Part shown: piece after piece, positions 1-64,000 of the stretch
Position numbering within the stretch: the first letter of the stretch is position 1
Layout of the letters: each line of letters starts with the position of its first letter
Assembly: GCF_020905345.1 (NCBI RefSeq)
Contig: NZ_JAJJMO010000001.1
Coordinates: 1-64,000 of the forward strand
Source: Flavobacterium pisciphilum
Lineage (GTDB): Bacteria > Bacteroidota > Bacteroidia > Flavobacteriales > Flavobacteriaceae
Length of the DNA: 64,000 nt
Direction: 5' to 3'
The notes under the pieces: generated by a model
Seen by the model: the letters and a program-made list of their open reading frames with translations, nothing else
Databases searched by the model: none
What the model was told of the DNA's origin: nothing
Program-made: the position numbers and the translations under genes

Positions 1-993
1 ACTATGCCTATAGCAGCTTGGGGTTTAAAAGGAAATACGGGTAGTGCTACAGATTTTATTGGTACTACAAATGATCAGGATGTAGTTTTTAAAAGAAACA
101 ACATACGCTCAGGCAGCTTAGCAGGAACAAATACTTCTTTTGGACAGCATTCATTAGAATCTAATAGTAGTAGTAATGGTAATAGTGCTTTTGGTTTACG
201 TGCTTTACAGAATAATACTGTTGGAAATAATAACACTGCCATTGGTACTATGGCTCTTCAAAGGTCTATTAATAATATTGATAACGTTGCTGTGGGACTT
301 GCTGCCTTAGGCAGACTTGAAAAAGGGAATTATAATGTAGCTTTAGGTAGTAATGCTCTTTTTTTAAATAAAGCAGGGAATTATAATATTGCTATTGGTT
401 ATATGGCAGGAGACGAACTTTTTATGCAAGACAATCAAGATGCATTTAACATTGTGATAGGCTCTAAAGCAGGCAAAGGATTGGTACAAGGAATAAAGAA
501 TACCATCTTAGGTTCTAATATAATTGGCTTACCCGCTAATCTTTCTAATTCGATTATTATAGGAGAAGGAGCCAAGACCTCTGTCAACAATAGTATTAGA
601 CTTGGTAATACTTCTATTAGTAGTTTTACAGGGCAAGTAGCTTATTCATTTGCATCAGATAAAAGATATAAAACGGATATTAAAACCATTCCTCTAGGAC
701 TTGATTTTATAAACAAGTTGAATCCTGTAGAGTACATTCGTAAAAATAATACGTCTAATACCAAAGAATGGGGCTTTATTGCTCAGGAATTGCAACAAAC
801 ACTTCAGGAAGAAAATTATAAAGATGCGGGTATTGTACAAGATGATGGTAGTGCAGATAAAATGCTATCAGTACGTTATACCGATTTAATTGCACCTATG
901 GTTAAAGCCATGCAGGAGCTAACAGAACATAACGAGTTTTTAAATAATAGAATCAATCAGTTAGAAGCTAAACTAGAAAAATTGAGTAAATGA
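1..993 (+). CDS. Surface/tail-fibre-like protein with S74 intramolecular chaperone domain (5' end beyond the window)
   Basis: The frame is open to the window edge, so the N-terminus is probably missing; an ATG lies at position 4. The visible protein (about 330 aa) has two parts. The first half is a run of Gly/Asn-rich repeats of the type GNxNxAIGxxAL, which in trimeric adhesin heads form a left-handed beta-roll. From about residue 215 comes a typical S74 (endosialidase-chaperone) domain: SDKRYKTDIKTI, then GLDFINKLNPVEY, EWGFIAQELQ, and a C-terminal coiled coil after MLSVRYTDLIAPM. In this family the C-terminal domain assists trimerisation and then cuts itself off just before the SDxR-type motif. 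Such proteins are phage tail fibres or, in Bacteroidota, large exported surface proteins; which applies here cannot be decided without the N-terminus. A decayed copy of the tail lies 3.6 kb downstream. Confidence 0.8.
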   Translation, partial: TMPIAAWGLKGNTGSATDFIGTTNDQDVVFKRNNIRSGSLAGTNTSFGQHSLESNSSSNGNSAFGLRALQNNTVGNNNTAIGTMALQRSINNIDNVAVGLAALGRLEKGNYNVALGSNALFLNKAGNYNIAIGYMAGDELFMQDNQDAFNIVIGSKAGKGLVQGIKNTILGSNIIGLPANLSNSIIIGEGAKTSVNNSIRLGNTSISSFTGQVAYSFASDKRYKTDIKTIPLGLDFINKLNPVEYIRKNNTSNTKEWGFIAQELQQTLQEENYKDAGIVQDDGSADKMLSVRYTDLIAPMVKAMQELTEHNEFLNNRINQLEAKLEKLSK

Positions 994-1080
994 TAGTTGT
1001 AGTTTGCAGTACTCAGTTTACAGTCGCGGTTAACAGTGAGCAGTTACAGTTTACAGTCACAATACTAAAATTGAACACTA

Positions 1081-1453
1081 AACACTGAGACTGAGTACTG
1101 AAAACTTTTTTACACGCAGATTTATTACCCACAAACTTGTCACCCTGACGAAGGAAGGGTCTCATAAAGCAACTCGACATAGTGAGGGTTAAACCTGAAA
1201 CCTGAAACAAAAAAAACAGTTTGCAGTCACAGTTCAACTTGAAACTGAGACTGCAACTGCAAACTGAGGCTAAACACCGAGACTTGAACACTGAGACTGA
1301 GTACTGAAAACTTTTTTACACGCAGATTTATTACCCACAAACTTGTCACCCTGACGAAGGAAGGGTCTCATAAAGCAACTCGACATAGTGACGGTTAAAC
1401 CTGAAACCTGAAACAAAAAAAACAGTTTGCAGTCACGGTTCAACTTGAAACTG
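1081..1453. repeat. Tandem pair of about 167-bp non-coding repeats
   Basis: Positions 1081-1247 and 1287-1453 are nearly identical copies at an offset of 206 bp; I see only a few substitutions. Each copy contains the core GTCACCCTGACGAAGG and the Flavobacterium-type words CACGCAGATTT and AACCTGAAACCTGAAAC. The rest of the 994-1550 gap is low-complexity text built from CTGAGACTGAGTACTG and CAGTTTGCAGT words. The same core recurs at 16.0 kb and, inverted, at 23.5 kb. Minus-strand open frames across it are repetitive and not credible as genes. Confidence 0.85.
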
Positions 1454-1550
1454 CGACTGCGACTGAACACTGAGACTGAACACTGAGACTGAACACTGAG
1501 TACTGCAAACTGAGACTGAGTACTGCAAACTGAGTACTGCAAACTGCAAC

Positions 1551-2099
1551 TTATCGCTTATAATAGGCAATTATACTTGCTTTGGCTAATGTATTGTTCC
1601 AAAGATTAAAACCTACAACAGCAGGGTTAGTATTTTCATCAGTACCTAGTTTAGCTGTTTTTAAAGCATAAACAGTTATGATATATTGATGAAATCCATG
1701 ACCTTCAGGAGGACAAGGGCCGCCAAATCCTTTAATACCGTAATCAGTTATACTCTGAATAGCTTCTTTGGGAGCTAAATTAAGTTTTGTATTCCCAGCA
1801 CTTGCTACCAATTCGTTGACATTTGCAGGAATATCCGTTACAATCCAATGCCAGAATCCGCTTCCTGTTGGAGCATCGGGATCATACATCGTTATGGCAA
1901 AACTTTTTGTTGCTTCGGGTGCATTTTTCCAAGACAATTGCGGAGATTTGTTTTCGCCAGAACAGCCAAATCCATTGAATTCTTGTGTTTTTGTAGCTTC
2001 ACCTCCTAAATCTTTACTAGTTAGGGTAAATGTTTTTTGTCCAAAAAGAGTTGTTGAAAAAATCAAGGACAGTACTAAAATTAAATTTACTTTTTGCAT
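1551..2099 (-). CDS. YbhB/YbcL-family (PEBP-like) exported protein
   Basis: A 182-aa protein with an N-terminal signal peptide (MQKVNLILVLSLIFSTTLFGQ), so exported. The PEBP ligand-binding fold is marked by DPDAPTGSGFWHWIVTDIP near residue 72 and GGPCPPEGHGFHQYIITVYAL near residue 125, the two classic motifs around the anion-binding pocket. Length matches the bacterial YbhB/YbcL group. Homologues are called Raf-kinase-inhibitor-like by fold only; the bacterial substrate is unknown. It is a single gene ending beside the repeat block, with a 3' neighbour on the same strand (AraC regulator) about 90 bp upstream. I see no sign of co-transcription. Confidence 0.88.
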   Translation of the reverse strand: MQKVNLILVLSLIFSTTLFGQKTFTLTSKDLGGEATKTQEFNGFGCSGENKSPQLSWKNAPEATKSFAITMYDPDAPTGSGFWHWIVTDIPANVNELVASAGNTKLNLAPKEAIQSITDYGIKGFGGPCPPEGHGFHQYIITVYALKTAKLGTDENTNPAVVGFNLWNNTLAKASIIAYYKR

Positions 2100-2188
2100 T
2101 TTTATTACGCTTTAAATGTTTCAGCAAATTTAGCTCAGGTACAAGCCGTAGGAGCATAGGTGGTCGTTCAAAAACTGTTGCTAAAAGC

Positions 2189-3025
2189 TCAATTCTTATG
2201 ATGGTGTTTTGGGGTAACTCCGTATTTTGATTTATAAGCCTGAATAAAGCTAGACAAATTCTCATAACCGACTTCAAAATAAATTTCAGATGAGCTTTTT
2301 TGTTTAAGATTTAGTAAGGAATGAGCATATTCTAATCTTTTGTTTTGAAACCACTTAATAGGAGATTGAGAATAGTGTTTTTCAAACTCTCTTTTAAAAG
2401 TAGAAACGCTCATGTCACACAAAAAAGCCAATTCATTTAATGTAAGCTTACTCAATTGATTGCTTTCAACGGTACGAATGAACTTTTGAGTTGTATCATT
2501 ATTGTTTAAAATTAAGGAATGAATAAAATCGGTTCCTTGTTTCTCAATAAGATAGAGCATGATTTCTTCAAACTTAAGATATAATAATTTGCTTTGTGCA
2601 TTTTTTGATAGTTTAGAAATATCCAATAAACTATCTATATATCTTCTGATAAAAGCGTCATATTCAAAAGAATAAACAGATTTATAATCTATTGTTTCTG
2701 TTTTGTTTAAAGGTAGTTCTCTAATGAATTTTAGTAGTAAATCATTTGGAAAAAACAGCAGTATACTTCTGTATTTATTCACATCAGAAAGCTTTTCAGT
2801 CATTAAACAATGACCAGATTTCATGAGTAAAAAACTTGAGTTATCTATCACTAATGATGAACTATCAAAAACGACTTCTTTGTTGCCTTCCATCAAAAAA
2901 CTAAATGCATTTTGATTCAAAATGATTTGCTGTTTAGAAATCTCTCGAGTAGTATAATAGTCATAGACTTGAATAGATGGCGTTTGTTCTACATAAAGTT
3001 CATCAGGAAGTATAATTGTTTTCAT
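2189..3025 (-). CDS. AraC-family transcriptional regulator
   Basis: A 278-aa protein from the ATG at 3025; the frame can be extended eight codons to a TTG, but ATG is preferred. The last 100 residues form a double helix-turn-helix of the AraC/XylS type: LTLNELAFLCDMSVSTFKREF is the first helix pair and SSEIYFEVGYENLSSFIQAYK followed by KYGVTPKHH is the second, conserved signature half. The N-terminal 170 residues are a beta-rich sensor of the kind seen in Bacteroidota one-component regulators; the ligand is not evident. It is alone on the strand, and no target can be assigned. It could act on the PEBP-like gene downstream or the small genes upstream, but that is a guess. Confidence 0.9.
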   Translation of the reverse strand: MKTIILPDELYVEQTPSIQVYDYYTTREISKQQIILNQNAFSFLMEGNKEVVFDSSSLVIDNSSFLLMKSGHCLMTEKLSDVNKYRSILLFFPNDLLLKFIRELPLNKTETIDYKSVYSFEYDAFIRRYIDSLLDISKLSKNAQSKLLYLKFEEIMLYLIEKQGTDFIHSLILNNNDTTQKFIRTVESNQLSKLTLNELAFLCDMSVSTFKREFEKHYSQSPIKWFQNKRLEYAHSLLNLKQKSSSEIYFEVGYENLSSFIQAYKSKYGVTPKHHHKN

Positions 3026-3123
3026 TCTGTTTTTTGTTTTTCTATGCAAATAGGAGATATCAAAAATACAATACGTTTATTAGAAACGGAAATATGTATA
3101 GTAAGTCATTATTAGAATTGTTT

Positions 3124-3600
3124 CTACAGCTTTATTGTTTTTGAGATTGTATCAATGGTATCTACAATTCTTTTTACTTTTATTTTATCTGTTTTTGCCG
3201 AATAGATCCATTCCATAATAGTTTTCTGTTCAGCATTGCTATAGGATAAAAATGTTTCTAATGCTCTAGGTTCATCCATTAAGCAAAGTTTTAATTCATC
3301 AGTTATTTCAGTTGTAAGATTGTCTTCGTATAGAATTATCCGAACGTAGTCACCTTCTTTCTTTTTTATTTTTTTTCTAATCTCAGCTTTTACAGGTAAA
3401 AAGAGTTTACCATTTCCCATTGATTGTAAATTGTAACTCTTGATTTCAAAATCATCAATCGATCCACACACTCTTACCCAGCCAAAAGGAGTCTTTTCGC
3501 TGGCTTGTATTTCAGGAATTTTTGCAAATGTCCAACCGCCTTTGCCTTGAAATTTTTCAAGTAAATATTCTTTATCAACCAATGGGATTTGTTCTTTCAT
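3124..3600 (-). CDS. DUF1905 / YdeI-OmpD-associated family protein
   Basis: A 158-aa cytosolic protein without a signal peptide. The first 90 residues match the DUF1905 beta-barrel (WTFAKIPEIQ, GWVRVCGSIDDFEIKSYNL, GKLFLPVKAEIRKKI, EGDYVRIILYED). The C-terminal helical part (FLSYSNAEQKTIMEWIYSAK, then KRIVDTI) matches the YdeI/OmpD-associated module. The family is often annotated as bacteriocin-protection-like, but the biochemical role is not established. Four bases separate it from the upstream gene at 3605-4234, so the two are probably co-transcribed. Confidence 0.82.
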   Translation of the reverse strand: MKEQIPLVDKEYLLEKFQGKGGWTFAKIPEIQASEKTPFGWVRVCGSIDDFEIKSYNLQSMGNGKLFLPVKAEIRKKIKKKEGDYVRIILYEDNLTTEITDELKLCLMDEPRALETFLSYSNAEQKTIMEWIYSAKTDKIKVKRIVDTIDTISKTIKL

Positions 3601-3604
3601 TTGT

Positions 3605-4234
3605 TTAGCCTACTAAATACCAAAAATCTAATTTCATTGTTGTTTCATCAGCCATTTCCAACATAGGTTTGCAAAATGAATTGGACATATAACCAAAACA
3701 AATTTCTTTGGTTTTACCTAATGTTTCTCCGAATGTGATTTCAGAATAGGTATTGTCTTGTATTCTACCAATAAAATGGTCTTTAGTATTTTCAAAAGTA
3801 CTTAAATATTCTTTTTCAATGTTTTCAGATACGATTAATAGTTGCTCTACTTCGTTTTCATTTTTAAGTTTAAATGTACCACATTCGATACAAGAAAAGG
3901 AAGACGGAATCTTAAAATTAGTTTTTAAAACTTCATGATACTCCATTTTTATACTTGGCCCATCAATTAATTTGAAGAAATCCTGTGCTTCTGGAAGCTT
4001 TATTAAGTTTTCTTCTATTTTTTTTAAATCTCCAAAATCAGACACGAAAAGAATATTTGCATATTCGTTTTTAAAGTTGCGTACTAAGCAGTGAAAAATA
4101 ACACCATTTTGTTTTGCTAATATACTTTCAAATTTTAGAACTGCATTTATTAGTTCGTCATCAGTTACATTTTCTTTTTTATTGAAACTTGTAAATTCCA
4201 TTGCTTTTACAAAATCATTGCTTACTCTAATCAT
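3605..4234 (-). CDS. Hypothetical protein, 209 aa
   Basis: I do not recognise the family. The protein is soluble, acidic and has no signal peptide or membrane segment. It alternates short strands and helices and reads like two consecutive alpha/beta units: residues about 20-95 (a helix after TDDELINAVLKF, strands GVIFHCLVRNF and ANILFVSDFGD) and 110-205 (FKLKNENEVEQLLIVSENIEKEYL, TYSEITFGETLGKTKEICFGYM). That would fit a duplicated ferredoxin-like or dimeric alpha/beta-barrel fold, which is inference. It is the first gene of a two-gene unit with the DUF1905/YdeI protein. Confidence 0.6.
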   Translation of the reverse strand: MIRVSNDFVKAMEFTSFNKKENVTDDELINAVLKFESILAKQNGVIFHCLVRNFKNEYANILFVSDFGDLKKIEENLIKLPEAQDFFKLIDGPSIKMEYHEVLKTNFKIPSSFSCIECGTFKLKNENEVEQLLIVSENIEKEYLSTFENTKDHFIGRIQDNTYSEITFGETLGKTKEICFGYMSNSFCKPMLEMADETTMKLDFWYLVG

Positions 4235-4624
4235 TTTTATATTTTAAATTAATACTTCTGTAAAAGTAAACTGAGGTGGTGACAGCCCTATGTCAACAGT
4301 AAAACCAATCTTTGATTGTTTTTTTGAATACTAAGAATTTGATAAAATAATTGAAAAATCATTTTTAAACTATACAGAGTAGGTACAAGTGTAGTGTCGT
4401 TTTTGTAAAAAGGTGATGAGGTTTAGGTAAGCGATATAAAGCGGAATAAAAAGTGTAAAGTCTCTTTTTTAAGTTAACTATTTGATAAAAGTAGTTAAAT
4501 AGCCTGTTTCGAGTAGATGTGAGTAGGTTGTTATTGCCCGTTATAGCTTTAATAGGTTTAGTTTTGTACGTAAAATACTGTATAATACTTCGCCTGATTC
4601 TTCATCAGCCTTGGATAGGAGTAG

Positions 4625-4768
4625 GTAGACGGCAGTGATGATAAAATGCTTTCTGTACGGTATACCGATTTAATTGCTCCTATGATTAAAGCCATTCAGG
4701 AGCTTTCAAAAGAGAATAAAGAACTAAAAGAACGAATTATAGCACTTGAACAACAAAGAATGCAATAA
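4625..4768 (+). pseudogene. Remnant of an S74-chaperone C-terminus
   Basis: In the 4235-4838 gap one frame reads VDGSDDKMLSVRYTDLIAPM, then IKAIQELSKENKELKERI to a TAA at 4766-4768. This matches the last 47 residues of the gene at the window start (DGSADKMLSVRYTDLIAPM followed by a coiled coil). The upstream part of the domain and any start codon are missing, so it is the decayed tail of a second copy. The rest of this 600-bp gap shows nothing I can name. Confidence 0.8.
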
Positions 4769-4838
4769 CATTTAATCATGACTGTTTTTTGTGAGTTCTT
4801 TTTTAAAATATGAATTGTTTAATTAAATATATAAAGAT

Positions 4839-6002
4839 ATGACTGAAAATAAATCAGTAGCAGAAGCTATATTACGTGGAAGTTTAGATGAAGCAAGAAC
4901 ACTTTTAAAGAACGGAGAAAAAATTTCTGGATTGTTTGCCGAAAACAATAAAATGGGAATATTTCATGTAGTATTTCGAGAAAAAGCGATTGACTTAATA
5001 GACCCTTTAATCGAAAGCGGATTGATTGAAACAGATATATATGAGTATGAAAATTTTGACTATACCATCTTCAAAACAATAGCCGAACAATTAAAAGCAG
5101 ATGATGCTATTGTTGCTTTTTTGAAAGAAATCATGAGTAGGATTACAAATAGTAATGATGAAGTAAACAATCAAACATTGCTTGGCTTTTTTATTAATGA
5201 AGAAGCACACCCAGCTATTATACAATGCCTTATTGATGAAGGATGCAGAGTTGATTTTAAATATGATGATGATAAAAATTTAATTCATCGCATAATGGCG
5301 CATCCTAAAAAACTAGTATATAGTGATATATTAATAAATGAGGGAGTAAATATCGACGAAAGAGATAAGTTCGGAATAACTCCTTTGATGGTTGCAGTAG
5401 GTTGTAATAATATCAAAGGCACAGATTTTCTTTTAGAAAATGGAGCAGATATCTATGAGAAAGACAATAATGGAAACTCAGTGTTTTTTCGTGCAGTTGC
5501 CGAAAATCATAATTATGATCTATTATTGAAACTATTAGAATATTCTTCGATTGATTTTGATTCTATCAATACTAATGGCGAAACTGTACTATCTCAGTTT
5601 ATGAAGAACATGTATGAATACGATGATGACCATGTAAGCATATTAGTAAAATTAATAGAGTCTGGTGCCGATTTACAACAAGCAGTGATGTATCAGGGGG
5701 CACTAAAATCAGGAATGGATTGGTTGGCAGAGAAAGAAGAGAATGTATTAGAAGCTGTTGTGGGTTTAATTGATGTAAACGATCAAGATGACCACGGAAA
5801 TACCCTCTTGCATAAAATATGTGCTATTGATGTTATTCAAGATAGAGAACGTGTTAAGATGCTTTACAAAAAAGCAAAAATGCTATTAAATGCAGGTGCT
5901 TTAGTTGATATTACAAATACCAAAGATGAAACCGCCCTAATGCTGGCTCAACAAGATGATTTCAAAATTAAAATAGTAGAATTATTAATGATGAAGCAAT
6001 AG
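4839..6002 (+). CDS. Ankyrin-repeat protein
   Basis: A 387-aa soluble protein with no signal peptide. Ankyrin repeats are clearest in the centre: GITPLMVAVGCNNIKGTDFLL at about residue 180, NGNSVFFRAVAENHNYDLLLKLL, then NTNGETVLSQFM; weaker copies lie before (SVAEAILRGSLDEARTLL, residues 6-23) and after (GNTLLHKICAIDV, DETALMLAQQDD near the end). Such repeats mediate protein-protein contacts; no catalytic domain is visible. It starts 70 bp after the S74 remnant and ends in a strong terminator, so it is a single-gene unit. Its partner is unknown. Confidence 0.87.
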   Translation: MTENKSVAEAILRGSLDEARTLLKNGEKISGLFAENNKMGIFHVVFREKAIDLIDPLIESGLIETDIYEYENFDYTIFKTIAEQLKADDAIVAFLKEIMSRITNSNDEVNNQTLLGFFINEEAHPAIIQCLIDEGCRVDFKYDDDKNLIHRIMAHPKKLVYSDILINEGVNIDERDKFGITPLMVAVGCNNIKGTDFLLENGADIYEKDNNGNSVFFRAVAENHNYDLLLKLLEYSSIDFDSINTNGETVLSQFMKNMYEYDDDHVSILVKLIESGADLQQAVMYQGALKSGMDWLAEKEENVLEAVVGLIDVNDQDDHGNTLLHKICAIDVIQDRERVKMLYKKAKMLLNAGALVDITNTKDETALMLAQQDDFKIKIVELLMMKQ

Positions 6003-6034
6003 TAATTTGGACTCGATAGGATAAAATATTTGAT

Positions 6035-6065
6035 AAAAATGGCGTTTGTTTAAACGCCATTTTTT
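6035..6065 (+). terminator. Rho-independent terminator after the ankyrin gene
   Basis: A perfect 9-bp stem ATGGCGTTT/AAACGCCAT with a 4-nt loop, flanked by A-rich and T-rich runs, 30 bp past the stop codon of the ankyrin gene. Confidence 0.85.
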
Positions 6066-6172
6066 ATAAAGTTATCTGAAGAAAATAAGCAATAAGCCAT
6101 TACAAAAAGGAGAAGAAATATATTTTTTAAAATAAGAGATATGATTCTTTAAATAGATATACAATTAAAATT

Positions 6173-7627
6173 ATGAAAAAAAACATTATATTATTTTTTA
6201 TTCTCGTTCTATCAGCCAATTTATACGGACAAACAGGTATAAATACAAGAAATATAGACCCATCAGCTGAATTAGAAATTCATTCATCAAATAAAGGAAT
6301 ATTAATACCTCGAGTAGCTCTTACTAGTAGTAACGATATGGTAACAATACCAAAAGCTGCAGAATCACTAATGATATATAATATTGCTAATGCTGGAATA
6401 GTTCCCCATGATGTTGTTAAAGGGTTTTATTACTGGTGTAGTGAGAAAAAAGAATGGATTGCACTAAGAGCTCCAAACTCTTGGAGAGTTTCAGGAGGTG
6501 ATGAGGAAAGCACCCTGAATACACAGGACATATACCAAATGGGTACAGTAAGTGTTGGGACAAATACGGTAGATGACTCAGCAATATTTAATGTACAATC
6601 AGATAATAAAGGAGTGTTGTTTCCTAAAGTTACATTAAAAGGAGAGCAAGATAAAAGCGTGATAAAGAATCCTACTGATGGACTTCTGGTTTATAATACA
6701 GGACTTGATCCCAATTTCAATCTTTCAGGTTATATGTATTGGAATACTGATTCATGGATTATTTTATCTCCTTCAAAAACGAGTAAAGCAGTTATAAGTA
6801 ATGGACTTGTTAAAGACTCTCAAATGCTATTATCAAATAGTTATACAGCAACAGTTATAGATGATATTTTGACAGTAGTATATTCGGGTGGTAATGGCGT
6901 TTTCTACCCTAAAGAGGGAAAATATTTGGCAAGCGGCACAGTAGGGGGAGATAAGGAAATATATTTAGAACTTCAGGCAGGAAAGCTAGAATCTACAGGA
7001 ATGTTATATTTTAAGATTACTGGTAAGCCAGGCTCATCTGTCAAGACTAGTGCTATAAAAGATATTAAAATCAAGTTTCAAGGCAAATTGTTAGGAGAAA
7101 TAGATAAGGTAGGAGGAGTGACTGTAACTGAAGCGTTACAATTTACAATTTCAAATTCTATAGATATAGAGGATGGTAATGAGTTTGGAGAGAATGGGTC
7201 TATACTAAATTGGTCTAGAGATAATAACTCTGTAGGTCAATATATTGAATTGCCTGAAGATGGATCATTTGTTTTTGCCTTTAGAATCTATGGAGTTACT
7301 AGCAGTACTTATACTACTGTGCAACAACAATGGTGTTTTATTAGTGCATGGAAAGAGCTAGAGGAAACTGCATTAGGAACATCTCCGATTCTCTCGGATA
7401 TTTCAGAAATGGGACTTATTAGTCCTAGAAAAGGATCTTCTATTACTTATACTATAAATCTTACTGCAACTGGTAAAAAAGGAGATAGAGTATTTTTCAA
7501 AATGGCTCGTGGACATAATAACAGTAAGGAACAAAAATTTACGCTTACGTTAAAAAATGGAGGCCCTGCTAGTCTTCCTAGCGAAAAAAGTGGAGCACGA
7601 ACATCTATGTTTTATTTCAAATTGTAA
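6173..7627 (+). CDS. Secreted beta-rich protein with repeated KGxLxPxVxL/GLLVYN units
   Basis: A 484-aa exported protein (signal peptide MKKNIILFFILVLSANLYGQ). After cleavage it begins TGINTRNIDPSAELEIHSSNKG, a beta-strand repeat common in Bacteroidota fibre-like and adhesin-like proteins. A second copy follows near residue 140 (NKGVLFPKVTL...PTDGLLVYNTGLDPNFNLSGYMYWN). The C-terminal 270 residues are a separate beta-rich domain ending SITYTINLTATGKKGDRVFF and RTSMFYFKL. The same two-part plan and ending occur in the gene at 13721-14863, so the two are paralogues. No type IX secretion sorting tail is obvious. The function is unknown; a surface structural or binding role is inferred. Confidence 0.7.
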   Translation: MKKNIILFFILVLSANLYGQTGINTRNIDPSAELEIHSSNKGILIPRVALTSSNDMVTIPKAAESLMIYNIANAGIVPHDVVKGFYYWCSEKKEWIALRAPNSWRVSGGDEESTLNTQDIYQMGTVSVGTNTVDDSAIFNVQSDNKGVLFPKVTLKGEQDKSVIKNPTDGLLVYNTGLDPNFNLSGYMYWNTDSWIILSPSKTSKAVISNGLVKDSQMLLSNSYTATVIDDILTVVYSGGNGVFYPKEGKYLASGTVGGDKEIYLELQAGKLESTGMLYFKITGKPGSSVKTSAIKDIKIKFQGKLLGEIDKVGGVTVTEALQFTISNSIDIEDGNEFGENGSILNWSRDNNSVGQYIELPEDGSFVFAFRIYGVTSSTYTTVQQQWCFISAWKELEETALGTSPILSDISEMGLISPRKGSSITYTINLTATGKKGDRVFFKMARGHNNSKEQKFTLTLKNGGPASLPSEKSGARTSMFYFKL

Positions 7628-7864
7628 AATAGAATGAACCGATAACAGATTTAGGAAGCTTTGAAGTAACTGTAAACGGTATGCAAAATACCGTTTATGG
7701 TTATTTCTAGATATAAATTTTATTGTTAAATGTTTGGAGTAAAGGTAGATATGAACATTTAAGCGTTGTTCTGTATTGATTATAAAAAATCACATTAGTC
7801 TTGATTTATCTGACCATAAATTTTATCCAAGACAATCAAAAAAATAAGGATTAAAACATCAAAT

Positions 7865-8611
7865 TTACCAGCTACCCTTAAAACCTTCTTTAAGAGCATT
7901 GTTGTATTCTTCCAAATTAAAACTGTATAAATCAGGTGCTTTATGAGCACCACCTTTGCGCGATTCATCAAGTTTAATTAAGATATCGTAGCGCAATATT
8001 TTTCTATAAAAGTTACCACGATTAAGTTTTTTACCCAGAATGATTTCATATAATTTCTGAAGCTCAGGCATGGTAAATTTCTCAGGAAGAAGATTATAGC
8101 CAATCGGATGATTGCTCAATTGCTCTCGTAAAGTAAGAAGTGCTTTGTCTAGAATTTCTCTGTGATCCATCATAAATGGTGGTAAATCATCAATAGATTT
8201 CCATTCGCAGGCAGTTGAGATATCATCTATCGTTAAATTTACTTTAGAGTATTCAGCAAGAGCATAGTAGCCTATAGAAACAAACCGTTGTTTGTTCCAT
8301 AAATCATCATTATAATCTTTAAAAATACCCTCAGAACGGTTTAAATTACCAAAAGTGTAAAATTGCTGTAAATAGATGTTTTCAGTACCCGTTCTAGTTT
8401 TTAAAATACGGATAGCAGCAGTATCGATATTTTCGTCTTTTTGCACATAGCCACCAGGGAGACCAAAAGAATCTTGGTCTTTCATTTTAATAGTCAGCAC
8501 TTGAAGAGCAGCGTCTTTAAAACTAAAAATGGCACAATCAATAGAGAGTGTAGGAACATATTTTTCCCAAGACACTTCAGAATCTTTTTCAAGTAATTTT
8601 TTAAACTCCAT
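7865..8611 (-). CDS. NrtR-like transcriptional regulator with a degenerate Nudix domain
   Basis: A 248-aa protein from the ATG at 8611; an earlier TTG at 8620 is less likely because it lies almost on the predicted transcription start. Residues 20-150 are a Nudix fold and residues about 165-245 a winged helix, the plan of the NrtR/AraR-type regulators. The Nudix box begins normally (G54, E60, R68), but the catalytic positions are lost: the Glu after R68 is Ile69 and the Glu pair is Thr72-Arg73. So it probably senses a nucleotide-sugar-like ligand without hydrolysing it, as known for family members that control sugar use in Bacteroidota. It diverges from a TonB-dependent receptor/GH3 operon, its likely target. 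Confidence 0.85.
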   Translation of the reverse strand: MEFKKLLEKDSEVSWEKYVPTLSIDCAIFSFKDAALQVLTIKMKDQDSFGLPGGYVQKDENIDTAAIRILKTRTGTENIYLQQFYTFGNLNRSEGIFKDYNDDLWNKQRFVSIGYYALAEYSKVNLTIDDISTACEWKSIDDLPPFMMDHREILDKALLTLREQLSNHPIGYNLLPEKFTMPELQKLYEIILGKKLNRGNFYRKILRYDILIKLDESRKGGAHKAPDLYSFNLEEYNNALKEGFKGSW

Positions 8612-8627
8612 AATATACAATTACCGT

Positions 8628-8659
8628 CAAATTTACTCTTTTGATGTTGATAAGTCAAC
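8628..8659 (-). promoter_or_regulatory. Promoter with overlapping palindrome for the Nudix regulator
   Basis: On the minus strand a -33 TTG (8656-8658) and a -7 element TAAATTTG (8628-8635) are separated by 20 nt, matching the Bacteroidota TTG-N(17-23)-TANNTTTG rule. The 14-bp palindrome GTTGA-CTTA-TCAAC (8646-8659) covers the -33 element, so a bound regulator would block the promoter. The elements are seen directly; autoregulation is inference. Confidence 0.5.
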
Positions 8660-9002
8660 TTTAAAAAGTTTTTTTCTAATAATTCTTTTGGGAATTATAA
8701 AAAAAATGAGTCTCAGAAAAATGGTATTTCAGTTCAAATTTTGATAGTAGTAAAATTCATTATTTGAAGATTTTTCTCACTGTTTACTGGGGTTGCGCAA
8801 ACGTGATAGTGATTTTTTTGGACATATTTAGTCCGTAATAATATGGAGTATTTTACGCTTCGATTGCCATTATTTTGAGTTTTAAATGAGATTATGATAA
8901 CTTTTTTTTGAATTGTTTGCTAATATGAAAAAATGTAATTAATATTGCTTCTTAATGAAGCAATGAAATTTTAATACCACCTTTTAATTAACCAAATTAC
9001 TT
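8660..9002. promoter_or_regulatory. Divergent control region upstream of the receptor/GH3 operon
   Basis: No gene is visible. It holds several inverted repeats: ATAATTC/GAATTAT with a 6-nt spacer (8679-8698), the 8-bp palindrome TTGCGCAA near 8794, and GGAC-N7-GTCC near 8819-8833. No clear TANNTTTG element was found in front of the receptor gene at 9003. Any of these repeats could be an operator for the Nudix regulator. Confidence 0.3.
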
Positions 9003-11255
9003 ATGAAAAGAATAATTATTTCAGCGATTTGTATGACGATTTTTCCCGCTTTCGAAGGATTTTCACAAGAGGAAAAAAAGCAGCGCAAGGTATCAGATAC
9101 CACAAAAACAAAAATTGTAGAAACCAACACTAAAGAAGAAAAAAATAGAAATGTGATGCTAAATGCGGCAAACAACACTGGGCCGCGTGATGTGAATATC
9201 GGACTGCCATCATCTGTTGGTGGAATCACCATTCTTGAAAATGATTTGCCAGTAGTATATTATTTCTGGCCAGAGTTACCAAACAGAACATGGAGACAAA
9301 GTAAAAGTTTAGGACGTACAGGATTGCTAAAAATAGGAGAAGCAGCAATTACAACTGGCGATTTAGGATTTACTGTTAATTCGTACACGAGATTAGGTAC
9401 AGATAAATTAGAAATAAACGGTAATTTTTCAGGATCAAGCTTCGGATGGATGAAAGGAGACTTAAATGTTTCTGGACCATTAAGCAAAGGCTGGTCCTAT
9501 ACAATGGGAGCTTATGCCAATTTTGATCCCAATTCATTTGATGTGAAGTTTGCAAAATATTCAGACCGTACACAAATTTATAGAGCAGGGCTAACCAAGA
9601 AATTCAATAATGGCAAAGGAGAAATTAGCGTTTTATATAAATACGCAAACTCAGCGTCATTAAGTAACAATGCCGTTTTTGAATACAAGCAAGGTGGAAA
9701 AGTAGAGGAGTATAATGGATTTAGAATAGGAAGAGATTCATATATCGTAAATGATGGAATTTTTAAGTTTAAAGACATTCTTACTGGAGAAACTAAAAAC
9801 AGAAGTATGAAAGGGAGCGATGCAGCAACAACCTCACATACCGTTGATATACTTGGGAATTATGACTTAGCAAATGATTGGAAATTTAATTTCACAACCC
9901 GTTTTCGTTATGCCGAAGCCACACAATTAATGGTATTCCCATTGAGTATATTTGAGGCAACAGCCGCAGACAACTTTACATACAAAGAAACAGGAAAGCC
10001 ATACGTTGGAAATGTGAACTCGATGTTAGCATTAAATTCAGACAAAACCCCAACAACAACATTCTTATCGCGATTTGAGATAAAAAAGAATGTAGACAAT
10101 CACCAATGGAGATTTGGGTTAATGGAGTCTTATTATAAAGTAGATGAATTTACATCAAGCCGATCATTCTTTAATCAGACCGTAAGTGCAAATCCAGATA
10201 AATTAGTGCGTAATACACCAGGAGGGACAGCAAATACCGATGCAGATGGGTTTTACAACTACAACGTAGGAGGAGAATATCATAATGGTTTTGAGAATAA
10301 ACTCTCCGCTTTTTTCTCAGACAACTGGACAGCTTCAGATCGATTGACATTAAGTTATGGAGTAAACTTGAGATACCACAAATTAAAAGGAGACTATTAC
10401 CTAACACCTAGAACACCAGATTTAGTATTTGATCCAAGTCAGAAAACATATTTTGACAACAACTGGTTTCATTTAGGGGGATCGATAAATGCTGTTTATA
10501 AGGTAATAAAAAGTGCTGGGCTACTTGCCGATTTTACATATACAGAGAAAAACGGTCAATTAGAGAGTTATTCAGGAGCAGTAGAACCAAATCTTGCAAA
10601 AACCAAAAGCCCTTTGGCAGCATTTGGAGTGTATTTTAATCAGGAAAAATTTAGTATAGTATCACAAGCAACTTATCTAACAAGAAATAATTATCAATCA
10701 AGATTAAACTTAGTAAACCCATCAAATTCAAGCCAGTCAGAGGTGGCAACAGTTTTTTATGATATACAAACGCTAGGTTGGACAACAGATATTGTGGCAA
10801 CACCATTTGAAGGATTTAATCTACATTACTTAATTACGTTTCAGGATCCAATTTATAAAAATTATGATTTCTCAGCTTTTGGAAAAAACTATTCGTATAA
10901 CGACAAAAATGTTTTAGAAATTTCAAAAGTATTGATGGAAATAGATCCAAGTTATACCCATAAAAATTTTAAATTTTGGGCGAGTTTCCGTTATTTCAGC
11001 AAGCAATATGCGAACCTAACAAATGCATTATACTTTGCGCCAAGATGGGAAACTTTTGGAGGAGTAAATTATAAAATCAACAATCACTTTGATATTGGAC
11101 TTACAGCAGTAAACTTCCTAAATCAAACAGGAGCAAAAGGAACAATTAGCGGTGCCGAGTTAATCACAGACGCAACCCCTTATTACGATAAGTTATTGGT
11201 AGGATCATACATTCGACCATTTACATTAGAAGCATCATTAAATTTCAGATTTTAA
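9003..11255 (+). CDS. TonB-dependent outer-membrane receptor
   Basis: A 750-aa protein with a signal peptide (MKRIIISAICMTIFPAFEGFSQ). Residues about 60-130 look like a short plug (NIGLPSSVGGITILENDLPV), with no carboxypeptidase-like N-terminal domain. The rest alternates amphipathic strands typical of a 22-stranded barrel and ends in LEASLNFRF, a good outer-membrane C-terminal Phe signature. There is no SusD partner next to it. Only 12 bp separate it from the GH3 gene, so the two form an operon for uptake and cleavage of a glycan or glycoside. The gene faces a Nudix-type regulator. The substrate cannot be read from the sequence. Alternative: a non-TonB porin-like barrel, because the plug is short and atypical. 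Confidence 0.7.
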   Translation: MKRIIISAICMTIFPAFEGFSQEEKKQRKVSDTTKTKIVETNTKEEKNRNVMLNAANNTGPRDVNIGLPSSVGGITILENDLPVVYYFWPELPNRTWRQSKSLGRTGLLKIGEAAITTGDLGFTVNSYTRLGTDKLEINGNFSGSSFGWMKGDLNVSGPLSKGWSYTMGAYANFDPNSFDVKFAKYSDRTQIYRAGLTKKFNNGKGEISVLYKYANSASLSNNAVFEYKQGGKVEEYNGFRIGRDSYIVNDGIFKFKDILTGETKNRSMKGSDAATTSHTVDILGNYDLANDWKFNFTTRFRYAEATQLMVFPLSIFEATAADNFTYKETGKPYVGNVNSMLALNSDKTPTTTFLSRFEIKKNVDNHQWRFGLMESYYKVDEFTSSRSFFNQTVSANPDKLVRNTPGGTANTDADGFYNYNVGGEYHNGFENKLSAFFSDNWTASDRLTLSYGVNLRYHKLKGDYYLTPRTPDLVFDPSQKTYFDNNWFHLGGSINAVYKVIKSAGLLADFTYTEKNGQLESYSGAVEPNLAKTKSPLAAFGVYFNQEKFSIVSQATYLTRNNYQSRLNLVNPSNSSQSEVATVFYDIQTLGWTTDIVATPFEGFNLHYLITFQDPIYKNYDFSAFGKNYSYNDKNVLEISKVLMEIDPSYTHKNFKFWASFRYFSKQYANLTNALYFAPRWETFGGVNYKINNHFDIGLTAVNFLNQTGAKGTISGAELITDATPYYDKLLVGSYIRPFTLEASLNFRF

Positions 11256-11267
11256 ATTTTATATAAA

Positions 11268-13580
11268 ATGAAAAAAACAGTTATAACAATCAGCTTGGCT
11301 TTCTTTTTGAGCGTTACAGCAAAAGCACAGCAAGAAAATTTTACCCTAGTCAAAAACAATAAAGGAGCTGATTTAGGATATTCGCCAGAATCAGGAGTGA
11401 AAATTTTAACCATAAACGGAAAAAAATTCAAGGATTTAAATAAAAATGGAAAATTAGATAAATACGAAGATTGGAGACTTTCGGCAGATGAGAGAGCCAA
11501 AGATTTAGCAAAACAAATGTCAGTTGAGCAAATTGCAGGATTGATGCTTTATAGCCGACACCAATCATTGCCAGCAGGAATTACGGGATATAATTCAGGA
11601 ACGTATAACGGTAAAATTTTCCCAGAGAGTAATGCTAAAGCGTATGATTTGTCAGACCAACAAAAAGCATTTTTAAAAGAAGATAATCTGCGACATGTAT
11701 TAATTACAAATGTAGAAAGTCCAGAAGCAGCCGCTTTATGGAACAACCAGATGCAAGCATTTGTAGAGGGAATAGGATTAGGGGTTCCGAGTAATACCAG
11801 TACTGATCCACGTCATATTGCCAATGTAACATCAGAGTTTAATGCAGGAGCAGGAGGAACAATCTCCATGTGGCCAGATGGATTAGGAATGGCAGCAACA
11901 TTCAACCCGAAAATTGTAGAACAGTTTGGTCAAATTGCAGCCAAAGAATACCGTGCACTAGGAATTGCAACAGCCTTATCACCGCAAATAGATTTAGGAA
12001 CTGAACCAAGATGGTACAGAATTTCGATGACTTTTGGCGAAAGCCCATTACTAACAAGAGATATGGGAAGAGCCTATATTGATGGATTTCAAACCTCATT
12101 TGGAAAAGACGAAATTAAAGACGGTTGGGGATATAAAAGTGTAAATGCCATGGTGAAACACTGGCCGAGTGGTGGAGCAGAAGAAGGAGGTCGTGACGGA
12201 CACTGGGCTTATGGGAAATTTGCGGTATATCCAGGAAATAATTTGCAACAGCATATTGATCCGTTTGTAAATGGTGCCTTTAAGTTAAAAGGGAAAACAA
12301 GCAAAGCATCAGCAGTAATGCCTTATTACACCATAAGCTTTGATCAGGATAAAAAATACAATGAAAATGTAGCCAACGGATATAGCAAATACATTATTAC
12401 CGATTTGTTAAGAGACAAATATGGTTACGATGGAGTAGTTTGTACCGACTGGTTAATTACAGGTAATGAAGGAAAAACACCAAATATATTTGCTGGAAAA
12501 CCTTGGGGAGTAGAGAACCTTTCGATAGATGAAAGACACTATAAAGCGATTATAGCAGGAGTAGACCAATTTGGAGGGAATAATGATAAAAAACCAGTTT
12601 TGGCAGCCTATGAAATGGGGGTTAAAGAATTTGGAGAATCATTTATGAGAGCCCGATTCGAAAGATCAGCCGTTCGATTGCTGAAGAATATTTTTAGAGT
12701 GGGGCTATTCGAAAACCCTTATCTGAATATAGCCGAAACAAAAGCGATTGTTGGAAATGCGAAGTTCATGGAAGCAGGATACGACGCACAATTAAAATCG
12801 GTAGTATTATTGAAAAACAAAGCTTCGATTTTACCAATAAAAGAAAAGAAAACAGTTTTTATTCCTAAAATCTATACAGCTTCAACCAAAGATTGGTGGG
12901 GAACACCAAGTCAGCCAAAATTGGAATACCCTGTAAATTTAGAATTAGTAAAAAAATACTATAATGTAAGCGATGACCCTACAAAAGCAGATTTTGCTAT
13001 TGTATTTGTAACAAGCCCAAAAAGCCTAGAAGAAGGGTATGATTTAAATGATAGAATCAACGGAAGCAATGGTTATGTGCCAATTTCATTGCAATACAGA
13101 TCGTATACCGCAACTGAGGCAAGAGCCAAAAGTATTGCAGCGGGCGATCAGGTAATCGATCCAACGATAACAGACAGAACATATAAAAACAAAACAGTTA
13201 CTGTAGCCAACACAATGGATTTGAGAACCATTTTAGATACCAAAGACATGATGAAAGGTAAGCCAGTAATTGTTTCGGTTACAGCTTCAAAACCAATGAT
13301 CTTTAATGAATTTGAAAAAGAAGTTGACGGAATTGTATTGGAATTTGGAGTTTCAACACAGGCAGTTTTAGATATCATTTCAGGTAAAACAGAGCCATCA
13401 GGATTATTACCAGTTCAGATGCCAGCCAATATGGAAACAGTAGAAAAACAATTTGAAGATGTTCCTTTTGATATGGTTTCGCATAAAGACAGCGAAGGAA
13501 ACGTTTATGATTTTGCTTATGGGTTAAATTGGAAAGGAGTTATAAAAGACGCAAGAACCAACACCTATAAAAAAGAATAA
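11268..13580 (+). CDS. Glycoside hydrolase family 3 (beta-glucosidase-like), exported
   Basis: A 770-aa protein with a signal peptide ending near AKAQ. Residues 56-69 form a calcium-loop-like motif (DLNKNGKLDKYEDW) in front of the GH3 N-terminal barrel (LSADERAKDLAKQMSVEQIAG). The nucleophile is Asp394 in GVVCTDW, and KHWPSGGAEEGGRD is the usual substrate-binding loop. The C-terminal alpha/beta sandwich follows (SVVLLKN, GLLPVQMP). The enzyme removes terminal beta-linked sugars, probably in the periplasm or at the cell surface after import by the receptor encoded just upstream. It is the last gene of the pair, with a terminator 40 bp downstream. Exact sugar specificity is unknown. Confidence 0.9.
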   Translation: MKKTVITISLAFFLSVTAKAQQENFTLVKNNKGADLGYSPESGVKILTINGKKFKDLNKNGKLDKYEDWRLSADERAKDLAKQMSVEQIAGLMLYSRHQSLPAGITGYNSGTYNGKIFPESNAKAYDLSDQQKAFLKEDNLRHVLITNVESPEAAALWNNQMQAFVEGIGLGVPSNTSTDPRHIANVTSEFNAGAGGTISMWPDGLGMAATFNPKIVEQFGQIAAKEYRALGIATALSPQIDLGTEPRWYRISMTFGESPLLTRDMGRAYIDGFQTSFGKDEIKDGWGYKSVNAMVKHWPSGGAEEGGRDGHWAYGKFAVYPGNNLQQHIDPFVNGAFKLKGKTSKASAVMPYYTISFDQDKKYNENVANGYSKYIITDLLRDKYGYDGVVCTDWLITGNEGKTPNIFAGKPWGVENLSIDERHYKAIIAGVDQFGGNNDKKPVLAAYEMGVKEFGESFMRARFERSAVRLLKNIFRVGLFENPYLNIAETKAIVGNAKFMEAGYDAQLKSVVLLKNKASILPIKEKKTVFIPKIYTASTKDWWGTPSQPKLEYPVNLELVKKYYNVSDDPTKADFAIVFVTSPKSLEEGYDLNDRINGSNGYVPISLQYRSYTATEARAKSIAAGDQVIDPTITDRTYKNKTVTVANTMDLRTILDTKDMMKGKPVIVSVTASKPMIFNEFEKEVDGIVLEFGVSTQAVLDIISGKTEPSGLLPVQMPANMETVEKQFEDVPFDMVSHKDSEGNVYDFAYGLNWKGVIKDARTNTYKKE

Positions 13581-13622
13581 AGAACTGTTGAAGTCGTAAT
13601 AAATTCGATTATAATATTTCAA

Positions 13623-13660
13623 AAAAACACCTGTAAAACAATTTTTGCAGGTGTTTTTTT
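13623..13660 (+). terminator. Terminator after the GH3 gene
   Basis: Stem AAAAACACCTG/CAGGTGTTTTT with a 14-nt A/T-rich loop followed by a T-run, just past the GH3 stop codon. Confidence 0.8.
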
Positions 13661-13720
13661 TTACAAGTACTTGATTTAAATAGGGATGTTATACCGCAAT
13701 ATCAAGATTAGTTTTAAGAG

Positions 13721-14863
13721 CTAAAGTTTCCAAAATATCATAGAGCTTCTGTTTGCAACGGCATCATCTCCATCTCCATTTTTTAATGCCCACTTAAAAC
13801 TATAGGTAGGGTCCACATTTACGCTCGAAATTGTAAAATAAATTTTATCACCAGCCTTTCCAGAAATAGTTAAATTAATGGAATACGTTATTTGATTATA
13901 ACCAACAGCTTTAATTATAGTCATTTCAGCTATATCCAATAGATTATCAGTCATCGGATTAATATTAATTACATTAGAAGGTTTTATAACGGGAGTAGCA
14001 CCTTTTTGCTTAAAAGCAGCGATGTAAACGGGCAAAGCCGTGTTGCTTGGCGGTGCAAGTATTGCTGTTCCATATAAACGAAAAGAAAAGGAGTACGAAC
14101 CAGTTTCAGGTAATATGATTTCCTTTTGTTGTCCTTTCTTGCCCCATTTCATGAGGCTGCCACCATATCCTTTTTCAACACCGTTACCGCCATTAACTCC
14201 AAAATTTGCAATTACATTGCTATAAAGAGTATACTGAGAAGATTCAATCACCTGACTTCCTCCAATGTCTTTAGTAGCTAGTGTAGTTTCTTGAAAGATT
14301 ATAGGAACATTAGTAATTTTACTTGGAAAACTTACAAGAGGCTTTCCAGTTACTTTGTATACAAGAATTCCAGTTGCTCCTAATTTTCCAGGCTGAAGTT
14401 CAAATGTTAGCCCTTTATGGGTATAAGGGGTTCCTCTAGGATATGAGCCACCGTTTCCGCCTATGTACCTTACTTCAAGAATTCCGTTATAAGGTTTGTT
14501 TGCATCATAAGCGTTTGGGCTCAATGAGGTGTCAATGATAGAATTTATTGAAAGAGTTGCTTTTATACTTGAAGTATCAACAAGTAGTCTCCATTCTATT
14601 CCGTCCCAAGACATATATCCTTTATGTTGAAAATCGGGATGCAGTCCTGAATTGTAAACCAAAAGACCATTTGCAGGAGCACGAATAGTAGTCATGTCCT
14701 TACTGCTTTGCAAAGTAACTATAGGCAATAATACACCTTTGGTAGAAGAATCTAGCTCCAAAATTGCCGAAGGATGAGGCGCTTTAGGGCTGCCAATCGT
14801 AGTTTGTCCCAAAATAGTTGAATAAAAAACGACAAACAAAATAAGGGCATACGAATATTTCAT
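13721..14863 (-). CDS. Secreted beta-rich protein, paralogue of the gene at 6173-7627
   Basis: A 380-aa exported protein (signal peptide ending near STILGQ). It begins TTIGSPKAPHPSAILELDSS, then KGVLLPIVTL and PANGLLVYNSGLHPDFQHKG, the same repeat unit found twice in the gene at 6173; here there is one unit. The C-terminal domain also corresponds (ITYSINLTISGKAGDKIYF, ending NRSSMIFWKL against RTSMFYFKL). The two genes are on opposite strands and bracket the Nudix regulator, receptor and GH3 genes. Function unknown; likely a surface or matrix protein. Confidence 0.7.
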   Translation of the reverse strand: MKYSYALILFVVFYSTILGQTTIGSPKAPHPSAILELDSSTKGVLLPIVTLQSSKDMTTIRAPANGLLVYNSGLHPDFQHKGYMSWDGIEWRLLVDTSSIKATLSINSIIDTSLSPNAYDANKPYNGILEVRYIGGNGGSYPRGTPYTHKGLTFELQPGKLGATGILVYKVTGKPLVSFPSKITNVPIIFQETTLATKDIGGSQVIESSQYTLYSNVIANFGVNGGNGVEKGYGGSLMKWGKKGQQKEIILPETGSYSFSFRLYGTAILAPPSNTALPVYIAAFKQKGATPVIKPSNVININPMTDNLLDIAEMTIIKAVGYNQITYSINLTISGKAGDKIYFTISSVNVDPTYSFKWALKNGDGDDAVANRSSMIFWKL

Positions 14864-15056
14864 AAGCTATAAAATTTAGGTTGTTTTTGTAAATATAATA
14901 TTTATATAAAAAACTTACAAAAAAAGCATTAAAAAATATTATTTGTAGTATATAAGCTATATTTTGTGTTAAAAGTATAAATTAAACAATTTGCCTTAAA
15001 TAAAGCCAGAGTAAGAAGGAAGTATTGTAGAAGTGTTATTGGGAATTAATATAAAA

Positions 15057-15084
15057 AAACCAGTGAAGCGAGGCTCACTGGTTT
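15057..15084 (-). terminator. Terminator of the 15129-15530 gene
   Basis: Stem AACCAGTGA/TCACTGGTT with an 8-nt loop. On the minus strand it is followed by a T-run, so it ends the gene read leftward from 15530. Confidence 0.8.
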
Positions 15085-15128
15085 GCTTATTTAGTATAAG
15101 AATTACTAAGTTATTTTACGGTAATAGA

Positions 15129-15530
15129 TTATTTGGATTCAAGTTCAAATAACTGGACTTGATTTTTAAGCCTTTCGATTACCAAATTCATCATTCTTTT
15201 GTTTAAGCTAGAAGAATTTAGAATATAAGATTGATATTCGTCAGCAGTAAAAAGAGCGATAACCATACCTTTTAATGAATTTCTAAATTTAATGTCTTTC
15301 TGAATAGCGTTTTCAATTACTAAAAGTTTCTTTTCAACGGTGTAAGAATAAAAATCGGTTTTATTTTTATTGACATAATTTATAAAAACGGCAACAAACA
15401 AATCGTTTTGAAGTTTTAAAATCGGCCGAAGTACTTCGTTTTGAAATAATTCATCTGCAGAAGATTGAGCATTTACAGTGCCTAAAGTTGGTCCTCGGAA
15501 TTCTTGTAAAAAAGTATCTCTGTGGCTCAT
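15129..15530 (-). CDS. Conserved hypothetical protein, 133 aa
   Basis: The start is set at the ATG at 15530 (MSHRDTFLQEFRG); the frame opens 24 codons earlier, but that stretch is low-complexity intergenic text. The protein is all-helical by appearance (LFQNEVLRPILKLQNDLFVAVFINYV, KKLLVIENAIQKDIKFRNSLKGMVIALF, LNKRMMNLVIERLKNQVQLFELE) and soluble. I do not recognise a named domain. It has its own terminator and diverges from a thioesterase gene only 70 bp away, so the two promoters overlap in a short A-rich gap. Confidence 0.65.
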   Translation of the reverse strand: MSHRDTFLQEFRGPTLGTVNAQSSADELFQNEVLRPILKLQNDLFVAVFINYVNKNKTDFYSYTVEKKLLVIENAIQKDIKFRNSLKGMVIALFTADEYQSYILNSSSLNKRMMNLVIERLKNQVQLFELESK

Positions 15531-15600
15531 TTTTTTATTTAAAATTAAAAAAAAAAATGATACTAAAATGTTATTTTTGTTACTAAATAAAATAAAAATC

Positions 15601-15984
15601 ATGAAATTTCACACTCGAAAATGGGTTAAACCCGAAGATCTAAATCCAAACGGAACTTTATTTGGAGGACAATTACTGGCATGGATAGACGAAGAGTTGG
15701 CTTTGTATACAATTATTCAGTTAGAAAACTACAGAGTAGTAACCAAACATATGTCAGAGATTAATTTTAAAAGCTCAGCCAGACAAGGTGATATAGTCGA
15801 AATCGGAATAGACGTAGTTAGATTTGGAAACACCTCGTTGGTACTAAAATGCGAAGTAAGAAATATGATGACCAGAGAAACCATTATTACATTAGATAAT
15901 ATTACAATGGTTAATTTAGGAGAAGACGGAAAACCAAAAGCACACGGTAAAACAAAAATAGAATACGTAAAAGACCGTTTATAG
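15601..15984 (+). CDS. YciA-type acyl-CoA thioesterase (hotdog fold)
   Basis: A 127-aa protein from the ATG at 15601; upstream in-frame ATGs lie in A-rich non-coding DNA. The hotdog thioesterase signature is complete: NPNGTLFGGQLLAWIDEELA near residue 14, then VTKHMSEINFKSSARQGDIVE, where the Asn...Gly-Gly...Asp cluster and the central helix form the active site shared by two subunits. The family hydrolyses acyl-CoAs and acts in the cytosol as a dimer-based hexamer. The natural chain length cannot be read from the sequence. It is a single gene followed by repeat DNA. Confidence 0.88.
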   Translation: MKFHTRKWVKPEDLNPNGTLFGGQLLAWIDEELALYTIIQLENYRVVTKHMSEINFKSSARQGDIVEIGIDVVRFGNTSLVLKCEVRNMMTRETIITLDNITMVNLGEDGKPKAHGKTKIEYVKDRL

Positions 15985-16012
15985 TAGGTTGTGAAATGTG
16001 AGTTGTGAAATT

Positions 16013-16082
16013 TTCAGCACGCAGATTTTTATTCTCAACCTTGTCACCCTGACGAAGGAAGGGGCTCATAAAGTAACTCAAA
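16013..16082 (+). repeat. Dispersed intergenic repeat, third copy
   Basis: Contains the CACGCAGATTT word and the GTCACCCTGACGAAGG core of the 1.1-1.45 kb pair, in the same orientation, with GTAACTCAA at the end. The flanks are GTGAAATGTGAGTTGTGAAA-type low-complexity words up to about 16170. Confidence 0.75.
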
Positions 16083-16176
16083 CTGTAAAATGTGAAACGT
16101 GAATTGTGAAATGTAAGCAGTAAAATGTGAATTGTAAACTGAGACTGCAAACTGCAACTGAACACTAAAAACAAAA

Positions 16177-16208
16177 AACCACATAAGCATTATCAACTTA
16201 TATGGTTT
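16177..16208. terminator. Hairpin between convergent genes
   Basis: AAACCACATAAG/CTTATATGGTTT, a 12-bp stem with a single mismatch and a 9-nt loop, lying just past the stop of the channel gene and able to serve either strand. Confidence 0.55.
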
Positions 16209-16215
16209 AGAGTTC

Positions 16216-17472
16216 TTATTCTAGAGGACCTATTTTAGAGGGCAATTCAAATATTTCAAGGTCAAAATAGGCAACAGAAGCAATAATATGATCAAAAATA
16301 TCAGCCATTATATATTCGTAATTAGCCCAACGTTTATCACTCGAAAAAGTATAGATTTCCAAAGGTACACCGTGAGCGGTCGATTGCAGCTGACGGCACA
16401 TCATATGCATATCCTTATTTAAACCAGGATGGTTAAGCATGTATTGGATAATATATTTTCTAAACAAACCAAGGTTAGTCATATTGCGACCATTCAGAGA
16501 GAGAGATTTATCAATACCATGTACGTCATTATATTTTTCTATTTCGGCCTGACGAGATTCAATATAAGGAGTAATCAGTTGAATCTTTTTCATCATATTC
16601 AAATCCTCATTAGACAGAAAACGAATGGTACTCGTTTTAATCAAAATATGTCTTTTGATACGACGTCCATCTGATTTTTGCATACCACGCCAGTTCTGAA
16701 AAGAATCAGAACTCAAGGCATAGGTTGGAATAGTGGTGATTGTATTATCAAAATTTCGAACTTTTACAGTAGTAAGATTAATTTCGATAACATCCCCATC
16801 GGCACCAAATTTATCCATTGTAATCCAGTCACCAATACGAACCATATCGTTGATAGCAACCTGAACACTAGAAACAAAACCAAGAATAGTATCTCTAAAA
16901 ATCAAGATAATAATTGCCGAAAGCGTTCCTAAGATTGTTAATAGTTCGCCTTGCCTGATTCCGAATAATTTAGAAATAATGATAACGATTCCAAATATCC
17001 AAAGTACCATCATTACAACCTGAATAAAACTATCGATAGGTTTATCGCTGTATTCTGGTTTTTGTTTTAAATAGTCTTTAAGAGAATTAAAAACAGTTTG
17101 AATAATCCATAGCGATAACAGTACAATATACACACCAACAATTTTCCCAAAGACCAATTCCCAATATTCATACTTTTCCAAAATTATTGGAACAGCTTTA
17201 TAGATAAAGAAAAACGGAATTAAGTAAGCAGTGTATTTAGTCGTTTTATTATTAATTAAAAAATCATCAAACTTAGTTTTTGTTTTTTGGGCAAAAACGG
17301 CGGTAAGAGTTACTAAAAGAAATTTAGCTACATAATATATGGCATAAGCCATTATAATAAGTACAGCAATATTAATTATAAGACTGAGATAAGCAGCAAT
17401 ATTGCGGCTCATACCCCAGTCTCTAAAAAGAGGGTATAAAAAGTTAAATATTTTCTCCAAAAACTTAAGCAT
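16216..17472 (-). CDS. MscS-family mechanosensitive ion channel (YbdG-like)
   Basis: A 418-aa inner-membrane protein. The first 190 residues contain about five hydrophobic helices (for example LIINIAVLIIMAYAIYYVAKF and IQVVMMVLWIFGIVIIISKLF). The pore-lining and beta-domain region of MscS follows: LLTILGTLSAIIILIFRDTI, then IGDWITM and DGDVIEINLTTVKVRNFDNT. The long soluble C-terminal domain (about 150 residues, HGIDKSLSLNGRNMTNLGLF, HGVPLEIYTFSSDKRW) is typical of the YbdG/miniconductance type. The channel opens on membrane tension and releases solutes during osmotic downshock. Its start overlaps the DUF3817 gene by 8 bp, so the two are translationally coupled. Confidence 0.92.
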   Translation of the reverse strand: MLKFLEKIFNFLYPLFRDWGMSRNIAAYLSLIINIAVLIIMAYAIYYVAKFLLVTLTAVFAQKTKTKFDDFLINNKTTKYTAYLIPFFFIYKAVPIILEKYEYWELVFGKIVGVYIVLLSLWIIQTVFNSLKDYLKQKPEYSDKPIDSFIQVVMMVLWIFGIVIIISKLFGIRQGELLTILGTLSAIIILIFRDTILGFVSSVQVAINDMVRIGDWITMDKFGADGDVIEINLTTVKVRNFDNTITTIPTYALSSDSFQNWRGMQKSDGRRIKRHILIKTSTIRFLSNEDLNMMKKIQLITPYIESRQAEIEKYNDVHGIDKSLSLNGRNMTNLGLFRKYIIQYMLNHPGLNKDMHMMCRQLQSTAHGVPLEIYTFSSDKRWANYEYIMADIFDHIIASVAYFDLEIFELPSKIGPLE

Positions 17473-17749
17473 TTTTTAAGTATTTATACTCAACATAAAA
17501 AGTACCAAACGGAATCACAGAAGCAATTAAGATTAACATGAAGGTTTTAAAATCCCATTTTTGAGCGCTTTTCAATAAAATCGCCAGTAAAATGTACCCT
17601 ATAAATAGTAAACCATGGCTCATTCCGATAGGGAATAATAAAGTTTTATATAAAGCTAGGTTGGTAGGCTTAATAAAAAGCATATTAGAAAATAAAACCA
17701 GATATGAAATTCCTTCTAAAATCGCTGTAATCTTAAAAATCTTGAGCAT
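17465..17749 (-). CDS. DUF3817 small membrane protein
   Basis: A 94-aa integral membrane protein with three hydrophobic segments: an N-terminal helix after LEGISYLVLFSNMLF, a middle one around GMSHGLLFIGYILLAILL, and a last one around TFMLILIASVIPFGTFYVE. The order ILEGISY..., P-x-GMSHG and PFGTF.VE is the DUF3817 pattern. The role is unknown. It is the first gene of a two-gene unit and overlaps the mechanosensitive channel by 8 bp, which suggests a linked membrane function. Confidence 0.85.
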   Translation of the reverse strand: MLKIFKITAILEGISYLVLFSNMLFIKPTNLALYKTLLFPIGMSHGLLFIGYILLAILLKSAQKWDFKTFMLILIASVIPFGTFYVEYKYLKNA

Positions 17750-17853
17750 TTAATTATTTTTTTAAATTATTAACGGTAAAATTAATGATTCTGCTTCATT
17801 TTTAGGGCATCCAAAGAGAAAGTAATTTACTTTTACAATCTTAAACTTTGATA

Positions 17854-18387
17854 ATGAGTAAACGCGATTTAAAAAAATATTTAAACGATCTTACTAAAGA
17901 GCAATTAGAAGAGCAGATAATCGAATTATACGAGAAATTTAGCCCAGTAAAAGTGTACTATGATTTTGTGTTTAATCCAAAAGAAGAAACACTGTTGCAG
18001 GAATGTAAGTTAAAAATTTCGCATGAATATTTTCCCGTTAGGGCAAAAGCGACAAGACGACGTGTAAAACCAAAAATGCGTCGTTCAGTAGCTCAAAAAT
18101 ACATCAAACACTTTATACTTTTAGGAGTAGATCCGTTTGTAATCGCCGATGTTATGCTTTATAATATCGAAATTGCACAAACATATTCATCAGAAAATCC
18201 GATAAAGCAAGAACTTTTTTACAAAAGCATGTTCAATTCATTCGAGCAAGCAGTAAATTTTATAATTTCAAACGGAATTTTAGCCGAATTTAAGTCCAGA
18301 ATAAATCAAATTTATGAGGAAACGGCTACCCAAAAATGGAAAAACGAGTCTGATTTTGAAGTAATTTTGGATAAATTGACATTTTAG
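17854..18387 (+). CDS. DUF6155-type protein
   Basis: A 177-aa protein from the ATG at 17854; a TTG two codons earlier is rejected. It starts MSKRDLKKYLNDLTKEQLEEQI, a helical SAP-like opening, then a basic patch (RAKATRRRVKPKMRRSV) and a helical C-terminal half (FILLGVDPFVIADVMLYNIEIA). I associate this with DUF6155, a family of unknown function found in Bacteroidota and Firmicutes. The basic patch suggests nucleic-acid contact, which is inference. It sits 107 bp upstream of a helicase gene on the same strand and could share its promoter. Confidence 0.7.
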   Translation: MSKRDLKKYLNDLTKEQLEEQIIELYEKFSPVKVYYDFVFNPKEETLLQECKLKISHEYFPVRAKATRRRVKPKMRRSVAQKYIKHFILLGVDPFVIADVMLYNIEIAQTYSSENPIKQELFYKSMFNSFEQAVNFIISNGILAEFKSRINQIYEETATQKWKNESDFEVILDKLTF

Positions 18388-18494
18388 ATCCCGCTCTATA
18401 ATTAAATAATTGAGAACTTTTCCTTTTATTTTAAGATAAAAAAGACAAGATAACTGTTTTTTAGGTGTATTTTTGCAAAAACCAATAAAAAACA

Positions 18495-20033
18495 ATGTCT
18501 CAAAACACTTTAGAAATAGAAAGAGAAGAAAAAAAAGAACTTTACGCATACCAAAAAGGCGATATTGACGCCATTTTTGATCGTTTAGATAATGGTTCGG
18601 CGCAACATCATTTGTTGTATCAATTGCCTACTGGTGGAGGGAAAACAGTCGTTTTCTCAGAAATCGTGCGTCGTTACTTGTCTCAACATGAGAAAAAAGT
18701 AGTAGTTTTAACACACAGAATTGAACTTTGTAAGCAAACTTCAAAAATGTTGAAAGGTTTTGGTGTTAAAAACAAGATTATCAATAGCAAGGTAAAAGAA
18801 CTATTGGACCAAAATGAGTATTCATGCTTCGTGGCCATGGTTGAAACATTAAAAAACCGTATTAATGACGAAAAATTACATTTAGATAATATTGGTTTAG
18901 TAATTATCGATGAGGCGCATTACAACTCATTCCGAAAATTATTAAGCTCATTCAAAAATGCATTTATATTAGGAGTAACAGCAACACCGCTAAGCTCAAA
19001 TATCAAATTGCCAATGCACGAAAGTTACGATGAACTAATTGTAGGAGACACAATAGGTTCGTTAATCGAGCAAGGGTTTTTGGCAAGAGCAACTACATAT
19101 AGTTATGATGTAGGGTTAACATCTCTAAAAGTAGGTATCAATGGAGATTATACCGTAAAATCTTCAGATGATTTATATACCAATACCATCATGCAAGAAA
19201 AATTATTGCATGCTTATACAGAGAAATCACTAGGAAAGAAAACCTTGATTTTTAATAACGGTATACATACTTCATTATATGTATATGAAACCTTTAGAGA
19301 AGCAGGTTACGATATTCGCCACCTTGACAATACAAGTAGTAACGAAGAAAGAAAAGATATTCTACAATGGTTTAAGAAAACTCCAGATGCAATTTTAACA
19401 TCAGTAGGAATCTTAACAACAGGTTTTGATGAGCCAACAGTAGAAACCATTATATTAAATAGAGCAACCAAGTCATTGACATTATATTATCAAATGATTG
19501 GGCGTGGTTCTCGAAAATTACCTAATAAAGATGAGTTTACAGTTATCGATTTAGGAAACAATGCAGCACGTTTCGGATTATGGAGTGAGCCAGTAAACTG
19601 GCAGCATATCTTTAAATCACCAGAGTTTTATTTGGAGAATTTAAGAGACGATACCGAAATCGAATTGTATTTCAAATACAGCATGCCACCAGAATTACGC
19701 GCAAAATTCAGCAAAACTGCCGATGTAAGTTTTGATGTCGATGAAGAACATAAAATTGCAATAGCACAAAATTTACGTTCAAAAGTAGTTTTGGATAAAT
19801 CATTAGAGCAACACGCAGCAATGTGTGTAGATAATTCAGAAACGCTACAAGAAGCCAAAGCATTAGGAAAAGAGCTAGAGGATGACATCGATTGTCGTAT
19901 CAAGCGATATTCAAAATGTTTAAGTCAATGTAGTAAGAATTACCGCGAATGGCTTATAGATGATTATAAATTGAAGTTAGTATTATTAACCGGTAAAAAA
20001 TACCGTGAAAAAATAATGAACGAACCAGATTGA
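18495..20033 (+). CDS. Superfamily 2 DEAD/DEAH helicase (RadD-like)
   Basis: A 512-aa protein. It has a Q-motif-like YAYQKGDI, Walker A LPTGGGKT near residue 45, Walker B VIIDEAHYNS near 140, motif III GVTATPLS, and the second RecA domain with motifs DAILTSVGILTTGFDEP and YYQMIGRGSRK near 340. The layout and the short Cys-containing tail match the RadD/YejH group of ATP-dependent DNA helicase-like proteins involved in repair in Escherichia coli. The role in this organism is inferred. It is followed by a 490-bp repeat-rich gap. Confidence 0.85.
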   Translation: MSQNTLEIEREEKKELYAYQKGDIDAIFDRLDNGSAQHHLLYQLPTGGGKTVVFSEIVRRYLSQHEKKVVVLTHRIELCKQTSKMLKGFGVKNKIINSKVKELLDQNEYSCFVAMVETLKNRINDEKLHLDNIGLVIIDEAHYNSFRKLLSSFKNAFILGVTATPLSSNIKLPMHESYDELIVGDTIGSLIEQGFLARATTYSYDVGLTSLKVGINGDYTVKSSDDLYTNTIMQEKLLHAYTEKSLGKKTLIFNNGIHTSLYVYETFREAGYDIRHLDNTSSNEERKDILQWFKKTPDAILTSVGILTTGFDEPTVETIILNRATKSLTLYYQMIGRGSRKLPNKDEFTVIDLGNNAARFGLWSEPVNWQHIFKSPEFYLENLRDDTEIELYFKYSMPPELRAKFSKTADVSFDVDEEHKIAIAQNLRSKVVLDKSLEQHAAMCVDNSETLQEAKALGKELEDDIDCRIKRYSKCLSQCSKNYREWLIDDYKLKLVLLTGKKYREKIMNEPD

Positions 20034-20519
20034 TTCTAAAATAAGAATAAAAGTTTTTAGGAGCTATCCCGATAATTATCGGGACCTGCTGTACGCTAAA
20101 TCTTTTATTTTTTAAAGAAAAAAATAAAAGGATACCGCTGCCATCAGGGCTAGAGTTCCGTTTACATAAGAACTATTATTTTTAATAGTTTACATTAAGA
20201 GGAACGAGGAATCTCCATAAGTGCAAAATTGATTAATTGATTCGGCATGTGGAGATTCTTCTTTCATCAAAAAAAAGAAAGTAATAACTGTTTAATCTAA
20301 ATAATGGGCTAAAAACAACCATTAAGAGATCAAGCAAAATAATGCTTTCGTAATCTTGTCATTTCGAAGAACGAGAAATCGCAATTGAGGAAGACAAGAT
20401 TGGAATAAAAATCATTTTAATCTGAGTAATCAGTGGCTAAAAAATAACCACCTGAGAGATTAAAGTACAGTTAGAAATTTTTAAATCTTTAAATTTTTCA
20501 ATTTTAAAAAAATAAAATA
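20034..20519. repeat. Cluster of intergenic inverted repeats
   Basis: This gene-free stretch holds several stem-forming units. The first is the palindrome CCCGATAATTATCGGG near 20068, inside GGAGCTAT...AAAGGATACCGCTGCCATCAGGGCTAG, a word set I recognise from many Flavobacterium intergenic regions. The second is GAATCTCCA/TGGAGATTC, about 50 bp apart near 20207-20258. The third is a pair of diverged hairpins of the form TTTAATCT-N-GGCTAAAAA-N-ACCA-N-AGAT at about 20290-20340 and 20418-20467. The fourth is the TTGTCATTTCGAAGAACGAG word near 20357. No open frame is credible here. Confidence 0.7.
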
Positions 20520-21854
20520 ATGTCAAAACAATTTTCAGATTTAGGAATTTCAGCACCAATACTAAAAGCACTAACCGAATTAAATATTGTTACACCAACC
20601 GAAATTCAGCAGAAAACCATTCCGCTAATCTTGGCAAATAACAGTGATGTAGTAGGTTTAGCAAAAACAGGAACAGGAAAAACAGCAGCATTTGGATTGC
20701 CATTACTGCAGTTAATAAATCCAGAGTTACCTACAGTACAAGCAGTAATTCTAGTTCCAACCAGAGAATTAGGACATCAGATATTTAAAAATTTAGAAGA
20801 TTTCTCAAAATACCAGCCACAAGTTTCTATAGCAGCTACTTGCGGGGGAATCCCGATAAAGCCACAAATAGAGCGACTTACGCAACCAACTCATATCGTG
20901 GTTGCAACGCCAGGGCGATTAATCGATTTAATTCAGCGAAAAGCAATCAATCTAAAAGAGACACAATATCTTATTTTGGATGAAGCCGATGAAATGGTTT
21001 CAATCTTAAAAGAAAGTCTAGATGAAATCGTAGCCGAATTACCTAAAAAACATACTACATTCTTATTCTCAGCAACATTGCCGGGGACAATCAAGCAATT
21101 GATCCAGAACTACCTATCCAAAAATGTAGTTCAGGTAAGTGCAAATATGGAAACCGTAGGAAATCAAGGAATTGACCACGAATACATAGTAGTTGATCCA
21201 ATTGAAAAACTAGATGTTTTAATGCATTTTTTGAATTCAAGAGATGGAGAACGCGGAATTATTTTTTGTAAAACAAAAGCAGCAGTAAACAAGCTGGCTA
21301 AAAACTTAGCAATAAACCGTTTTTCATCAGGAGCATTGCACGGTAGTTTGTCACAAGGAATAAGAGACCGAATCATGGAGCAATTTCGTGAAGGACACAT
21401 CAATATATTAGTTGCTACGGATTTAGCAGCTAGGGGAATAGATGTCAAAGAAATTTCTTACGTTGTGAATTACCATTTACCAGATGCTTACGAAGCTTAT
21501 GTACACCGTAGTGGTAGAACAGCTAGAGCAGGAGCAAAGGGATTATCACTTACAGTTTTGCAACCAGAAGAGGTTGTTGAAATAGCAGATTTTGAAAAAG
21601 AATTAGGAATTAAATTCACAGAATTTAAAAAACCATCAGTTGCAAGTCTAGAAGAAAACAATACACTTTTGTGGGCAAAACAAATCTTCAAAACAAAACC
21701 AAATCACGACGTTTCAACAGAATTAAAAACAAAAGTAAAAACAGTTTTTCATCATTTAACTAAAGACGAATTGATAGAAAAGTTGTTGGCAAATTATATC
21801 TTGCAAAATAAACCAGAGGTAGTTGAAAAACCTGTTAAAAAATTCAAAAAGTAA
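20520..21854 (+). CDS. DEAD-box ATP-dependent RNA helicase
   Basis: A 444-aa protein with the full DEAD-box set: Q motif (FSDLGISAPILKALTELN...TPTEIQQKTIP), motif I AKTGTGKT near residue 52, Ia PTRELGHQI, Ib ATPGRLIDL, II LDEADEM near 152, III FSATL, IV GIIFCKT, V ATDLAARGIDV and VI HRSGRTARAG. It unwinds short RNA duplexes and acts in ribosome assembly, RNA turnover or cold adaptation. The C-terminal tail (residues 370-444, ending in a Lys-rich stretch) is short and lacks an obvious RNA-binding domain of the DbpA type, so I give no symbol. Single-gene unit. Confidence 0.93.
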   Translation: MSKQFSDLGISAPILKALTELNIVTPTEIQQKTIPLILANNSDVVGLAKTGTGKTAAFGLPLLQLINPELPTVQAVILVPTRELGHQIFKNLEDFSKYQPQVSIAATCGGIPIKPQIERLTQPTHIVVATPGRLIDLIQRKAINLKETQYLILDEADEMVSILKESLDEIVAELPKKHTTFLFSATLPGTIKQLIQNYLSKNVVQVSANMETVGNQGIDHEYIVVDPIEKLDVLMHFLNSRDGERGIIFCKTKAAVNKLAKNLAINRFSSGALHGSLSQGIRDRIMEQFREGHINILVATDLAARGIDVKEISYVVNYHLPDAYEAYVHRSGRTARAGAKGLSLTVLQPEEVVEIADFEKELGIKFTEFKKPSVASLEENNTLLWAKQIFKTKPNHDVSTELKTKVKTVFHHLTKDELIEKLLANYILQNKPEVVEKPVKKFKK

Positions 21855-21937
21855 GTATTGTTACGTTTGTAGCTGCTGATATATGTTGTACTTTTATAAG
21901 GTATTTTTTTATAAAACCTATTTAATAGAAAGCATAT

Positions 21938-23206
21938 ATGAAGATAGTAATCATAGGAGGTGGTTTTGCAGGAATAAATCTAGCAAAAGAGCTTGTAAAC
22001 CAGCCTCAAATACAAGTAACACTTGTAGATAAAAACAACTATAATTTTTTTCCACCACTTATATATCAGGTTGCGACTGCATTTTTAGAACCTTCAAGTA
22101 TCAGTTATCCTTTTAGGAAATTTTTTGCAGGCAAAAAAAACCTAAGCTTTAGATTGGGAGAATTAGAACAAGTAGTTCCGGCCGAAAATAAAGTAATTCT
22201 TAGTAACGGAGAATTAACATACGATTATTTAGTATTTGCAACAGGAGCAGAGACTAGTTATTTTGGAATGGAGAACGTAATGAAAAACGCCATTCCGATG
22301 AAAACGCTTAATGATGCCATTGTAATGCGTAATACGTTGCTTAAAAACCTTGAGAAAGCAGCAATTTGCAAAGATATACGTAAACGCCGTAAATTATTAA
22401 CCATTGTTGTTGCAGGAGGAGGGCCAACAGGAGTAGAGGTTTCGGGAATGTTTGCCGAAATGCGTAAAAACATTCTATTAAAAGAATATCCAGAACTCGA
22501 TACCTCGGCAAGTAATGTTTATTTAGTCGATGGGGGAGATGCATTATTGGCTCCAATGAGTAAAGCTTCACAACAAGACACACTCAAAGCGCTTACAGAT
22601 CTAGGCGTTGTGGTAAAACTCAACAACCGAGTAACAGATTATGTAGATGATATCGTGTATTTTTCAAATGGAGAAACAATTCACACCAAAAATTTAATTT
22701 GGGCAGCGGGAGTTTCGGCAAAAGCTTTTGATGGTATTCCGATGGAGAGTTACGGACGTGGAAAACGAATGGCAACCGATGCACATAATAAAGTAAACGG
22801 ATTGGAAAATATTTATGCTATTGGTGATACATCAATCATGGATACAGACCCAGCATTTCCAAACGGACATCCACAAGTGGCACAAGTAGCCATTCAACAA
22901 GGATTAAATCTAGCAAAAAACTTTAAGGCAATTGTACAAAACAAACCCTTAAAACCTTTTAAATATGTAGACAAAGGATCAATGGCGATTATAGGTAAAA
23001 ATAAAGCCGTTGTTGATTTACCAAAACCAAAATGGCATTTCAAAGGATTCTTGGCTTGGGTAATTTGGTTATTTATACACCTTATATCACTTATTACATA
23101 CCGTAATCGTTTAAGTACTTTTTACAACTGGATGGTAGCTTATTTTGCAAAAGACCAATCGCTACGTATGATTATCAGACCAGATAAAAAACAAGCAATC
23201 AATTAA
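21938..23206 (+). CDS. Type II NADH dehydrogenase-like FAD oxidoreductase
   Basis: A 422-aa protein. It has an N-terminal FAD-binding Rossmann motif VIIGGGFAGINLAKEL, a second NAD-binding motif VVAGGGPTGVEVSGM near residue 155, the FAD-contacting NIYAIGDTSIM near 295, and HPQVAQVAIQQGLNLAKNF, which is typical of NDH-2. The C-terminus carries a hydrophobic helix (GFLAWVIWLFIHLISLI) followed by an amphipathic stretch that would anchor the enzyme to the inner face of the membrane. It oxidises NADH and passes electrons to menaquinone without pumping protons. It is a single gene with a strong terminator. Confidence 0.9.
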   Translation: MKIVIIGGGFAGINLAKELVNQPQIQVTLVDKNNYNFFPPLIYQVATAFLEPSSISYPFRKFFAGKKNLSFRLGELEQVVPAENKVILSNGELTYDYLVFATGAETSYFGMENVMKNAIPMKTLNDAIVMRNTLLKNLEKAAICKDIRKRRKLLTIVVAGGGPTGVEVSGMFAEMRKNILLKEYPELDTSASNVYLVDGGDALLAPMSKASQQDTLKALTDLGVVVKLNNRVTDYVDDIVYFSNGETIHTKNLIWAAGVSAKAFDGIPMESYGRGKRMATDAHNKVNGLENIYAIGDTSIMDTDPAFPNGHPQVAQVAIQQGLNLAKNFKAIVQNKPLKPFKYVDKGSMAIIGKNKAVVDLPKPKWHFKGFLAWVIWLFIHLISLITYRNRLSTFYNWMVAYFAKDQSLRMIIRPDKKQAIN

Positions 23207-23225
23207 AAATACGCTTACAATTAAT

Positions 23226-23266
23226 AAAAAAGGTTTTTCTTTAAATTTTAAAGAAAAACCTTTTTT
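23226..23266 (+). terminator. Terminator after the NADH dehydrogenase gene
   Basis: A nearly perfect hairpin, AAAAAAGGTTTTTCTTTAAA against its complement with almost no loop, followed by TTTTTT. Confidence 0.85.
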
Positions 23267-23703
23267 GCATATGCAGTTTATAGTCTCAGTATTCAGTCTC
23301 AGTACTCAGCCGCAACTTACAGCTTACATTTCACATTTCACCATTTCTACTTTTAACCAAAATAAACCTTTGAGCCTCTGAGCCTTTGCAACTTTGAACC
23401 TTTTTCAATCACAGTTTCCACTTTTAACTAAAATAAACCTTGCGTCCCTTGCGTAGACCTTTGCATACTTTGCGGTTAATATCCATTTCACGTTTCACAA
23501 CTCACATTTCACAGTTTGTAGATTGAGTTACTTTATGAGACCCTTCCTTCGTCAGGGTGACAAGATTGAGAATAAAAAACCTGTGTGCTGAAAAGTTTGC
23601 AGTTTGCAGTCACAGTACTATAAAAGAGTAATCTAAGTAAAACCTTTGAGCCTTTGCAACTTTGAACCTTTTTTAATCTTAGCACCTCAGTACCTCAGAT
23701 CCT
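23267..23703. repeat. Repeat-filled intergenic region
   Basis: No gene is seen. Positions 23524-23592 are an inverted copy of the dispersed element whose core on the other strand reads GTCACCCTGACGAAGG. Around it are two copies of the word AACCTTTGAGCC...TTTGCAACTTTGAACC (near 23365 and 23641) and CAGTCTCAGTATTCAG-type low-complexity text, the same vocabulary as the gaps at 1.0 and 16.0 kb. Confidence 0.75.
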
Positions 23704-24933
23704 TTAATGAAGCACTACAGTTTCATCATCGTTAGAAATAGCAACTTTTTCTTTTATAAAACGCTTACCAATATTCAAAATAATAAAAGCAGTAATAGTA
23801 GTCGTTGTCATAATAGCAACCATTGGAACAATAGAGCTTTTTACAAAAACACCAACTGCAAACGAAGCGATTGCACCTAAACCAAGCTGAATTGCACCCA
23901 TTAACGCCGATGCACTTCCAGCATTTTTAGCAAAAGGAGCCATTGTAAGACCAGCAGTATTAGGATTTGAAATTCCTAGACAAGCCAAGTAAATGAATAA
24001 CATGCCGATTGTTTCGTATAAACCAAGGAAGTTGTTTATAGCCAAAATCAAAAAGACAATACTAATTACAGATTGAGTAATCAATGCACCAAAAATCATT
24101 TGTTCGCTAGAAAATTTTCTTAATAAAAACGAATTCAACTGACTAGCACCAATAAAACTCAAAGACATAAAGGCAAAAATCCAACCATAAATTTTAGCAT
24201 CAACCTTAAAAATATCCATGAAAACGATAGGAGAGGACGCTACATAAGTAAATAAACCAGAAAAAGACACTGCACCTGTAAAGGCATAAGTAAAGAATTG
24301 AGGTTCTTTTACAACTCTAAGGAAGTTAGTAATTATAGGTCTTGGTTTTAGAGAAATAGAGGTATCAGGTTTATGTGTGTTGGGTAAGCCAACTTGAGAA
24401 GCAATTAAAATCACAATTCCCATACACATTAATATAAAGAAAACAGTATGCCATCCATAATCAGAAGTTACATAACCACCAATAGTTGGAGCAAGCATTG
24501 GTGAAAGACCAACAACAAGCATAAGCATAGAGAAAACTTTAGGAATATCCTTTACAGGAAAAAGATCACGAACCATTGCCACAGAAGCTACAGTTGCAGC
24601 ACAGCTACCAACAGCTTGTAAAAAACGCAAACCAATAAAAGTATCAATATCAGTAACAAAAACACATCCTAAAGAAGCCAAAATATAAACCATCAATCCA
24701 ACGAATAAGGGTTTTTTTCGACCAAATCGATCCAATAAAGGTCCGTAAAGTAGTTGTCCAGCCGAAATACCTATAAAATAACTAGATAAACTCATAGAAA
24801 CTTTTGCAACAGTGGTGTTTAAATCTTTAGCAATTCCAGAAAAACCAGGAAGATACATATCGATAGAAAACGGTCCAAGAGCAGTTAAAGAGCCTAAAAT
24901 AAGGATTAATTGGAGGTATTTTTTTGTAGTCAT
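23704..24933 (-). CDS. Bcr/CflA-family multidrug efflux transporter (MFS)
   Basis: A 409-aa inner-membrane protein with twelve hydrophobic segments. It opens LILGSLTALGPFSIDMYLPGF, the Bcr/CflA signature, and has the MFS loop motif GPLLDRFGRKKPLFVGL between helices 2 and 3 and the antiporter motif LGLSPMLAPTIGGYV in helix 5. The family exports drugs or small metabolites in exchange for protons; the substrate is unknown. It is a single gene. Its start is close to an A/T-rich gap shared with the divergent gene at 25083. Confidence 0.92.
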   Translation of the reverse strand: MTTKKYLQLILILGSLTALGPFSIDMYLPGFSGIAKDLNTTVAKVSMSLSSYFIGISAGQLLYGPLLDRFGRKKPLFVGLMVYILASLGCVFVTDIDTFIGLRFLQAVGSCAATVASVAMVRDLFPVKDIPKVFSMLMLVVGLSPMLAPTIGGYVTSDYGWHTVFFILMCMGIVILIASQVGLPNTHKPDTSISLKPRPIITNFLRVVKEPQFFTYAFTGAVSFSGLFTYVASSPIVFMDIFKVDAKIYGWIFAFMSLSFIGASQLNSFLLRKFSSEQMIFGALITQSVISIVFLILAINNFLGLYETIGMLFIYLACLGISNPNTAGLTMAPFAKNAGSASALMGAIQLGLGAIASFAVGVFVKSSIVPMVAIMTTTTITAFIILNIGKRFIKEKVAISNDDETVVLH

Positions 24934-25082
24934 TTATTTAAAAAATAATATTTTTATTTCCATGCAAAGATAAATATTTCGTACCTTGTTGATTCATTAA
25001 AAAATGTTTTAATGAAAAACCCATTTTTTTAACAGAGTTAGCTCTGTAAAGGGCTATAATTATTAATTTAAAATTATCAATT

Positions 25083-25496
25083 ATGAAAAGATGTGCCTTA
25101 TTATTACTTTTAGTTACTACAGTTTCTTTTTCTCAAACAATTACTTCCAAAATTGAACCAGTAAGTGTTGAACAGTATGAATTTCTTGAAAAAGTAAATA
25201 AATATTATCCTGATATTCCTCTTACTAAACAAATTACAAATTTTTATGCAGATGATAAAGTCATCGATTCAAAACAAGAATTTGATTTAAGAGGGACGGC
25301 GTTCTCAGCATACAGCTTAGCAATTGGTCCTTATAACAAAACAATCAAATTTGATTATACGACAAAAACTGACGGAAGAACTCATGGTGAGATTGCCCTT
25401 TTTAAAGGAGACGTTTATAAAACGGCATATTATGATGATAAAAATAAATTTGAAGTTTTTGTAAACGGAAAATCGGTTTACCTAAAGAAACATTAA
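25083..25496 (+). CDS. Small exported protein of unknown function
   Basis: A 137-aa protein with a clear signal peptide (MKRCALLLLLVTTVSFSQ). The mature part is about 119 residues, mixed charge, with no cysteine, and looks beta-rich towards the C-terminus (KTIKFDYTTKTDGRTHGEIALFKGDVYKTAYYDDKNKFEVFVNG, split by turns). I do not recognise a family. It has its own terminator and no partner on the strand. It is probably periplasmic. Confidence 0.7.
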   Translation: MKRCALLLLLVTTVSFSQTITSKIEPVSVEQYEFLEKVNKYYPDIPLTKQITNFYADDKVIDSKQEFDLRGTAFSAYSLAIGPYNKTIKFDYTTKTDGRTHGEIALFKGDVYKTAYYDDKNKFEVFVNGKSVYLKKH

Positions 25497-25513
25497 AGTT
25501 ATATAAGTCAAAT

Positions 25514-25545
25514 AAAAACCATCTTAGCAATAAGATGGTTTTTTT
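25514..25545 (+). terminator. Terminator after the 25083 gene
   Basis: Stem AAAACCATCTTA/TAAGATGGTTTT with a GCAA loop and a T-run. The right arm and what follows it are repeated at about 26758-26790 without the left arm. Confidence 0.85.
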
Positions 25546-25674
25546 ATGTTTTTAAAATTGTTCTATCTTATTTTTAAACAGCATTGTTTAAGAATATTTA
25601 AATCTTAAATTCGCATAGTGTGCATATTAATTGAGTATACAAAACATTAGAACTTGAAATTAGAATAAAAAAGC

Positions 25675-26580
25675 ATGAACATATTTACTCGAAATAAAAA
25701 TTTGATGACTAGCTTAAAAGAAATAAACTTTAAGTTGGAAAAAGATATTCAAAATCTTTTTGAAGGAAATTTAGATAAAATTACAAATTTGAAACTAATT
25801 AAGTCTGAGTTCACTATAAAAAGTAATCGTATAGATACTTTGGCATTCGACGAAGAAAGTAAAGCATTTGTAATTATTGAGTATAAAAGGAACCAGAATT
25901 ATAGTGTTATTGACCAAGGAGTATCATATTTGAACCTGATGTTGGAATATAGAGCTGACTTTATTGTAGAATATAACGAGACACAGAAAGGAAATTTAAA
26001 ACGATCAGATGTTGACTGGTCACAATCCAGAATTGTTTTTGTTTCGCCTTCATTTACTGATTTTCAAAAGCAATCATCTAATTTTAAAGATTTAGCTATC
26101 GAGCTTTGGGAAATAAAGCAATTTGAGAATGATATTGTTATTATCAATCCGATAAAAAAATCTAAATCAGCACCTAGTATAAAACTAGTACAACAAAATG
26201 AGGGGTCTGACATAAGTAAAGTTATCAAAGAGATAGTAGTATATACGGAAGATAGTCATTTAAATGGTAAAAGCGATGAAATGTTAGAGCTGTACGATTC
26301 TTATAAAAATGCAATCTTAGCTTTATCTCCAGATATAGAAATTGTACCGAAAAAGAAGTATATCGCTTTTAAGTTAAAGAGCAATATAGTTGATGTTAAT
26401 GTACAGCAGAATAAAATGATTTTTTGGATTAATATGAAAAAAGGAACATTAGATGATCCTAAGAAAATAACAATTGATGCTTCTGTAAAAGGGCATCATG
26501 GTAATGGAGATTATGAATTAAAAGTTAGTGATACAAAGAATTTGGAATACATTATGAGCTTAATAAAACAAGCTTTGTAA
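25675..26580 (+). CDS. PD-(D/E)xK nuclease-like protein with C-terminal DUF5655
   Basis: A 301-aa soluble protein. The N-terminal 150 residues have the pattern of a restriction-type nuclease core: Asp54 in NRIDTLAF, then Glu69-x-Lys71 in FVIIEYKRN, followed by a helix (VIDQGVSYLNLML) and a strand (SRIVFVSPSF). The C-terminal 110 residues (YDSYKNAILALSPDIEIVPKKKYIAFK, ending LEYIMSLIKQAL) match DUF5655, which is often joined to such nuclease-like domains. A DNA-cleaving or defence role is plausible but not shown. The gene stands alone in a variable patch next to a toxin-antitoxin cassette and between two copies of a terminator fragment. Confidence 0.78.
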   Translation: MNIFTRNKNLMTSLKEINFKLEKDIQNLFEGNLDKITNLKLIKSEFTIKSNRIDTLAFDEESKAFVIIEYKRNQNYSVIDQGVSYLNLMLEYRADFIVEYNETQKGNLKRSDVDWSQSRIVFVSPSFTDFQKQSSNFKDLAIELWEIKQFENDIVIINPIKKSKSAPSIKLVQQNEGSDISKVIKEIVVYTEDSHLNGKSDEMLELYDSYKNAILALSPDIEIVPKKKYIAFKLKSNIVDVNVQQNKMIFWINMKKGTLDDPKKITIDASVKGHHGNGDYELKVSDTKNLEYIMSLIKQAL

Positions 26581-26636
26581 TTTGATCTAAAAAATATTTG
26601 TTTTTACACGAATATGCTGTTGACACAGTATTTATA

Positions 26637-26712
26637 AAGTTGATATTTCTGTAGTTTAAAAAAAAGTAAAAACTTTTTCAATTATGCAAAACATTAATGA
26701 AGCATACAGCGA
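26637..26712 (+). repeat. 76-bp direct repeat, left copy
   Basis: Identical to 27672-27747 except for one base, at an offset of 1,035 bp. It contains the hairpin AAAAAGTAAAAACTTTTT and the first codons of a small frame (ATG at 26684, MQNINEAYSE), which here hits a stop after 11 residues. The two copies bracket the toxin-antitoxin pair. Confidence 0.9.
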
Positions 26713-26831
26713 ATATTGACATAAAAAAAAACGTTTTATTGAACTTATTTATTGTTAAGTAATAAGATGGTTTTTTTATTTGTTCTAATTTTTAGAATTG
26801 CTTTGAGTTCCGAATAGCTTATTTTACAATA

Positions 26832-26891
26832 TTGTGTATCAATTTTTTTACTATATTTGATAAATAAATGTAATTAAAAATTATCAAATAT
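26832..26891 (+). promoter_or_regulatory. Promoter and overlapping operator of the antitoxin gene
   Basis: A -33 TTG (26832-26834) and a -7 TATATTTG (26852-26859) lie 17 nt apart, an exact fit to the Bacteroidota promoter rule. Inverted arms ATATTTGATAA (26853-26863) and TTATCAAATAT (26881-26891) overlap the -7 element and the start codon. Binding of the encoded HTH protein here would shut off its own transcription; that last step is inference. Confidence 0.6.
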
Positions 26892-27198
26892 GATAGCAGA
26901 AATTATTGCTTTTAAAAAGATAGCAGAAGAACTAGATGAATTAATTACTAATTCACCGTTCAAAAAGAATTATATCATAGAGCAGGTAGGACTTTCTGTA
27001 CCGACATTTTATAGAAAATTAAAAGCACAAACTTTTACAGCGGATGAAATGATGTCAATAGCAAAAATAATCTCTCCAGAAGAATACTATAGAATGGAAT
27101 TAATGTCTGAGCTTGAGGAAGCTAGAAATGATTATAAAAATGGGAAAACGATTCCGCATAGCGAAATGATAGAGAGAATAAAAAATAAAAAGAAATAA
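26890..27198 (+). CDS. HTH-type antitoxin (likely partner of the convergent RelE/ParE toxin)
   Basis: A 102-aa protein. Residues about 25-65 form a helix-turn-helix (KKNYIIEQVGLSVPTFYRKL followed by TADEMMSIAKII). The tail (ELEEARNDYKNGKTIPHSEMI, then a Lys-rich end) is the extended, toxin-embracing type of segment common in type II antitoxins (compare the D-x-x-x-GK-x-x-x-x-E-x pattern). An operator-like inverted repeat overlaps its start. The stop codon lies 2 bp from the stop of the toxin gene on the other strand, an unusual tail-to-tail order for this class. Pairing is inferred from adjacency and the tail. Confidence 0.75.
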   Translation: MIAEIIAFKKIAEELDELITNSPFKKNYIIEQVGLSVPTFYRKLKAQTFTADEMMSIAKIISPEEYYRMELMSELEEARNDYKNGKTIPHSEMIERIKNKKK

Positions 27199-27200
27199 GA

Positions 27201-27488
27201 TTATATTTCAAAGTTTATCTTTTTTTGTCTGTTATCATGAAAATACATTAACGTAATTTTTCCTTTGTAAATAGTATAAAACAAAGAGATTTGTTTTACA
27301 ATTAGAATGATACTACACTTAAAATCATTGTTATAGCGACCTAAATATGGGTTTTTTGATATCAAATCAATTACTCTCAGTACTTCAGAATCAAATTTAG
27401 TAGCTACTTCTAAATTCCAATTTTCTAATAGATACTCACAATTTTGTAAATATGTCTTTTCGGCTTTTAGAGTCCAAACGACTTCCAT
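27201..27488 (-). CDS. RelE/ParE-family toxin
   Basis: A 95-aa basic protein with the RelE/ParE fold pattern: an opening strand EVVWTLKAEKTYLQN, helices CEYLLENWNLEVATKFDSEV and LRVIDLISKNPYLGR, then strands CSIILIVKQISLFYTIYKG and ITLMYFHDNRQKK. Members inhibit gyrase or cleave mRNA on the ribosome; which applies here cannot be told. It is encoded convergently to the HTH protein, so it must have its own promoter in the 27489-27670 gap, where I found no clear TANNTTTG element. Both genes lie between the 76-bp direct repeats. Confidence 0.88.
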   Translation of the reverse strand: MEVVWTLKAEKTYLQNCEYLLENWNLEVATKFDSEVLRVIDLISKNPYLGRYNNDFKCSIILIVKQISLFYTIYKGKITLMYFHDNRQKKINFEI

Positions 27489-27671
27489 ATGATCTTTATT
27501 TTTTAATGTAAATATATGTGTTTATTTGAATAAAATGTAAGAATATTTTTATTTTAACTTGTTCGTAAAAAAATATTAGATTAATAATTACTGAGGATTA
27601 TCTAGAATTTATAAATCGTCTAATGAGTGTTCATGTGAAAAATGATTTATTTTTTTGTACAAGTATTCGTC

Positions 27672-27747
27672 AAGTGGATATTTCTGTAGTTTAAAAAAAA
27701 GTAAAAACTTTTTCAATTATGCAAAACATTAATGAAGCATACAGCGA
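27672..27747 (+). repeat. 76-bp direct repeat, right copy
   Basis: Right partner of 26637-26712. In this copy the small reading frame that starts inside the repeat continues past its end to a complete 25-codon frame and a terminator, so this side looks like the intact or restored site. After the terminator at 27833 nothing is visible up to the gene at 28107. Confidence 0.9.
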
Positions 27748-27796
27748 GAATCCATATCAGGGTTTAAAATTTAGCTTAAATGATTTTGACAAATAA
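27719..27796 (+). CDS. Possible 25-residue peptide gene or small RNA
   Basis: An ATG at 27719 opens the frame MQNINEAYSENPYQGLKFS followed by LNDFDK and TAA. A strong terminator starts 12 bp later, and the 5' part lies in the 76-bp repeat with a hairpin just upstream of the ATG. A free-standing unit with its own terminator argues that something is transcribed. Whether the product is the peptide or the RNA is not known. I recognise no family. Confidence 0.4.
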   Translation: MQNINEAYSENPYQGLKFSLNDFDK

Positions 27797-27808
27797 ATAT
27801 TTAAATAC

Positions 27809-27833
27809 GCCTCAATACAATGAGGCTTTTTTT
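27809..27833 (+). terminator. Terminator after the 25-codon frame
   Basis: Stem GCCTCA/TGAGGC with loop ATACAA and a seven-T run. Confidence 0.8.
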
Positions 27834-28106
27834 ATGTTTCTAATTTTAAAGGATATTAGTTTGAACGCTGTACATTGGTATTTCTACTATATAATAAATG
27901 ACCTATAATTTATATTATGTAAAATAGAATGTTTTTAATCCTGAAAATGCTCATATCAATCCCTATGTTTGTATTTTAAAGGTTTTATTGCTTATTTTAG
28001 CTTAATATATGGTAAAATAAATGGATTCAAAATAATTTATCCTTTCATTGTAAGGGTTTATTTTATTATTTTTACAAACGATACTTTCTAAAAATCTATC
28101 TAACTT

Positions 28107-30023
28107 ATGAATACAATTGCTGAGCATATCGCAGATTTCTTGAAAGAATATCCGCCATTCGATAACTTAACTTTTCAAGAACTATCTGAGATTGCGACCA
28201 ATATTCGTGTTATTAATTTAGAAAAACACGCTGTATTGTTTCAGGTTAATGACACCTTGCACGATAGTTTTTACGTGGTTGCTTCAGGCGTTATTAATTT
28301 ATCGGTAATTGCCGATGCCGAAGAAACATTATTAAATAAATGTCATGATGGTGATATATTTGGGTTACGCCCATTTTTTGCCAAGAATAACTATATGATG
28401 ACGGCAAAAGCCAGAGAAGAAAGTATTGTGTACGCAATACCAATTGCTGTCTTTAGGCCTTTTGTTGCAAACAATCCAGATGTTTTAAATTTCTTATTAG
28501 AAAGTTTTGCAGCAAATACGCGTCATACCAAAGACAATGCAGAGTTTAAAGGAAATCATATTTCTGATAATATATTCTATTCAGACCAACAATCAGAAAT
28601 ACAATACATACAATCTTTAAGCTATAATAACTCACCATTAATAGCCAAACCAAGTGATATTGTAAAAGATGTTGCTATACGCATGACTGATGCTATGGTT
28701 GATAATATTGTCGTTTGTGACAGTAATAAACCTATTGGTATTGTTACTGACGCCGATTTGTCTTCTAAAATTGCTACAGGTAGATTCTCAATTGATGAAA
28801 CTGTAGATAGAATCATGTCCTCACCTGTTGTAACTGTAATAGAAAATGTTTCATTAGCCGAAGCGCAATTGTTGATGCTAAAGAATAATGTAAGTCATTT
28901 ATGTGTTACAAAAGACGGAACAAGTAAATCTGCTGTAAAAGGAGTTATCTCAGAGCATGATTTAATTGTTGCACAGGCTAGTAATCCGGGAGTATTGATA
29001 AAAGAAATTAAACGTTCGCAATTGCCTAAGGATTTGAAACAAATCAGAGATCGTTTATCAGACTTGATTCAGAATTACATACAAAAGAATATTCCACTTT
29101 CACATATAAGTAATATTGCAAATGAAATTAATCTGGCGTTGATAAAACGTTCAGTTGAGCTTTCAATTTTAGAGATGGGCTCACCTCCTGCTCGTTTTGC
29201 ATGGTTAAGTATTGGGAGTCAAGGAAGAAAAGAACAGCTTTTATTGACGGATCAGGATAGTATTTTGATTTTTGAAGATGTAACTGCAGATAAATACCGT
29301 GATGTAAAAGATTACTTCTTGCATCTGGCAAAAAGAACTACAGCTACCTTAGAAAAAATAGGATATGAATATTGCCCTAATGGACATATGGCTAGTAATA
29401 TGTTGTGGTGTAAGTCGCTGACAGACTGGACAAAACAATATAACAGTTGGATGAATACTCCAGGTGAAAACAGCAATGATTTAAGTAGTATTTTCTTTGA
29501 TTATGAGATTGTTTTTGGAGAACCAAAAATTGAAGAAGTAATAGAAAATGTGATATTCAAAAACGCCATAAACAATACATTATTCTTTGATTTCTTAGGA
29601 AATGATGCGTTGAGAAAGAATTCACCTTTAAGCTTCTTTAAGAAATTTATTGTTGAAGAAGAAGGTCCACATAAATTTAAGTTTGATATTAAAACACGTG
29701 CATTGATGCCTTTAATTGATGGTGCACGTTTACTTATATTGAGCTCGAATATAAAAGGAATTAAAAATACCTATTTGCGATTTAAGCAATTAGCGATTAC
29801 TGATTCTAAAAATGCTGATATTTATCTTAGTTGTGCTGAAGCATTTTTAACCTTGTCAAAATTTAGAACTGTAGAAGGATTAAAAAATGATGATTCAGGA
29901 CAATATATCAATTTGAGAGAACTATCAAAAAGCGATAAAGAAAAATTAAAAAATGCATTAGCTCCGATGAAAGATTTAGAAGAGCTTATAAAAAGTAAAT
30001 TTCAACTGACCCAATTTTCATAA
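28107..30023 (+). CDS. Cyclic-nucleotide-binding / CBS-pair / DUF294 nucleotidyltransferase-like protein
   Basis: A 638-aa cytosolic protein with three modules. Residues about 15-130 form a cNMP-binding barrel (GVINLSVI, GDIFGLRPFF). Residues about 170-295 are a CBS pair (VVCDSNKPIGIVTDADLSSK and VTKDGTSKSAVKGVISEHDL), likely binding adenine nucleotides. Residues 330-460 are the DUF294 nucleotidyltransferase-like core with GSQGRKEQLLLTDQDS, the Gly-Ser plus Asp-x-Asp type signature of that fold. A helical DUF294 C-terminal domain follows. It starts 1 bp upstream of an exonuclease-like gene, a conserved pairing in bacteria. It is a signalling or regulatory enzyme with an unknown substrate. Confidence 0.9.
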   Translation: MNTIAEHIADFLKEYPPFDNLTFQELSEIATNIRVINLEKHAVLFQVNDTLHDSFYVVASGVINLSVIADAEETLLNKCHDGDIFGLRPFFAKNNYMMTAKAREESIVYAIPIAVFRPFVANNPDVLNFLLESFAANTRHTKDNAEFKGNHISDNIFYSDQQSEIQYIQSLSYNNSPLIAKPSDIVKDVAIRMTDAMVDNIVVCDSNKPIGIVTDADLSSKIATGRFSIDETVDRIMSSPVVTVIENVSLAEAQLLMLKNNVSHLCVTKDGTSKSAVKGVISEHDLIVAQASNPGVLIKEIKRSQLPKDLKQIRDRLSDLIQNYIQKNIPLSHISNIANEINLALIKRSVELSILEMGSPPARFAWLSIGSQGRKEQLLLTDQDSILIFEDVTADKYRDVKDYFLHLAKRTTATLEKIGYEYCPNGHMASNMLWCKSLTDWTKQYNSWMNTPGENSNDLSSIFFDYEIVFGEPKIEEVIENVIFKNAINNTLFFDFLGNDALRKNSPLSFFKKFIVEEEGPHKFKFDIKTRALMPLIDGARLLILSSNIKGIKNTYLRFKQLAITDSKNADIYLSCAEAFLTLSKFRTVEGLKNDDSGQYINLRELSKSDKEKLKNALAPMKDLEELIKSKFQLTQFS

Positions 30024-30024
30024 T

Positions 30025-30621
30025 ATGTTAGACTGGCTGAAAAATATCAACAAAGAATACCCTGATTTCTGGAAAGAGTACCTCACTAAATTTGAGACTA
30101 AATCAGAGCGTTTTGTTGTATTATCTACCGAAACATCAGGATTAAACCCAACTAAAGATGTGATTCTGTCTATTGGTTCATTTGCAGTAATAAACAATAG
30201 TATTCATATTCAGGATAGTTTTGAAGCAGTTTTGCTGCAGTATAAATTCTTTCATGATAACGGACTTACAAATGAGTTTATTATTGAAAGTAAAATGGAA
30301 AAATTACCAGAACCAGATGCACTTAAAGCTTTAATTGAATATATTGGAAATGGTGTTTTGGTTGGGCATCATATTAATTTTGATGTAGAAATGATTAATG
30401 CAGCCCTAGAAAAACTAGACTGTGGAAGATTAAAAAATGAAGCTTTAGATGTAGATGTTATGTATCGTAAGCTTCATGATATTAATGACAGACAGTTCTC
30501 TCTAGATGAATTGTGTGAGATTTATAAAATTCCAAAAAGCGAAAGAAATTCATCTTCAGAAGATGCATATAAAATTGCCTTACTATTCTTGAAACTTAAA
30601 TCAAGATTAGGGATAAAGTAA
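30025..30621 (+). CDS. DEDD 3'-5' exonuclease-like protein with altered catalytic motifs
   Basis: A 198-aa protein of the DnaQ/epsilon fold: strand RFVVLSTETSGLNP at residue 30, VLVGHHINFDVEMIN near 112 (motif II) and SSSEDAYKIALLFL near 180 (motif III). In active family members motif I reads D-x-E-T; here the Asp is Ser34 (STETSG). The His five residues before the last Asp in motif III is absent. Only part of the metal-binding set is left, so nuclease activity is doubtful. One base separates it from the CBS/DUF294 gene and the two are surely co-transcribed. Alternatively, a changed metal site could still work with weak activity. Confidence 0.82.
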   Translation: MLDWLKNINKEYPDFWKEYLTKFETKSERFVVLSTETSGLNPTKDVILSIGSFAVINNSIHIQDSFEAVLLQYKFFHDNGLTNEFIIESKMEKLPEPDALKALIEYIGNGVLVGHHINFDVEMINAALEKLDCGRLKNEALDVDVMYRKLHDINDRQFSLDELCEIYKIPKSERNSSSEDAYKIALLFLKLKSRLGIK

Positions 30622-31113
30622 TTATTCCTTTACTCTAATTGACTCAATAAAACGTCCATGATGACTTATTGAAATTGGTATTACAGCTTTTGTAATAGCA
30701 TCAATTAGATATGGAATCCCTTGGTCTTTAAGTATTTTACAGTTGCTGTTTAAAGAGATGATTCTATTTAAATTTTCTCTTTTAGAAACAGCAACTGTAT
30801 GTATATAATCTTTTGTGATTGTTGTTTGAGTATGATACAAGTTGTTGTTTATAGATACAGTACCAAAACGGGCACATTCGTAAATGCAAATTAACTTTGT
30901 TGGAAAATAGCCATTTATTTTAGTGTCGCGATTGTATATTTTATAAGCAGCTTCTTTTCGACTCCATAAATTCCAAACCATTATTTCGGGCGTATTAGAA
31001 TTGTGAATGAGCAATTGTTCTTCGTCGGTAAAAATTTTATTTAAAAAACCTTCGCGTTTCCAATTGCTCTCTTGTTGAGCAGTTTTTAGATCAACAATAT
31101 CATTTCCAATCAT
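30622..31113 (-). CDS. 4'-phosphopantetheinyl transferase
   Basis: A 163-aa protein with the two Sfp/AcpS-type motifs: GNDIVDL at residue 3 and WSRKEAAYKIYN near residue 50, which bind Mg2+ and coenzyme A. It transfers the phosphopantetheine arm to a carrier protein. The ACP gene overlaps it by 4 bp (ATGA), so its substrate is almost certainly that ACP (Ser41). It is the last gene of the seven-gene type III polyketide operon and ends convergently with the exonuclease-like gene, with no gap. Confidence 0.88.
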   Translation of the reverse strand: MIGNDIVDLKTAQQESNWKREGFLNKIFTDEEQLLIHNSNTPEIMVWNLWSRKEAAYKIYNRDTKINGYFPTKLICIYECARFGTVSINNNLYHTQTTITKDYIHTVAVSKRENLNRIISLNSNCKILKDQGIPYLIDAITKAVIPISISHHGRFIESIRVKE

Positions 31114-31364
31114 TTTTCACTTAGTTTAGATTGAATAATGCTCAAAGCAGCTTTCGCATTAACCATTTTTTCCATTGATTCGTTATCAATTGTAATATCA
31201 AAGGCTTCTTCAACATCTAAGACAATGTCGACTAAATTGGCAGAATTAATATTTAAATCAGTTATGAAGTTTGTTTCTTCTGTGAAATTTTCAAAAGCAG
31301 TATCATTCTTAACATAAGGCTTTACAATGTTTTTTAATTCGGTTAGTAGTTGTTGGTTATCCAT
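31110..31364 (-). CDS. Acyl carrier protein (dedicated)
   Basis: An 84-aa acidic, helical protein from the ATG at 31364; a TTG two codons earlier is rejected. The carrier motif reads DLNINSANLVDIVLDVEEAF, with Ser41 as the phosphopantetheine site. The usual D-S-L around the serine is N-S-A, a sign that it is not the housekeeping AcpP. It sits between the ketosynthase and the transferase that should activate it. It carries the growing or finished acyl chain in this pathway. Confidence 0.88.
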   Translation of the reverse strand: MDNQQLLTELKNIVKPYVKNDTAFENFTEETNFITDLNINSANLVDIVLDVEEAFDITIDNESMEKMVNAKAALSIIQSKLSEK

Positions 31365-31391
31365 ATTCAATAGTTGTTTTTTAAATGAGAG

Positions 31392-32663
31392 TTAGTTATA
31401 TTTTTTTAAAATCACGCAACCATTCACGTCACCAAAACCAAAACTAGCTTTGGCAATAATATTTAGATCGGAATTAATTAATTGAGTTGGGATTTTAGAT
31501 TTGTCTATTATAGATGTAATTTCTGGATGTAGATCTTCACAATTTACATTTGGAAAAATAAAACCTTGATGTAATTGCAATACCGAAGCTACAAGTTCTA
31601 TGCTTCCTGCAGCTGATAAACAATGTCCTATAGTTGATTTTAATGCATTTACATAGGGAAAATCATTGCCCTTACGATTTAATGCAATGCTCCAATTTTC
31701 AATTTCCAAAGCATCTTTACTAGTAGCGGTAAGATGTCCATTAATCAAATCAATTTCAGAGGCTGAAACTGAAGCATTTTCTAGTGCGTTGCTAATGCAT
31801 TTTTGTACAGCTGTTGCGTTTGGGGCTGTCATGCTTCCGTTCCCACGCTGTCCGCCTGAGTTTATATTTCCCCCCAAGACTTCAGCATAAATTCGTGCTC
31901 CCCTATTTAGAGCTGTTTCTAAATCTTCTAACACCAAGGCTCCTGCCCCACTTCCTGGAACAAAACCCGAAGCGCTTGCACTCATTGGTCTAGAGCCACT
32001 CTCGGGAGTATCATTGTGTTTGAAAGTACAAACCTTCATTGCATCAAATCCTCCCCAAATATAAGGTCCAGAGTCACTAGTGCTACCTGCTAAAATTCGT
32101 TTGGCTTGACCTAGTTTGATTCGTTCGTACGCCATTAAAACACTTTCGGTACCAGTTGTACAAGCCGATGAATTGGTGGTGACTTGATTTCCAAGTCCTA
32201 GTTTGCCGCCTAAATAAGCGCTTACGCCACTAATCATGGTTTGAGCTACAACAGTACTTCCTAATCTTCTGGTTTGAAAATCATCAATTTTATAGATGCT
32301 TTCTCTAAATTTTTCTATTCCAGATGTTCCTGCGCCAAAGATTGTTCCGCTATCCCAATCAGGATCATCATTTTCTAGAATTGCTAAGCCTGCATCTTTC
32401 CATGCGTCTAAACCTGCAATTACACCATATAAAATTCCAGTAGCATTAAAATTCCGTAATTCAAGCTCAGAAAAATAAGCAGCTATCAATTCAGGAGATA
32501 ATGCTGGTTTTCCAGAAATATGACAAGAAAATTGCAAGCGTTCTAATTCAGCATCGTATTTAATACCTGATCGGCCATTTTTTAATGCATCTGTAAATGC
32601 ATCAAGCCCCACCCCATTTGGGGCAACGACTCCAAGACCTGTAATGACAACTCTTTTTTGCAT
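31392..32663 (-). CDS. Beta-ketoacyl-ACP synthase (KAS II-like)
   Basis: A 423-aa condensing enzyme from the ATG at 32663 (MQKRVVITGLGVVAPNG); the longer frame would overlap the dehydratase gene. The catalytic triad is complete: Cys168 in NSSACTTG, His310 in NGHLTATSKDA and His347 in KSTIGHCLSAAG. The usual NAHGTST loop is NGHLTAT, so it departs from housekeeping FabF. It extends an ACP-bound acyl chain with malonyl-ACP. With the dehydratase and ACP beside it, it most likely builds the starter for the type III polyketide synthase. Ketoreductase and enoylreductase steps would come from the primary fatty-acid system. Confidence 0.9.
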   Translation of the reverse strand: MQKRVVITGLGVVAPNGVGLDAFTDALKNGRSGIKYDAELERLQFSCHISGKPALSPELIAAYFSELELRNFNATGILYGVIAGLDAWKDAGLAILENDDPDWDSGTIFGAGTSGIEKFRESIYKIDDFQTRRLGSTVVAQTMISGVSAYLGGKLGLGNQVTTNSSACTTGTESVLMAYERIKLGQAKRILAGSTSDSGPYIWGGFDAMKVCTFKHNDTPESGSRPMSASASGFVPGSGAGALVLEDLETALNRGARIYAEVLGGNINSGGQRGNGSMTAPNATAVQKCISNALENASVSASEIDLINGHLTATSKDALEIENWSIALNRKGNDFPYVNALKSTIGHCLSAAGSIELVASVLQLHQGFIFPNVNCEDLHPEITSIIDKSKIPTQLINSDLNIIAKASFGFGDVNGCVILKKYN

Positions 32664-32686
32664 TTGCTTATTTTTAAGGTTAAAAT

Positions 32687-33115
32687 TTAAACAATCATTC
32701 CGGCAATCATCCCAGAACAAACTTCAACTCCAAGCTGGTTTTTCATAGTTACCTTGCATTTTAATTTCCCAAATCTAAAATACATTTTTTCTGAAACAAC
32801 TGTTACTTTTTCATTTGGATAAACAGGTTTTAAAAAATCTATTTCAATTGATGTTAAGGCAATTGAGGTATTTTTAGTGAATTCTTTGTTTAATAAAAAT
32901 ATACCTAAGCATACCAATCCAATTTGTGCCATTACTTCAGTTAAGATTACACCCGGAGTAATAGGATTTGCTATAAAATGGCCTTTGTAAAAATCTAAAT
33001 TTTCATCAAAATAGTAGGTTCCCTCTACTCCATTTTCAGATATAGAAATAACTTCGTCTACAAACAAAAAAGGTTTGCTATACGGTAATTTAGATATAAT
33101 ATCTTGATTTGTCAT
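32687..33115 (-). CDS. 3-hydroxyacyl-ACP dehydratase (FabZ-like hotdog)
   Basis: A 142-aa hotdog-fold protein. LPYSKPFLFVDEV at residue 8 and FYKGHFIANPITPGVILTEVMAQ (in FabZ, H-F-P-x-x-P-x-x-P-G) around residue 45 include the catalytic His and the helix of the active site. The C-terminal strands (IEIDFLKPVYPNEKVTVVSE) complete the fold. It removes water from 3-hydroxyacyl-ACP. It lies 14 bp after the polyketide synthase and 23 bp before the ketosynthase in the same operon. Confidence 0.87.
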   Translation of the reverse strand: MTNQDIISKLPYSKPFLFVDEVISISENGVEGTYYFDENLDFYKGHFIANPITPGVILTEVMAQIGLVCLGIFLLNKEFTKNTSIALTSIEIDFLKPVYPNEKVTVVSEKMYFRFGKLKCKVTMKNQLGVEVCSGMIAGMIV

Positions 33116-33129
33116 TTCTAATTCTATAT

Positions 33130-34182
33130 TTAAAATTGCAATAGAACACGTTGAGCCGAAAAACCCGGTCCAAAACTCAACATTAAACCCCTTTGTCCCT
33201 TTTTTGGTTTTTTGTCCATAATTTGCTCTAAAACATATAAAACAGTTGCACTGGACATGTTTCCGTATAATCTAAGGACTTCTTTCGTGTCATCGATATT
33301 CTTACCTAAATCAGAAAATAATTCTTCTACAGTTTGTATTATTTTTTTTCCTCCAGGATGAAATATTAAATGATCTATATCTTCTATTTTTAATTTGTTC
33401 TTGGCTAAAAAAGGATGGATGATATCTGGAAAATGAGAGGCAATTGTTTCTGGAACTTCAATATCCAGTACCATTTGTAACCCGGTGTTTACAAGTTTAA
33501 AACCCATCATATGGATGTTATCATAAAAATGATACATTTCTTCATTAATAATTTCAGGGCCATTATCATCTTCATGTGAAGAAAGAAGAGCACAAGCGGC
33601 ACCATCTCCAAAAATTGCTGCTGATACAATATTTGCCATCGAGAAGTCATCTAACTGAAAAGTTGCAGTTGGACTTTCTACAGCAATTACCGCAGCTCGT
33701 TTTCCAGGATTGGCTTTTAAAAAGTTTTTAGCATAGATAATTCCAGAAATACCAGCAGCACAGCCCATTTCGGTTACAGGGAGACGCACGATATCTTGAC
33801 GCAGTTTGAGTTTGTTTATAAGATAGGCATCCAAAGAAGGAATCATAATACCTGTACAACTTACTGTAATGATATAATCTAAGCTTTCAGGCTTCCAGTT
33901 TGATTTATCCAAGGCTTTTTTTAAGACTTTTTCTCCTAAATCTATTACCTCACGGACATAAATATCGTTTCGATCCTCAAAAGAAGTATTAGAAAAAACC
34001 TCGATGGGATCCATAATAGAGTATCGCTTATCGACAGCAGCACCCTCAAAGATTTTTTTTACCTTTCGGATAAAGCGTTCATCTTGCCCCAAAAGCCACG
34101 AATCTAAAAAAGGGATAATTTCTTCAGTTGTTCTTGAATATTTGGGTAATTGCTTAGTAATGGCGGTTATTTTTACACTCAT
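33130..34182 (-). CDS. Type III polyketide synthase (chalcone-synthase superfamily)
   Basis: A 350-aa enzyme starting at the ATG at 34182, which overlaps the stop of the methyltransferase gene (ATGA). The catalytic triad of the family is present: Cys141 (TEMGCAAGISG), His275 (LIFHPGGKKI) and Asn308 (YGNMSSATV), together with the GDGAACALL and SFGPGFSAQ C-terminal motifs. It condenses an acyl starter with malonyl-CoA units and cyclises the product, usually to an alkylresorcinol or alkylpyrone in bacteria. Neighbours supply the starter (ketosynthase, dehydratase, ACP) and modify the product (methyltransferase, FAD enzyme), the order known from the Streptomyces srsABC and Bacillus bpsAB pathways. 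Confidence 0.92.
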   Translation of the reverse strand: MSVKITAITKQLPKYSRTTEEIIPFLDSWLLGQDERFIRKVKKIFEGAAVDKRYSIMDPIEVFSNTSFEDRNDIYVREVIDLGEKVLKKALDKSNWKPESLDYIITVSCTGIMIPSLDAYLINKLKLRQDIVRLPVTEMGCAAGISGIIYAKNFLKANPGKRAAVIAVESPTATFQLDDFSMANIVSAAIFGDGAACALLSSHEDDNGPEIINEEMYHFYDNIHMMGFKLVNTGLQMVLDIEVPETIASHFPDIIHPFLAKNKLKIEDIDHLIFHPGGKKIIQTVEELFSDLGKNIDDTKEVLRLYGNMSSATVLYVLEQIMDKKPKKGQRGLMLSFGPGFSAQRVLLQF

Positions 34183-34892
34183 GTTTTTGAAATTATCCAT
34201 TGATATCGGAAAGCCCATTTCCATTGAATGGTATATTTTTTTAAGTTTAACTGTTTAGAGAAATCAAGTAATTCATGTTTTTTAAATCCTCTTAAAATAG
34301 ATGTTAAGCCATCTTTTTTAGACATTCCGTTTAATTGGGTAATAAAACACATTGCTTGAAATAAACGATAAGAAACAATACTTCTGTGTAAATCATTTAT
34401 TACTACTCCAAGTCTTGCATTAGCATTAAAAATGGTTGCTAGATTGATTATTTCATTATTTTTAAAATGATGTAAAGTCAAAGTACACAATATAATATCG
34501 TATTCTAATTTACTAAATGATTCATCAAATATATCTTCGCAACGGTAAATTATATTGGGGTAATGTTTAGATAGTTTTCGAGCGTAATTTATTGTAAAAG
34601 CATTGGCATCGATACCTATTAATTTAAAATTCCAATCGTGTTTTAATCCATAATCGGCTAATTTCCTTAACATGTCTCCGTTTCCGCACCCTATATCTAC
34701 AATAGTTATTGTTTGATCTTTGCTAATACCATCCAATAATTTTTCGACTCCTTGTAAAGTTAAGTAGTTTCCTCCAAGAAGCTGATTTATTTTAGCGATT
34801 TTATCCAATGCGTTTTGTAAAACATCCCCTTTTAAATTGAAGTCATCCATAATCTCTGGATCATCCGTTCTATATTTGGTTTTTATAGCCAT
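34179..34892 (-). CDS. SAM-dependent methyltransferase
   Basis: A 237-aa class I methyltransferase. Motif I is IVDIGCGNGDMLRKL near residue 63, followed by an acidic ribose-binding position (LIGIDANAFTINYARKL) and motif IV-like YDIILCTLTLHHF. Its stop overlaps the start of the polyketide synthase by 4 bp and it lies 2 bp after the FAD-enzyme gene. By analogy with SrsB and BpsB it probably O-methylates (or C-methylates) the polyketide ring; the site is not deducible from sequence. Confidence 0.85.
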   Translation of the reverse strand: MAIKTKYRTDDPEIMDDFNLKGDVLQNALDKIAKINQLLGGNYLTLQGVEKLLDGISKDQTITIVDIGCGNGDMLRKLADYGLKHDWNFKLIGIDANAFTINYARKLSKHYPNIIYRCEDIFDESFSKLEYDIILCTLTLHHFKNNEIINLATIFNANARLGVVINDLHRSIVSYRLFQAMCFITQLNGMSKKDGLTSILRGFKKHELLDFSKQLNLKKYTIQWKWAFRYQWIISKT

Positions 34893-34894
34893 TA

Positions 34895-36025
34895 TTAATT
34901 TAGAATTATAGATTTACCATGTGTTCTTTTTATAATTTGAGGTAATAAAAATGGAAATTGAATTAAGAACCACATTACCACTGTAGCTCCTTTCTTGTTT
35001 TGTAATAGCGAAGCAAGAAATCGACCTGTTTTTAATCTTCTCTTAAAATTGTAGTTCCATGATTTGGTGTACTCCTTTTCAAGCTCTTTTCTTGAAATGC
35101 TCTTTTTGGTATAAAAATCTATAATTAATTCAGAGGCAATTTTTGCACTGTGAATTGCCATTGCCATACCATTGCCACATAAAGGCTGTATTAAACCTGC
35201 GCTATCTCCAACCATTAGAATATGATTTTCTATTGCTGTTTTTTCTTCAAATGAAATCTGACTTATTGTAAGTGGTTTTTCGAATAGTGGTTTGCTATTG
35301 GTGAAAAATTGTCTTAGATACGGGTTTTTATAAATAATATTAGCTTGAAAATCATCAATGTTTCTGTATTTTTTAAAAGTATCAAAATGAACTAGATAGC
35401 AAATGTTTATTATGTCGTTTTCGACTTTTGAAACACCACAATATCCTCCTTCAAAATTATATAACCCAACGAGATCATTTGCAAATTCTCCGCTGTAGTG
35501 CCCTTTTACTGCAAGCCAAGGAGCTTTTTTTTGAATGAATTTGCGTTGTAGTTTTTGATCAAAATTAGAGCGTTTGCCAAAGGCACCTATGGCTATATTG
35601 GTTACATACGTTTCTGATTTTAAGGTTGTAATAGTAAATAACTCATTCTCAAAACTAATGTCTTCAACAGTATCATGAATTATCTCACATCCATTTTCGA
35701 TTGCTTTTTTATACAGCTGATAATCTAATGTGTAACGACTGAGTCCGAATCCTCCAAGAGGCAATTTGCAATGAATTAGTTTTCCATTTGATGCTGAGAA
35801 TTCTAATCGTGTAATTGCTACTGGGTTCAAGTCCTGAATTTTTAAGTCAAGCCAATCCAGATAAGGTTTGATTTCATTAGAGACATATTCACCACAAACT
35901 TTATGTTTTGGGAATTCGTTTTTTTCAATCAAAATCACTCGTAGTTTCATTTTGGATAAATGAATACCACAAGTAAGCCCTGCTAGTCCCCCACCAATAA
36001 TTACTACATCAGCATTTTTTTTCAT
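34895..36025 (-). CDS. FAD-dependent oxidoreductase (geranylgeranyl-reductase/hydroxylase type)
   Basis: A 376-aa flavoprotein: GGGLAGLTCGIHLSKM near residue 11 binds FAD, VCGEYVSNE follows near 42, and GDSAGLIQPLCGNGMAMAIHSA near 275 is the second FAD motif of the UbiH/geranylgeranyl-reductase group. It is the first gene of the operon. In the comparable Streptomyces cluster a flavin hydroxylase (SrsC) turns the methylated resorcinol into a quinone. A similar oxidation or a double-bond reduction is inferred here. Confidence 0.85.
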   Translation of the reverse strand: MKKNADVVIIGGGLAGLTCGIHLSKMKLRVILIEKNEFPKHKVCGEYVSNEIKPYLDWLDLKIQDLNPVAITRLEFSASNGKLIHCKLPLGGFGLSRYTLDYQLYKKAIENGCEIIHDTVEDISFENELFTITTLKSETYVTNIAIGAFGKRSNFDQKLQRKFIQKKAPWLAVKGHYSGEFANDLVGLYNFEGGYCGVSKVENDIINICYLVHFDTFKKYRNIDDFQANIIYKNPYLRQFFTNSKPLFEKPLTISQISFEEKTAIENHILMVGDSAGLIQPLCGNGMAMAIHSAKIASELIIDFYTKKSISRKELEKEYTKSWNYNFKRRLKTGRFLASLLQNKKGATVVMWFLIQFPFLLPQIIKRTHGKSIILN

Positions 36026-36240
36026 ATGTAGATACTATTCGTTTTTAACAGATATGATGCCGTCAATCTGGTTTTTATAAGATTTTAAAACCCCGACGAT
36101 TTAATGCTATAGCTAATTTAAGTAATTTCTTGATAGAAAAATCATTTTGAAATAAAATAGGTACTTGGGACTGAATAGTTACTAATTATTTTTTTTGAGG
36201 CTTGCAGATAACGTAGGCTCTAAATGCAGAATTTTTATTT

Positions 36241-36828
36241 TTAGCTTTTATTTATTCTCTCAAAAGATTGAATTATAGAATCCATTTGTCGACTGTATTT
36301 GTTTTCTTGATTTTTAAGTGTCCATGTTATGACCTGATAAAATTTGTCTTTATCTTCAATAAAAGCAAACTTCCAATAATAAAATGTAGAATCAATATCA
36401 GCTTTTCCTGTTATAGAAATAATTCTTGCGTTTAACCCATTTATTGTCGTTTTTTCAAGATCTGAGATAACATCAATAGAAATCCCTCTTTTTGTTATAA
36501 AGTCTAATACATAGTTAGAATAACCATCTAGATTTGATGGATATTGATTATTTGGATCGGTTGCATCATTTATATATATTTTATCAAGAACGGTGTGTTT
36601 GTGAATTGCATCATCAAATTCTGCTTTGGTATCTGTAATGACAATAGTATAGAGTTTCTTTTTAGTATTCTGATATTCTAATATGGCAACTTGGCTTATT
36701 GTATCTGTTTTAGATAAAAAAACTGGTAGATTAATTTTATGTTCATTATCTACTTGTATTGTTTCTGTTTTATAGTCAGATTCACATGAGCAAATAAAAA
36801 TAATCAATAGAGATAATAATTTTTTCAT
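36241..36828 (-). CDS. Probable lipoprotein
   Basis: A 195-aa protein from the ATG at 36828 (MKKLLSLLIIFICSCESD); an upstream in-frame ATG at 36852 gives a poorer leader. A lipobox-like FICSC near residue 15 predicts lipid attachment at a Cys. The mature part has strands and a final helix (YYWKFAFIEDKDKFYQVITWTL, then QMDSIIQSFERI), the shape of the PsbP/DUF1795-like fold often seen in Bacteroidota lipoproteins; that fold assignment is tentative. It is alone, between the polyketide operon and the RHS locus. Function unknown. Confidence 0.7.
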   Translation of the reverse strand: MKKLLSLLIIFICSCESDYKTETIQVDNEHKINLPVFLSKTDTISQVAILEYQNTKKKLYTIVITDTKAEFDDAIHKHTVLDKIYINDATDPNNQYPSNLDGYSNYVLDFITKRGISIDVISDLEKTTINGLNARIISITGKADIDSTFYYWKFAFIEDKDKFYQVITWTLKNQENKYSRQMDSIIQSFERINKS

Positions 36829-37036
36829 TTTTTTATAATTCAAATTAATCATACAAAAATAAAAAATAGTATTTATCTTATTTTAATACCTTTTTGCATG
36901 CTTGATATTAATCTCTATGATAAAAGGGTGTAAAATATAAAAGGGTGTAAAAATAGCATATAGTAATTGTATAACTGAATTTTAATAAAATTTAGCTTTA
37001 TTGTTATATTAGTAAAAATAGTACAAAAAAATTTAT

Positions 37037-37064
37037 TTTGTAAATAATATTTGTAATACATTTG
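37037..37064 (+). promoter_or_regulatory. Candidate promoter of the RHS gene
   Basis: TTTG at 37037-37040 and TACATTTG at 37057-37064 (TANNTTTG form), 16 nt apart, about 70 bp before the ATG at 37136. The spacing is one base shorter than the usual range. Confidence 0.35.
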
Positions 37065-37135
37065 TGACAAATAAATTTTTCACATCATATTAACAAAAGA
37101 CAAGAGGAATACTAATTGAGCAGCACCTATTAACT

Positions 37136-40100
37136 ATGTTATTAACCGATAACCATTTAACCATTGTGGTAGGGATCGATATCCACTTTACCACTTTACC
37201 TCCATTTAATCCATTTCACCCTTATATAGGTATTGTAATAGATCCATTCGACTATGTACCCTATTTAGGAACCAGTGTGCATGTAAATGGATTCAAACGT
37301 GGGAACTCAGATACCAGCGGTATTATAATCCCTCTAGTTCATATTCCGCTTTTTACCCCACCTTGGCTTATGACACCGATTATCGGACATGAGAGTATGA
37401 ACTTTTTTGCCTCACAAACCGTTTTTTCCGACAGTACCCGAATGAGTCCCAAAGGACATATGCTGATGACTTGTAATGATATTGGGATTCCGCTCTCCAT
37501 GAGTCTAGGAAAAACTAAAGTAGGTAAGAAAATGTTGCCCTTTGCTCCAACACTATTTGCACCAACTTCATTTTCATTACCTATTTCTACAGGAAAACCA
37601 GTAATGGTAGGAGGCCCTTATCCGCCAGATTGGGGAGGAATGCTAACAGGATTAGCAGCAAGTATCGGATTTAGTACGCTTATGAAAAAAGTTAGAGGAC
37701 TTGCTAAAAAAATTAACTTAAAAGGATCAAAAAGCCCAAAAGGACTTAAAGATTCACTCAGAAAATGTGCGCATGATCCTGTAAATCTTATAAATGGAGC
37801 TGTTATTTACGAAGGTAGCGATTTTGATATTGCAAGCCCAATACCATTAAACTGGGAAAGAGCTTGGTACTCTGATTCAAAATATATAGGCTGGCTCGGA
37901 CATGGTGTACACAGTATATATGACCGAGCAGTAGAACTATATCCAGAAGATGATGCATTAGGTCTGCGTATGGACGATGGGAGATTAGTGGTATTTCCGA
38001 CTTTACTACCCGATGAAGAATACTATCTGCGCGAAGAAAAAACAACCCTAAAAAGAACTCAAGAAGGGTATCAAGCCTACGATCATAAAAGCAAGCTATT
38101 TTATAATTTCACCCTATTTAATGGTAAAAAATACCAACTCACCCAAATAGCCAATCATGATGGATTAGCTATTGATTTTGAATTTACAGGTTATCACCTA
38201 AGTAAAATTATTGATGCATCAGGTAGAGAAATAAAAGTAAGTACTAAAGACAGATTTATTCAAAAATTAGAACTTGTAACACTTGAGAAAGACGAATTAC
38301 TAGTAGCCTACGAGTATGACGAGCATTTCAATATGATTGCAATTATCGATGCACTAGGTAAACCAACGCGCATTGAGTACGAAAATCATTTAATGGTAAA
38401 GAAAACCGATCGAAATGGACAAGCCTTTTATTGGGAATATGATAAACAAGACAAGTGTATTCACACTTGGGGCGACGGTGGCTGGCAAGAAGGTTGGATA
38501 GAATACTATACAGCAGAAGGCTATAACATAGTAACCGATGCTAATGGAGCTGTAAGAACCTATTATTACGAGCCAAACCAACTCGTAACCCAAGAGCAAG
38601 ACCCTATGGGTAACAGTATTTTTTATGACTATACTGAGTTCATGGAACTGTACCGAGAAATCGACCAAGAAGGACGAATTACGGGATACAATTACGATGA
38701 TATGGGAAATAAAATAGGTACAACCTATCCCGATGGTACAGAAGAAATGATGTTATACGATGATGAAAACCGTCCGTCGATAGCCATTGATCCCGAAGGA
38801 CAGAAAACAATCTATTTGTATCACAAAGAAAAAGAACATCAGCTAAAAACCATCATTGCACCTGATAAAACAAGTACCCATTTTACCTACAACAAAAAAG
38901 GACTATTGGCAAGCGTTGCCAAAAACAATAATAAATTGCAACTGGTTTACGACCAGCAGCACAATCTTATTGAATGGCGTGAAAACGACCAAAAGCTAAA
39001 ATCTTGGGAGTACAACCATCGAGGGCGTGTACAAGCCATTTACACTCCGATGCAAATGGCAGATTATTTTAGCTATGATGCCTTAGATAGGGTACAACAA
39101 ATTGTAGAGAAAGACAGTAACGTTATACAATTTAGTTATAATAATTATGACGAAGTAATAGCTTTAAAAGACAAAAAAAACAATATCAAGTTTAGTTATA
39201 CCCCACTAGGAAGTCTAGCCACAAGAGAGCAAAACGGTATAAAAGTGCGTTTTGACTACGACAAGATGGAACAGCTTAGTAGTATAAAAAATGAAGATAA
39301 CGAAAGCTATTATTTTGACCGAAATAAAGCAGGGTACATCATGCGCGAAACAGCATTTGATGGCTTAGTAAAAAAATACAACCGCAACCTTGTAGGTGAA
39401 GTGACCAAAATAGACCATGGAGGCGGAAAATATACCGAGTATGAACAAGATGCTTTAGGTCGCATAACTCGAGCTGACTACCACGATGGTACATGGGAAA
39501 CCTATACCTATAACAAAAATGGGCAATTAGTAGAAGCTACAAATCAAAATGTGAGTATCTATTTAGAGCGTAATGTAAACGGACGTATAACCAAAGAAAC
39601 TCAAAAACAACAGCTTGATACTAACGAGAATGGTATCAGTCTTACCGCAACCTACAATGCTTTAGGACAACGTACCAACATAAGTACTAGTTTAGGGGCA
39701 GATATCAACACCCATTACAATAGCAAAGGACAATTAGAGCGTATTGAAGCGCAAAGCAATGAACTCAAAGAACAACATCAAGCTTGGGAAACAACCTTAA
39801 AGCGAGATGAATTAGGACGCGAAATTGAGCGATACGCTACAGGAGGACTAAACATAAAAACGAGCTACAATAGCAGTGGCAAGCAAAAAGAGCAAGAAGT
39901 ATTTGCTAATGGAAAACGTACAGGTTCTCGTTACTACAACTGGGATACGAGCCAACAACTGCGTAGCGTAGTAAACCAACTCACTGGCGGTATGACCTTT
40001 TTTGATTATGATGACTTTGGTAACTTAGCTAAGGCAGATTATGATGGCAAAGGAGAATTGTACAAAACACCTGATGCAGTAGGTAATTTATACAAAACCC

Positions 40101-41341
40101 AAGACCGCAGTGATCGTAAGTATGGCAAAGGAGGAAAACTTTTGCAAGATGAAAAATACCATTACAAATACGATGAACTAGGGAATCTAATACACAAAAG
40201 TACTAGAAATATAAATGATCTGTTACAATTTGCAGCACCAACTAATTGGATGGACAAACTAGCTGGCAACAAAACAGAAGAGACTAGATTACAGCAAGAA
40301 CATGAACAGTGGCAACATGGTGATACTGGGTATACTTGGCTCGCCAACGGAATGCTTGAAAGTGTAACAAACCCAGATGGCAAAGTTGTATGTTTTGAAT
40401 ATGATGCGCTAGGAAGACGTACAGCAAAAATTGCAAACAAAGAAATTTTTAGATACTTTTGGGATGGTAACGTTCTTATCCATGAATGGAAATACGATTT
40501 AAAAGATCGACCAAAGTTAATTGTTGTTGAGGATGACTTAGTATACGATAAACCTGAACCAATTGAAAATCTGACAACTTGGGTATATGAAGATGGTTCT
40601 TTTGTACCGAGTGCTAAGATAATTGGAGAAGAAAAATTTTCAATAATTAGCGATTATATTGGTAGACCAATAGAAGTTTACAGTGAAGTTGGAGAATTAG
40701 TTTGGGAAACGGATTATGATATTTATGGTGGTCTAAAAGATTTTAAAGGAGATAGGGAATTTATTCCTTTTAGACAACTCGGGCAGTATGAAGATATAGA
40801 AACTGGATTGTATTATAATCGATTTAGATACTATAATCCTGATACTGGACTCTACTTAAGTCAAGACCCAATAGGGCTCGCTGGAAATAATCCTAACTTT
40901 TATGCTTATGTCCATGATTGCAATAGTTGGGTGGATGTATTTGGATTATCCGAAATGATTGATCCAAGTTTATTAAATTATTCTCAAGGATATGTAAATG
41001 GTCAAACTGAGGCCTATGAAAAAGCAATGAAAGATGGTACTTGGGATTGGAGCAAATTCCCTGATGATCATCAAACACCTAGTGCATTAAGAGTTGTTGA
41101 AGTCGATGGGAAATTGGTTTCTTTAGATAATAGAAGACTGTTAGCAGCTCAAAATGCAGGATTAACAGAAGTTCCAATGATCAAAGTACAACCTGGGGAT
41201 TCAATGCCTGGAGGCGGGACATATGGTAAAAATTTAAAAGGAAAATTAAATTCAAGACCTAAAAATAGACCAGATTTACCTAAAATTAACTTACCTGCCA
41301 CAGGAACCAATGTTAAACCAACTGTAATTGCATGCCATTAA
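37136..41341 (+). CDS. RHS-repeat polymorphic toxin with PAAR-like N-terminus and ParB-like toxic tip
   Basis: A 1401-aa protein without a signal peptide. Residues 1-195 look like a PAAR-like spike-tip region (HMLMTCNDIGIPLS, STGKPVMVGGPYPPD). Residues 210-1225 are YD repeats (for example FDYDDFGNLAKADYDGKG), which wrap into a shell around the toxin. The core ends with LYYNRFRYYNPDTGLYLSQD, with the DPIGL cleavage-type motif near residue 1244. The last 140 residues vary from family to family; here SALRVVEVDGKLVSLDNRR then LLAAQNAGL resembles the ParB-like nuclease toxins. The gene downstream should encode immunity. No secretion-system genes are in the window, so delivery (type VI or similar) is inferred from the PAAR-like part. 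Confidence 0.9.
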   Translation: MLLTDNHLTIVVGIDIHFTTLPPFNPFHPYIGIVIDPFDYVPYLGTSVHVNGFKRGNSDTSGIIIPLVHIPLFTPPWLMTPIIGHESMNFFASQTVFSDSTRMSPKGHMLMTCNDIGIPLSMSLGKTKVGKKMLPFAPTLFAPTSFSLPISTGKPVMVGGPYPPDWGGMLTGLAASIGFSTLMKKVRGLAKKINLKGSKSPKGLKDSLRKCAHDPVNLINGAVIYEGSDFDIASPIPLNWERAWYSDSKYIGWLGHGVHSIYDRAVELYPEDDALGLRMDDGRLVVFPTLLPDEEYYLREEKTTLKRTQEGYQAYDHKSKLFYNFTLFNGKKYQLTQIANHDGLAIDFEFTGYHLSKIIDASGREIKVSTKDRFIQKLELVTLEKDELLVAYEYDEHFNMIAIIDALGKPTRIEYENHLMVKKTDRNGQAFYWEYDKQDKCIHTWGDGGWQEGWIEYYTAEGYNIVTDANGAVRTYYYEPNQLVTQEQDPMGNSIFYDYTEFMELYREIDQEGRITGYNYDDMGNKIGTTYPDGTEEMMLYDDENRPSIAIDPEGQKTIYLYHKEKEHQLKTIIAPDKTSTHFTYNKKGLLASVAKNNNKLQLVYDQQHNLIEWRENDQKLKSWEYNHRGRVQAIYTPMQMADYFSYDALDRVQQIVEKDSNVIQFSYNNYDEVIALKDKKNNIKFSYTPLGSLATREQNGIKVRFDYDKMEQLSSIKNEDNESYYFDRNKAGYIMRETAFDGLVKKYNRNLVGEVTKIDHGGGKYTEYEQDALGRITRADYHDGTWETYTYNKNGQLVEATNQNVSIYLERNVNGRITKETQKQQLDTNENGISLTATYNALGQRTNISTSLGADINTHYNSKGQLERIEAQSNELKEQHQAWETTLKRDELGREIERYATGGLNIKTSYNSSGKQKEQEVFANGKRTGSRYYNWDTSQQLRSVVNQLTGGMTFFDYDDFGNLAKADYDGKGELYKTPDAVGNLYKTQDRSDRKYGKGGKLLQDEKYHYKYDELGNLIHKSTRNINDLLQFAAPTNWMDKLAGNKTEETRLQQEHEQWQHGDTGYTWLANGMLESVTNPDGKVVCFEYDALGRRTAKIANKEIFRYFWDGNVLIHEWKYDLKDRPKLIVVEDDLVYDKPEPIENLTTWVYEDGSFVPSAKIIGEEKFSIISDYIGRPIEVYSEVGELVWETDYDIYGGLKDFKGDREFIPFRQLGQYEDIETGLYYNRFRYYNPDTGLYLSQDPIGLAGNNPNFYAYVHDCNSWVDVFGLSEMIDPSLLNYSQGYVNGQTEAYEKAMKDGTWDWSKFPDDHQTPSALRVVEVDGKLVSLDNRRLLAAQNAGLTEVPMIKVQPGDSMPGGGTYGKNLKGKLNSRPKNRPDLPKINLPATGTNVKPTVIACH

Positions 41342-41354
41342 AAAATACTTATAA

Positions 41355-41822
41355 ATGAAAAATAAAATAATGCTAGAGCATTGGTCAAACGAAGAGTTGA
41401 TCGGAATAAATTCTTTGCAAAAATGCAATGGTGAAATTATAATATTAAATTGTTATAAAGTAAATAATCTAAATAATCCTTTATATTATTCATTTCCTCT
41501 TTGCGAAACTACTATAGAGAGTTTAGAGAAATTTAATACTGACATTTGGACAACTTTTGACGTTCTCTCAAATAGAATAGAAATTAATAACGAATATATC
41601 GTATTTGGTGGTGAAGGCGGGATGGGAAACGAAGGATTTATAGCCTGTACAGATTGTTCTAATAATTTCTTATGGGCTCTTTTTTTCACAGATTCAAATC
41701 CATTTTATAAAATAGAATTAGTTAATAATGAAATTCATGCTTTTTCATCATATGATTTAGTTTATAAAATAGATTTAAAAGATCCGAAAAACATCAATAT
41801 TTCTCATTGCATATGGAGATAA
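41355..41822 (+). CDS. Candidate immunity protein for the RHS toxin
   Basis: A 155-aa acidic cytosolic protein starting 13 bp after the RHS stop, the usual place for the cognate immunity gene. It is beta-rich with no signal peptide (IVFGGEGGMGNEGFIACTD, then FLWALFFTDSNPFYKIELV). I do not recognise a named immunity family. Role assigned from position only. Confidence 0.65.
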   Translation: MKNKIMLEHWSNEELIGINSLQKCNGEIIILNCYKVNNLNNPLYYSFPLCETTIESLEKFNTDIWTTFDVLSNRIEINNEYIVFGGEGGMGNEGFIACTDCSNNFLWALFFTDSNPFYKIELVNNEIHAFSSYDLVYKIDLKDPKNINISHCIWR

Positions 41823-41892
41823 TCCAGAAGCATTAGAAAAATGGAGAGAATCAGGTCAAAGAATGATCTCTTTTGATACTGATGAAATGTAA
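41818..41892 (+). pseudogene. Coding scrap (C-terminal tail)
   Basis: A frame reading NPEALEKWRESGQRMISFDT, then DEM and a stop, follows directly on the immunity gene in another frame and has no start. It looks like the tail of a lost toxin or immunity gene. Confidence 0.4.
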
Positions 41893-41910
41893 TATTCATT
41901 GATAAGGTTG

Positions 41911-42120
41911 TTAAACTAGCATTACAAGATAACCGTATAAATAAATTTTTAGAAACATTTTACTGTCATAACTCGGACGGCCTTCACCTTTGATGGTTTG
42001 TACGGCAAAACCAAGTTTGGCAAGGTCTACAAAGGTCACAAATGCATCTATAAAACGTACTTGATTATCGAGTGCGATAGCGTCTCCCTGCTGGCGCAAG
42101 CTTCTAGCTTGTGCACACAT
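41911..42120 (-). pseudogene. Transposase N-terminal fragment (IS1182-type)
   Basis: Sixty-nine codons include DNQVRFIDAFVTFVDLAKLG and then RPSYDSKMFLKIYLYGYL, the start of DDE transposases of the IS1182 kind (DNPVRxIDAFVdsLDLxxLGF...GRPxYdPkxxLKLYxYGYL). The catalytic part is missing and no terminal inverted repeats can be paired, so it is a remnant. It interrupts the row of RHS-linked genes. Confidence 0.75.
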
Positions 42121-42126
42121 CGATAT

Positions 42127-42166
42127 AAAACCACAAAACTCGCTAAATTAGCGGGTTTTGTGGTTT
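42127..42166. terminator. Hairpin sharing its core with the terminator at 44.7 kb
   Basis: A long stem AAAACCACAAAAC(T)CGCTAA against its complement. The half CGCTAAATTAGCGGGTTTTG is identical to part of 44700-44726. It may have ended a gene now lost. Confidence 0.6.
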
Positions 42167-42359
42167 TAAAAAGCTTATAATATAGTGTACGCAGGGGGGG
42201 TAAAAATCAATTGGAAAGCAAAAAAAATCTTTACAGAAGAATCGAGCTTTTAAAAAAATGAAATACTTTTTCTTTTTATTTGAAAGAAAAATCAGTTACT
42301 TTTGAAATTGTAGAGTAGGAGATTCTTTGAAAGGCAGTAGGTAATTTATTGAAAGTATA

Positions 42360-42877
42360 GTAGAGACTAGACTTTATTATAATAGATTTAGATACTATAA
42401 CCCTGAGGCTGGGCTTTATTTAAGTATAGACCCTTTATCAATTTTGGGAGGATTTAATCTTTATGCCTATGATTTCTCTCAAATAGCCCATTTTATAGAG
42501 CTTTAAACGGTGCACAAGAAGCCAGTGTTAAAGTAGGAGAAGTAATTAATCCGAAAGATATTACTGCTACCCATACTATACAACAACATATAGATGATGG
42601 TAGTCTACAAATTCAATATATATCAACAACAAAGAAAAAAGGAACTGCTGAATTTTATTCTAAGCGAAACCCTAAAAGAGGGGAAACAAATCCGAGTACA
42701 ATAATTGAAATTGAGACTGATAAACTTAGTTCTTCTAGTGTTTTTGATATGTCAAGCGGAATAGATCCACAAACAGGTAAAAAATTAGATATGCCAGCAT
42801 TACGCTATGCTACTAAAGATGCAGAAGTATTAATACAAGGAGCAATACCAGCAGGAGCATATAAAATTTGTAAATAA
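42360..42877 (+). pseudogene. Displaced RHS tip: end of an RHS core plus toxin domain, frameshifted
   Basis: One frame from 42360 reads VETRLYYNRFRYYNPEAGLY, then LSIDPLSILGGFNLYAYDF, the end of an RHS core very like the full gene. At about 42475 the frame changes, and a second frame continues SNSPFYRALNGAQEASVKVG through a new 120-residue tip to TAA at 42875. The tip contains IQYISTTKKKGTAEFYSK and DAEVLIQGAIPAGAYKI, which recall the S-T-T and E-containing strands of ADP-ribosyltransferase toxins. Upstream stops show that no RHS core is attached. It is a stored or dead cassette rather than a working toxin. The fold assignment is tentative. Confidence 0.7.
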
Positions 42878-42878
42878 G

Positions 42879-43193
42879 ATGAATGATTTTCAAAAAATAG
42901 AAAGAGTTGAAGAACAGATTTCTCAATACTATGAGATAGTATTTGATAATGATAGCGAAGATTATAATTATAATAAAATGCTTAAGAACAAGTTGAAAGA
43001 AATTATAATAAGCTCAAGAGATAATAATACAATAATTGAAAAAGCATTGTTTGTATTGGCTAAATCAACCGGATGTTCTGAGGACCAGGAAATTGCAGAT
43101 GACATTGTTGGTTATCTATTCGAAAATAAAATCATTAATAATAACCAATTAAAATTATTCTATGATAACTTGGGAACTAATAGATGGTTGTGA
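42879..43193 (+). CDS. Candidate immunity protein of the displaced toxin tip
   Basis: A 104-aa acidic, all-helical protein starting 1 bp after the end of the orphan tip. It reads like a stack of short helices (NDFQKIERVEEQISQYYEIV, KMLKNKLKEIIISS, DQEIADDIVGYLFENK). There is no signal peptide and no family I can name. Position and acidity suggest immunity to the tip at 42506-42877. Confidence 0.6.
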   Translation: MNDFQKIERVEEQISQYYEIVFDNDSEDYNYNKMLKNKLKEIIISSRDNNTIIEKALFVLAKSTGCSEDQEIADDIVGYLFENKIINNNQLKLFYDNLGTNRWL

Positions 43194-43212
43194 TGAATAG
43201 GAATGGAAATAA

Positions 43213-43416
43213 TTAGGTTTGTCAAAACCAGGATCTGGAAGATCTTTACCTTTAGATGTGGATAATTCATCTAGGGCAAAAGCCTTGGGATTAGATGTGC
43301 TACAAGAAAAAATGTCTGCTAGAATGGGTAGAGATGTTAACCTTAGAATATTTGATAGTGTAGAATCTGCAAGAAGTTCTAGTGCTACTAAAAGCTTAAT
43401 GATAAAATGTAATTAA
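43213..43416 (+). pseudogene. Second displaced toxin-tip fragment
   Basis: About 65 codons with no ATG (the best start is a TTG at 43219, with a stop just upstream): SKPGSGRSLPLDVDNSSRAK and on to a stop at 43416. It lacks any RHS core and is followed 2 bp later by a small gene of immunity type. It is most likely the end of another cassette. I do not recognise the toxin class. Confidence 0.5.
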
Positions 43417-43418
43417 TA

Positions 43419-43769
43419 ATGGTTAAATCATACTATGTTACTTTTGGTTATCTTGGAGAAGATAAAAACGAATTAGCTCAAATAATTTCTGATAAATTGA
43501 ATATTAATTTAGTTCCGATTTCAGGGGGGAGATTTGGGTATAGATTTGGAGAAATAGCAGAAACAATTTCTGTAATGGAAAATTACTTAGAATATGATGA
43601 TTGGTGGCAAGAAGACAATTACAGAAATTGCCCGACATTAGTAAAAGCATCATTCACAAAAGGTAAAAATATTGAAAAAGAAATTAAGGCTAATCATATA
43701 AGAGAAGTTTTAAAAACAATCCCAAATTTGCTTGAAATTAAATATGAAATTATAGAATCAGAAAAATGA
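43419..43769 (+). CDS. Candidate immunity protein, 116 aa
   Basis: A small soluble protein, 2 bp after the second tip fragment. It looks alpha/beta: a strand VKSYYVTFGYLG, a helix NELAQIISDKLN, strands INLVPISGGRFGYRF, then a C-terminal helix and strand (NHIREVLKTIPNLLEIKYEI). I recognise no named family. The immunity role is inferred from its place in the array. Confidence 0.6.
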   Translation: MVKSYYVTFGYLGEDKNELAQIISDKLNINLVPISGGRFGYRFGEIAETISVMENYLEYDDWWQEDNYRNCPTLVKASFTKGKNIEKEIKANHIREVLKTIPNLLEIKYEIIESEK

Positions 43770-43840
43770 GTTCTGTTTTGAAAATTTCAAATGTAGTCAA
43801 GACCCATTTAGTAAAATGCAATTGTTAAAAAATATACTCC

Positions 43841-44647
43841 ATGCAAATAGACTATTTAAATGAATATTTAGAATACAATGATAGCGATATTGAATTAGAA
43901 TTCTATTTAAGAATTAATGCAGAATGGAATGAAGAAAGTTACAATAAGCTATTTAATATTTTAATGTCATTTTTTGAATTGTGCAAAAAAGAAAGTGAAA
44001 TTCCGAAAGATTTGGATTATTTTTTTACAAACACAATAGATCGAATTATTGGAATTTTATCAAATCCAATTTTCACACAAAATAATTTAATTGAACTCAA
44101 TAATACAGATTATAAAAAACTAATTTTAGGCAAAATAGATACACTGAAAAAATTGAAATCAATTTATGAAAAACGTCTTTTTTTAAAATATTATTTTTTT
44201 TATGGGTATAATAATCCTTTATCTCAATGGTATAATTCTACTTTTATCATAGATAATTTGAACTTCAATTCGACTGAACAATGGATGATGTATTCAAAAG
44301 CCAAATTATTTAATGATCATGAGAAAATGAATGAAATCATTAAAGAACCTAATCAGAGTCGTCAACGAAAATTAGGTAGGCAAGTAAATGGTTTTAAAGA
44401 AAATATATGGATTGAGAAAAGAGAAGAAATTGTACGAATTGGGAATCTAGAAAAATTCATTCAAAATAAAGAATTGTTTTTTTTTCTAAAAAATACTAAC
44501 AAAATGATTTTAGCAGAAGCAAGCCCAGTTGATCTAATATGGGGTATTGGATTTTCTATAAATGATCTGGAAAGATTCGATAGTTCTAAATGTAGAGGTT
44601 TAAATTTGCTAGGGAACATTTTAATGGAGGTTAGAGAAAAATTATAA
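43841..44647 (+). CDS. NADAR-domain protein (YbiA-like), possible immunity protein
   Basis: A 268-aa protein. Residues about 122-265 match NADAR in order: NNPLSQWYNSTFIIDNLNFN, STEQWMMYSKAKLF, KLGRQVNGF, IWIEKREEIV, KFIQNKEL, ASPVDLIWGIGF and GLNLLGNILMEVRE. NADAR enzymes cleave N-glycosidic bonds in riboflavin precursors (YbiA) or, in several toxin-linked systems, remove ADP-ribose from modified targets. The first 120 residues are an extra helical domain not found in YbiA. Sitting in an immunity array behind an ADP-ribosyltransferase-like tip, it may neutralise such a toxin by reversing its modification. A strong terminator follows. Confidence 0.85.
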   Translation: MQIDYLNEYLEYNDSDIELEFYLRINAEWNEESYNKLFNILMSFFELCKKESEIPKDLDYFFTNTIDRIIGILSNPIFTQNNLIELNNTDYKKLILGKIDTLKKLKSIYEKRLFLKYYFFYGYNNPLSQWYNSTFIIDNLNFNSTEQWMMYSKAKLFNDHEKMNEIIKEPNQSRQRKLGRQVNGFKENIWIEKREEIVRIGNLEKFIQNKELFFFLKNTNKMILAEASPVDLIWGIGFSINDLERFDSSKCRGLNLLGNILMEVREKL

Positions 44648-44699
44648 ATAATTGCACTAACTACGCAAATTTCTGGCTTGTAATTAAAAAAAAATAAAA

Positions 44700-44730
44700 C
44701 AAAACCCGCTAAATTAGCGGGTTTTGTTTA
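44700..44730 (+). terminator. Terminator after the NADAR gene
   Basis: Perfect stem CAAAACCCGCTAA/TTAGCGGGTTTTG with a minimal loop, followed by TTTA. Confidence 0.85.
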
Positions 44731-44815
44731 GTAGCTAGTAGTTCTTTGAAAAAGTTTAGCATCATAAAATAATTATGTATTTAGACTAGTATAAGTTAAT
44801 AATGAGAAATGCAAT

Positions 44816-44857
44816 GTAGTTTGGGAAACAGATTATGATATTTATGGAGGCTTAAGT
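44816..44857 (+). pseudogene. RHS core scrap
   Basis: One frame reads VVWETDYDIYGGLS, against LVWETDYDIYGGLK in the full RHS protein at about 40.7 kb, and the bases agree closely too. It is 42 bp long with no start or continuation. It marks the right edge of the rearranged RHS region. Confidence 0.65.
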
Positions 44858-44863
44858 TGTAAT

Positions 44864-45772
44864 TTAAGTATGTGACAATGAATTAATTCTTAATTGATTT
44901 TTTTCAAATCCCGACTGTAATTCAGAAGAAACAAAAAGTTGTAAATCTTCTTCTTTATAATCTCTGTATTGAAATCCTATTGTTTGTTTTGGTGTGAAAC
45001 CCAAAACAACTTCGTCAAATATAAAATCTGCAAAAGTGCTAATAACAGCATCCAGTTTGATTTCGTTCTGAGAGAAAATCTCAACAATATGTAGAGCTTG
45101 TTCTTCTACTTGTACTACAACAGCGCAATTTAATTCTTCAATGTAATAGATAGCATCTTTAAAGCCCATTTCGGGGTATGAATAGCAGTAAAAAAAACTT
45201 AAGCCTTTACTCTTAGTCTGGAATTGACTATTTGCAACGGAATTTTCTACTAGTGTTTCAAACAAATTAAAATCTTTTTTATTTTCTAAATCTAGTTTTC
45301 GTTTTGTATGTTTTTGAATAAGCGCTGTATTCTTTTTGGTTTGAAAATGTTCAAACTCAGACACTGGAACAAGACCAAATTTTGGATAATACTCCAATAC
45401 TGTATCGTTGGCGAATAAAAAAGCACCTTCAATTTTGTCTTTGAAATCAGCTGTTATACGTTCCATCAAAAATCGATTTAAGCCTTGTTTCTGATAGTCT
45501 TTATCGGTCATTACAGTACCCAATTGCATCACTGTTTTTTCTTCTTTTATGAACAAACTTACAGTTATATGGGATACAATTTTATCTCCATCAAATAATG
45601 AATATATGATGCAGTTTTCATCCCAAAAGCCCGATTGGTAGTAGTTTTCAAAATCAAAATCCCAGAAATCTTGTGTCATTCGATTAAATTCTAGTCGAAG
45701 CTTTTCATGCTGTTGGTATTGTTTATATAAAGTGTAATTTTTATCTTTTATTTTTATGTTTTCTGTCTTCAT
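44864..45772 (-). CDS. GNAT-family N-acetyltransferase
   Basis: A 302-aa protein. Residues about 65-140 hold the GNAT core: VSHITVSLFIKEEKTVMQLG, then VMTDKDYQKQGLNRFLMERI (acetyl-CoA pyrophosphate loop, Q-x-x-G-L) and FANDTVLEYYPKFGLVPVSE. The C-terminal half is a second domain found in larger bacterial members. The substrate is unknown. It ends against the RHS scrap. Upstream lies a bidirectional terminator shared with acs. Confidence 0.82.
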   Translation of the reverse strand: MKTENIKIKDKNYTLYKQYQQHEKLRLEFNRMTQDFWDFDFENYYQSGFWDENCIIYSLFDGDKIVSHITVSLFIKEEKTVMQLGTVMTDKDYQKQGLNRFLMERITADFKDKIEGAFLFANDTVLEYYPKFGLVPVSEFEHFQTKKNTALIQKHTKRKLDLENKKDFNLFETLVENSVANSQFQTKSKGLSFFYCYSYPEMGFKDAIYYIEELNCAVVVQVEEQALHIVEIFSQNEIKLDAVISTFADFIFDEVVLGFTPKQTIGFQYRDYKEEDLQLFVSSELQSGFEKNQLRINSLSHT

Positions 45773-45849
45773 TTATTTTACTGTTAATGAATGTGTCTGT
45801 TTGGTATCTTACTTTCCAATCCGTACTAAGAAAAGCATGTTCTAAAAGT

Positions 45850-45882
45850 AAAAAAGCTGCCTCGAATAGAGACAGCTTTTTT
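45850..45882. terminator. Bidirectional terminator
   Basis: AAAAAAGCTG(C)CTC/GAG(A)CAGCTTTTTT with one internal mismatch. It lies 20 bp after the acs stop and upstream of the acetyltransferase start. Confidence 0.8.
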
Positions 45883-45902
45883 ATTTATTTTAGAAAAAGG
45901 TA

Positions 45903-47810
45903 TTATACTTTTTCTTTCATGATCTCTTCTACAATTTCAGGATTCAATAATGTCGAAATATCACCAAAGTTTGAATAATCTCCTTCGGCTATCTTACGTA
46001 GAATTCTACGCATGATTTTTCCAGAACGTGTTTTTGGTAAACCTGATACAAACTGAATTTTATCTAGTTTAGCAATCGGACCGATGTGGTCTGAAATGTA
46101 TTGGTTGATTTCTTTACTTAAGTTTGCTCTATCTCTGTATTCTCCTGTTTCTTTTAAGATTACAAAGCCATATAATGCATTTCCTTTAATATCATGTGGG
46201 AATCCAACAATTGCAGATTCTGCAACAGCTGGGTGTTCGTTAATAGCATCCTCAATTGGAGCTGTTCCTAGGTTGTGACCTGAAACAATTACAACATCAT
46301 CTACTCTACCTGTGATTCTGTAGTATCCTACTTCATCTCTTAATGCTCCGTCTCCTGTAAAATATTTACCTGGGAATGCAGAGAAATAAGTGTCTTTATA
46401 ACGTTGGTGATCTCCCCAAATTGTTCTAGCGATTCCTGGCCATGGAAATTTGATACATAAACTTCCAACAACTTGGTTTCCTTCAATTTCATTTCTCTTA
46501 TCATCCATTAAAACTGGCTGAATTCCAGGAAGTGGCAAAGTTGCATAAGTAGGTTTTGTAGGTGTTACAAAAGCAATTGGTGAAATCATGATTCCTCCAG
46601 TTTCTGTTTGCCACCAAGTATCTACTACTGGACATCTTTTATCTCCTACGTGGTCATTGTACCAGTGCCAAGCTTCTTCATTGATAGGCTCCCCTACTGA
46701 TCCAATTACCTTAAGTGATTTTAAAGGATATTTTTGAACGTAATCTAAGCTTTCTTTTGCCAAAGAGCGTATAGCTGTTGGTGCAGTATAAAACTGAGTT
46801 ACTTTGTGTTTTTCGATAATTTCCCAAAAACGGCTAAAATCTGGGTAAGATGGAACTCCTTCAAAAATTACAGTAGTTCCTCCATTTAATAATGGACCAT
46901 ATAATATGTACGAGTGACCTGTTATCCAACCAATATCGGCAGTACACCAGAAAATATCATTTTCCTCATGACTAAATACGTTTTTAAATGTATATGCTGT
47001 GTAAACCATATAACCTGCAGTGGTATGAACCATTCCTTTAGGTTTTCCTGTTGAACCTGATGTGTATAAGATAAATAACGGATCTTCTGCATCCATGATT
47101 TCGGCAACATTATAATCTAATGCGGCGTCAAGAAGTGGTTGTAACCATTGGTCACGTCCTTCTTTCATTTTTACTTCAGTTTTGGTTCTTTTGGCAACCA
47201 AAACATTGGTAACACATGGACAAGTTTCTAATGCTTCATCAACAATTCCTTTTAAATCAATAGTTTTATTACCTCTATATCCTCCATCAGAAGTGATAAC
47301 CATTTTACATTGGCTATCGTTTATTCTTGCCGTTACTGCTGATGCTGAAAATCCTGCGAATACAACTGAATGGATTGCCCCTATTCTTGCGCATGCTAAA
47401 ACTGAAACTGCCAATTCAGGAATCATTGGTAAGTAAATACAAACCCTGTCTCCTTTTTTTATTCCTTGTTCGCGTAAAACATTCGCCATCTTTGAAACTC
47501 TCTCATATAACTCATTATAAGTAATATGTACTGAGCTTTCTGAAGGGTCGTTTGGTTCGAATATTATTGCTGTTTTTTCTCCTCTTTTACTTAAATGTCT
47601 GTCGATACAGTTTTTGGTAATGTTTACTTTTGCTTCAGAAAACCATTTAACCTCTGCATCTGCCATATTAAAATCGACAACTTTTTCCCATTGTTGGTAC
47701 CATGTGAAATTTTCTTCTGCTATTTTTCCCCAAAATTTTCTTGGCTCACGAACAGATTTATTGTAGTGTTTAAAATATTGTTCTAAATTTTCAATTTTGT
47801 AATAACTCAT
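45903..47810 (-). CDS. acs: Acetyl-CoA synthetase
   Basis: A 635-aa AMP-forming ligase of normal family length. Motifs: P-loop-like FILYTSGSTGKPKGMVHTT near residue 245, DTWWQTETGG near 395, YFTGDGALRDEVGYYRITGRVDD near 480-505, and the C-terminal lysine in PKTRSGKIMRRILR near 602. That lysine is the acetyl-control site regulated by Pat/CobB-type enzymes in other bacteria. It turns acetate, ATP and CoA into acetyl-CoA. Single gene with its own terminator. Confidence 0.96.
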   Translation of the reverse strand: MSYYKIENLEQYFKHYNKSVREPRKFWGKIAEENFTWYQQWEKVVDFNMADAEVKWFSEAKVNITKNCIDRHLSKRGEKTAIIFEPNDPSESSVHITYNELYERVSKMANVLREQGIKKGDRVCIYLPMIPELAVSVLACARIGAIHSVVFAGFSASAVTARINDSQCKMVITSDGGYRGNKTIDLKGIVDEALETCPCVTNVLVAKRTKTEVKMKEGRDQWLQPLLDAALDYNVAEIMDAEDPLFILYTSGSTGKPKGMVHTTAGYMVYTAYTFKNVFSHEENDIFWCTADIGWITGHSYILYGPLLNGGTTVIFEGVPSYPDFSRFWEIIEKHKVTQFYTAPTAIRSLAKESLDYVQKYPLKSLKVIGSVGEPINEEAWHWYNDHVGDKRCPVVDTWWQTETGGIMISPIAFVTPTKPTYATLPLPGIQPVLMDDKRNEIEGNQVVGSLCIKFPWPGIARTIWGDHQRYKDTYFSAFPGKYFTGDGALRDEVGYYRITGRVDDVVIVSGHNLGTAPIEDAINEHPAVAESAIVGFPHDIKGNALYGFVILKETGEYRDRANLSKEINQYISDHIGPIAKLDKIQFVSGLPKTRSGKIMRRILRKIAEGDYSNFGDISTLLNPEIVEEIMKEKV

Positions 47811-48372
47811 TGTTTCTCAATTTTTTTTATAAAAGTATTAAATCTCTTTCTATTCTTAAAACTATTTAATTTATTAATTATGACAAAAAATTGCAATATA
47901 CGTTTAAAATACAGCAATTAATTTGCATTTATTTAAAATTTTGTAATTACTGGGTAAATTTACTTAGTATAAAAAAAGGCATGATAAATAATATCACACC
48001 TTTAGTCTTAACAAGATTAACAACAATTAATTTTAGTGCCACAAAACATTGATTTAGATAAATATGAATCAATCATTTTTATTCTTTCGATTGTATAAGT
48101 AGGGCAATAATTTTATCTTCTGTATCTTAGAATAGGCTCACTATTTTTGAAAATAGCAGCAACATTATTAATTTAATTAGAGAATAAAAGATAAGTTTGA
48201 CCATTTCTTTTATTAGGTATTACTCCACTTAACTACTTGCTCATTTTTAGTTAAGTGAAAGTAATATGCATCCATATCCATACTATCTTAATAAGTGCTT
48301 ACTAATTCAAAATATTATATAAAAACAGAGATACAGCGCAAACTTCAACATAGGTTGAAATCCCAAATTTAA
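47811..48372. other. Intergenic region between ilvC and acs
   Basis: It contains a minus-strand terminator hairpin at 47971-48001 (AGGUGUGAUA with UAUCAUGCCU, allowing two G-U pairs, then a U-run), 370 nt past the ilvC stop. Between them a 22-codon minus-strand frame runs from 48281 to 48213 (MDMDAYYFHLTKNEQVVKWS...); it may be a peptide, a relic or chance. The left part holds the acs upstream region, with no clear TANNTTTG match. Confidence 0.45.
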
Positions 48373-49842
48373 TTATCCAATTTTTTTCATTGCAGTCATT
48401 GATTCTCTCAACCATGCTCCTACTTCTTCGATAGGGTGTTGACGAATGCTTTTGTTTACTGCAATTAGTACTGCATTATCAACCTCATTTGAAGCTGAGA
48501 ATGGTTTTCCGATTACATTTGTATCAACTGTTTTTATGAAATTAGTCAATAACGGTTTGCAAGCGTGATCAAATAAATAACAACCATATTCGGCAGTATC
48601 CGATATAATTCTATTCATTTCGTATAATTTCTTTCTTGCAACTGTGTTTGCAATCAAAGGTAATTCGTGTAATGATTCATAATATGCTGATTCTTCAATG
48701 ATACCAGCTTCTGTCATAGTTTCAAAAGCCAATTCTACACCAGCTTTAACCATGGCAATCATTAATACTCCATTATCAAAATATTCTTGTTCAGTAATAG
48801 CAGCAGTTGTTGGAGCTGTTTTCTCGAAGTTTGTTTCTCCTGTTGCTGCTCTCCATGATAACAAATTAACATCATCATTAGCCCAGTCAATCATCATGTT
48901 TTTAGAGAATTCTCCTGACATGATATCATCTTGGTGTTTTTGGAACAACGGACGCATAATGTCTTTTAGTTCTTCCGCAATTTCGTAAGCTTCGATTTTT
49001 GCAGGATTCGAAAGACGATCCATCATATTGGTAATTCCACCATGTTTTAGAGCTTCGGTGATCGTTTCCCAACCATATTGGATTAGTTTTGATGCATATC
49101 CAGGTTCGATTCCTTTTTCTACCATTTTGTCAAAACATAAGATAGATCCTGTTTGTAACATTCCGCAAAGAATAGTTTGCTCTCCCATCAAATCCGATTT
49201 TACTTCGGCAACAAATGAAGATTTTAAAACTCCTGCTTTATGGCCTCCAGTTGCAACAGCGTATGCTTTGGCTTGATCCAAACCTAAATTATTAGGGTCG
49301 TTTTCTGGGTGAACAGCAATTAATGTAGGTACACCAAATCCTCTTTTGTATTCTTCACGAACTTCTGAGCCAGGACATTTAGGAGCACACATAATTACAG
49401 TAATGTCTTTACGAATTTGCATTCCCTCTTCCACAATATTGAACCCGTGAGAATATGCTAGTGTTGAATCACTTTTCATTAAAGGCATAATTGCTGTAAC
49501 TACAGCTGTATGTTGTTTGTCTGGTGTAAGATTACATACTAAATCTGCCGTTGGAATTAATTCATCATAAGTACCTACTTTAAAACCATTTTCGGTAGCA
49601 TTTTTATAAGAAACTCTTTTTTCTGCAATTGCATCTGCACGTAAAGCATAAGAAATATCAAGACCTGAGTCTCTCATGTTTAAACCTTGGTTTAATCCTT
49701 GAGCGCCACAACCAACTATAACTACTTTTTTTCCTTTTAAAGCAGCAATTCCATCAGCGAATTCTGATTGCTCCATAAATTCGCAAACGCCTAATTGTTC
49801 TAATTGTAATCTTAGCGGTAATGTGTTAAAATAATTTGCCAT
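48373..49842 (-). CDS. ilvC: Ketol-acid reductoisomerase (class II)
   Basis: A 489-aa enzyme, the long class II form with a duplicated knotted C-terminal domain. [20 protein letters not shown] near residue 35 binds [37 protein letters not shown] and later [21 protein letters not shown] carry the Mg2+-binding acidic residues. It converts acetolactate or acetohydroxybutyrate to the dihydroxy acid in valine and isoleucine synthesis. Last gene of the ilvD-ilvB-ilvN-ilvC unit, 17 bp after ilvN. Confidence 0.96.
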
Positions 49843-49859
49843 TTTTTAGTATTAATTTT

Positions 49860-50387
49860 TTATTTATGTTTTAATTCTTCTAGTAATGTGGATACTTCCA
49901 TTTTTTCTTTTGAAACAGAAATTCTTCCTGAGCGTACAAATTGCATAATCCCGTATGGTTTTAATTTATTATGTACTTCTTCTATTTCTGAGCGTCTTCC
50001 TGATTTTGAAATCACAAAAAAATCACGCGAAACGGTTACAATTGTAGATTGGCTTTCTTTGATGATATTCTGAATCTGTTTTTCATCAAACAACAAATTT
50101 GAGTGTATCTTGAATAAAGCATTTTCTAAATAAATAGTCTCCTCGTCAGTGTGATAAAAAGCCTTTATTACCTCGATTTGTTTTTCGATTTGACCTACAA
50201 TATTCTTAACCCATTTTTCTGTTGTTTCTACAACTATTATAAATCTTGAAACTTTGTCTATTTCTGATTCTGAAACGTTTAGACTTAGTATGTTGATGTG
50301 ACGCTTTAAGAATATTCCTGATATTCTATTTAATAAACCCACATTGTTTTCTGAGTATACCGAAATGGTAAATGTTCTATTTTCCAT
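49860..50387 (-). CDS. ilvN: Acetolactate synthase small (regulatory) subunit
   Basis: A 175-aa protein opening with an ACT domain (FTISVYSENNVGLLNRISGI, then ISLNVS-like strand NILSLNVSESE). The C-terminal part is the small-subunit-specific domain (RDFFVISKSGRRSEIEEVHN, then PYGIMQFVRSGRI). It binds the catalytic subunit and gives valine feedback. A 60-bp repeat-like insertion separates it from ilvB. Confidence 0.93.
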   Translation of the reverse strand: MENRTFTISVYSENNVGLLNRISGIFLKRHINILSLNVSESEIDKVSRFIIVVETTEKWVKNIVGQIEKQIEVIKAFYHTDEETIYLENALFKIHSNLLFDEKQIQNIIKESQSTIVTVSRDFFVISKSGRRSEIEEVHNKLKPYGIMQFVRSGRISVSKEKMEVSTLLEELKHK

Positions 50388-50399
50388 ATTTATTTTTTT

Positions 50400-50462
50400 A
50401 AAGTTTTTCTTGTTTCAAGTTTCAAGTTGCTCAACTTGAACCCTCAAACTTTAAACTTTTTC
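50400..50462. repeat. Short palindromic repeat inside the ilv operon
   Basis: The ilvB-ilvN gap carries TTGTTTCAAGTTTCAAG and CAAGTTG-CT-CAACTTG, the TTTCAAGTTTCAAG vocabulary of Flavobacterium intergenic repeats. It could form a weak hairpin that tunes expression between the two subunits. Confidence 0.5.
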
Positions 50463-50463
50463 T

Positions 50464-52158
50464 TTAGCTTAATCTGATATCAGAAACGGAAGCTCCTGTT
50501 GGAATCATTGGGAATACATTATTTTCTTTTTCAACCATAACTTCTAAGAAATAAGCGTCTTTTGAAGCAAGCATTTCTGCAACAGCTGCATCTAAATCTT
50601 CTCGTTTTGTTACTTTTTTTGCCTTGATATAATATCCTTCAGCGATAGCAACAAAATTTGGATTAATCATTTCTGTAGAAGCATATCTGTTATCAAAAAA
50701 CAATTCTTGCCATTGACGTACCATTCCCAAAAATTCATTATTTAGCACCACAATTTTTACTGGGACTTTAGTTTGAAAGATGGTTCCTAATTCTTGAATA
50801 GTCATTTGGAATCCTCCATCACCAATAATGGCTACAACTTCGCGATCTGGTTTTCCCATTTTTGCTCCAATTGCAGCTGGCAAAGCAAACCCCATTGTTC
50901 CTAAGCCTCCTGAGGTAACATTACTTTTGGTTGAATTAAATTTGGCATAACGACAAGCAAACATTTGGTGTTGCCCTACGTCTGAAACAATTATTGCATC
51001 ACCTTTTGAGTGTTTGTTAATCATTTCCATAGCTTCGCCCATTGAGATGCCTGGTTTTGATGGGCTTAATTCTTCTTTTATAACTGAATCAAATTCTATT
51101 TTATGTTTTTCTTTGAATTCATTATGCCAAGCCTCATGTTTATTGTCTTCGATTAGTGGAAGTAATGCATCTAATGCTTCTCTCACATCTCCTAAAACTG
51201 CAACTTCTGTTTTTACATTTTTATCAATCTCAGCTGGATCAATATCAAAATGAATCACTTTTGCTTGTTTTGCATAGGTTGCTAAATTTCCTGTAACACG
51301 ATCATCAAAACGCATTCCCAGTGCAATTAGCACATCACACTCATTGGTAAGTAAGTTTGGCCCATAATTACCATGCATTCCTAACATTCCTACGTTTAAT
51401 GGGTGGTCTGTTGGCAAGGCTGATAAGCCTAGAATTGTCCAACCTGCTGGAATTCCAGATTTTTCAATGAAAGCTTTTAATTGTTGTTCGGCCTGACCAA
51501 GAATGATTCCTTGTCCAAAAACGATAAATGGTTTTTTTGCTTTATTAATTAGTTCGGCAGCAGCAGCAACTTTGTCTAATTTTAATTTAGGTACTGGAGT
51601 ATAACTTCTGATTCCTGTACATTTTTTATAGCTGAATTCGAATTCATCAAATTGAGCATTTTTGGTTATATCGATCAAAACTGGACCCGGACGGCCTGAT
51701 TTTGCGATATAAAATGCTTTTGCAATAATTTCTGGAATCTCTGAAGCTTCGGTAACTTGGTAATTCCATTTTGTAACCGGAGTTGAAATTCCAATGATAT
51801 CAGTTTCCTGAAAAGCATCTGAACCTAACAGGTGCTTCCCTACTTGACCTGTAATACAAACCATCGGTGTAGAGTCGATTTGTGCATCGGCAATTCCTGT
51901 AACTAAATTTGTAGCTCCCGGACCAGATGTAGCAATTGCGATTCCTACTTTACCCGTTGCTCTTGCATATCCTTGTGCAGCATGTGTAGCTCCTTGCTCA
52001 TGACGTACAAGAACGTGGTGTAATTGATCTTTAAATTTGTATAATTCATCGTAAACAGGCATGATTGCTCCTCCCGGATATCCATAAACCAAGTCTACTC
52101 CTTCTTCTAATAAGCATCTAATAACGGCTTCGGCGCCTGATATTTTAGTTGTTCCCAT
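50464..52158 (-). CDS. ilvB: Acetolactate synthase large (catalytic) subunit
   Basis: A 564-aa thiamine-diphosphate enzyme. VYGYPGGAIMPVYDEL near residue 23 and the catalytic Glu in VRHEQGATHAAQGYARATG near 53 are in place; the ThDP-binding motif GDGGFQMTIQELGTI follows near 435, and the central FAD domain includes GMLGMHGNYGPNLLTNECDV. It condenses two pyruvates, or pyruvate and 2-oxobutyrate. It lies 62 bp after ilvD. Confidence 0.96.
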   Translation of the reverse strand: MGTTKISGAEAVIRCLLEEGVDLVYGYPGGAIMPVYDELYKFKDQLHHVLVRHEQGATHAAQGYARATGKVGIAIATSGPGATNLVTGIADAQIDSTPMVCITGQVGKHLLGSDAFQETDIIGISTPVTKWNYQVTEASEIPEIIAKAFYIAKSGRPGPVLIDITKNAQFDEFEFSYKKCTGIRSYTPVPKLKLDKVAAAAELINKAKKPFIVFGQGIILGQAEQQLKAFIEKSGIPAGWTILGLSALPTDHPLNVGMLGMHGNYGPNLLTNECDVLIALGMRFDDRVTGNLATYAKQAKVIHFDIDPAEIDKNVKTEVAVLGDVREALDALLPLIEDNKHEAWHNEFKEKHKIEFDSVIKEELSPSKPGISMGEAMEMINKHSKGDAIIVSDVGQHQMFACRYAKFNSTKSNVTSGGLGTMGFALPAAIGAKMGKPDREVVAIIGDGGFQMTIQELGTIFQTKVPVKIVVLNNEFLGMVRQWQELFFDNRYASTEMINPNFVAIAEGYYIKAKKVTKREDLDAAVAEMLASKDAYFLEVMVEKENNVFPMIPTGASVSDIRLS

Positions 52159-52220
52159 TTGGTATTTTTATTTTTTAGAATTTGAAGCTTCATTTTACTA
52201 TCAAATTCATTTTATGTCGA

Positions 52221-53894
52221 TTATTTATCGGTAACGCAACCTGTTGATGCGCTTGAAACTGATCTTGCATATTTAAGCAAAACTCCTTTTGACGCTTTTA
52301 AGGCTGGCTGAATCCAGTTGGCTTTTCTTTCGTCAAATTCTGCGTCAGAAATTTTCAGGTTGATTGTATTTTTAATAGCATCAATGGTAATTAAATCTCC
52401 ATCTTCTACTAAGGCTATACCCCCACCATCGTATGCTTCTGGTGTCATGTGTCCTACCACGAATCCATGCGAACCTCCAGAGAATCTACCATCTGTGATA
52501 AGTGCAACGCTACTTCCTAATCCTGCTCCAATAATAGCCGACGTTGGTTTTAGCATTTCAGGCATCCCTGGACCACCTTTTGGCCCGCAATACCTAATGA
52601 CGACCACATCACCCGGTTTTACTTTTCCGGCTTGAATACCCGGAATAACATCAAATTCACTTTCAAAAACGACAGCAGTTCCTTCAAAATACTCTCCTTC
52701 TTTTCCGCTTATTTTGGCAACTGCTCCTTCTGAAGCTAGATTTCCGTATAATATCTGGATATTTCCAGTTGGTTTTAATGCTTTTTGGATTTCAAAAATC
52801 ACTTCTTGTCCGTCGTTTAAATCTGGTACTGAAGCTAGATTTTCGGCTACTGTTTTTCCTGTTACTGTTAAACAATCTCCATGTATAAATCCTTCTTTTA
52901 ATAAATATTTCATTACTGCTGGCACACCTCCTACATCATGTAAATCTTCCATCATGTATTTACCACTTGGTTTTAAATCGGCAAGTACTGGTGTTTTATC
53001 ACTAATTCGCTGAAAATCTTCTAAAGTAATTTCAACATCAACTGAATGTGCCATTGCTATTAAGTGCATTACTGCATTTGTAGAACCTCCTAAAACGGCT
53101 ACAAGTGTAATAGCATTTTCAAAAGCCTTATGAGTCATAATATCTCTTGGCTTGATATCTTTTTCTAATAATACTCTGATTGCTTTTCCCGCTTCAAGAC
53201 ACTCCTGTCTTTTTTCGTTGCTTAAAGCAGGATATGAAGAGCTAAATGGCAAACTCATACCTAAAGCTTCAATTGCTGATGACATGGTGTTAGCAGTGTA
53301 CATTCCGCCACAAGCTCCAGCTCCTGGACAAGCATTTTGAATCACACCTTTAAAATCTTCGTCAGTAATCGTGTTTTGGAATTTTTTTCCTAATGCTTCA
53401 AATGCTGAAACAATATTTAGAGATTCTCCTTTCCATTTTCCTGAGTGAATTGATCCTCCATAAACCATAAGTGCTGGACGATTTACTCTTCCCATTGCGA
53501 TTAAGGCTCCTGGCATATTTTTGTCACAACCTGGAATAGCAATTAAACTATCGTACCATTGTGCTCCCATAACAGTTTCAATAGAATCAGCAATAACATC
53601 ACGAGAAACTAATGAAAAACGCATTCCGTCTGTACCATTTGAGATACCATCACTTACGCCTACAGTATTAAAAATTAATCCGACTAGATCAGCATTTCCT
53701 ACTCCCTTTTTAACATCTTTTGCTAAATCGTTCAGGTGCATGTTACAAGTGTTTCCTTCATACCCCATGCTTACAATTCCAACTTGTGCTTTTTTTAAAT
53801 CTTCTTCAGTTAGACCAATCCCATATAACATTGCTTGTGCTGCTGGTTGTGTTTGGTCCTGAGTAATGACTTTGCTGTACTTATTTAATTCCAT
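52221..53894 (-). CDS. ilvD: Dihydroxy-acid dehydratase
   Basis: A 557-aa iron-sulphur enzyme of the IlvD/Edd family. The cluster-binding cysteines appear in [25 protein letters not shown] and [28 protein letters not shown] and [20 protein letters not shown] complete the signatures. It makes the 2-oxo acids of valine and isoleucine. First structural gene of the ilv unit, directly preceded by the attenuator. Confidence 0.96.
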
Positions 53895-53932
53895 TATGTG
53901 TTTTTTGTATTTTCGTAATTTTAATTTTATTC

Positions 53933-53964
53933 AAAAAAAAAACCTTCCAGTATTTGGAAGGTTT
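53933..53964 (-). terminator. Attenuator terminator of the ilv operon
   Basis: On the minus strand AAACCTTCCA pairs with TGGAAGGTTT around a 5-nt loop and is followed by eight T residues. It lies 37 nt after the leader-peptide stop codon and 38 bp before the ilvD start, where a terminator makes sense only as a conditional one. I could not identify the competing antiterminator stem with confidence. Confidence 0.8.
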
Positions 53965-54000
53965 ATAATATTATTTTTCAATTATATTTATAGCACTCCC

Positions 54001-54063
54001 TTATGTATATGTGATTACCACATTGACATTAATGACAGAAATAATAATAATTGAAATTCTCAT
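54001..54063 (-). CDS. ilv leader peptide (transcription attenuation)
   Basis: A 20-codon frame: MRISIIIISVINVNVVITYT, then TAA. Six Ile and four Val among twenty residues, directly upstream of a terminator and the ilvD-ilvB-ilvN-ilvC genes, is the classical layout of amino-acid-controlled attenuation. Ribosomes stalled at Ile or Val codons would allow read-through. There is no Leu codon, so it should sense the products of this operon rather than leucine. The frame is seen directly; the regulation is by analogy with enteric ilv leaders. Confidence 0.8.
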   Translation of the reverse strand: MRISIIIISVINVNVVITYT

Positions 54064-54082
54064 GTTCTTTTTTTAGATGTGC

Positions 54083-54090
54083 CAAATATA
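54083..54090 (-). promoter_or_regulatory. -7 promoter element for the ilv leader
   Basis: TATATTTG on the minus strand (TANNTTTG form) places the transcription start about 13 nt before the leader ATG. No good -33 TTG lies at the usual distance. It implies that ilv has its own promoter after leuB. Confidence 0.45.
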
Positions 54091-54173
54091 TAAAAACTAA
54101 TACTACTAAAAAAATAAAATCTCAACATTTCAATCTCTTCTTGTGATTAATATCATGAATTTAACATAATACC

Positions 54174-55292
54174 TTAAACAATCGTAGATTGTCCGATATG
54201 TACGTTATCATTATTGAAATAAAGCAAGTCATCTTTGCTTAAAATAAAATTTGAGACAAATTCGCCAACTTCATTTGTTCCGAATTTTGAATCTGGTTTT
54301 AAATCAGTTGTTACTACTTGATATTCTATTGCTTTTTCTACTGCTTCGTATACCTTATTTGCTTCTTTAAAAAGACCAAAATGCTCTAATAACATCGCGG
54401 CCGATAATATTGATGCAATAGGATTTGCAATGTTTTTTCCTTTTGCTTGTGGGTAAGATCCGTGAATAGGCTCAAAAAGCGCATTCTTTCCTCCTAATGA
54501 TGCTGAAGCCAATAATCCAATTGAACCTGTAATTACACTTGCCTCATCAGATAGAATATCTCCAAATAGGTTTTCTGTCAAAATAACATCAAACTGTTTT
54601 GGATTAAGGATGATTTGCATTGCAGCATTATCTACAAATAGAAAATCTAAAGCTACATCTGGGTAATCCTCACTTACCGTTTTTACAACTTTTCTCCATA
54701 ATCTAGAAGTCTCAAGTACATTGGCTTTATCAACCATAGTTACTTTTTTGCGACGATTTTGTGCTGCTTTAAAAGCTAAATGTGCAATTCGTGTAATTTC
54801 TTCTTCTGAATATTCACATAAATCAGATGCATGTGTTCCTGCTTCGTTTAGTTTTTTCTCACCAAAATAAGCTCCACCAGTTAATTCTCTGAAAATAGTA
54901 AAGTCGGCACCTTCAATAATCTCTCTTTTTAAAGGAGATGCGTCTAACAATGCTTTGTATGGTTTTATCGGACGGATATTTGCAAACAAACCAAGTTCTT
55001 TACGCAGTTTTAATAATCCTTGCTCCGGACGAACTTTTGCATTTGGATTGTTATCATATTTTGGATCTCCGATTGCACCAAATAAAACAGCATCAGTATT
55101 CAGGCAAAGGTTTAAAGTTTGCTCTGGTAATGGATTTCCTGTTTTGTCGATTGCAATTGCTCCCATAAGGGCATCTTCAAAAACAAATTCATGATTGTAC
55201 ACCTCGCCTATAGCATATAATGCTTTTTTGGCCTGTAATATTACCTCTGGTCCGATTCCGTCCCCCGATAAAACTGCTATTTTCAAATTCAT
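54174..55292 (-). CDS. leuB: 3-isopropylmalate dehydrogenase
   Basis: A 372-aa NAD-dependent decarboxylating dehydrogenase: GDGIGPEVILQAKKAL at the N-terminus, the Arg residues of KLRKELGLFANIRPIK, LTENLFGDILSDEASVITGS with the metal-binding Asp residues, and EPIHGSYPQAKGKNIANPIA for NAD. Third step of leucine synthesis after LeuA and LeuCD. It lies 42 bp after leuA. The leuC and leuD genes are not in the window. Confidence 0.95.
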   Translation of the reverse strand: MNLKIAVLSGDGIGPEVILQAKKALYAIGEVYNHEFVFEDALMGAIAIDKTGNPLPEQTLNLCLNTDAVLFGAIGDPKYDNNPNAKVRPEQGLLKLRKELGLFANIRPIKPYKALLDASPLKREIIEGADFTIFRELTGGAYFGEKKLNEAGTHASDLCEYSEEEITRIAHLAFKAAQNRRKKVTMVDKANVLETSRLWRKVVKTVSEDYPDVALDFLFVDNAAMQIILNPKQFDVILTENLFGDILSDEASVITGSIGLLASASLGGKNALFEPIHGSYPQAKGKNIANPIASILSAAMLLEHFGLFKEANKVYEAVEKAIEYQVVTTDLKPDSKFGTNEVGEFVSNFILSKDDLLYFNNDNVHIGQSTIV

Positions 55293-55334
55293 AATGCCTC
55301 GTTCTTTATGTATTTAAATCTTATTTTTTTATAG

Positions 55335-56531
<1,197 letters not shown>

Positions 56532-56665
56532 TCACATCCTGATAACAAACATATATTGTATTACTTAAGTACCAAATTCATTATAATGAAAATATACTGT
56601 TCATAACACAATTTAAAAGCTATCAACTATCTAAATATCAATAAATTACATTATTATATTTTACA

Positions 56666-58210
56666 ATGGCTAACCATCAAAAAGATTTTTTATTTGTATT
56701 AATAAAATCCCTCTCCAAATCCGAAAAAAGACAATTTAAGATTTTTGCTAGTCGATTAGAGACAAGCTCAAATACAAAATTTATCGAACTTTTTAATATT
56801 TTAGACAAATCTGAAGTCTATGATGAGAAGCTTATTTTGAAAAGTGGTATCATTAAAAAAGTACAATTATCTAATCTTAAATCGTATTTATACAAGCAAA
56901 TCTTGGTTAGCATTCGCTTGAATATCCCTAGTCAAAACATTCGTTATCAATTGCGTGAGCAAATTGATTTTGCAGCAATCTTATATAATAAAGGGTTGTA
57001 TAAACAGAGCTTGAAGATCTTGGATAAAACCAAGTTGCAAGCATTGGAGAATGATGAAAAGTATATGGCGTATGAAATTGTTGAGTTTGAGAAATTGATT
57101 GAGTCTCAGTATATCACACGAAGTATTCAAGGCCGTGCAGACGAATTGGTGATTCAAGCCAAGGAATTAAATTATCGCAATACCATTTCTAGTAAACTGT
57201 CTAATTTATCCCTACAATTATATGGTATAATGCTGAAAACAGGTTATGTAAAGAGTGATGAAGAATATAAATATATTGATGATTATTTTAATAAACATAT
57301 CTCCAAATTAGACGAAAGTAAGTTTGGTTTCCGTGAAAAATACTGGTTTTATAATGCCAACTTATGGCGCAGTTTCTTGGTTCAGGACTTTTTAGCAAGC
57401 TATAAATATTCTTATAAATGGGTTACATTGTTTTATGATAATCCTAATATGATTTACCTGAATCCTGTATTCTTTTTAAAAGGGAATAATTATTTCTTGG
57501 AGTCACTTTATATGTTGAAATACAAATCGAATTTCAAGAAATATTTGACTTTATTTGAAGAAACGATCAATGACCCACGTTTTCCAGTTAATGACAATGT
57601 AGCTTCACTATCATTCTTGTATTTGTACAATAATAAACTGAATTACCATATCCTTGATGCTTCTTTTGCCGAGAGTGAATACTTGATTCCTGAAATTCTG
57701 GATAAAATTAAGTTACATAGCGAGCATCTTGATGAGCATCACGAGATGTTGTTTTTCTATAAAATTGCTTGTATTTATTTTGGTAACGAGAAGTATAATG
57801 AATCTATATTTTATTTAGAGAAAATTATAAATAACAAAAATCTTTCGATGCGCGAGGATTTAATGTGCTTCTCTCGAATATTATGTCTTATTGTTCATTA
57901 CGAATTAGGGAAAGATTATTACTTAGAGAATCAATTGAAAAACACGTATAAGTTTTTATTAAAAATGAATGACTTACACGAAGTGCAAAAAGAGATTATT
58001 AAGTTCTTAAAAAACTTGAATAATTTTTATCCTAATGATATAAAGAAGGAATTTATAAAGATGCGCGAGCGTTTTATTGAGCTTGAAAAAAACACTTACG
58101 AAAAAAGAGCTTTTTTATATTTAGACATTATTTCGTGGCTTGAAAGTAAAATTGAGAATCGGAAAATTGCTGATATCATGAAGGAGAAAGCAAAACTTAT
58201 TAATAGATAA
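56666..58210 (+). CDS. Conserved Bacteroidota protein, helical-repeat type
   Basis: A 514-aa soluble protein without a signal peptide, made almost entirely of amphipathic helices. It begins HQKDFLFVLIKSLSKSEKRQF, and pairs such as FFYKIACIYFGNEKYNESIFYL (TPR-like) recur in the second half. I believe this family is widespread in flavobacteria as hypothetical protein, with no known role. It diverges from leuA over a 155-bp gap. A scaffold or signalling role is inferred from the repeats only. Confidence 0.72.
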   Translation: MANHQKDFLFVLIKSLSKSEKRQFKIFASRLETSSNTKFIELFNILDKSEVYDEKLILKSGIIKKVQLSNLKSYLYKQILVSIRLNIPSQNIRYQLREQIDFAAILYNKGLYKQSLKILDKTKLQALENDEKYMAYEIVEFEKLIESQYITRSIQGRADELVIQAKELNYRNTISSKLSNLSLQLYGIMLKTGYVKSDEEYKYIDDYFNKHISKLDESKFGFREKYWFYNANLWRSFLVQDFLASYKYSYKWVTLFYDNPNMIYLNPVFFLKGNNYFLESLYMLKYKSNFKKYLTLFEETINDPRFPVNDNVASLSFLYLYNNKLNYHILDASFAESEYLIPEILDKIKLHSEHLDEHHEMLFFYKIACIYFGNEKYNESIFYLEKIINNKNLSMREDLMCFSRILCLIVHYELGKDYYLENQLKNTYKFLLKMNDLHEVQKEIIKFLKNLNNFYPNDIKKEFIKMRERFIELEKNTYEKRAFLYLDIISWLESKIENRKIADIMKEKAKLINR

Positions 58211-58270
58211 TTCTTTTTAGGTTCTAAGTTGCTAAGGGACTGAGGTTCTAAGAGAGTGGTATTGTTTTTT

Positions 58271-58309
58271 ACTGCACCCAAAAATAGTATATAACTTTTT
58301 TGGGGCAGT
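58271..58309. terminator. Terminator between convergent genes
   Basis: ACTGCACCCAAAAA against TTTTTTGGGGCAGT, a 13-14 bp stem with one bulge, between the 56666 gene and the small peptide gene. The preceding 50 bp carry the AGGTTCTAAGTTGCTAAG repeat word. Confidence 0.65.
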
Positions 58310-58333
58310 CTAAAATTGAGCTTTTTTATTATT

Positions 58334-58540
58334 TTATCTGCAATAGCAGCAAGTAGATGTTCCTTGTAAACAAACATCACCTCTACCTGGCGTATTTGAT
58401 AGTACCCCTCCTGCTTCTCCACATAATCTATCACACAAACCGATTGTTGGATTTACATAAGGAAGAAGACCTCCGAATATAGATTTTTGAGCATTTTTAG
58501 ACACAATTTCAATGTTTTTTAGGTTTTTTAAATTTTTCAT
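58334..58540 (-). CDS. Double-glycine leader, Cys-rich peptide precursor (bacteriocin/RiPP-like)
   Basis: A 68-aa peptide. Residues 1-24 (MKNLKNLKNIEIVSKNAQKS, then IFGG) form a leader of the Bacteroidota GG type, which peptidase-containing ABC transporters cut after the second Gly. The predicted 44-residue core starts LLPYVNPTIGLCDRLC and ends GTSTCCYCR, with six cysteines, enough for three disulphides or thioether rings. No maturation, transport or immunity gene is nearby, so export must use machinery encoded elsewhere. It is flanked by terminators. The activity is unknown. Confidence 0.72.
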   Translation of the reverse strand: MKNLKNLKNIEIVSKNAQKSIFGGLLPYVNPTIGLCDRLCGEAGGVLSNTPGRGDVCLQGTSTCCYCR

Positions 58541-58771
58541 AATTGTATAATTTGATTTTTTCCTACTCTTTAGCTTTTCGGATTACGCTTTTTCAATCGG
58601 TTAGTAATTAAGAGTTTACTACTGTCTAAATTAAAAAAATAAATCATAATTCTGTTTAAATTAATAGAAATAAAAAATATAAGTCATTCATTTTTAAATA
58701 TTTGAATGTATTTGCTGGGGTTGGCTATAGAATCAATAACCAAACATTAGCTTTGAGTTATGACCAATAAA

Positions 58772-58799
58772 AAAGGCTTCCGTTGTATTGGAAGCCTTT
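58772..58799 (-). terminator. Terminator after the M1 peptidase gene
   Basis: AAAGGCTTCC/GGAAGCCTTT with an 8-nt loop and a T-run on the minus strand, 25 bp past the stop. Confidence 0.85.
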
Positions 58800-58822
58800 C
58801 GTTATAAAGATTGTGTCGTTAC

Positions 58823-60478
58823 TTATTTTGTGATGTCCATTTCGGCAACATAAAAATTAATGTCAACTTTTAAATCTGTTTTTCCAGAATCTACTTTAAG
58901 ATTAGCCCATTCTGTAGTTGGTTTTAACCAAGTTTCAACACCATTTAAAGTAACTTTTATTGGCATATTAAATCCAGCTACAGCATTAGACCAACGGTAT
59001 CCTAATTGATTGTCTTTAAAGTAATGCTCTAATGTAGGTATCATTGTTGATCTTAAATATTGATCAAAAACAGGAGATAAATTCATTCCAGCTTCTTTGC
59101 TCATATATCCTTCTATTTGCTGTGTTGTAACGGTTTGATGGTAAAAGGTACTGTTTAAGCCTCTTAAAATGCCTCTCCATTTTTCATCATTATTTACAAG
59201 TTGGCGTATGGTGTGTAGCATATTGGCTCCTTTTTGATACATATCTCCAGAACCTTCATTATTTACATCATAATTACCAATGATTGGTTTGTCGTTGCGA
59301 ATGGTTTTTCGGCATCCTCTCACATATTCTGCGCCTGCATCTTTACCGTAATAGTATTCTACAAAAAGGCTTTCGGAATAGTTCGTAAAACTCTCATGAA
59401 TCCACATATCAGCAATATCTTTATAAGTAATATTGTTTGCAAACCATTCGTGTCCTGATTCATGAATAATAATAAAGTCAAATTTTAATCCCCAGCCTGT
59501 TCCACTTAAATCACGCCCTTTATATCCGTTTTTATAATCGTTTCCATAAGTTACGCTACTTTGGTGCTCCATTCCTAAATAAGGTGCTTCGACTAGTTTA
59601 TAGCTGTCTTCGTAAAATGGATAAGGACCAAACCAATGCTCAAATGCTTTAAGCATTCTTGGAGCATCTTTAAATTGTATTTTGGCTTTGGCTAAGTTTT
59701 CTCTTAACACATAATAATTACAATCTAGATCACCTTTTTCTCCTTTATATTTTTCTGAGAAATTAACGTAATCACCAACATTTATGTTTACTCCATAATT
59801 ATTAATTGGGTTTGCAACATACCAGTTAAAAGTTTTTGTACCGTCTTTTAATTTTTGAACGCTTTGTAAACGACCATTTGAAACATCTGTTAAATGCCCC
59901 GGAACGTTTACACTAATAAGCATATTTTCAACTTCGTCATACATATGGTCTTTATTAGGCCACCAAACGCTAGCTCCTAACCCTTGACATGATGAAGCGA
60001 TGAAATCATTTCCTTTGCTATCTTTTTTCCAAGTTATACCTCCATCCCAAGGTGGACGTACAGCAACTTTAGGTTTTCCTCCAAAAAATACTTTTATTTC
60101 TTTTACTTCACCTACTTTTTGGTTTGCTATTAATTGAATAAAAAAGGCATTTCCCTCTCTTTCAAACTTCAATTCCTTACCATCTTGGATTACTTTGTAG
60201 ATATCCATTGGTTTTTGCAAATCGATTTGCATTTTGTTATAATCCTGCAAAACGGTATATCTAATTGTGTTTGATCCCGTAATAGTGCTATCTTTTGGGT
60301 TTACCTTTACATCTAGATGGTAATATTTTAAATCCCACCAAGCTCTTTCTTTGGTAATGCTCCCGCGTAAGGTGTCTTGTCTTGTGAAGGCAGTTTCAGA
60401 CTTATTAAGAAGCCCTTGTGCACCTGCATTATTAAAAATAAATGCAGCGAAAAAAATAGCGCTAAAATATTTTTTCAT
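58823..60478 (-). CDS. M1-family metallopeptidase, exported
   Basis: A 551-aa protein from the ATG at 60478 (MKKYFSAIFFAAFIFNNAGAQ, signal peptide); the frame extends 41 codons further into A/T-rich DNA. Zinc ligands are in HESGH (339-343) and Glu362 (WIHESF). The substrate loop reads GMEHQSS at 302, in the place of GAMEN of classic aminopeptidases. The N-terminal beta-saddle domain precedes it and the helical end domain of larger M1 enzymes is short. It probably trims peptides in the periplasm or outside the cell. Single gene. Confidence 0.9.
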   Translation of the reverse strand: MKKYFSAIFFAAFIFNNAGAQGLLNKSETAFTRQDTLRGSITKERAWWDLKYYHLDVKVNPKDSTITGSNTIRYTVLQDYNKMQIDLQKPMDIYKVIQDGKELKFEREGNAFFIQLIANQKVGEVKEIKVFFGGKPKVAVRPPWDGGITWKKDSKGNDFIASSCQGLGASVWWPNKDHMYDEVENMLISVNVPGHLTDVSNGRLQSVQKLKDGTKTFNWYVANPINNYGVNINVGDYVNFSEKYKGEKGDLDCNYYVLRENLAKAKIQFKDAPRMLKAFEHWFGPYPFYEDSYKLVEAPYLGMEHQSSVTYGNDYKNGYKGRDLSGTGWGLKFDFIIIHESGHEWFANNITYKDIADMWIHESFTNYSESLFVEYYYGKDAGAEYVRGCRKTIRNDKPIIGNYDVNNEGSGDMYQKGANMLHTIRQLVNNDEKWRGILRGLNSTFYHQTVTTQQIEGYMSKEAGMNLSPVFDQYLRSTMIPTLEHYFKDNQLGYRWSNAVAGFNMPIKVTLNGVETWLKPTTEWANLKVDSGKTDLKVDINFYVAEMDITK

Positions 60479-60650
60479 GAATAGTAGTTTTGGATTATCG
60501 ATAATTTTCTTTGTAATTTTTTTTATTTCAACAAATGTAACTAATCGAATTAAATTCATGTCAATTTCAATTTTCAAATTATTGAATTTAATTATTGTCA
60601 TCTAAAATTTCTTGTTTATTTTAGCAATATCTAAAGCTATAAGTCTAATT

Positions 60651-61349
60651 ATGAAATACTCTCGTTTATTTTGCTGTGTAGTTTTTCTTTTTTTCTTTTC
60701 ATCTTATTCGCAAACTTTTCCTATTCATAGAATAACAAATTCTATAGCGATTGATGGAGATTTATCAGATTGGAAGACTCCTTTTATAGGACCATTTGTT
60801 ATTCATAATTCTGGACTAAAAGCAACGCAGGAAACGTATGTTTCTCTTTCATGGGATGATAAAAATCTTTATCTAGCTTATAAGAGCAAAGATTCAAAAA
60901 TTGTTGGTTCGACAAAAAAGAATGATACACAGCTATTTAAAACAGATGACTTAGTTGAATTGTTTCTTGATCCCGATGCAGATTCTCAAAACTATATCGA
61001 GATTGGTGTGAATGCTTATTCGAGTAATTATGATATGATTATTCACTGTATATCGCCTTCATGTGGTGGTTGGGACACTGATATTTCATTGGATATTCTA
61101 GGAATGAAAACCGCCAGTAAAATTACTTCTGACGGTTATGATGTCGAAATTATGATTCCGTTTTCTAGCCTTACTTCTATTAAAGACGCAGGTTTTACAA
61201 TTCCTGTTGTTGGTACAAAATGGAAAGGAAATCTTTTTCGAATTGATTACGGTACTAAAACCGAATATCAAGCAATTGCTCCTTATAGTGGTTCGGAATA
61301 TGGATTTCACAAACCAGAACAATTCAAGACTTTTGAGTTTATGGAGTAA
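60651..61349 (+). CDS. Secreted CBM9-like carbohydrate-binding protein
   Basis: A 232-aa protein from the ATG at 60651 (MKYSRLFCCVVFLFFFSSYS, signal peptide). The body matches family 9 carbohydrate-binding modules: IAIDGDLSDWKTPFIGPFV, then VSLSWDDKNLYLAYKSKDSK, DDLVELFLDPDADSQNYIEI and GYDVEIMIPFSSL. Such modules bind sugar ends or act as parts of sugar-processing enzymes. It is alone here with no catalytic domain. A decayed copy of its last 25 codons lies at 62.1 kb. Confidence 0.82.
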   Translation: MKYSRLFCCVVFLFFFSSYSQTFPIHRITNSIAIDGDLSDWKTPFIGPFVIHNSGLKATQETYVSLSWDDKNLYLAYKSKDSKIVGSTKKNDTQLFKTDDLVELFLDPDADSQNYIEIGVNAYSSNYDMIIHCISPSCGGWDTDISLDILGMKTASKITSDGYDVEIMIPFSSLTSIKDAGFTIPVVGTKWKGNLFRIDYGTKTEYQAIAPYSGSEYGFHKPEQFKTFEFME

Positions 61350-61401
61350 ATACTCCTCGTCGAGTATTTATTATATAGTTTATTTCTTTTACTAGGTGTA
61401 T

Positions 61402-61977
61402 TTATTTTACAGTATAATATTTAAGTTCTTCTTCTGATAAATACTTAAAAAAATCATTCTCTTTTTTCATCTTATTAATTTCAGTAGAGGATTTCTTTTT
61501 TTGAAAGTACATATTTTGTAAAAATCTATCATTTAAATCTCCGTAGCAACTATATGTTTCTAAGAACATCGAAATTCCTTTTTTTAGAACTGGCGCTTTT
61601 GGGAATTTTAGAAGCATGAATGTACTAACTGTATTATCTTTTTTAACAAATAATTCTCCTGTACTTTGGTTAATTACTGAATACTCAGTCTTACTTTTTT
61701 CTAAAAAGAGAATTAACTTCTGACCCACTTTCAATTTTTCTATTCTACGGTCACACGTCCACTCATCCCAAATTGTTACATAGATTTTTGGAGTTGATTT
61801 TCCTTTTATGTATTCATTTATTGTGAATTCGTATTTTCCTTTTATAATTTTTGTGACTGACCCCTCGACAATTAAATCGGCTTTTGAAATAACAATTGAG
61901 TATGACAAAATGTTTTTTTTGTAATCAAAATTAAAAGAAGGAATTATAAATAAAAATAAAAAGGCAAACAACTTCAT
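61402..61977 (-). CDS. Exported protein of unknown function (possible NTR-like fold)
   Basis: A 191-aa protein with a hydrophobic N-terminus (MKLFAFLFLFIIPSFNF) that serves as a signal or anchor. The part SKADLIVEGSVTKIIKGKYE, then FTINEYIKGKSTPKIYVTIW and VGQKLILFLEK resembles the netrin/TIMP-like barrel domain found in bacterial exported proteins. The Lys/Glu-rich C-terminal 60 residues are helical. Family assignment is tentative. It converges on the CBM9 gene and sits between that gene and its decayed copy. Confidence 0.65.
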   Translation of the reverse strand: MKLFAFLFLFIIPSFNFDYKKNILSYSIVISKADLIVEGSVTKIIKGKYEFTINEYIKGKSTPKIYVTIWDEWTCDRRIEKLKVGQKLILFLEKSKTEYSVINQSTGELFVKKDNTVSTFMLLKFPKAPVLKKGISMFLETYSCYGDLNDRFLQNMYFQKKKSSTEINKMKKENDFFKYLSEEELKYYTVK

Positions 61978-62076
61978 CGATTTTTTATACTAAAGTAAAC
62001 TTTTTTTTGAAATAAAATATTCTAGCCCTGATAGTAGCGGTATCCTTTATACTTTTTCTTTAAAAATATAAAGATA

Positions 62077-62166
62077 TAGCGAATAGCAGGAACAGCTCCT
62101 TACAATAGTTCAGAATATGGATTTCATCAACCTACTCTCTTCAAGTCTTTTGAGTTTATGGAGTAA
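62077..62166 (+). pseudogene. Remnant of a second CBM9-like gene
   Basis: The frame GTAPYNSSEYGFHQPTLFKS, then FEFME and TAA, repeats the last 25 codons of the 60651 gene (APYSGSEYGFHKPEQFKTFE...). A stop lies in frame upstream and the rest is missing. The surrounding 61978-62225 gap shows nothing else. Confidence 0.8.
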
Positions 62167-62225
62167 ATACTCTCCATAGATTGCTTGTTGTAGATGTGTC
62201 TTAATGTCAATATTTTAAAATCTTG

Positions 62226-62645
62226 TTATCTTAATTTTTTTAATTTATCAACTCCCTTAAATAGGAATAATAGGCCAACCACAAGAACGATAATACTATA
62301 ACGCATAATTTGCCCATCTGTTAAGAAATAATAGATTATACTAAATGCTATTAAAAACACACCCAAATTTCTCGCGATTTGAGCATTTTTTATGTGCTCC
62401 TTTTTTGCAAACCTGTTAACGTTCTCCAGTTTAAAATCTAAATCAGATGGTACTTCTATTTTATTTTCTAAAATGGTTGCCAATATAAGTGAATAGTTAT
62501 GGCTTGTATAGAAAGCATTCATTTTATTATCAAATTTTCCGTTTCCTAAAACGGTTTCTATCATATCTTCTAATACTAAAAGTACTTCCTCGTGGCTTAA
62601 TTCTTCATTTTTTAAAAACTTTGTCTTGATTATCTCTAAATCCAT
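62226..62645 (-). CDS. Small membrane protein, hypothetical
   Basis: A 139-aa protein: a soluble helical N-terminal 85 residues (LSHEEVLLVLEDMIETVLGN) and two closely spaced membrane helices at the C-terminus (NLGVFLIAFSIIYYFL and YSIIVLVVGLLFLFKG) with a short basic end. I recognise no family. It lies 78 bp downstream of hisIE on the same strand and may be read through from the his operon. Confidence 0.6.
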   Translation of the reverse strand: MDLEIIKTKFLKNEELSHEEVLLVLEDMIETVLGNGKFDNKMNAFYTSHNYSLILATILENKIEVPSDLDFKLENVNRFAKKEHIKNAQIARNLGVFLIAFSIIYYFLTDGQIMRYSIIVLVVGLLFLFKGVDKLKKLR

Positions 62646-62723
62646 AGTATCCTTTTTTGCAAATATTGCAAAACAGTTCCATTATTTAGTTTGAATTAAC
62701 AAGAATTTAGATTTATTTTTTTG

Positions 62724-63323
62724 TTATTTTTGACGGTTTTTTAATACGTTTATCACATCGTTTAATTGAAAACCTTTGGCTTGCAATAGTATAAGGTAGT
62801 GAAAAAGCAAATCGGCACTCTCGCTTAAGAATAAATCATCATTATCATCTTTGGCTTCAATAACTACTTCTACGGCTTCTTCTCCTACTTTTTGTGCAAT
62901 TTTATTAATCCCTAATTTGAATAATGAAGCAACATAACTTTTTTCTGAATCTGCATTCTCTCTTCTTGATTTGATTGTATTTTCAAGATCAGAGATGAAT
63001 CCATAAGTAGTCTTATTTTCTTCTTGCCAGCATGTATCAGCTCCTGTATGACAGGTTGGTCCTTCGGGTTGTACCTGAATTAATAATGTGTCATTGTCGC
63101 AATCATTTTTGATACTTTTTAAGTGTAAAAAATTGCCACTCTCCTCACCTTTTGTCCACAATCGTTTTTTGGTACGGCTATAGAAAGTTACCTTTTGAGT
63201 TTCTATGGTTTTTAGGTATGCTTCTTCGTTCATATAACCCAGCATCAAAACGTTTTTAGTTTCGCTATCTTGAATTATTGCAGGGATTAACCCATCGTTA
63301 TTTTTTGAAAAATCTATATTCAT
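62724..63323 (-). CDS. hisIE: Bifunctional phosphoribosyl-AMP cyclohydrolase / phosphoribosyl-ATP pyrophosphatase
   Basis: A 199-aa fusion. Residues 1-105 are HisI (MLGYMNEEAYLKTI, LWTKGEESGNFLHLKSIKND, and the zinc-binding CDNDTLL...GPTCHTG). Residues 115-199 are HisE (SYVASLFKLGINKIAQKVGE, then EAVEVVIEAK). They carry out the second and third steps of histidine synthesis. It lies 5 bp after the membrane-protein gene and downstream of hisF, so it is the end of the his operon. Confidence 0.94.
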   Translation of the reverse strand: MNIDFSKNNDGLIPAIIQDSETKNVLMLGYMNEEAYLKTIETQKVTFYSRTKKRLWTKGEESGNFLHLKSIKNDCDNDTLLIQVQPEGPTCHTGADTCWQEENKTTYGFISDLENTIKSRRENADSEKSYVASLFKLGINKIAQKVGEEAVEVVIEAKDDNDDLFLSESADLLFHYLILLQAKGFQLNDVINVLKNRQK

Positions 63324-63328
63324 ATCTT

Positions 63329-63883
63329 TTAGTCTAAAGTCTTATTTGCTTGAAATTCTTCGAATTTTTGCGTTATTATGTATTTCAGTTCGTTAAAAGG
63401 AATTTTTAGTCCATTGGGAGAAATATTCACAGGAGATCCCGTTTCTTTAAAATTCATTTTTAGTAATCTTTTCTTAATTGGATTGGTTACTCTATTAATA
63501 TATTCTTCTGGTTTTTTCAGATAAATAGTTACTGACTTTTGATTTAAAAATTCTCTGTGATCAATAATCATAACGTCAGACCAAAGAATTCTTCCTATTG
63601 AAACTCCTGAAGAATTATCGATAATCCCAATGTTATCGATAATGACTCCAGGCTTCTTATCGAATATTTTTTTTGCAAAAAAGTAAATCCCGAATCCTCC
63701 CATTAAAACGCCTAATATTGAGGCTACATTTTTTATAATGAAATTTCCAAATAAAGGATTGCTCACTTCGGGTTGACTGGTTAATATCCAAAGACTTATT
63801 GCTAAAAATAAGACGGAGAAAAATAATAACATTATTAATTTCTTTTTGCTTAGTGCAACTTCTACCCTGTCTTTGATTTCCAT
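63329..63883 (-). CDS. STM3941-type membrane protein inside the his operon
   Basis: A 184-aa protein with two N-terminal membrane helices (LIMLLFFSVLFLAISLWIL and NVASILGVLMGGFGIYFFA) and a soluble PH-like C-terminal part (PGVIIDNIGIIDNSSGVSIG, then WSDVMIIDHREF). I associate this with the STM3941 family, function unknown. It sits 10 bp after hisF and 5 bp before hisIE, so it is co-transcribed with histidine genes although no link to that pathway is known. Confidence 0.72.
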   Translation of the reverse strand: MEIKDRVEVALSKKKLIMLLFFSVLFLAISLWILTSQPEVSNPLFGNFIIKNVASILGVLMGGFGIYFFAKKIFDKKPGVIIDNIGIIDNSSGVSIGRILWSDVMIIDHREFLNQKSVTIYLKKPEEYINRVTNPIKKRLLKMNFKETGSPVNISPNGLKIPFNELKYIITQKFEEFQANKTLD

Positions 63884-63893
63884 ATTTAATAAT

Positions 63894-64000
63894 TTAAAGT
63901 CTAACTTCTATTTTATTGTTTCTAAGTTCTTGTTTTAAGTCTTTGATTTCAATCTCTTTAAAGTGAAAAACGCTTGCTGCTAGTGCTGCATCAGCCTTAC
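63894..64000 (-). CDS. hisF: Imidazole glycerol phosphate synthase cyclase subunit, C-terminal end
   Basis: Only the last 35 codons are in the window: [20 protein letters not shown], then [14 protein letters not shown] and TAA. [15 protein letters not shown] is the conserved end of HisF, and hisIE downstream supports it. The gene continues past the right edge. Confidence 0.88.

Follow-up and report, generated by a model that had tools for sequence, protein, structure and literature searches.

Does the type III polyketide synthase (PKS) encoded at positions 30622–36025 of the window, the whole 64,000-nucleotide stretch of Flavobacterium pisciphilum DNA analysed here, take its acyl starter from elongation enzymes encoded beside it? 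Seven adjoining open reading frames (ORFs) lie there on the minus strand in the order FAD enzyme, methyltransferase (MT), PKS, dehydratase (DH), ketosynthase (KAS), acyl carrier protein (ACP) and phosphopantetheinyl transferase (PPTase). ORF and domain searches confirmed the genes, the single strand and the order given in a preliminary description of the locus. From the 5' end, the features are:

34895..36025, minus strand: FAD-dependent oxidoreductase of the GGR/LodB/QhpG superfamily (ORF and domain searches)
34179..34892, minus strand: SAM-dependent methyltransferase, PRK06202-like with a score below the cut-off (ORF and domain searches)
33130..34182, minus strand: type III PKS of 350 amino acids, counted from the ATG of MSVKIT, with a Cys-His-Asn triad
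33116..33129, minus strand: PKS–DH junction of 14 bp, where a FabL-like enoyl reductase (ER) gene is absent
32687..33115, minus strand: FabZ-like dehydratase with catalytic His and Glu (ORF, domains, residues and scores)
31392..32663, minus strand: FabF-like elongating ketosynthase with Cys-His-His, forming its own clade (domains, residues and tree)
31110..31364, minus strand: ACP with Asn-Ser-Ala at the carrier serine (ORF, NCBIfam and alignment)
30622..31113, minus strand: PPTase of the ACPS superfamily with WxxKEAxxK (ORF, domains and motif)

The FAD and MT genes are 2 bp apart, the MT and PKS genes overlap by 4 bp, gaps of 14 bp and 23 bp separate PKS from DH and DH from KAS, respectively, and the ACP and PPTase genes again overlap by 4 bp. 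The 4-bp overlaps and gaps of 2–23 bp described earlier hold for these junctions, but the KAS–ACP gap is 27 bp, or 21 bp if the ACP begins at an upstream TTG. The domain searches matched FAD oxidoreductase (FAD enzyme), SAM methyltransferase (MT), chalcone/stilbene synthase N and C (PKS), FabA-like (DH), ketoacyl synthase N and C (KAS) and ACPS (PPTase) domains; the ACP has no Pfam match at E 0.001 and is matched by NCBIfam ACP models, every one below its cut-off. The FAD enzyme is probably a ring hydroxylase or oxidase, and the MT matches soluble SAM methyltransferase families, with no ICMT found by domain search. The elongation enzymes and the ACP are separate single-domain proteins rather than a type I multidomain fatty acid synthase (FAS). 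The operon encodes no KR, FabD, FabH or acyl-activating enzyme and the window's copy has no ER, so that the earlier term 'self-contained' is too strong. At the 3' flank, an exonuclease gene on the opposite strand ends at 30621, and at the 5' flank the next gene (36241–36852, same strand, no Pfam match) is 215 bp away, a gap at which the operon likely ends. A promoter scan gave 34 sites against 26.4 (sd 5.0) in shuffles, with a promoter model that may not suit this phylum, and a terminator scan gave 3 against 2.8, counts that are not informative.

The catalytic residues are conserved throughout. Cys141, His275 and Asn308 of the PKS and Cys168, His310 and His347 of the KAS had been named correctly in the numbering of the preliminary description. 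We aligned the fetched family, named and other-family loci (147, the named ones being the best 80 of at least 575 confirmed relatives), from which one locus (L036) gave no extracted PKS frame. The PKS Cys, His and Asn are kept in 146 of 146 sequences, comprising 145 operon PKSs and one distant PKS (L096), and the triad together with the CHS-type domains places the operon PKS among the chalcone synthase-like type III PKSs. The KAS Cys is present in 139/139 aligned loci and each His in all 138 having a letter there, and the DH His and Glu are present in 142/142.

To place the operon in the family, we used 199 evenly drawn genomes from 198 genera, the window's own included. A strong PKS ortholog (best piece at least 361.8 bits) occurs in 63 of these, again with the window's own, and nearly all PKS-bearing genera also have the elongation genes. 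The remaining genomes score at most 176 bits, one being the distant PKS L096 of genome G072, which stands alone without operon partners, and the rest at most 60. Loci were fetched around the 62 other strong matches and L096 with up to 9 kb per side, some clipped by contig ends. A second set consisted of the best 80 of at least 575 named loci confirmed among at least 592 pattern matches, mostly Flavobacterium and some likewise clipped; in this best 80, the closest PKS relatives are from Flavobacterium, with a top identity of 94%. Flavobacterium johnsoniae CI04 (L148) is among the strains with the operon. By tblastn with the window's proteins, gene order is the same in 142 operon loci (62 family loci and the best 80 of at least 575 named ones). 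The cluster comparison proposed in the preliminary description thus bears out a conserved order of the seven-gene type, and the arrangement is not due to chance. The 62 family loci hold FAD enzyme (62), MT (62), DH (58), KAS (58), ACP (58) and PPTase (18); the corresponding counts in the best 80 of at least 575 named loci are 80, 80, 80, 80, 78 and 73. One family locus (L087, genome G118) has no DH in the fetched stretch. The operon is real, coherent and widespread in the sampled family. An E1-dehydrogenase gene lies upstream in 44 of 66 loci and was not found around the window's operon; it could reflect mere synteny rather than precursor supply.

The relatives also carry a gene that the window lacks. 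Between PKS and DH, most other sampled genera have a further gene, some 800 bp long, whose best family and best PDB match are both FabL enoyl-ACP reductase, and Tyr-x6-Lys is found in 61 of the 63 frames matched by the ER query; the two misses (L090 and L147) do not count as ER by position and score. These features resemble Bacillus FabL, but the one protein searched (L044) reaches 147 bits on the family model, whose cut-off is 328, and enoyl reduction is the predicted function. By position and score, 53 of the 62 other family loci have the FabL-like ER, as do six of the best 80 of at least 575 named loci, five of Kaistella or Frigoriflavimonas and one of Flavobacterium; L108 is one relative with the gene. 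The earlier view of dedicated additions stands as regards the KAS, DH and ACP genes, but the fuller form in relatives includes this reductase. A search of the window's genome and of genome G127 for the ER yielded generic SDRs only, the best at 68 and 69 bits. A PKS tree with 81 rows has 22 without the ER, including a broken locus (L095) whose 229-bit ER match is out of place and which was scored as lacking ER; the absences imply 11 label changes, of which well-supported branches force 8, as losses or regains. Repeated loss is the simplest reading, and regain may have occurred instead.

A wider search of 395 genomes of the phylum found a PKS-like match (E 1e-30) in 171; 33 matches exceed 600 bits, 30 of them in the same family, and the next best scores 246. 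Among 40 other-family loci picked by hand from the match list, the whole operon is present in three, once with ER (G437) and twice without (G328 and G275). The remaining 37 comprise six PKS-MT-FAD loci and, as far as this search shows, five with PKS and MT only and 26 with neither MT nor FAD enzyme. At E 1e-3, KAS, DH and ACP were found in none of the 37 fetched stretches, consistent with the proposal that elongation genes had been added to a PKS-MT-FAD core. The operon FAD enzyme shares 38–41% identity with those of five of the six PKS-MT-FAD loci and 32% with the sixth, and the MT shares 28–37%. By comparison, on a 51-row PKS tree the operon PKS groups (100/99) with the side holding PKSs that have ICMT neighbours (seen in L265 and L267, the two loci checked by Pfam), opposite the triad PKSs; this tree is midpoint-rooted with long branches, and the triads compared are the phylum's own only. 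Tentatively, then, the operon could be a mosaic, with its PKS lying on the ICMT-neighbour side and its MT and FAD enzyme resembling those of the triads.

Whether the two halves of the operon act together is addressed by their distribution. Of the 199 family genomes, 62 have the KAS (E 1e-70), and all of these belong to the 63 PKS genomes (Fisher p 2.5e-51, uncorrected for relatedness), an association that may partly reflect common descent. Four family PKS loci have no adjoining KAS. One (G066) is interrupted by a contig break; in G190 and G144, FAD-MT-PKS-ER and DH-KAS-ACP lie at two separate places in the genome and both are retained; and G138 has FAD-MT-PKS-ER, with KAS absent from the genome. 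One might argue from these separated halves, from G138 and from the six other-family loci with PKS-MT-FAD but no KAS, DH or ACP that two pathways merely share a neighbourhood, the PKS, MT and FAD enzyme turning ordinary acyl-CoA into an alkylpyrone or resorcinol while KAS, DH and ACP, with or without ER, serve to build or modify a separate fatty acid. We consider this unlikely, since none of the 199 genomes has the KAS without the PKS, gene order is fixed and packing tight, and the ER, an elongation enzyme, stays with the PKS half in both split genomes. That both halves persisted once the operon had been divided is the strongest genomic hint that they act together.

The PKS itself is distinctive at its active site. 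All 145 operon PKSs carry a Glu three residues before the catalytic Cys, a Pro at the presumed acyl-tunnel position and a Phe in place of Trp, changes that 37 other PKSs from the phylum all lack; where the operon PKSs have Pro, each of the 37 has Cys. We take the Pro position to be that of the tunnel residue Cys205 of PKS18, so that a PKS18-like long-chain tunnel cannot be assumed. An AlphaFold model was built from 25 sequences (80–92% identity to the first) and has a pLDDT of 76.5; residues 168–174 and 237–242, near the altered positions, are poorly modelled, and for this reason the tunnel shape was not read from it. The closest solved folds are Pks11 and then CylI, and no ACP-docking mark appeared among the features tested.

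Among NCBIfam models, the PKS scores best on DpgA, with 172 bits for a cut-off of 425, which raises the reverse order of events: a DpgA-like PKS would make a ring in thioester form, which would be transferred to the ACP before KAS and DH extend it into an aryl-polyene-like product, chiefly where the ER is absent. A KAS-DH-ACP set without ER resembles polyene logic, and a passage of one paper (PMC6139392) refers, without showing the data, to a cluster annotated as T3pks-arylpolyene that includes a type III PKS of flavobacterial origin. However, two PKSs with ICMT neighbours reach the same level against this model (174 and 177 bits), so that the match looks generic; the operon has no aryl-loading enzyme; the ER is present in 53 of the 62 other family loci; and the operon KASs form their own clade apart from two ketosynthase groups, putatively of pigment type, sampled from the same genomes. 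A ring-first route is accordingly improbable in our view.

The operon KAS, DH and ACP are distinct from housekeeping FabF, FabZ and AcpP, as the preliminary description had supposed; with gene order also kept in relatives, both parts of its refuting condition fail. For the KAS this rests on a 38-row tree, in which E. coli FabB, FabF and two further ketosynthase groups all fall outside its clade with support of 100/100; the stem is long (3.32), leaving deeper kinship unsure. The FabF model gives 594 bits for the FabF of the genome, which adjoins an AcpP with Asp-Ser-Leu, and 263 for the operon KAS. For DH and ACP the separation rests on scores rather than a tree: in four genomes, the DHs score 155–207 bits to operon relatives and 42–48 to housekeeping copies, and the ACPs 72–104 and 23–24, respectively. 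A FabZ-like housekeeping stretch lies elsewhere in the genome within a 468-residue open frame. At the carrier serine, operon ACPs have Asn-Ser in 140 of 140, followed by Ala in 137 and Ser in three, as compared with Asp-Ser-Leu in AcpP. That ordinary FAS II genes came to lie beside a type III PKS by chance is therefore scarcely credible: the enzyme families match FAS II, but the genome holds its own copies elsewhere, and the KAS tree, the DH and ACP scores and the co-occurrence with the PKS count against a housekeeping origin of the three genes.

The activating enzyme of the preliminary description is encoded in the window's operon. A PPTase adjoins the cluster in just 18 of the 62 other family loci, a tblastn count that was obtained with the protein of the window and may overlook divergent PPTases, and a dedicated PPTase is ruled out as an essential part. 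In three genomes without a PPTase at the cluster (G027, G001 and G190), PF01648 finds one elsewhere. The ACPs of G027 and G001, both among the 140 aligned, keep Asn-Ser all the same, so that this motif does not explain the PPTase.

Taken together, we favour, as fairly probable, that a dedicated dissociated (type II) elongation module gives the type III PKS its acyl starter in a lineage-specific lipid pathway. In such a pathway, the special ACP would be activated by the operon's PPTase or another cellular one. KAS, the FabZ-like DH and the cell's FabG would then, judging from the enzyme families, lengthen an acyl chain on this ACP, with enoyl reduction by the operon's FabL-like ER or, in the window, by a housekeeping enoyl reductase. 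As the operon has no KR, FabD or FabH, FabD, FabG and the chain initiator must be cellular, and so must the window's enoyl reductase unless the chain stays unsaturated. By analogy with the Ars system, the acyl group would move from the ACP onto the PKS cysteine, be extended with malonyl-CoA and close to an alkylresorcinol or alkylpyrone, and the ring would then be methylated by the MT and oxidised by the FAD enzyme, perhaps as far as a quinone, as the Hid and mycobacterial Pks10 operons suggest. It is the acyl-ACP handover and the product that we infer here; the latter is probably a ring-headed lipid of the family's own. A bolder version, which we put forward only tentatively, is that the PKS is committed to the acyl-ACP of its own elongation line, to which the Asn-Ser-Ala ACP and the remodelled PKS site may point, giving a lineage-wide envelope lipid or quinone that is saturated with the ER and unsaturated without it, as in the window.

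Comparison with known systems shows what is new. In Azotobacter vinelandii, according to passages of two papers (PMC6274091, PMC3098273), the ACP domain of ArsA passes acyl groups to the type III PKSs ArsB and ArsC. Dedicated FAS genes are clustered with a type III PKS in both systems, but Ars relies on a multidomain FAS of type I, whereas here KAS, DH, ER where present, and ACP are separate and accompanied by an MT and a FAD enzyme. The type III PKS CylI of cylindrocyclophane biosynthesis is described in part of PMC8086630 as being fed a chain that is assembled on type I PKSs and an ACP; use of an ACP-built chain, predicted here, and the second-best fold match link it to the operon PKS, but in its pathway type I PKSs extend the chain, and halogenation and dimerisation take place. 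That a FAS can feed a type III PKS is thus known in principle from Ars and CylI, and the dedicated dissociated module is a new version of this principle. Sections of PMC8086630 and PMC5916927 describe the Hid (hierridin) and mycobacterial Pks10 operons, respectively, as combining a type III PKS, a methyltransferase and an oxidoreductase.

The present operon shares the PKS, MT and oxidoreductase with these and with the Srs operon, which has the same three types of enzyme, but they lack elongation enzymes and an ACP. Homology was compared with the phylum's own triads only, and the operon PKS appears to fall outside the clade of their PKSs (100/99). Bps-type systems pair a type III PKS with an ICMT-family methyltransferase; the operon PKS lies on the tree side of the ICMT-neighbour PKSs (100/99; L265 and L267), whereas its operon has a soluble SAM methyltransferase, a FAD enzyme and the elongation module, and no ICMT. 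The germicidin synthase Gcs of Streptomyces coelicolor takes acyl-ACP and is a further precedent for such a transfer, and to our knowledge its cluster has no dedicated elongation genes; Gcs is 19% identical to the operon PKS in the fold alignment.

In the open-licence PMC literature, the passages available to us (including PMC7440613, PMC9860996, PMC12224551 and PMC7477175) name no characterised product or role of this operon. Parts of antiSMASH surveys report T3PKS clusters in flavobacteria, and one describes a set of Aquimarina T3PKS clusters, which may or may not be this operon, as unlike that of any known compound. The operon matters in this regard as one without a product or role in the searched literature in a widespread environmental family, 62 of whose 198 sampled genera have the PKS. 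The patchy distribution of the ER among relatives offers strain pairs for studying chain saturation. If the handover is true, the operon would be a compact model, dissociated and dedicated, in which to study the transfer of substrate from a carrier protein to a type III PKS.

An E1 dehydrogenase gene of the fused type, whose product carries E1_dh and transketolase domains (Pfam), lies about 5.3 kb upstream of the type III PKS gene in 44 of the 66 loci, and genes for a lipocalin-like lipoprotein (39 loci) and an OmpA-family lipoprotein (38 loci) are found closer to the operon. This E1 dehydrogenase, lipocalin-like and OmpA-family set was not seen around the operon in the window, where the following other genes were recorded.

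Other genes in the window
26890-27488: a small ORF and an adjoining, weakly ParE-like ORF on the opposite strand
28107-30621: a cNMP-binding/CBS/DUF294 nucleotidyltransferase gene, then an exonuclease gene
37136-41341: an RHS-repeat protein with DUF6531, 1401 aa

The exonuclease gene is convergent with the operon, and the ParE-like match, at 21 bits, falls below the cut-off.

YceI-like genes occur in the vicinity of 21 of the 66 loci, and in five of them (L044, L049, L054, L056 and L087) such a gene is located directly upstream of the FAD enzyme gene on the same strand. Because YceI proteins bind lipids, a link between these neighbours and the operon product is conceivable. At the other end, a gene for a small membrane-like protein is situated at or near the site just after the ACP gene in 16 loci, namely L083 and 15 others, and may be an operon member there.

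In L083 this gene spans 3932-4373 in coordinates counted from the PKS match, and its 146-aa product has no hit in Pfam.

The operon is split or incomplete in some genomes. In G190 and G144, the FAD enzyme, methyltransferase, PKS and enoyl reductase (ER) genes are at one place and the dehydratase, ketosynthase (KAS) and ACP genes at another (loci L334 and L335 with L053 and L070). The first four genes are also present in L047 of genome G138, with dehydratase, KAS and ACP all absent from the fetched stretch and KAS not found by the genome-wide search. No dehydratase was found between ER and KAS in the fetched stretch of L087 (G118). In L095 (G150), the open frame of the PKS is interrupted near query residue 111, leaving two adjoining frames, through either decay or a sequencing error.

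The flavobacterial operon was observed in L130, on a contig labelled as a Candidatus Nitrotoga MAG (PKS identity 84%, 5.3 kb); this contig is probably mis-binned. Complete operons are present in three genomes from other families of the same class (L299, L300 and L301); in the PKS tree these loci branch from within the family, and their operon was possibly acquired by transfer.
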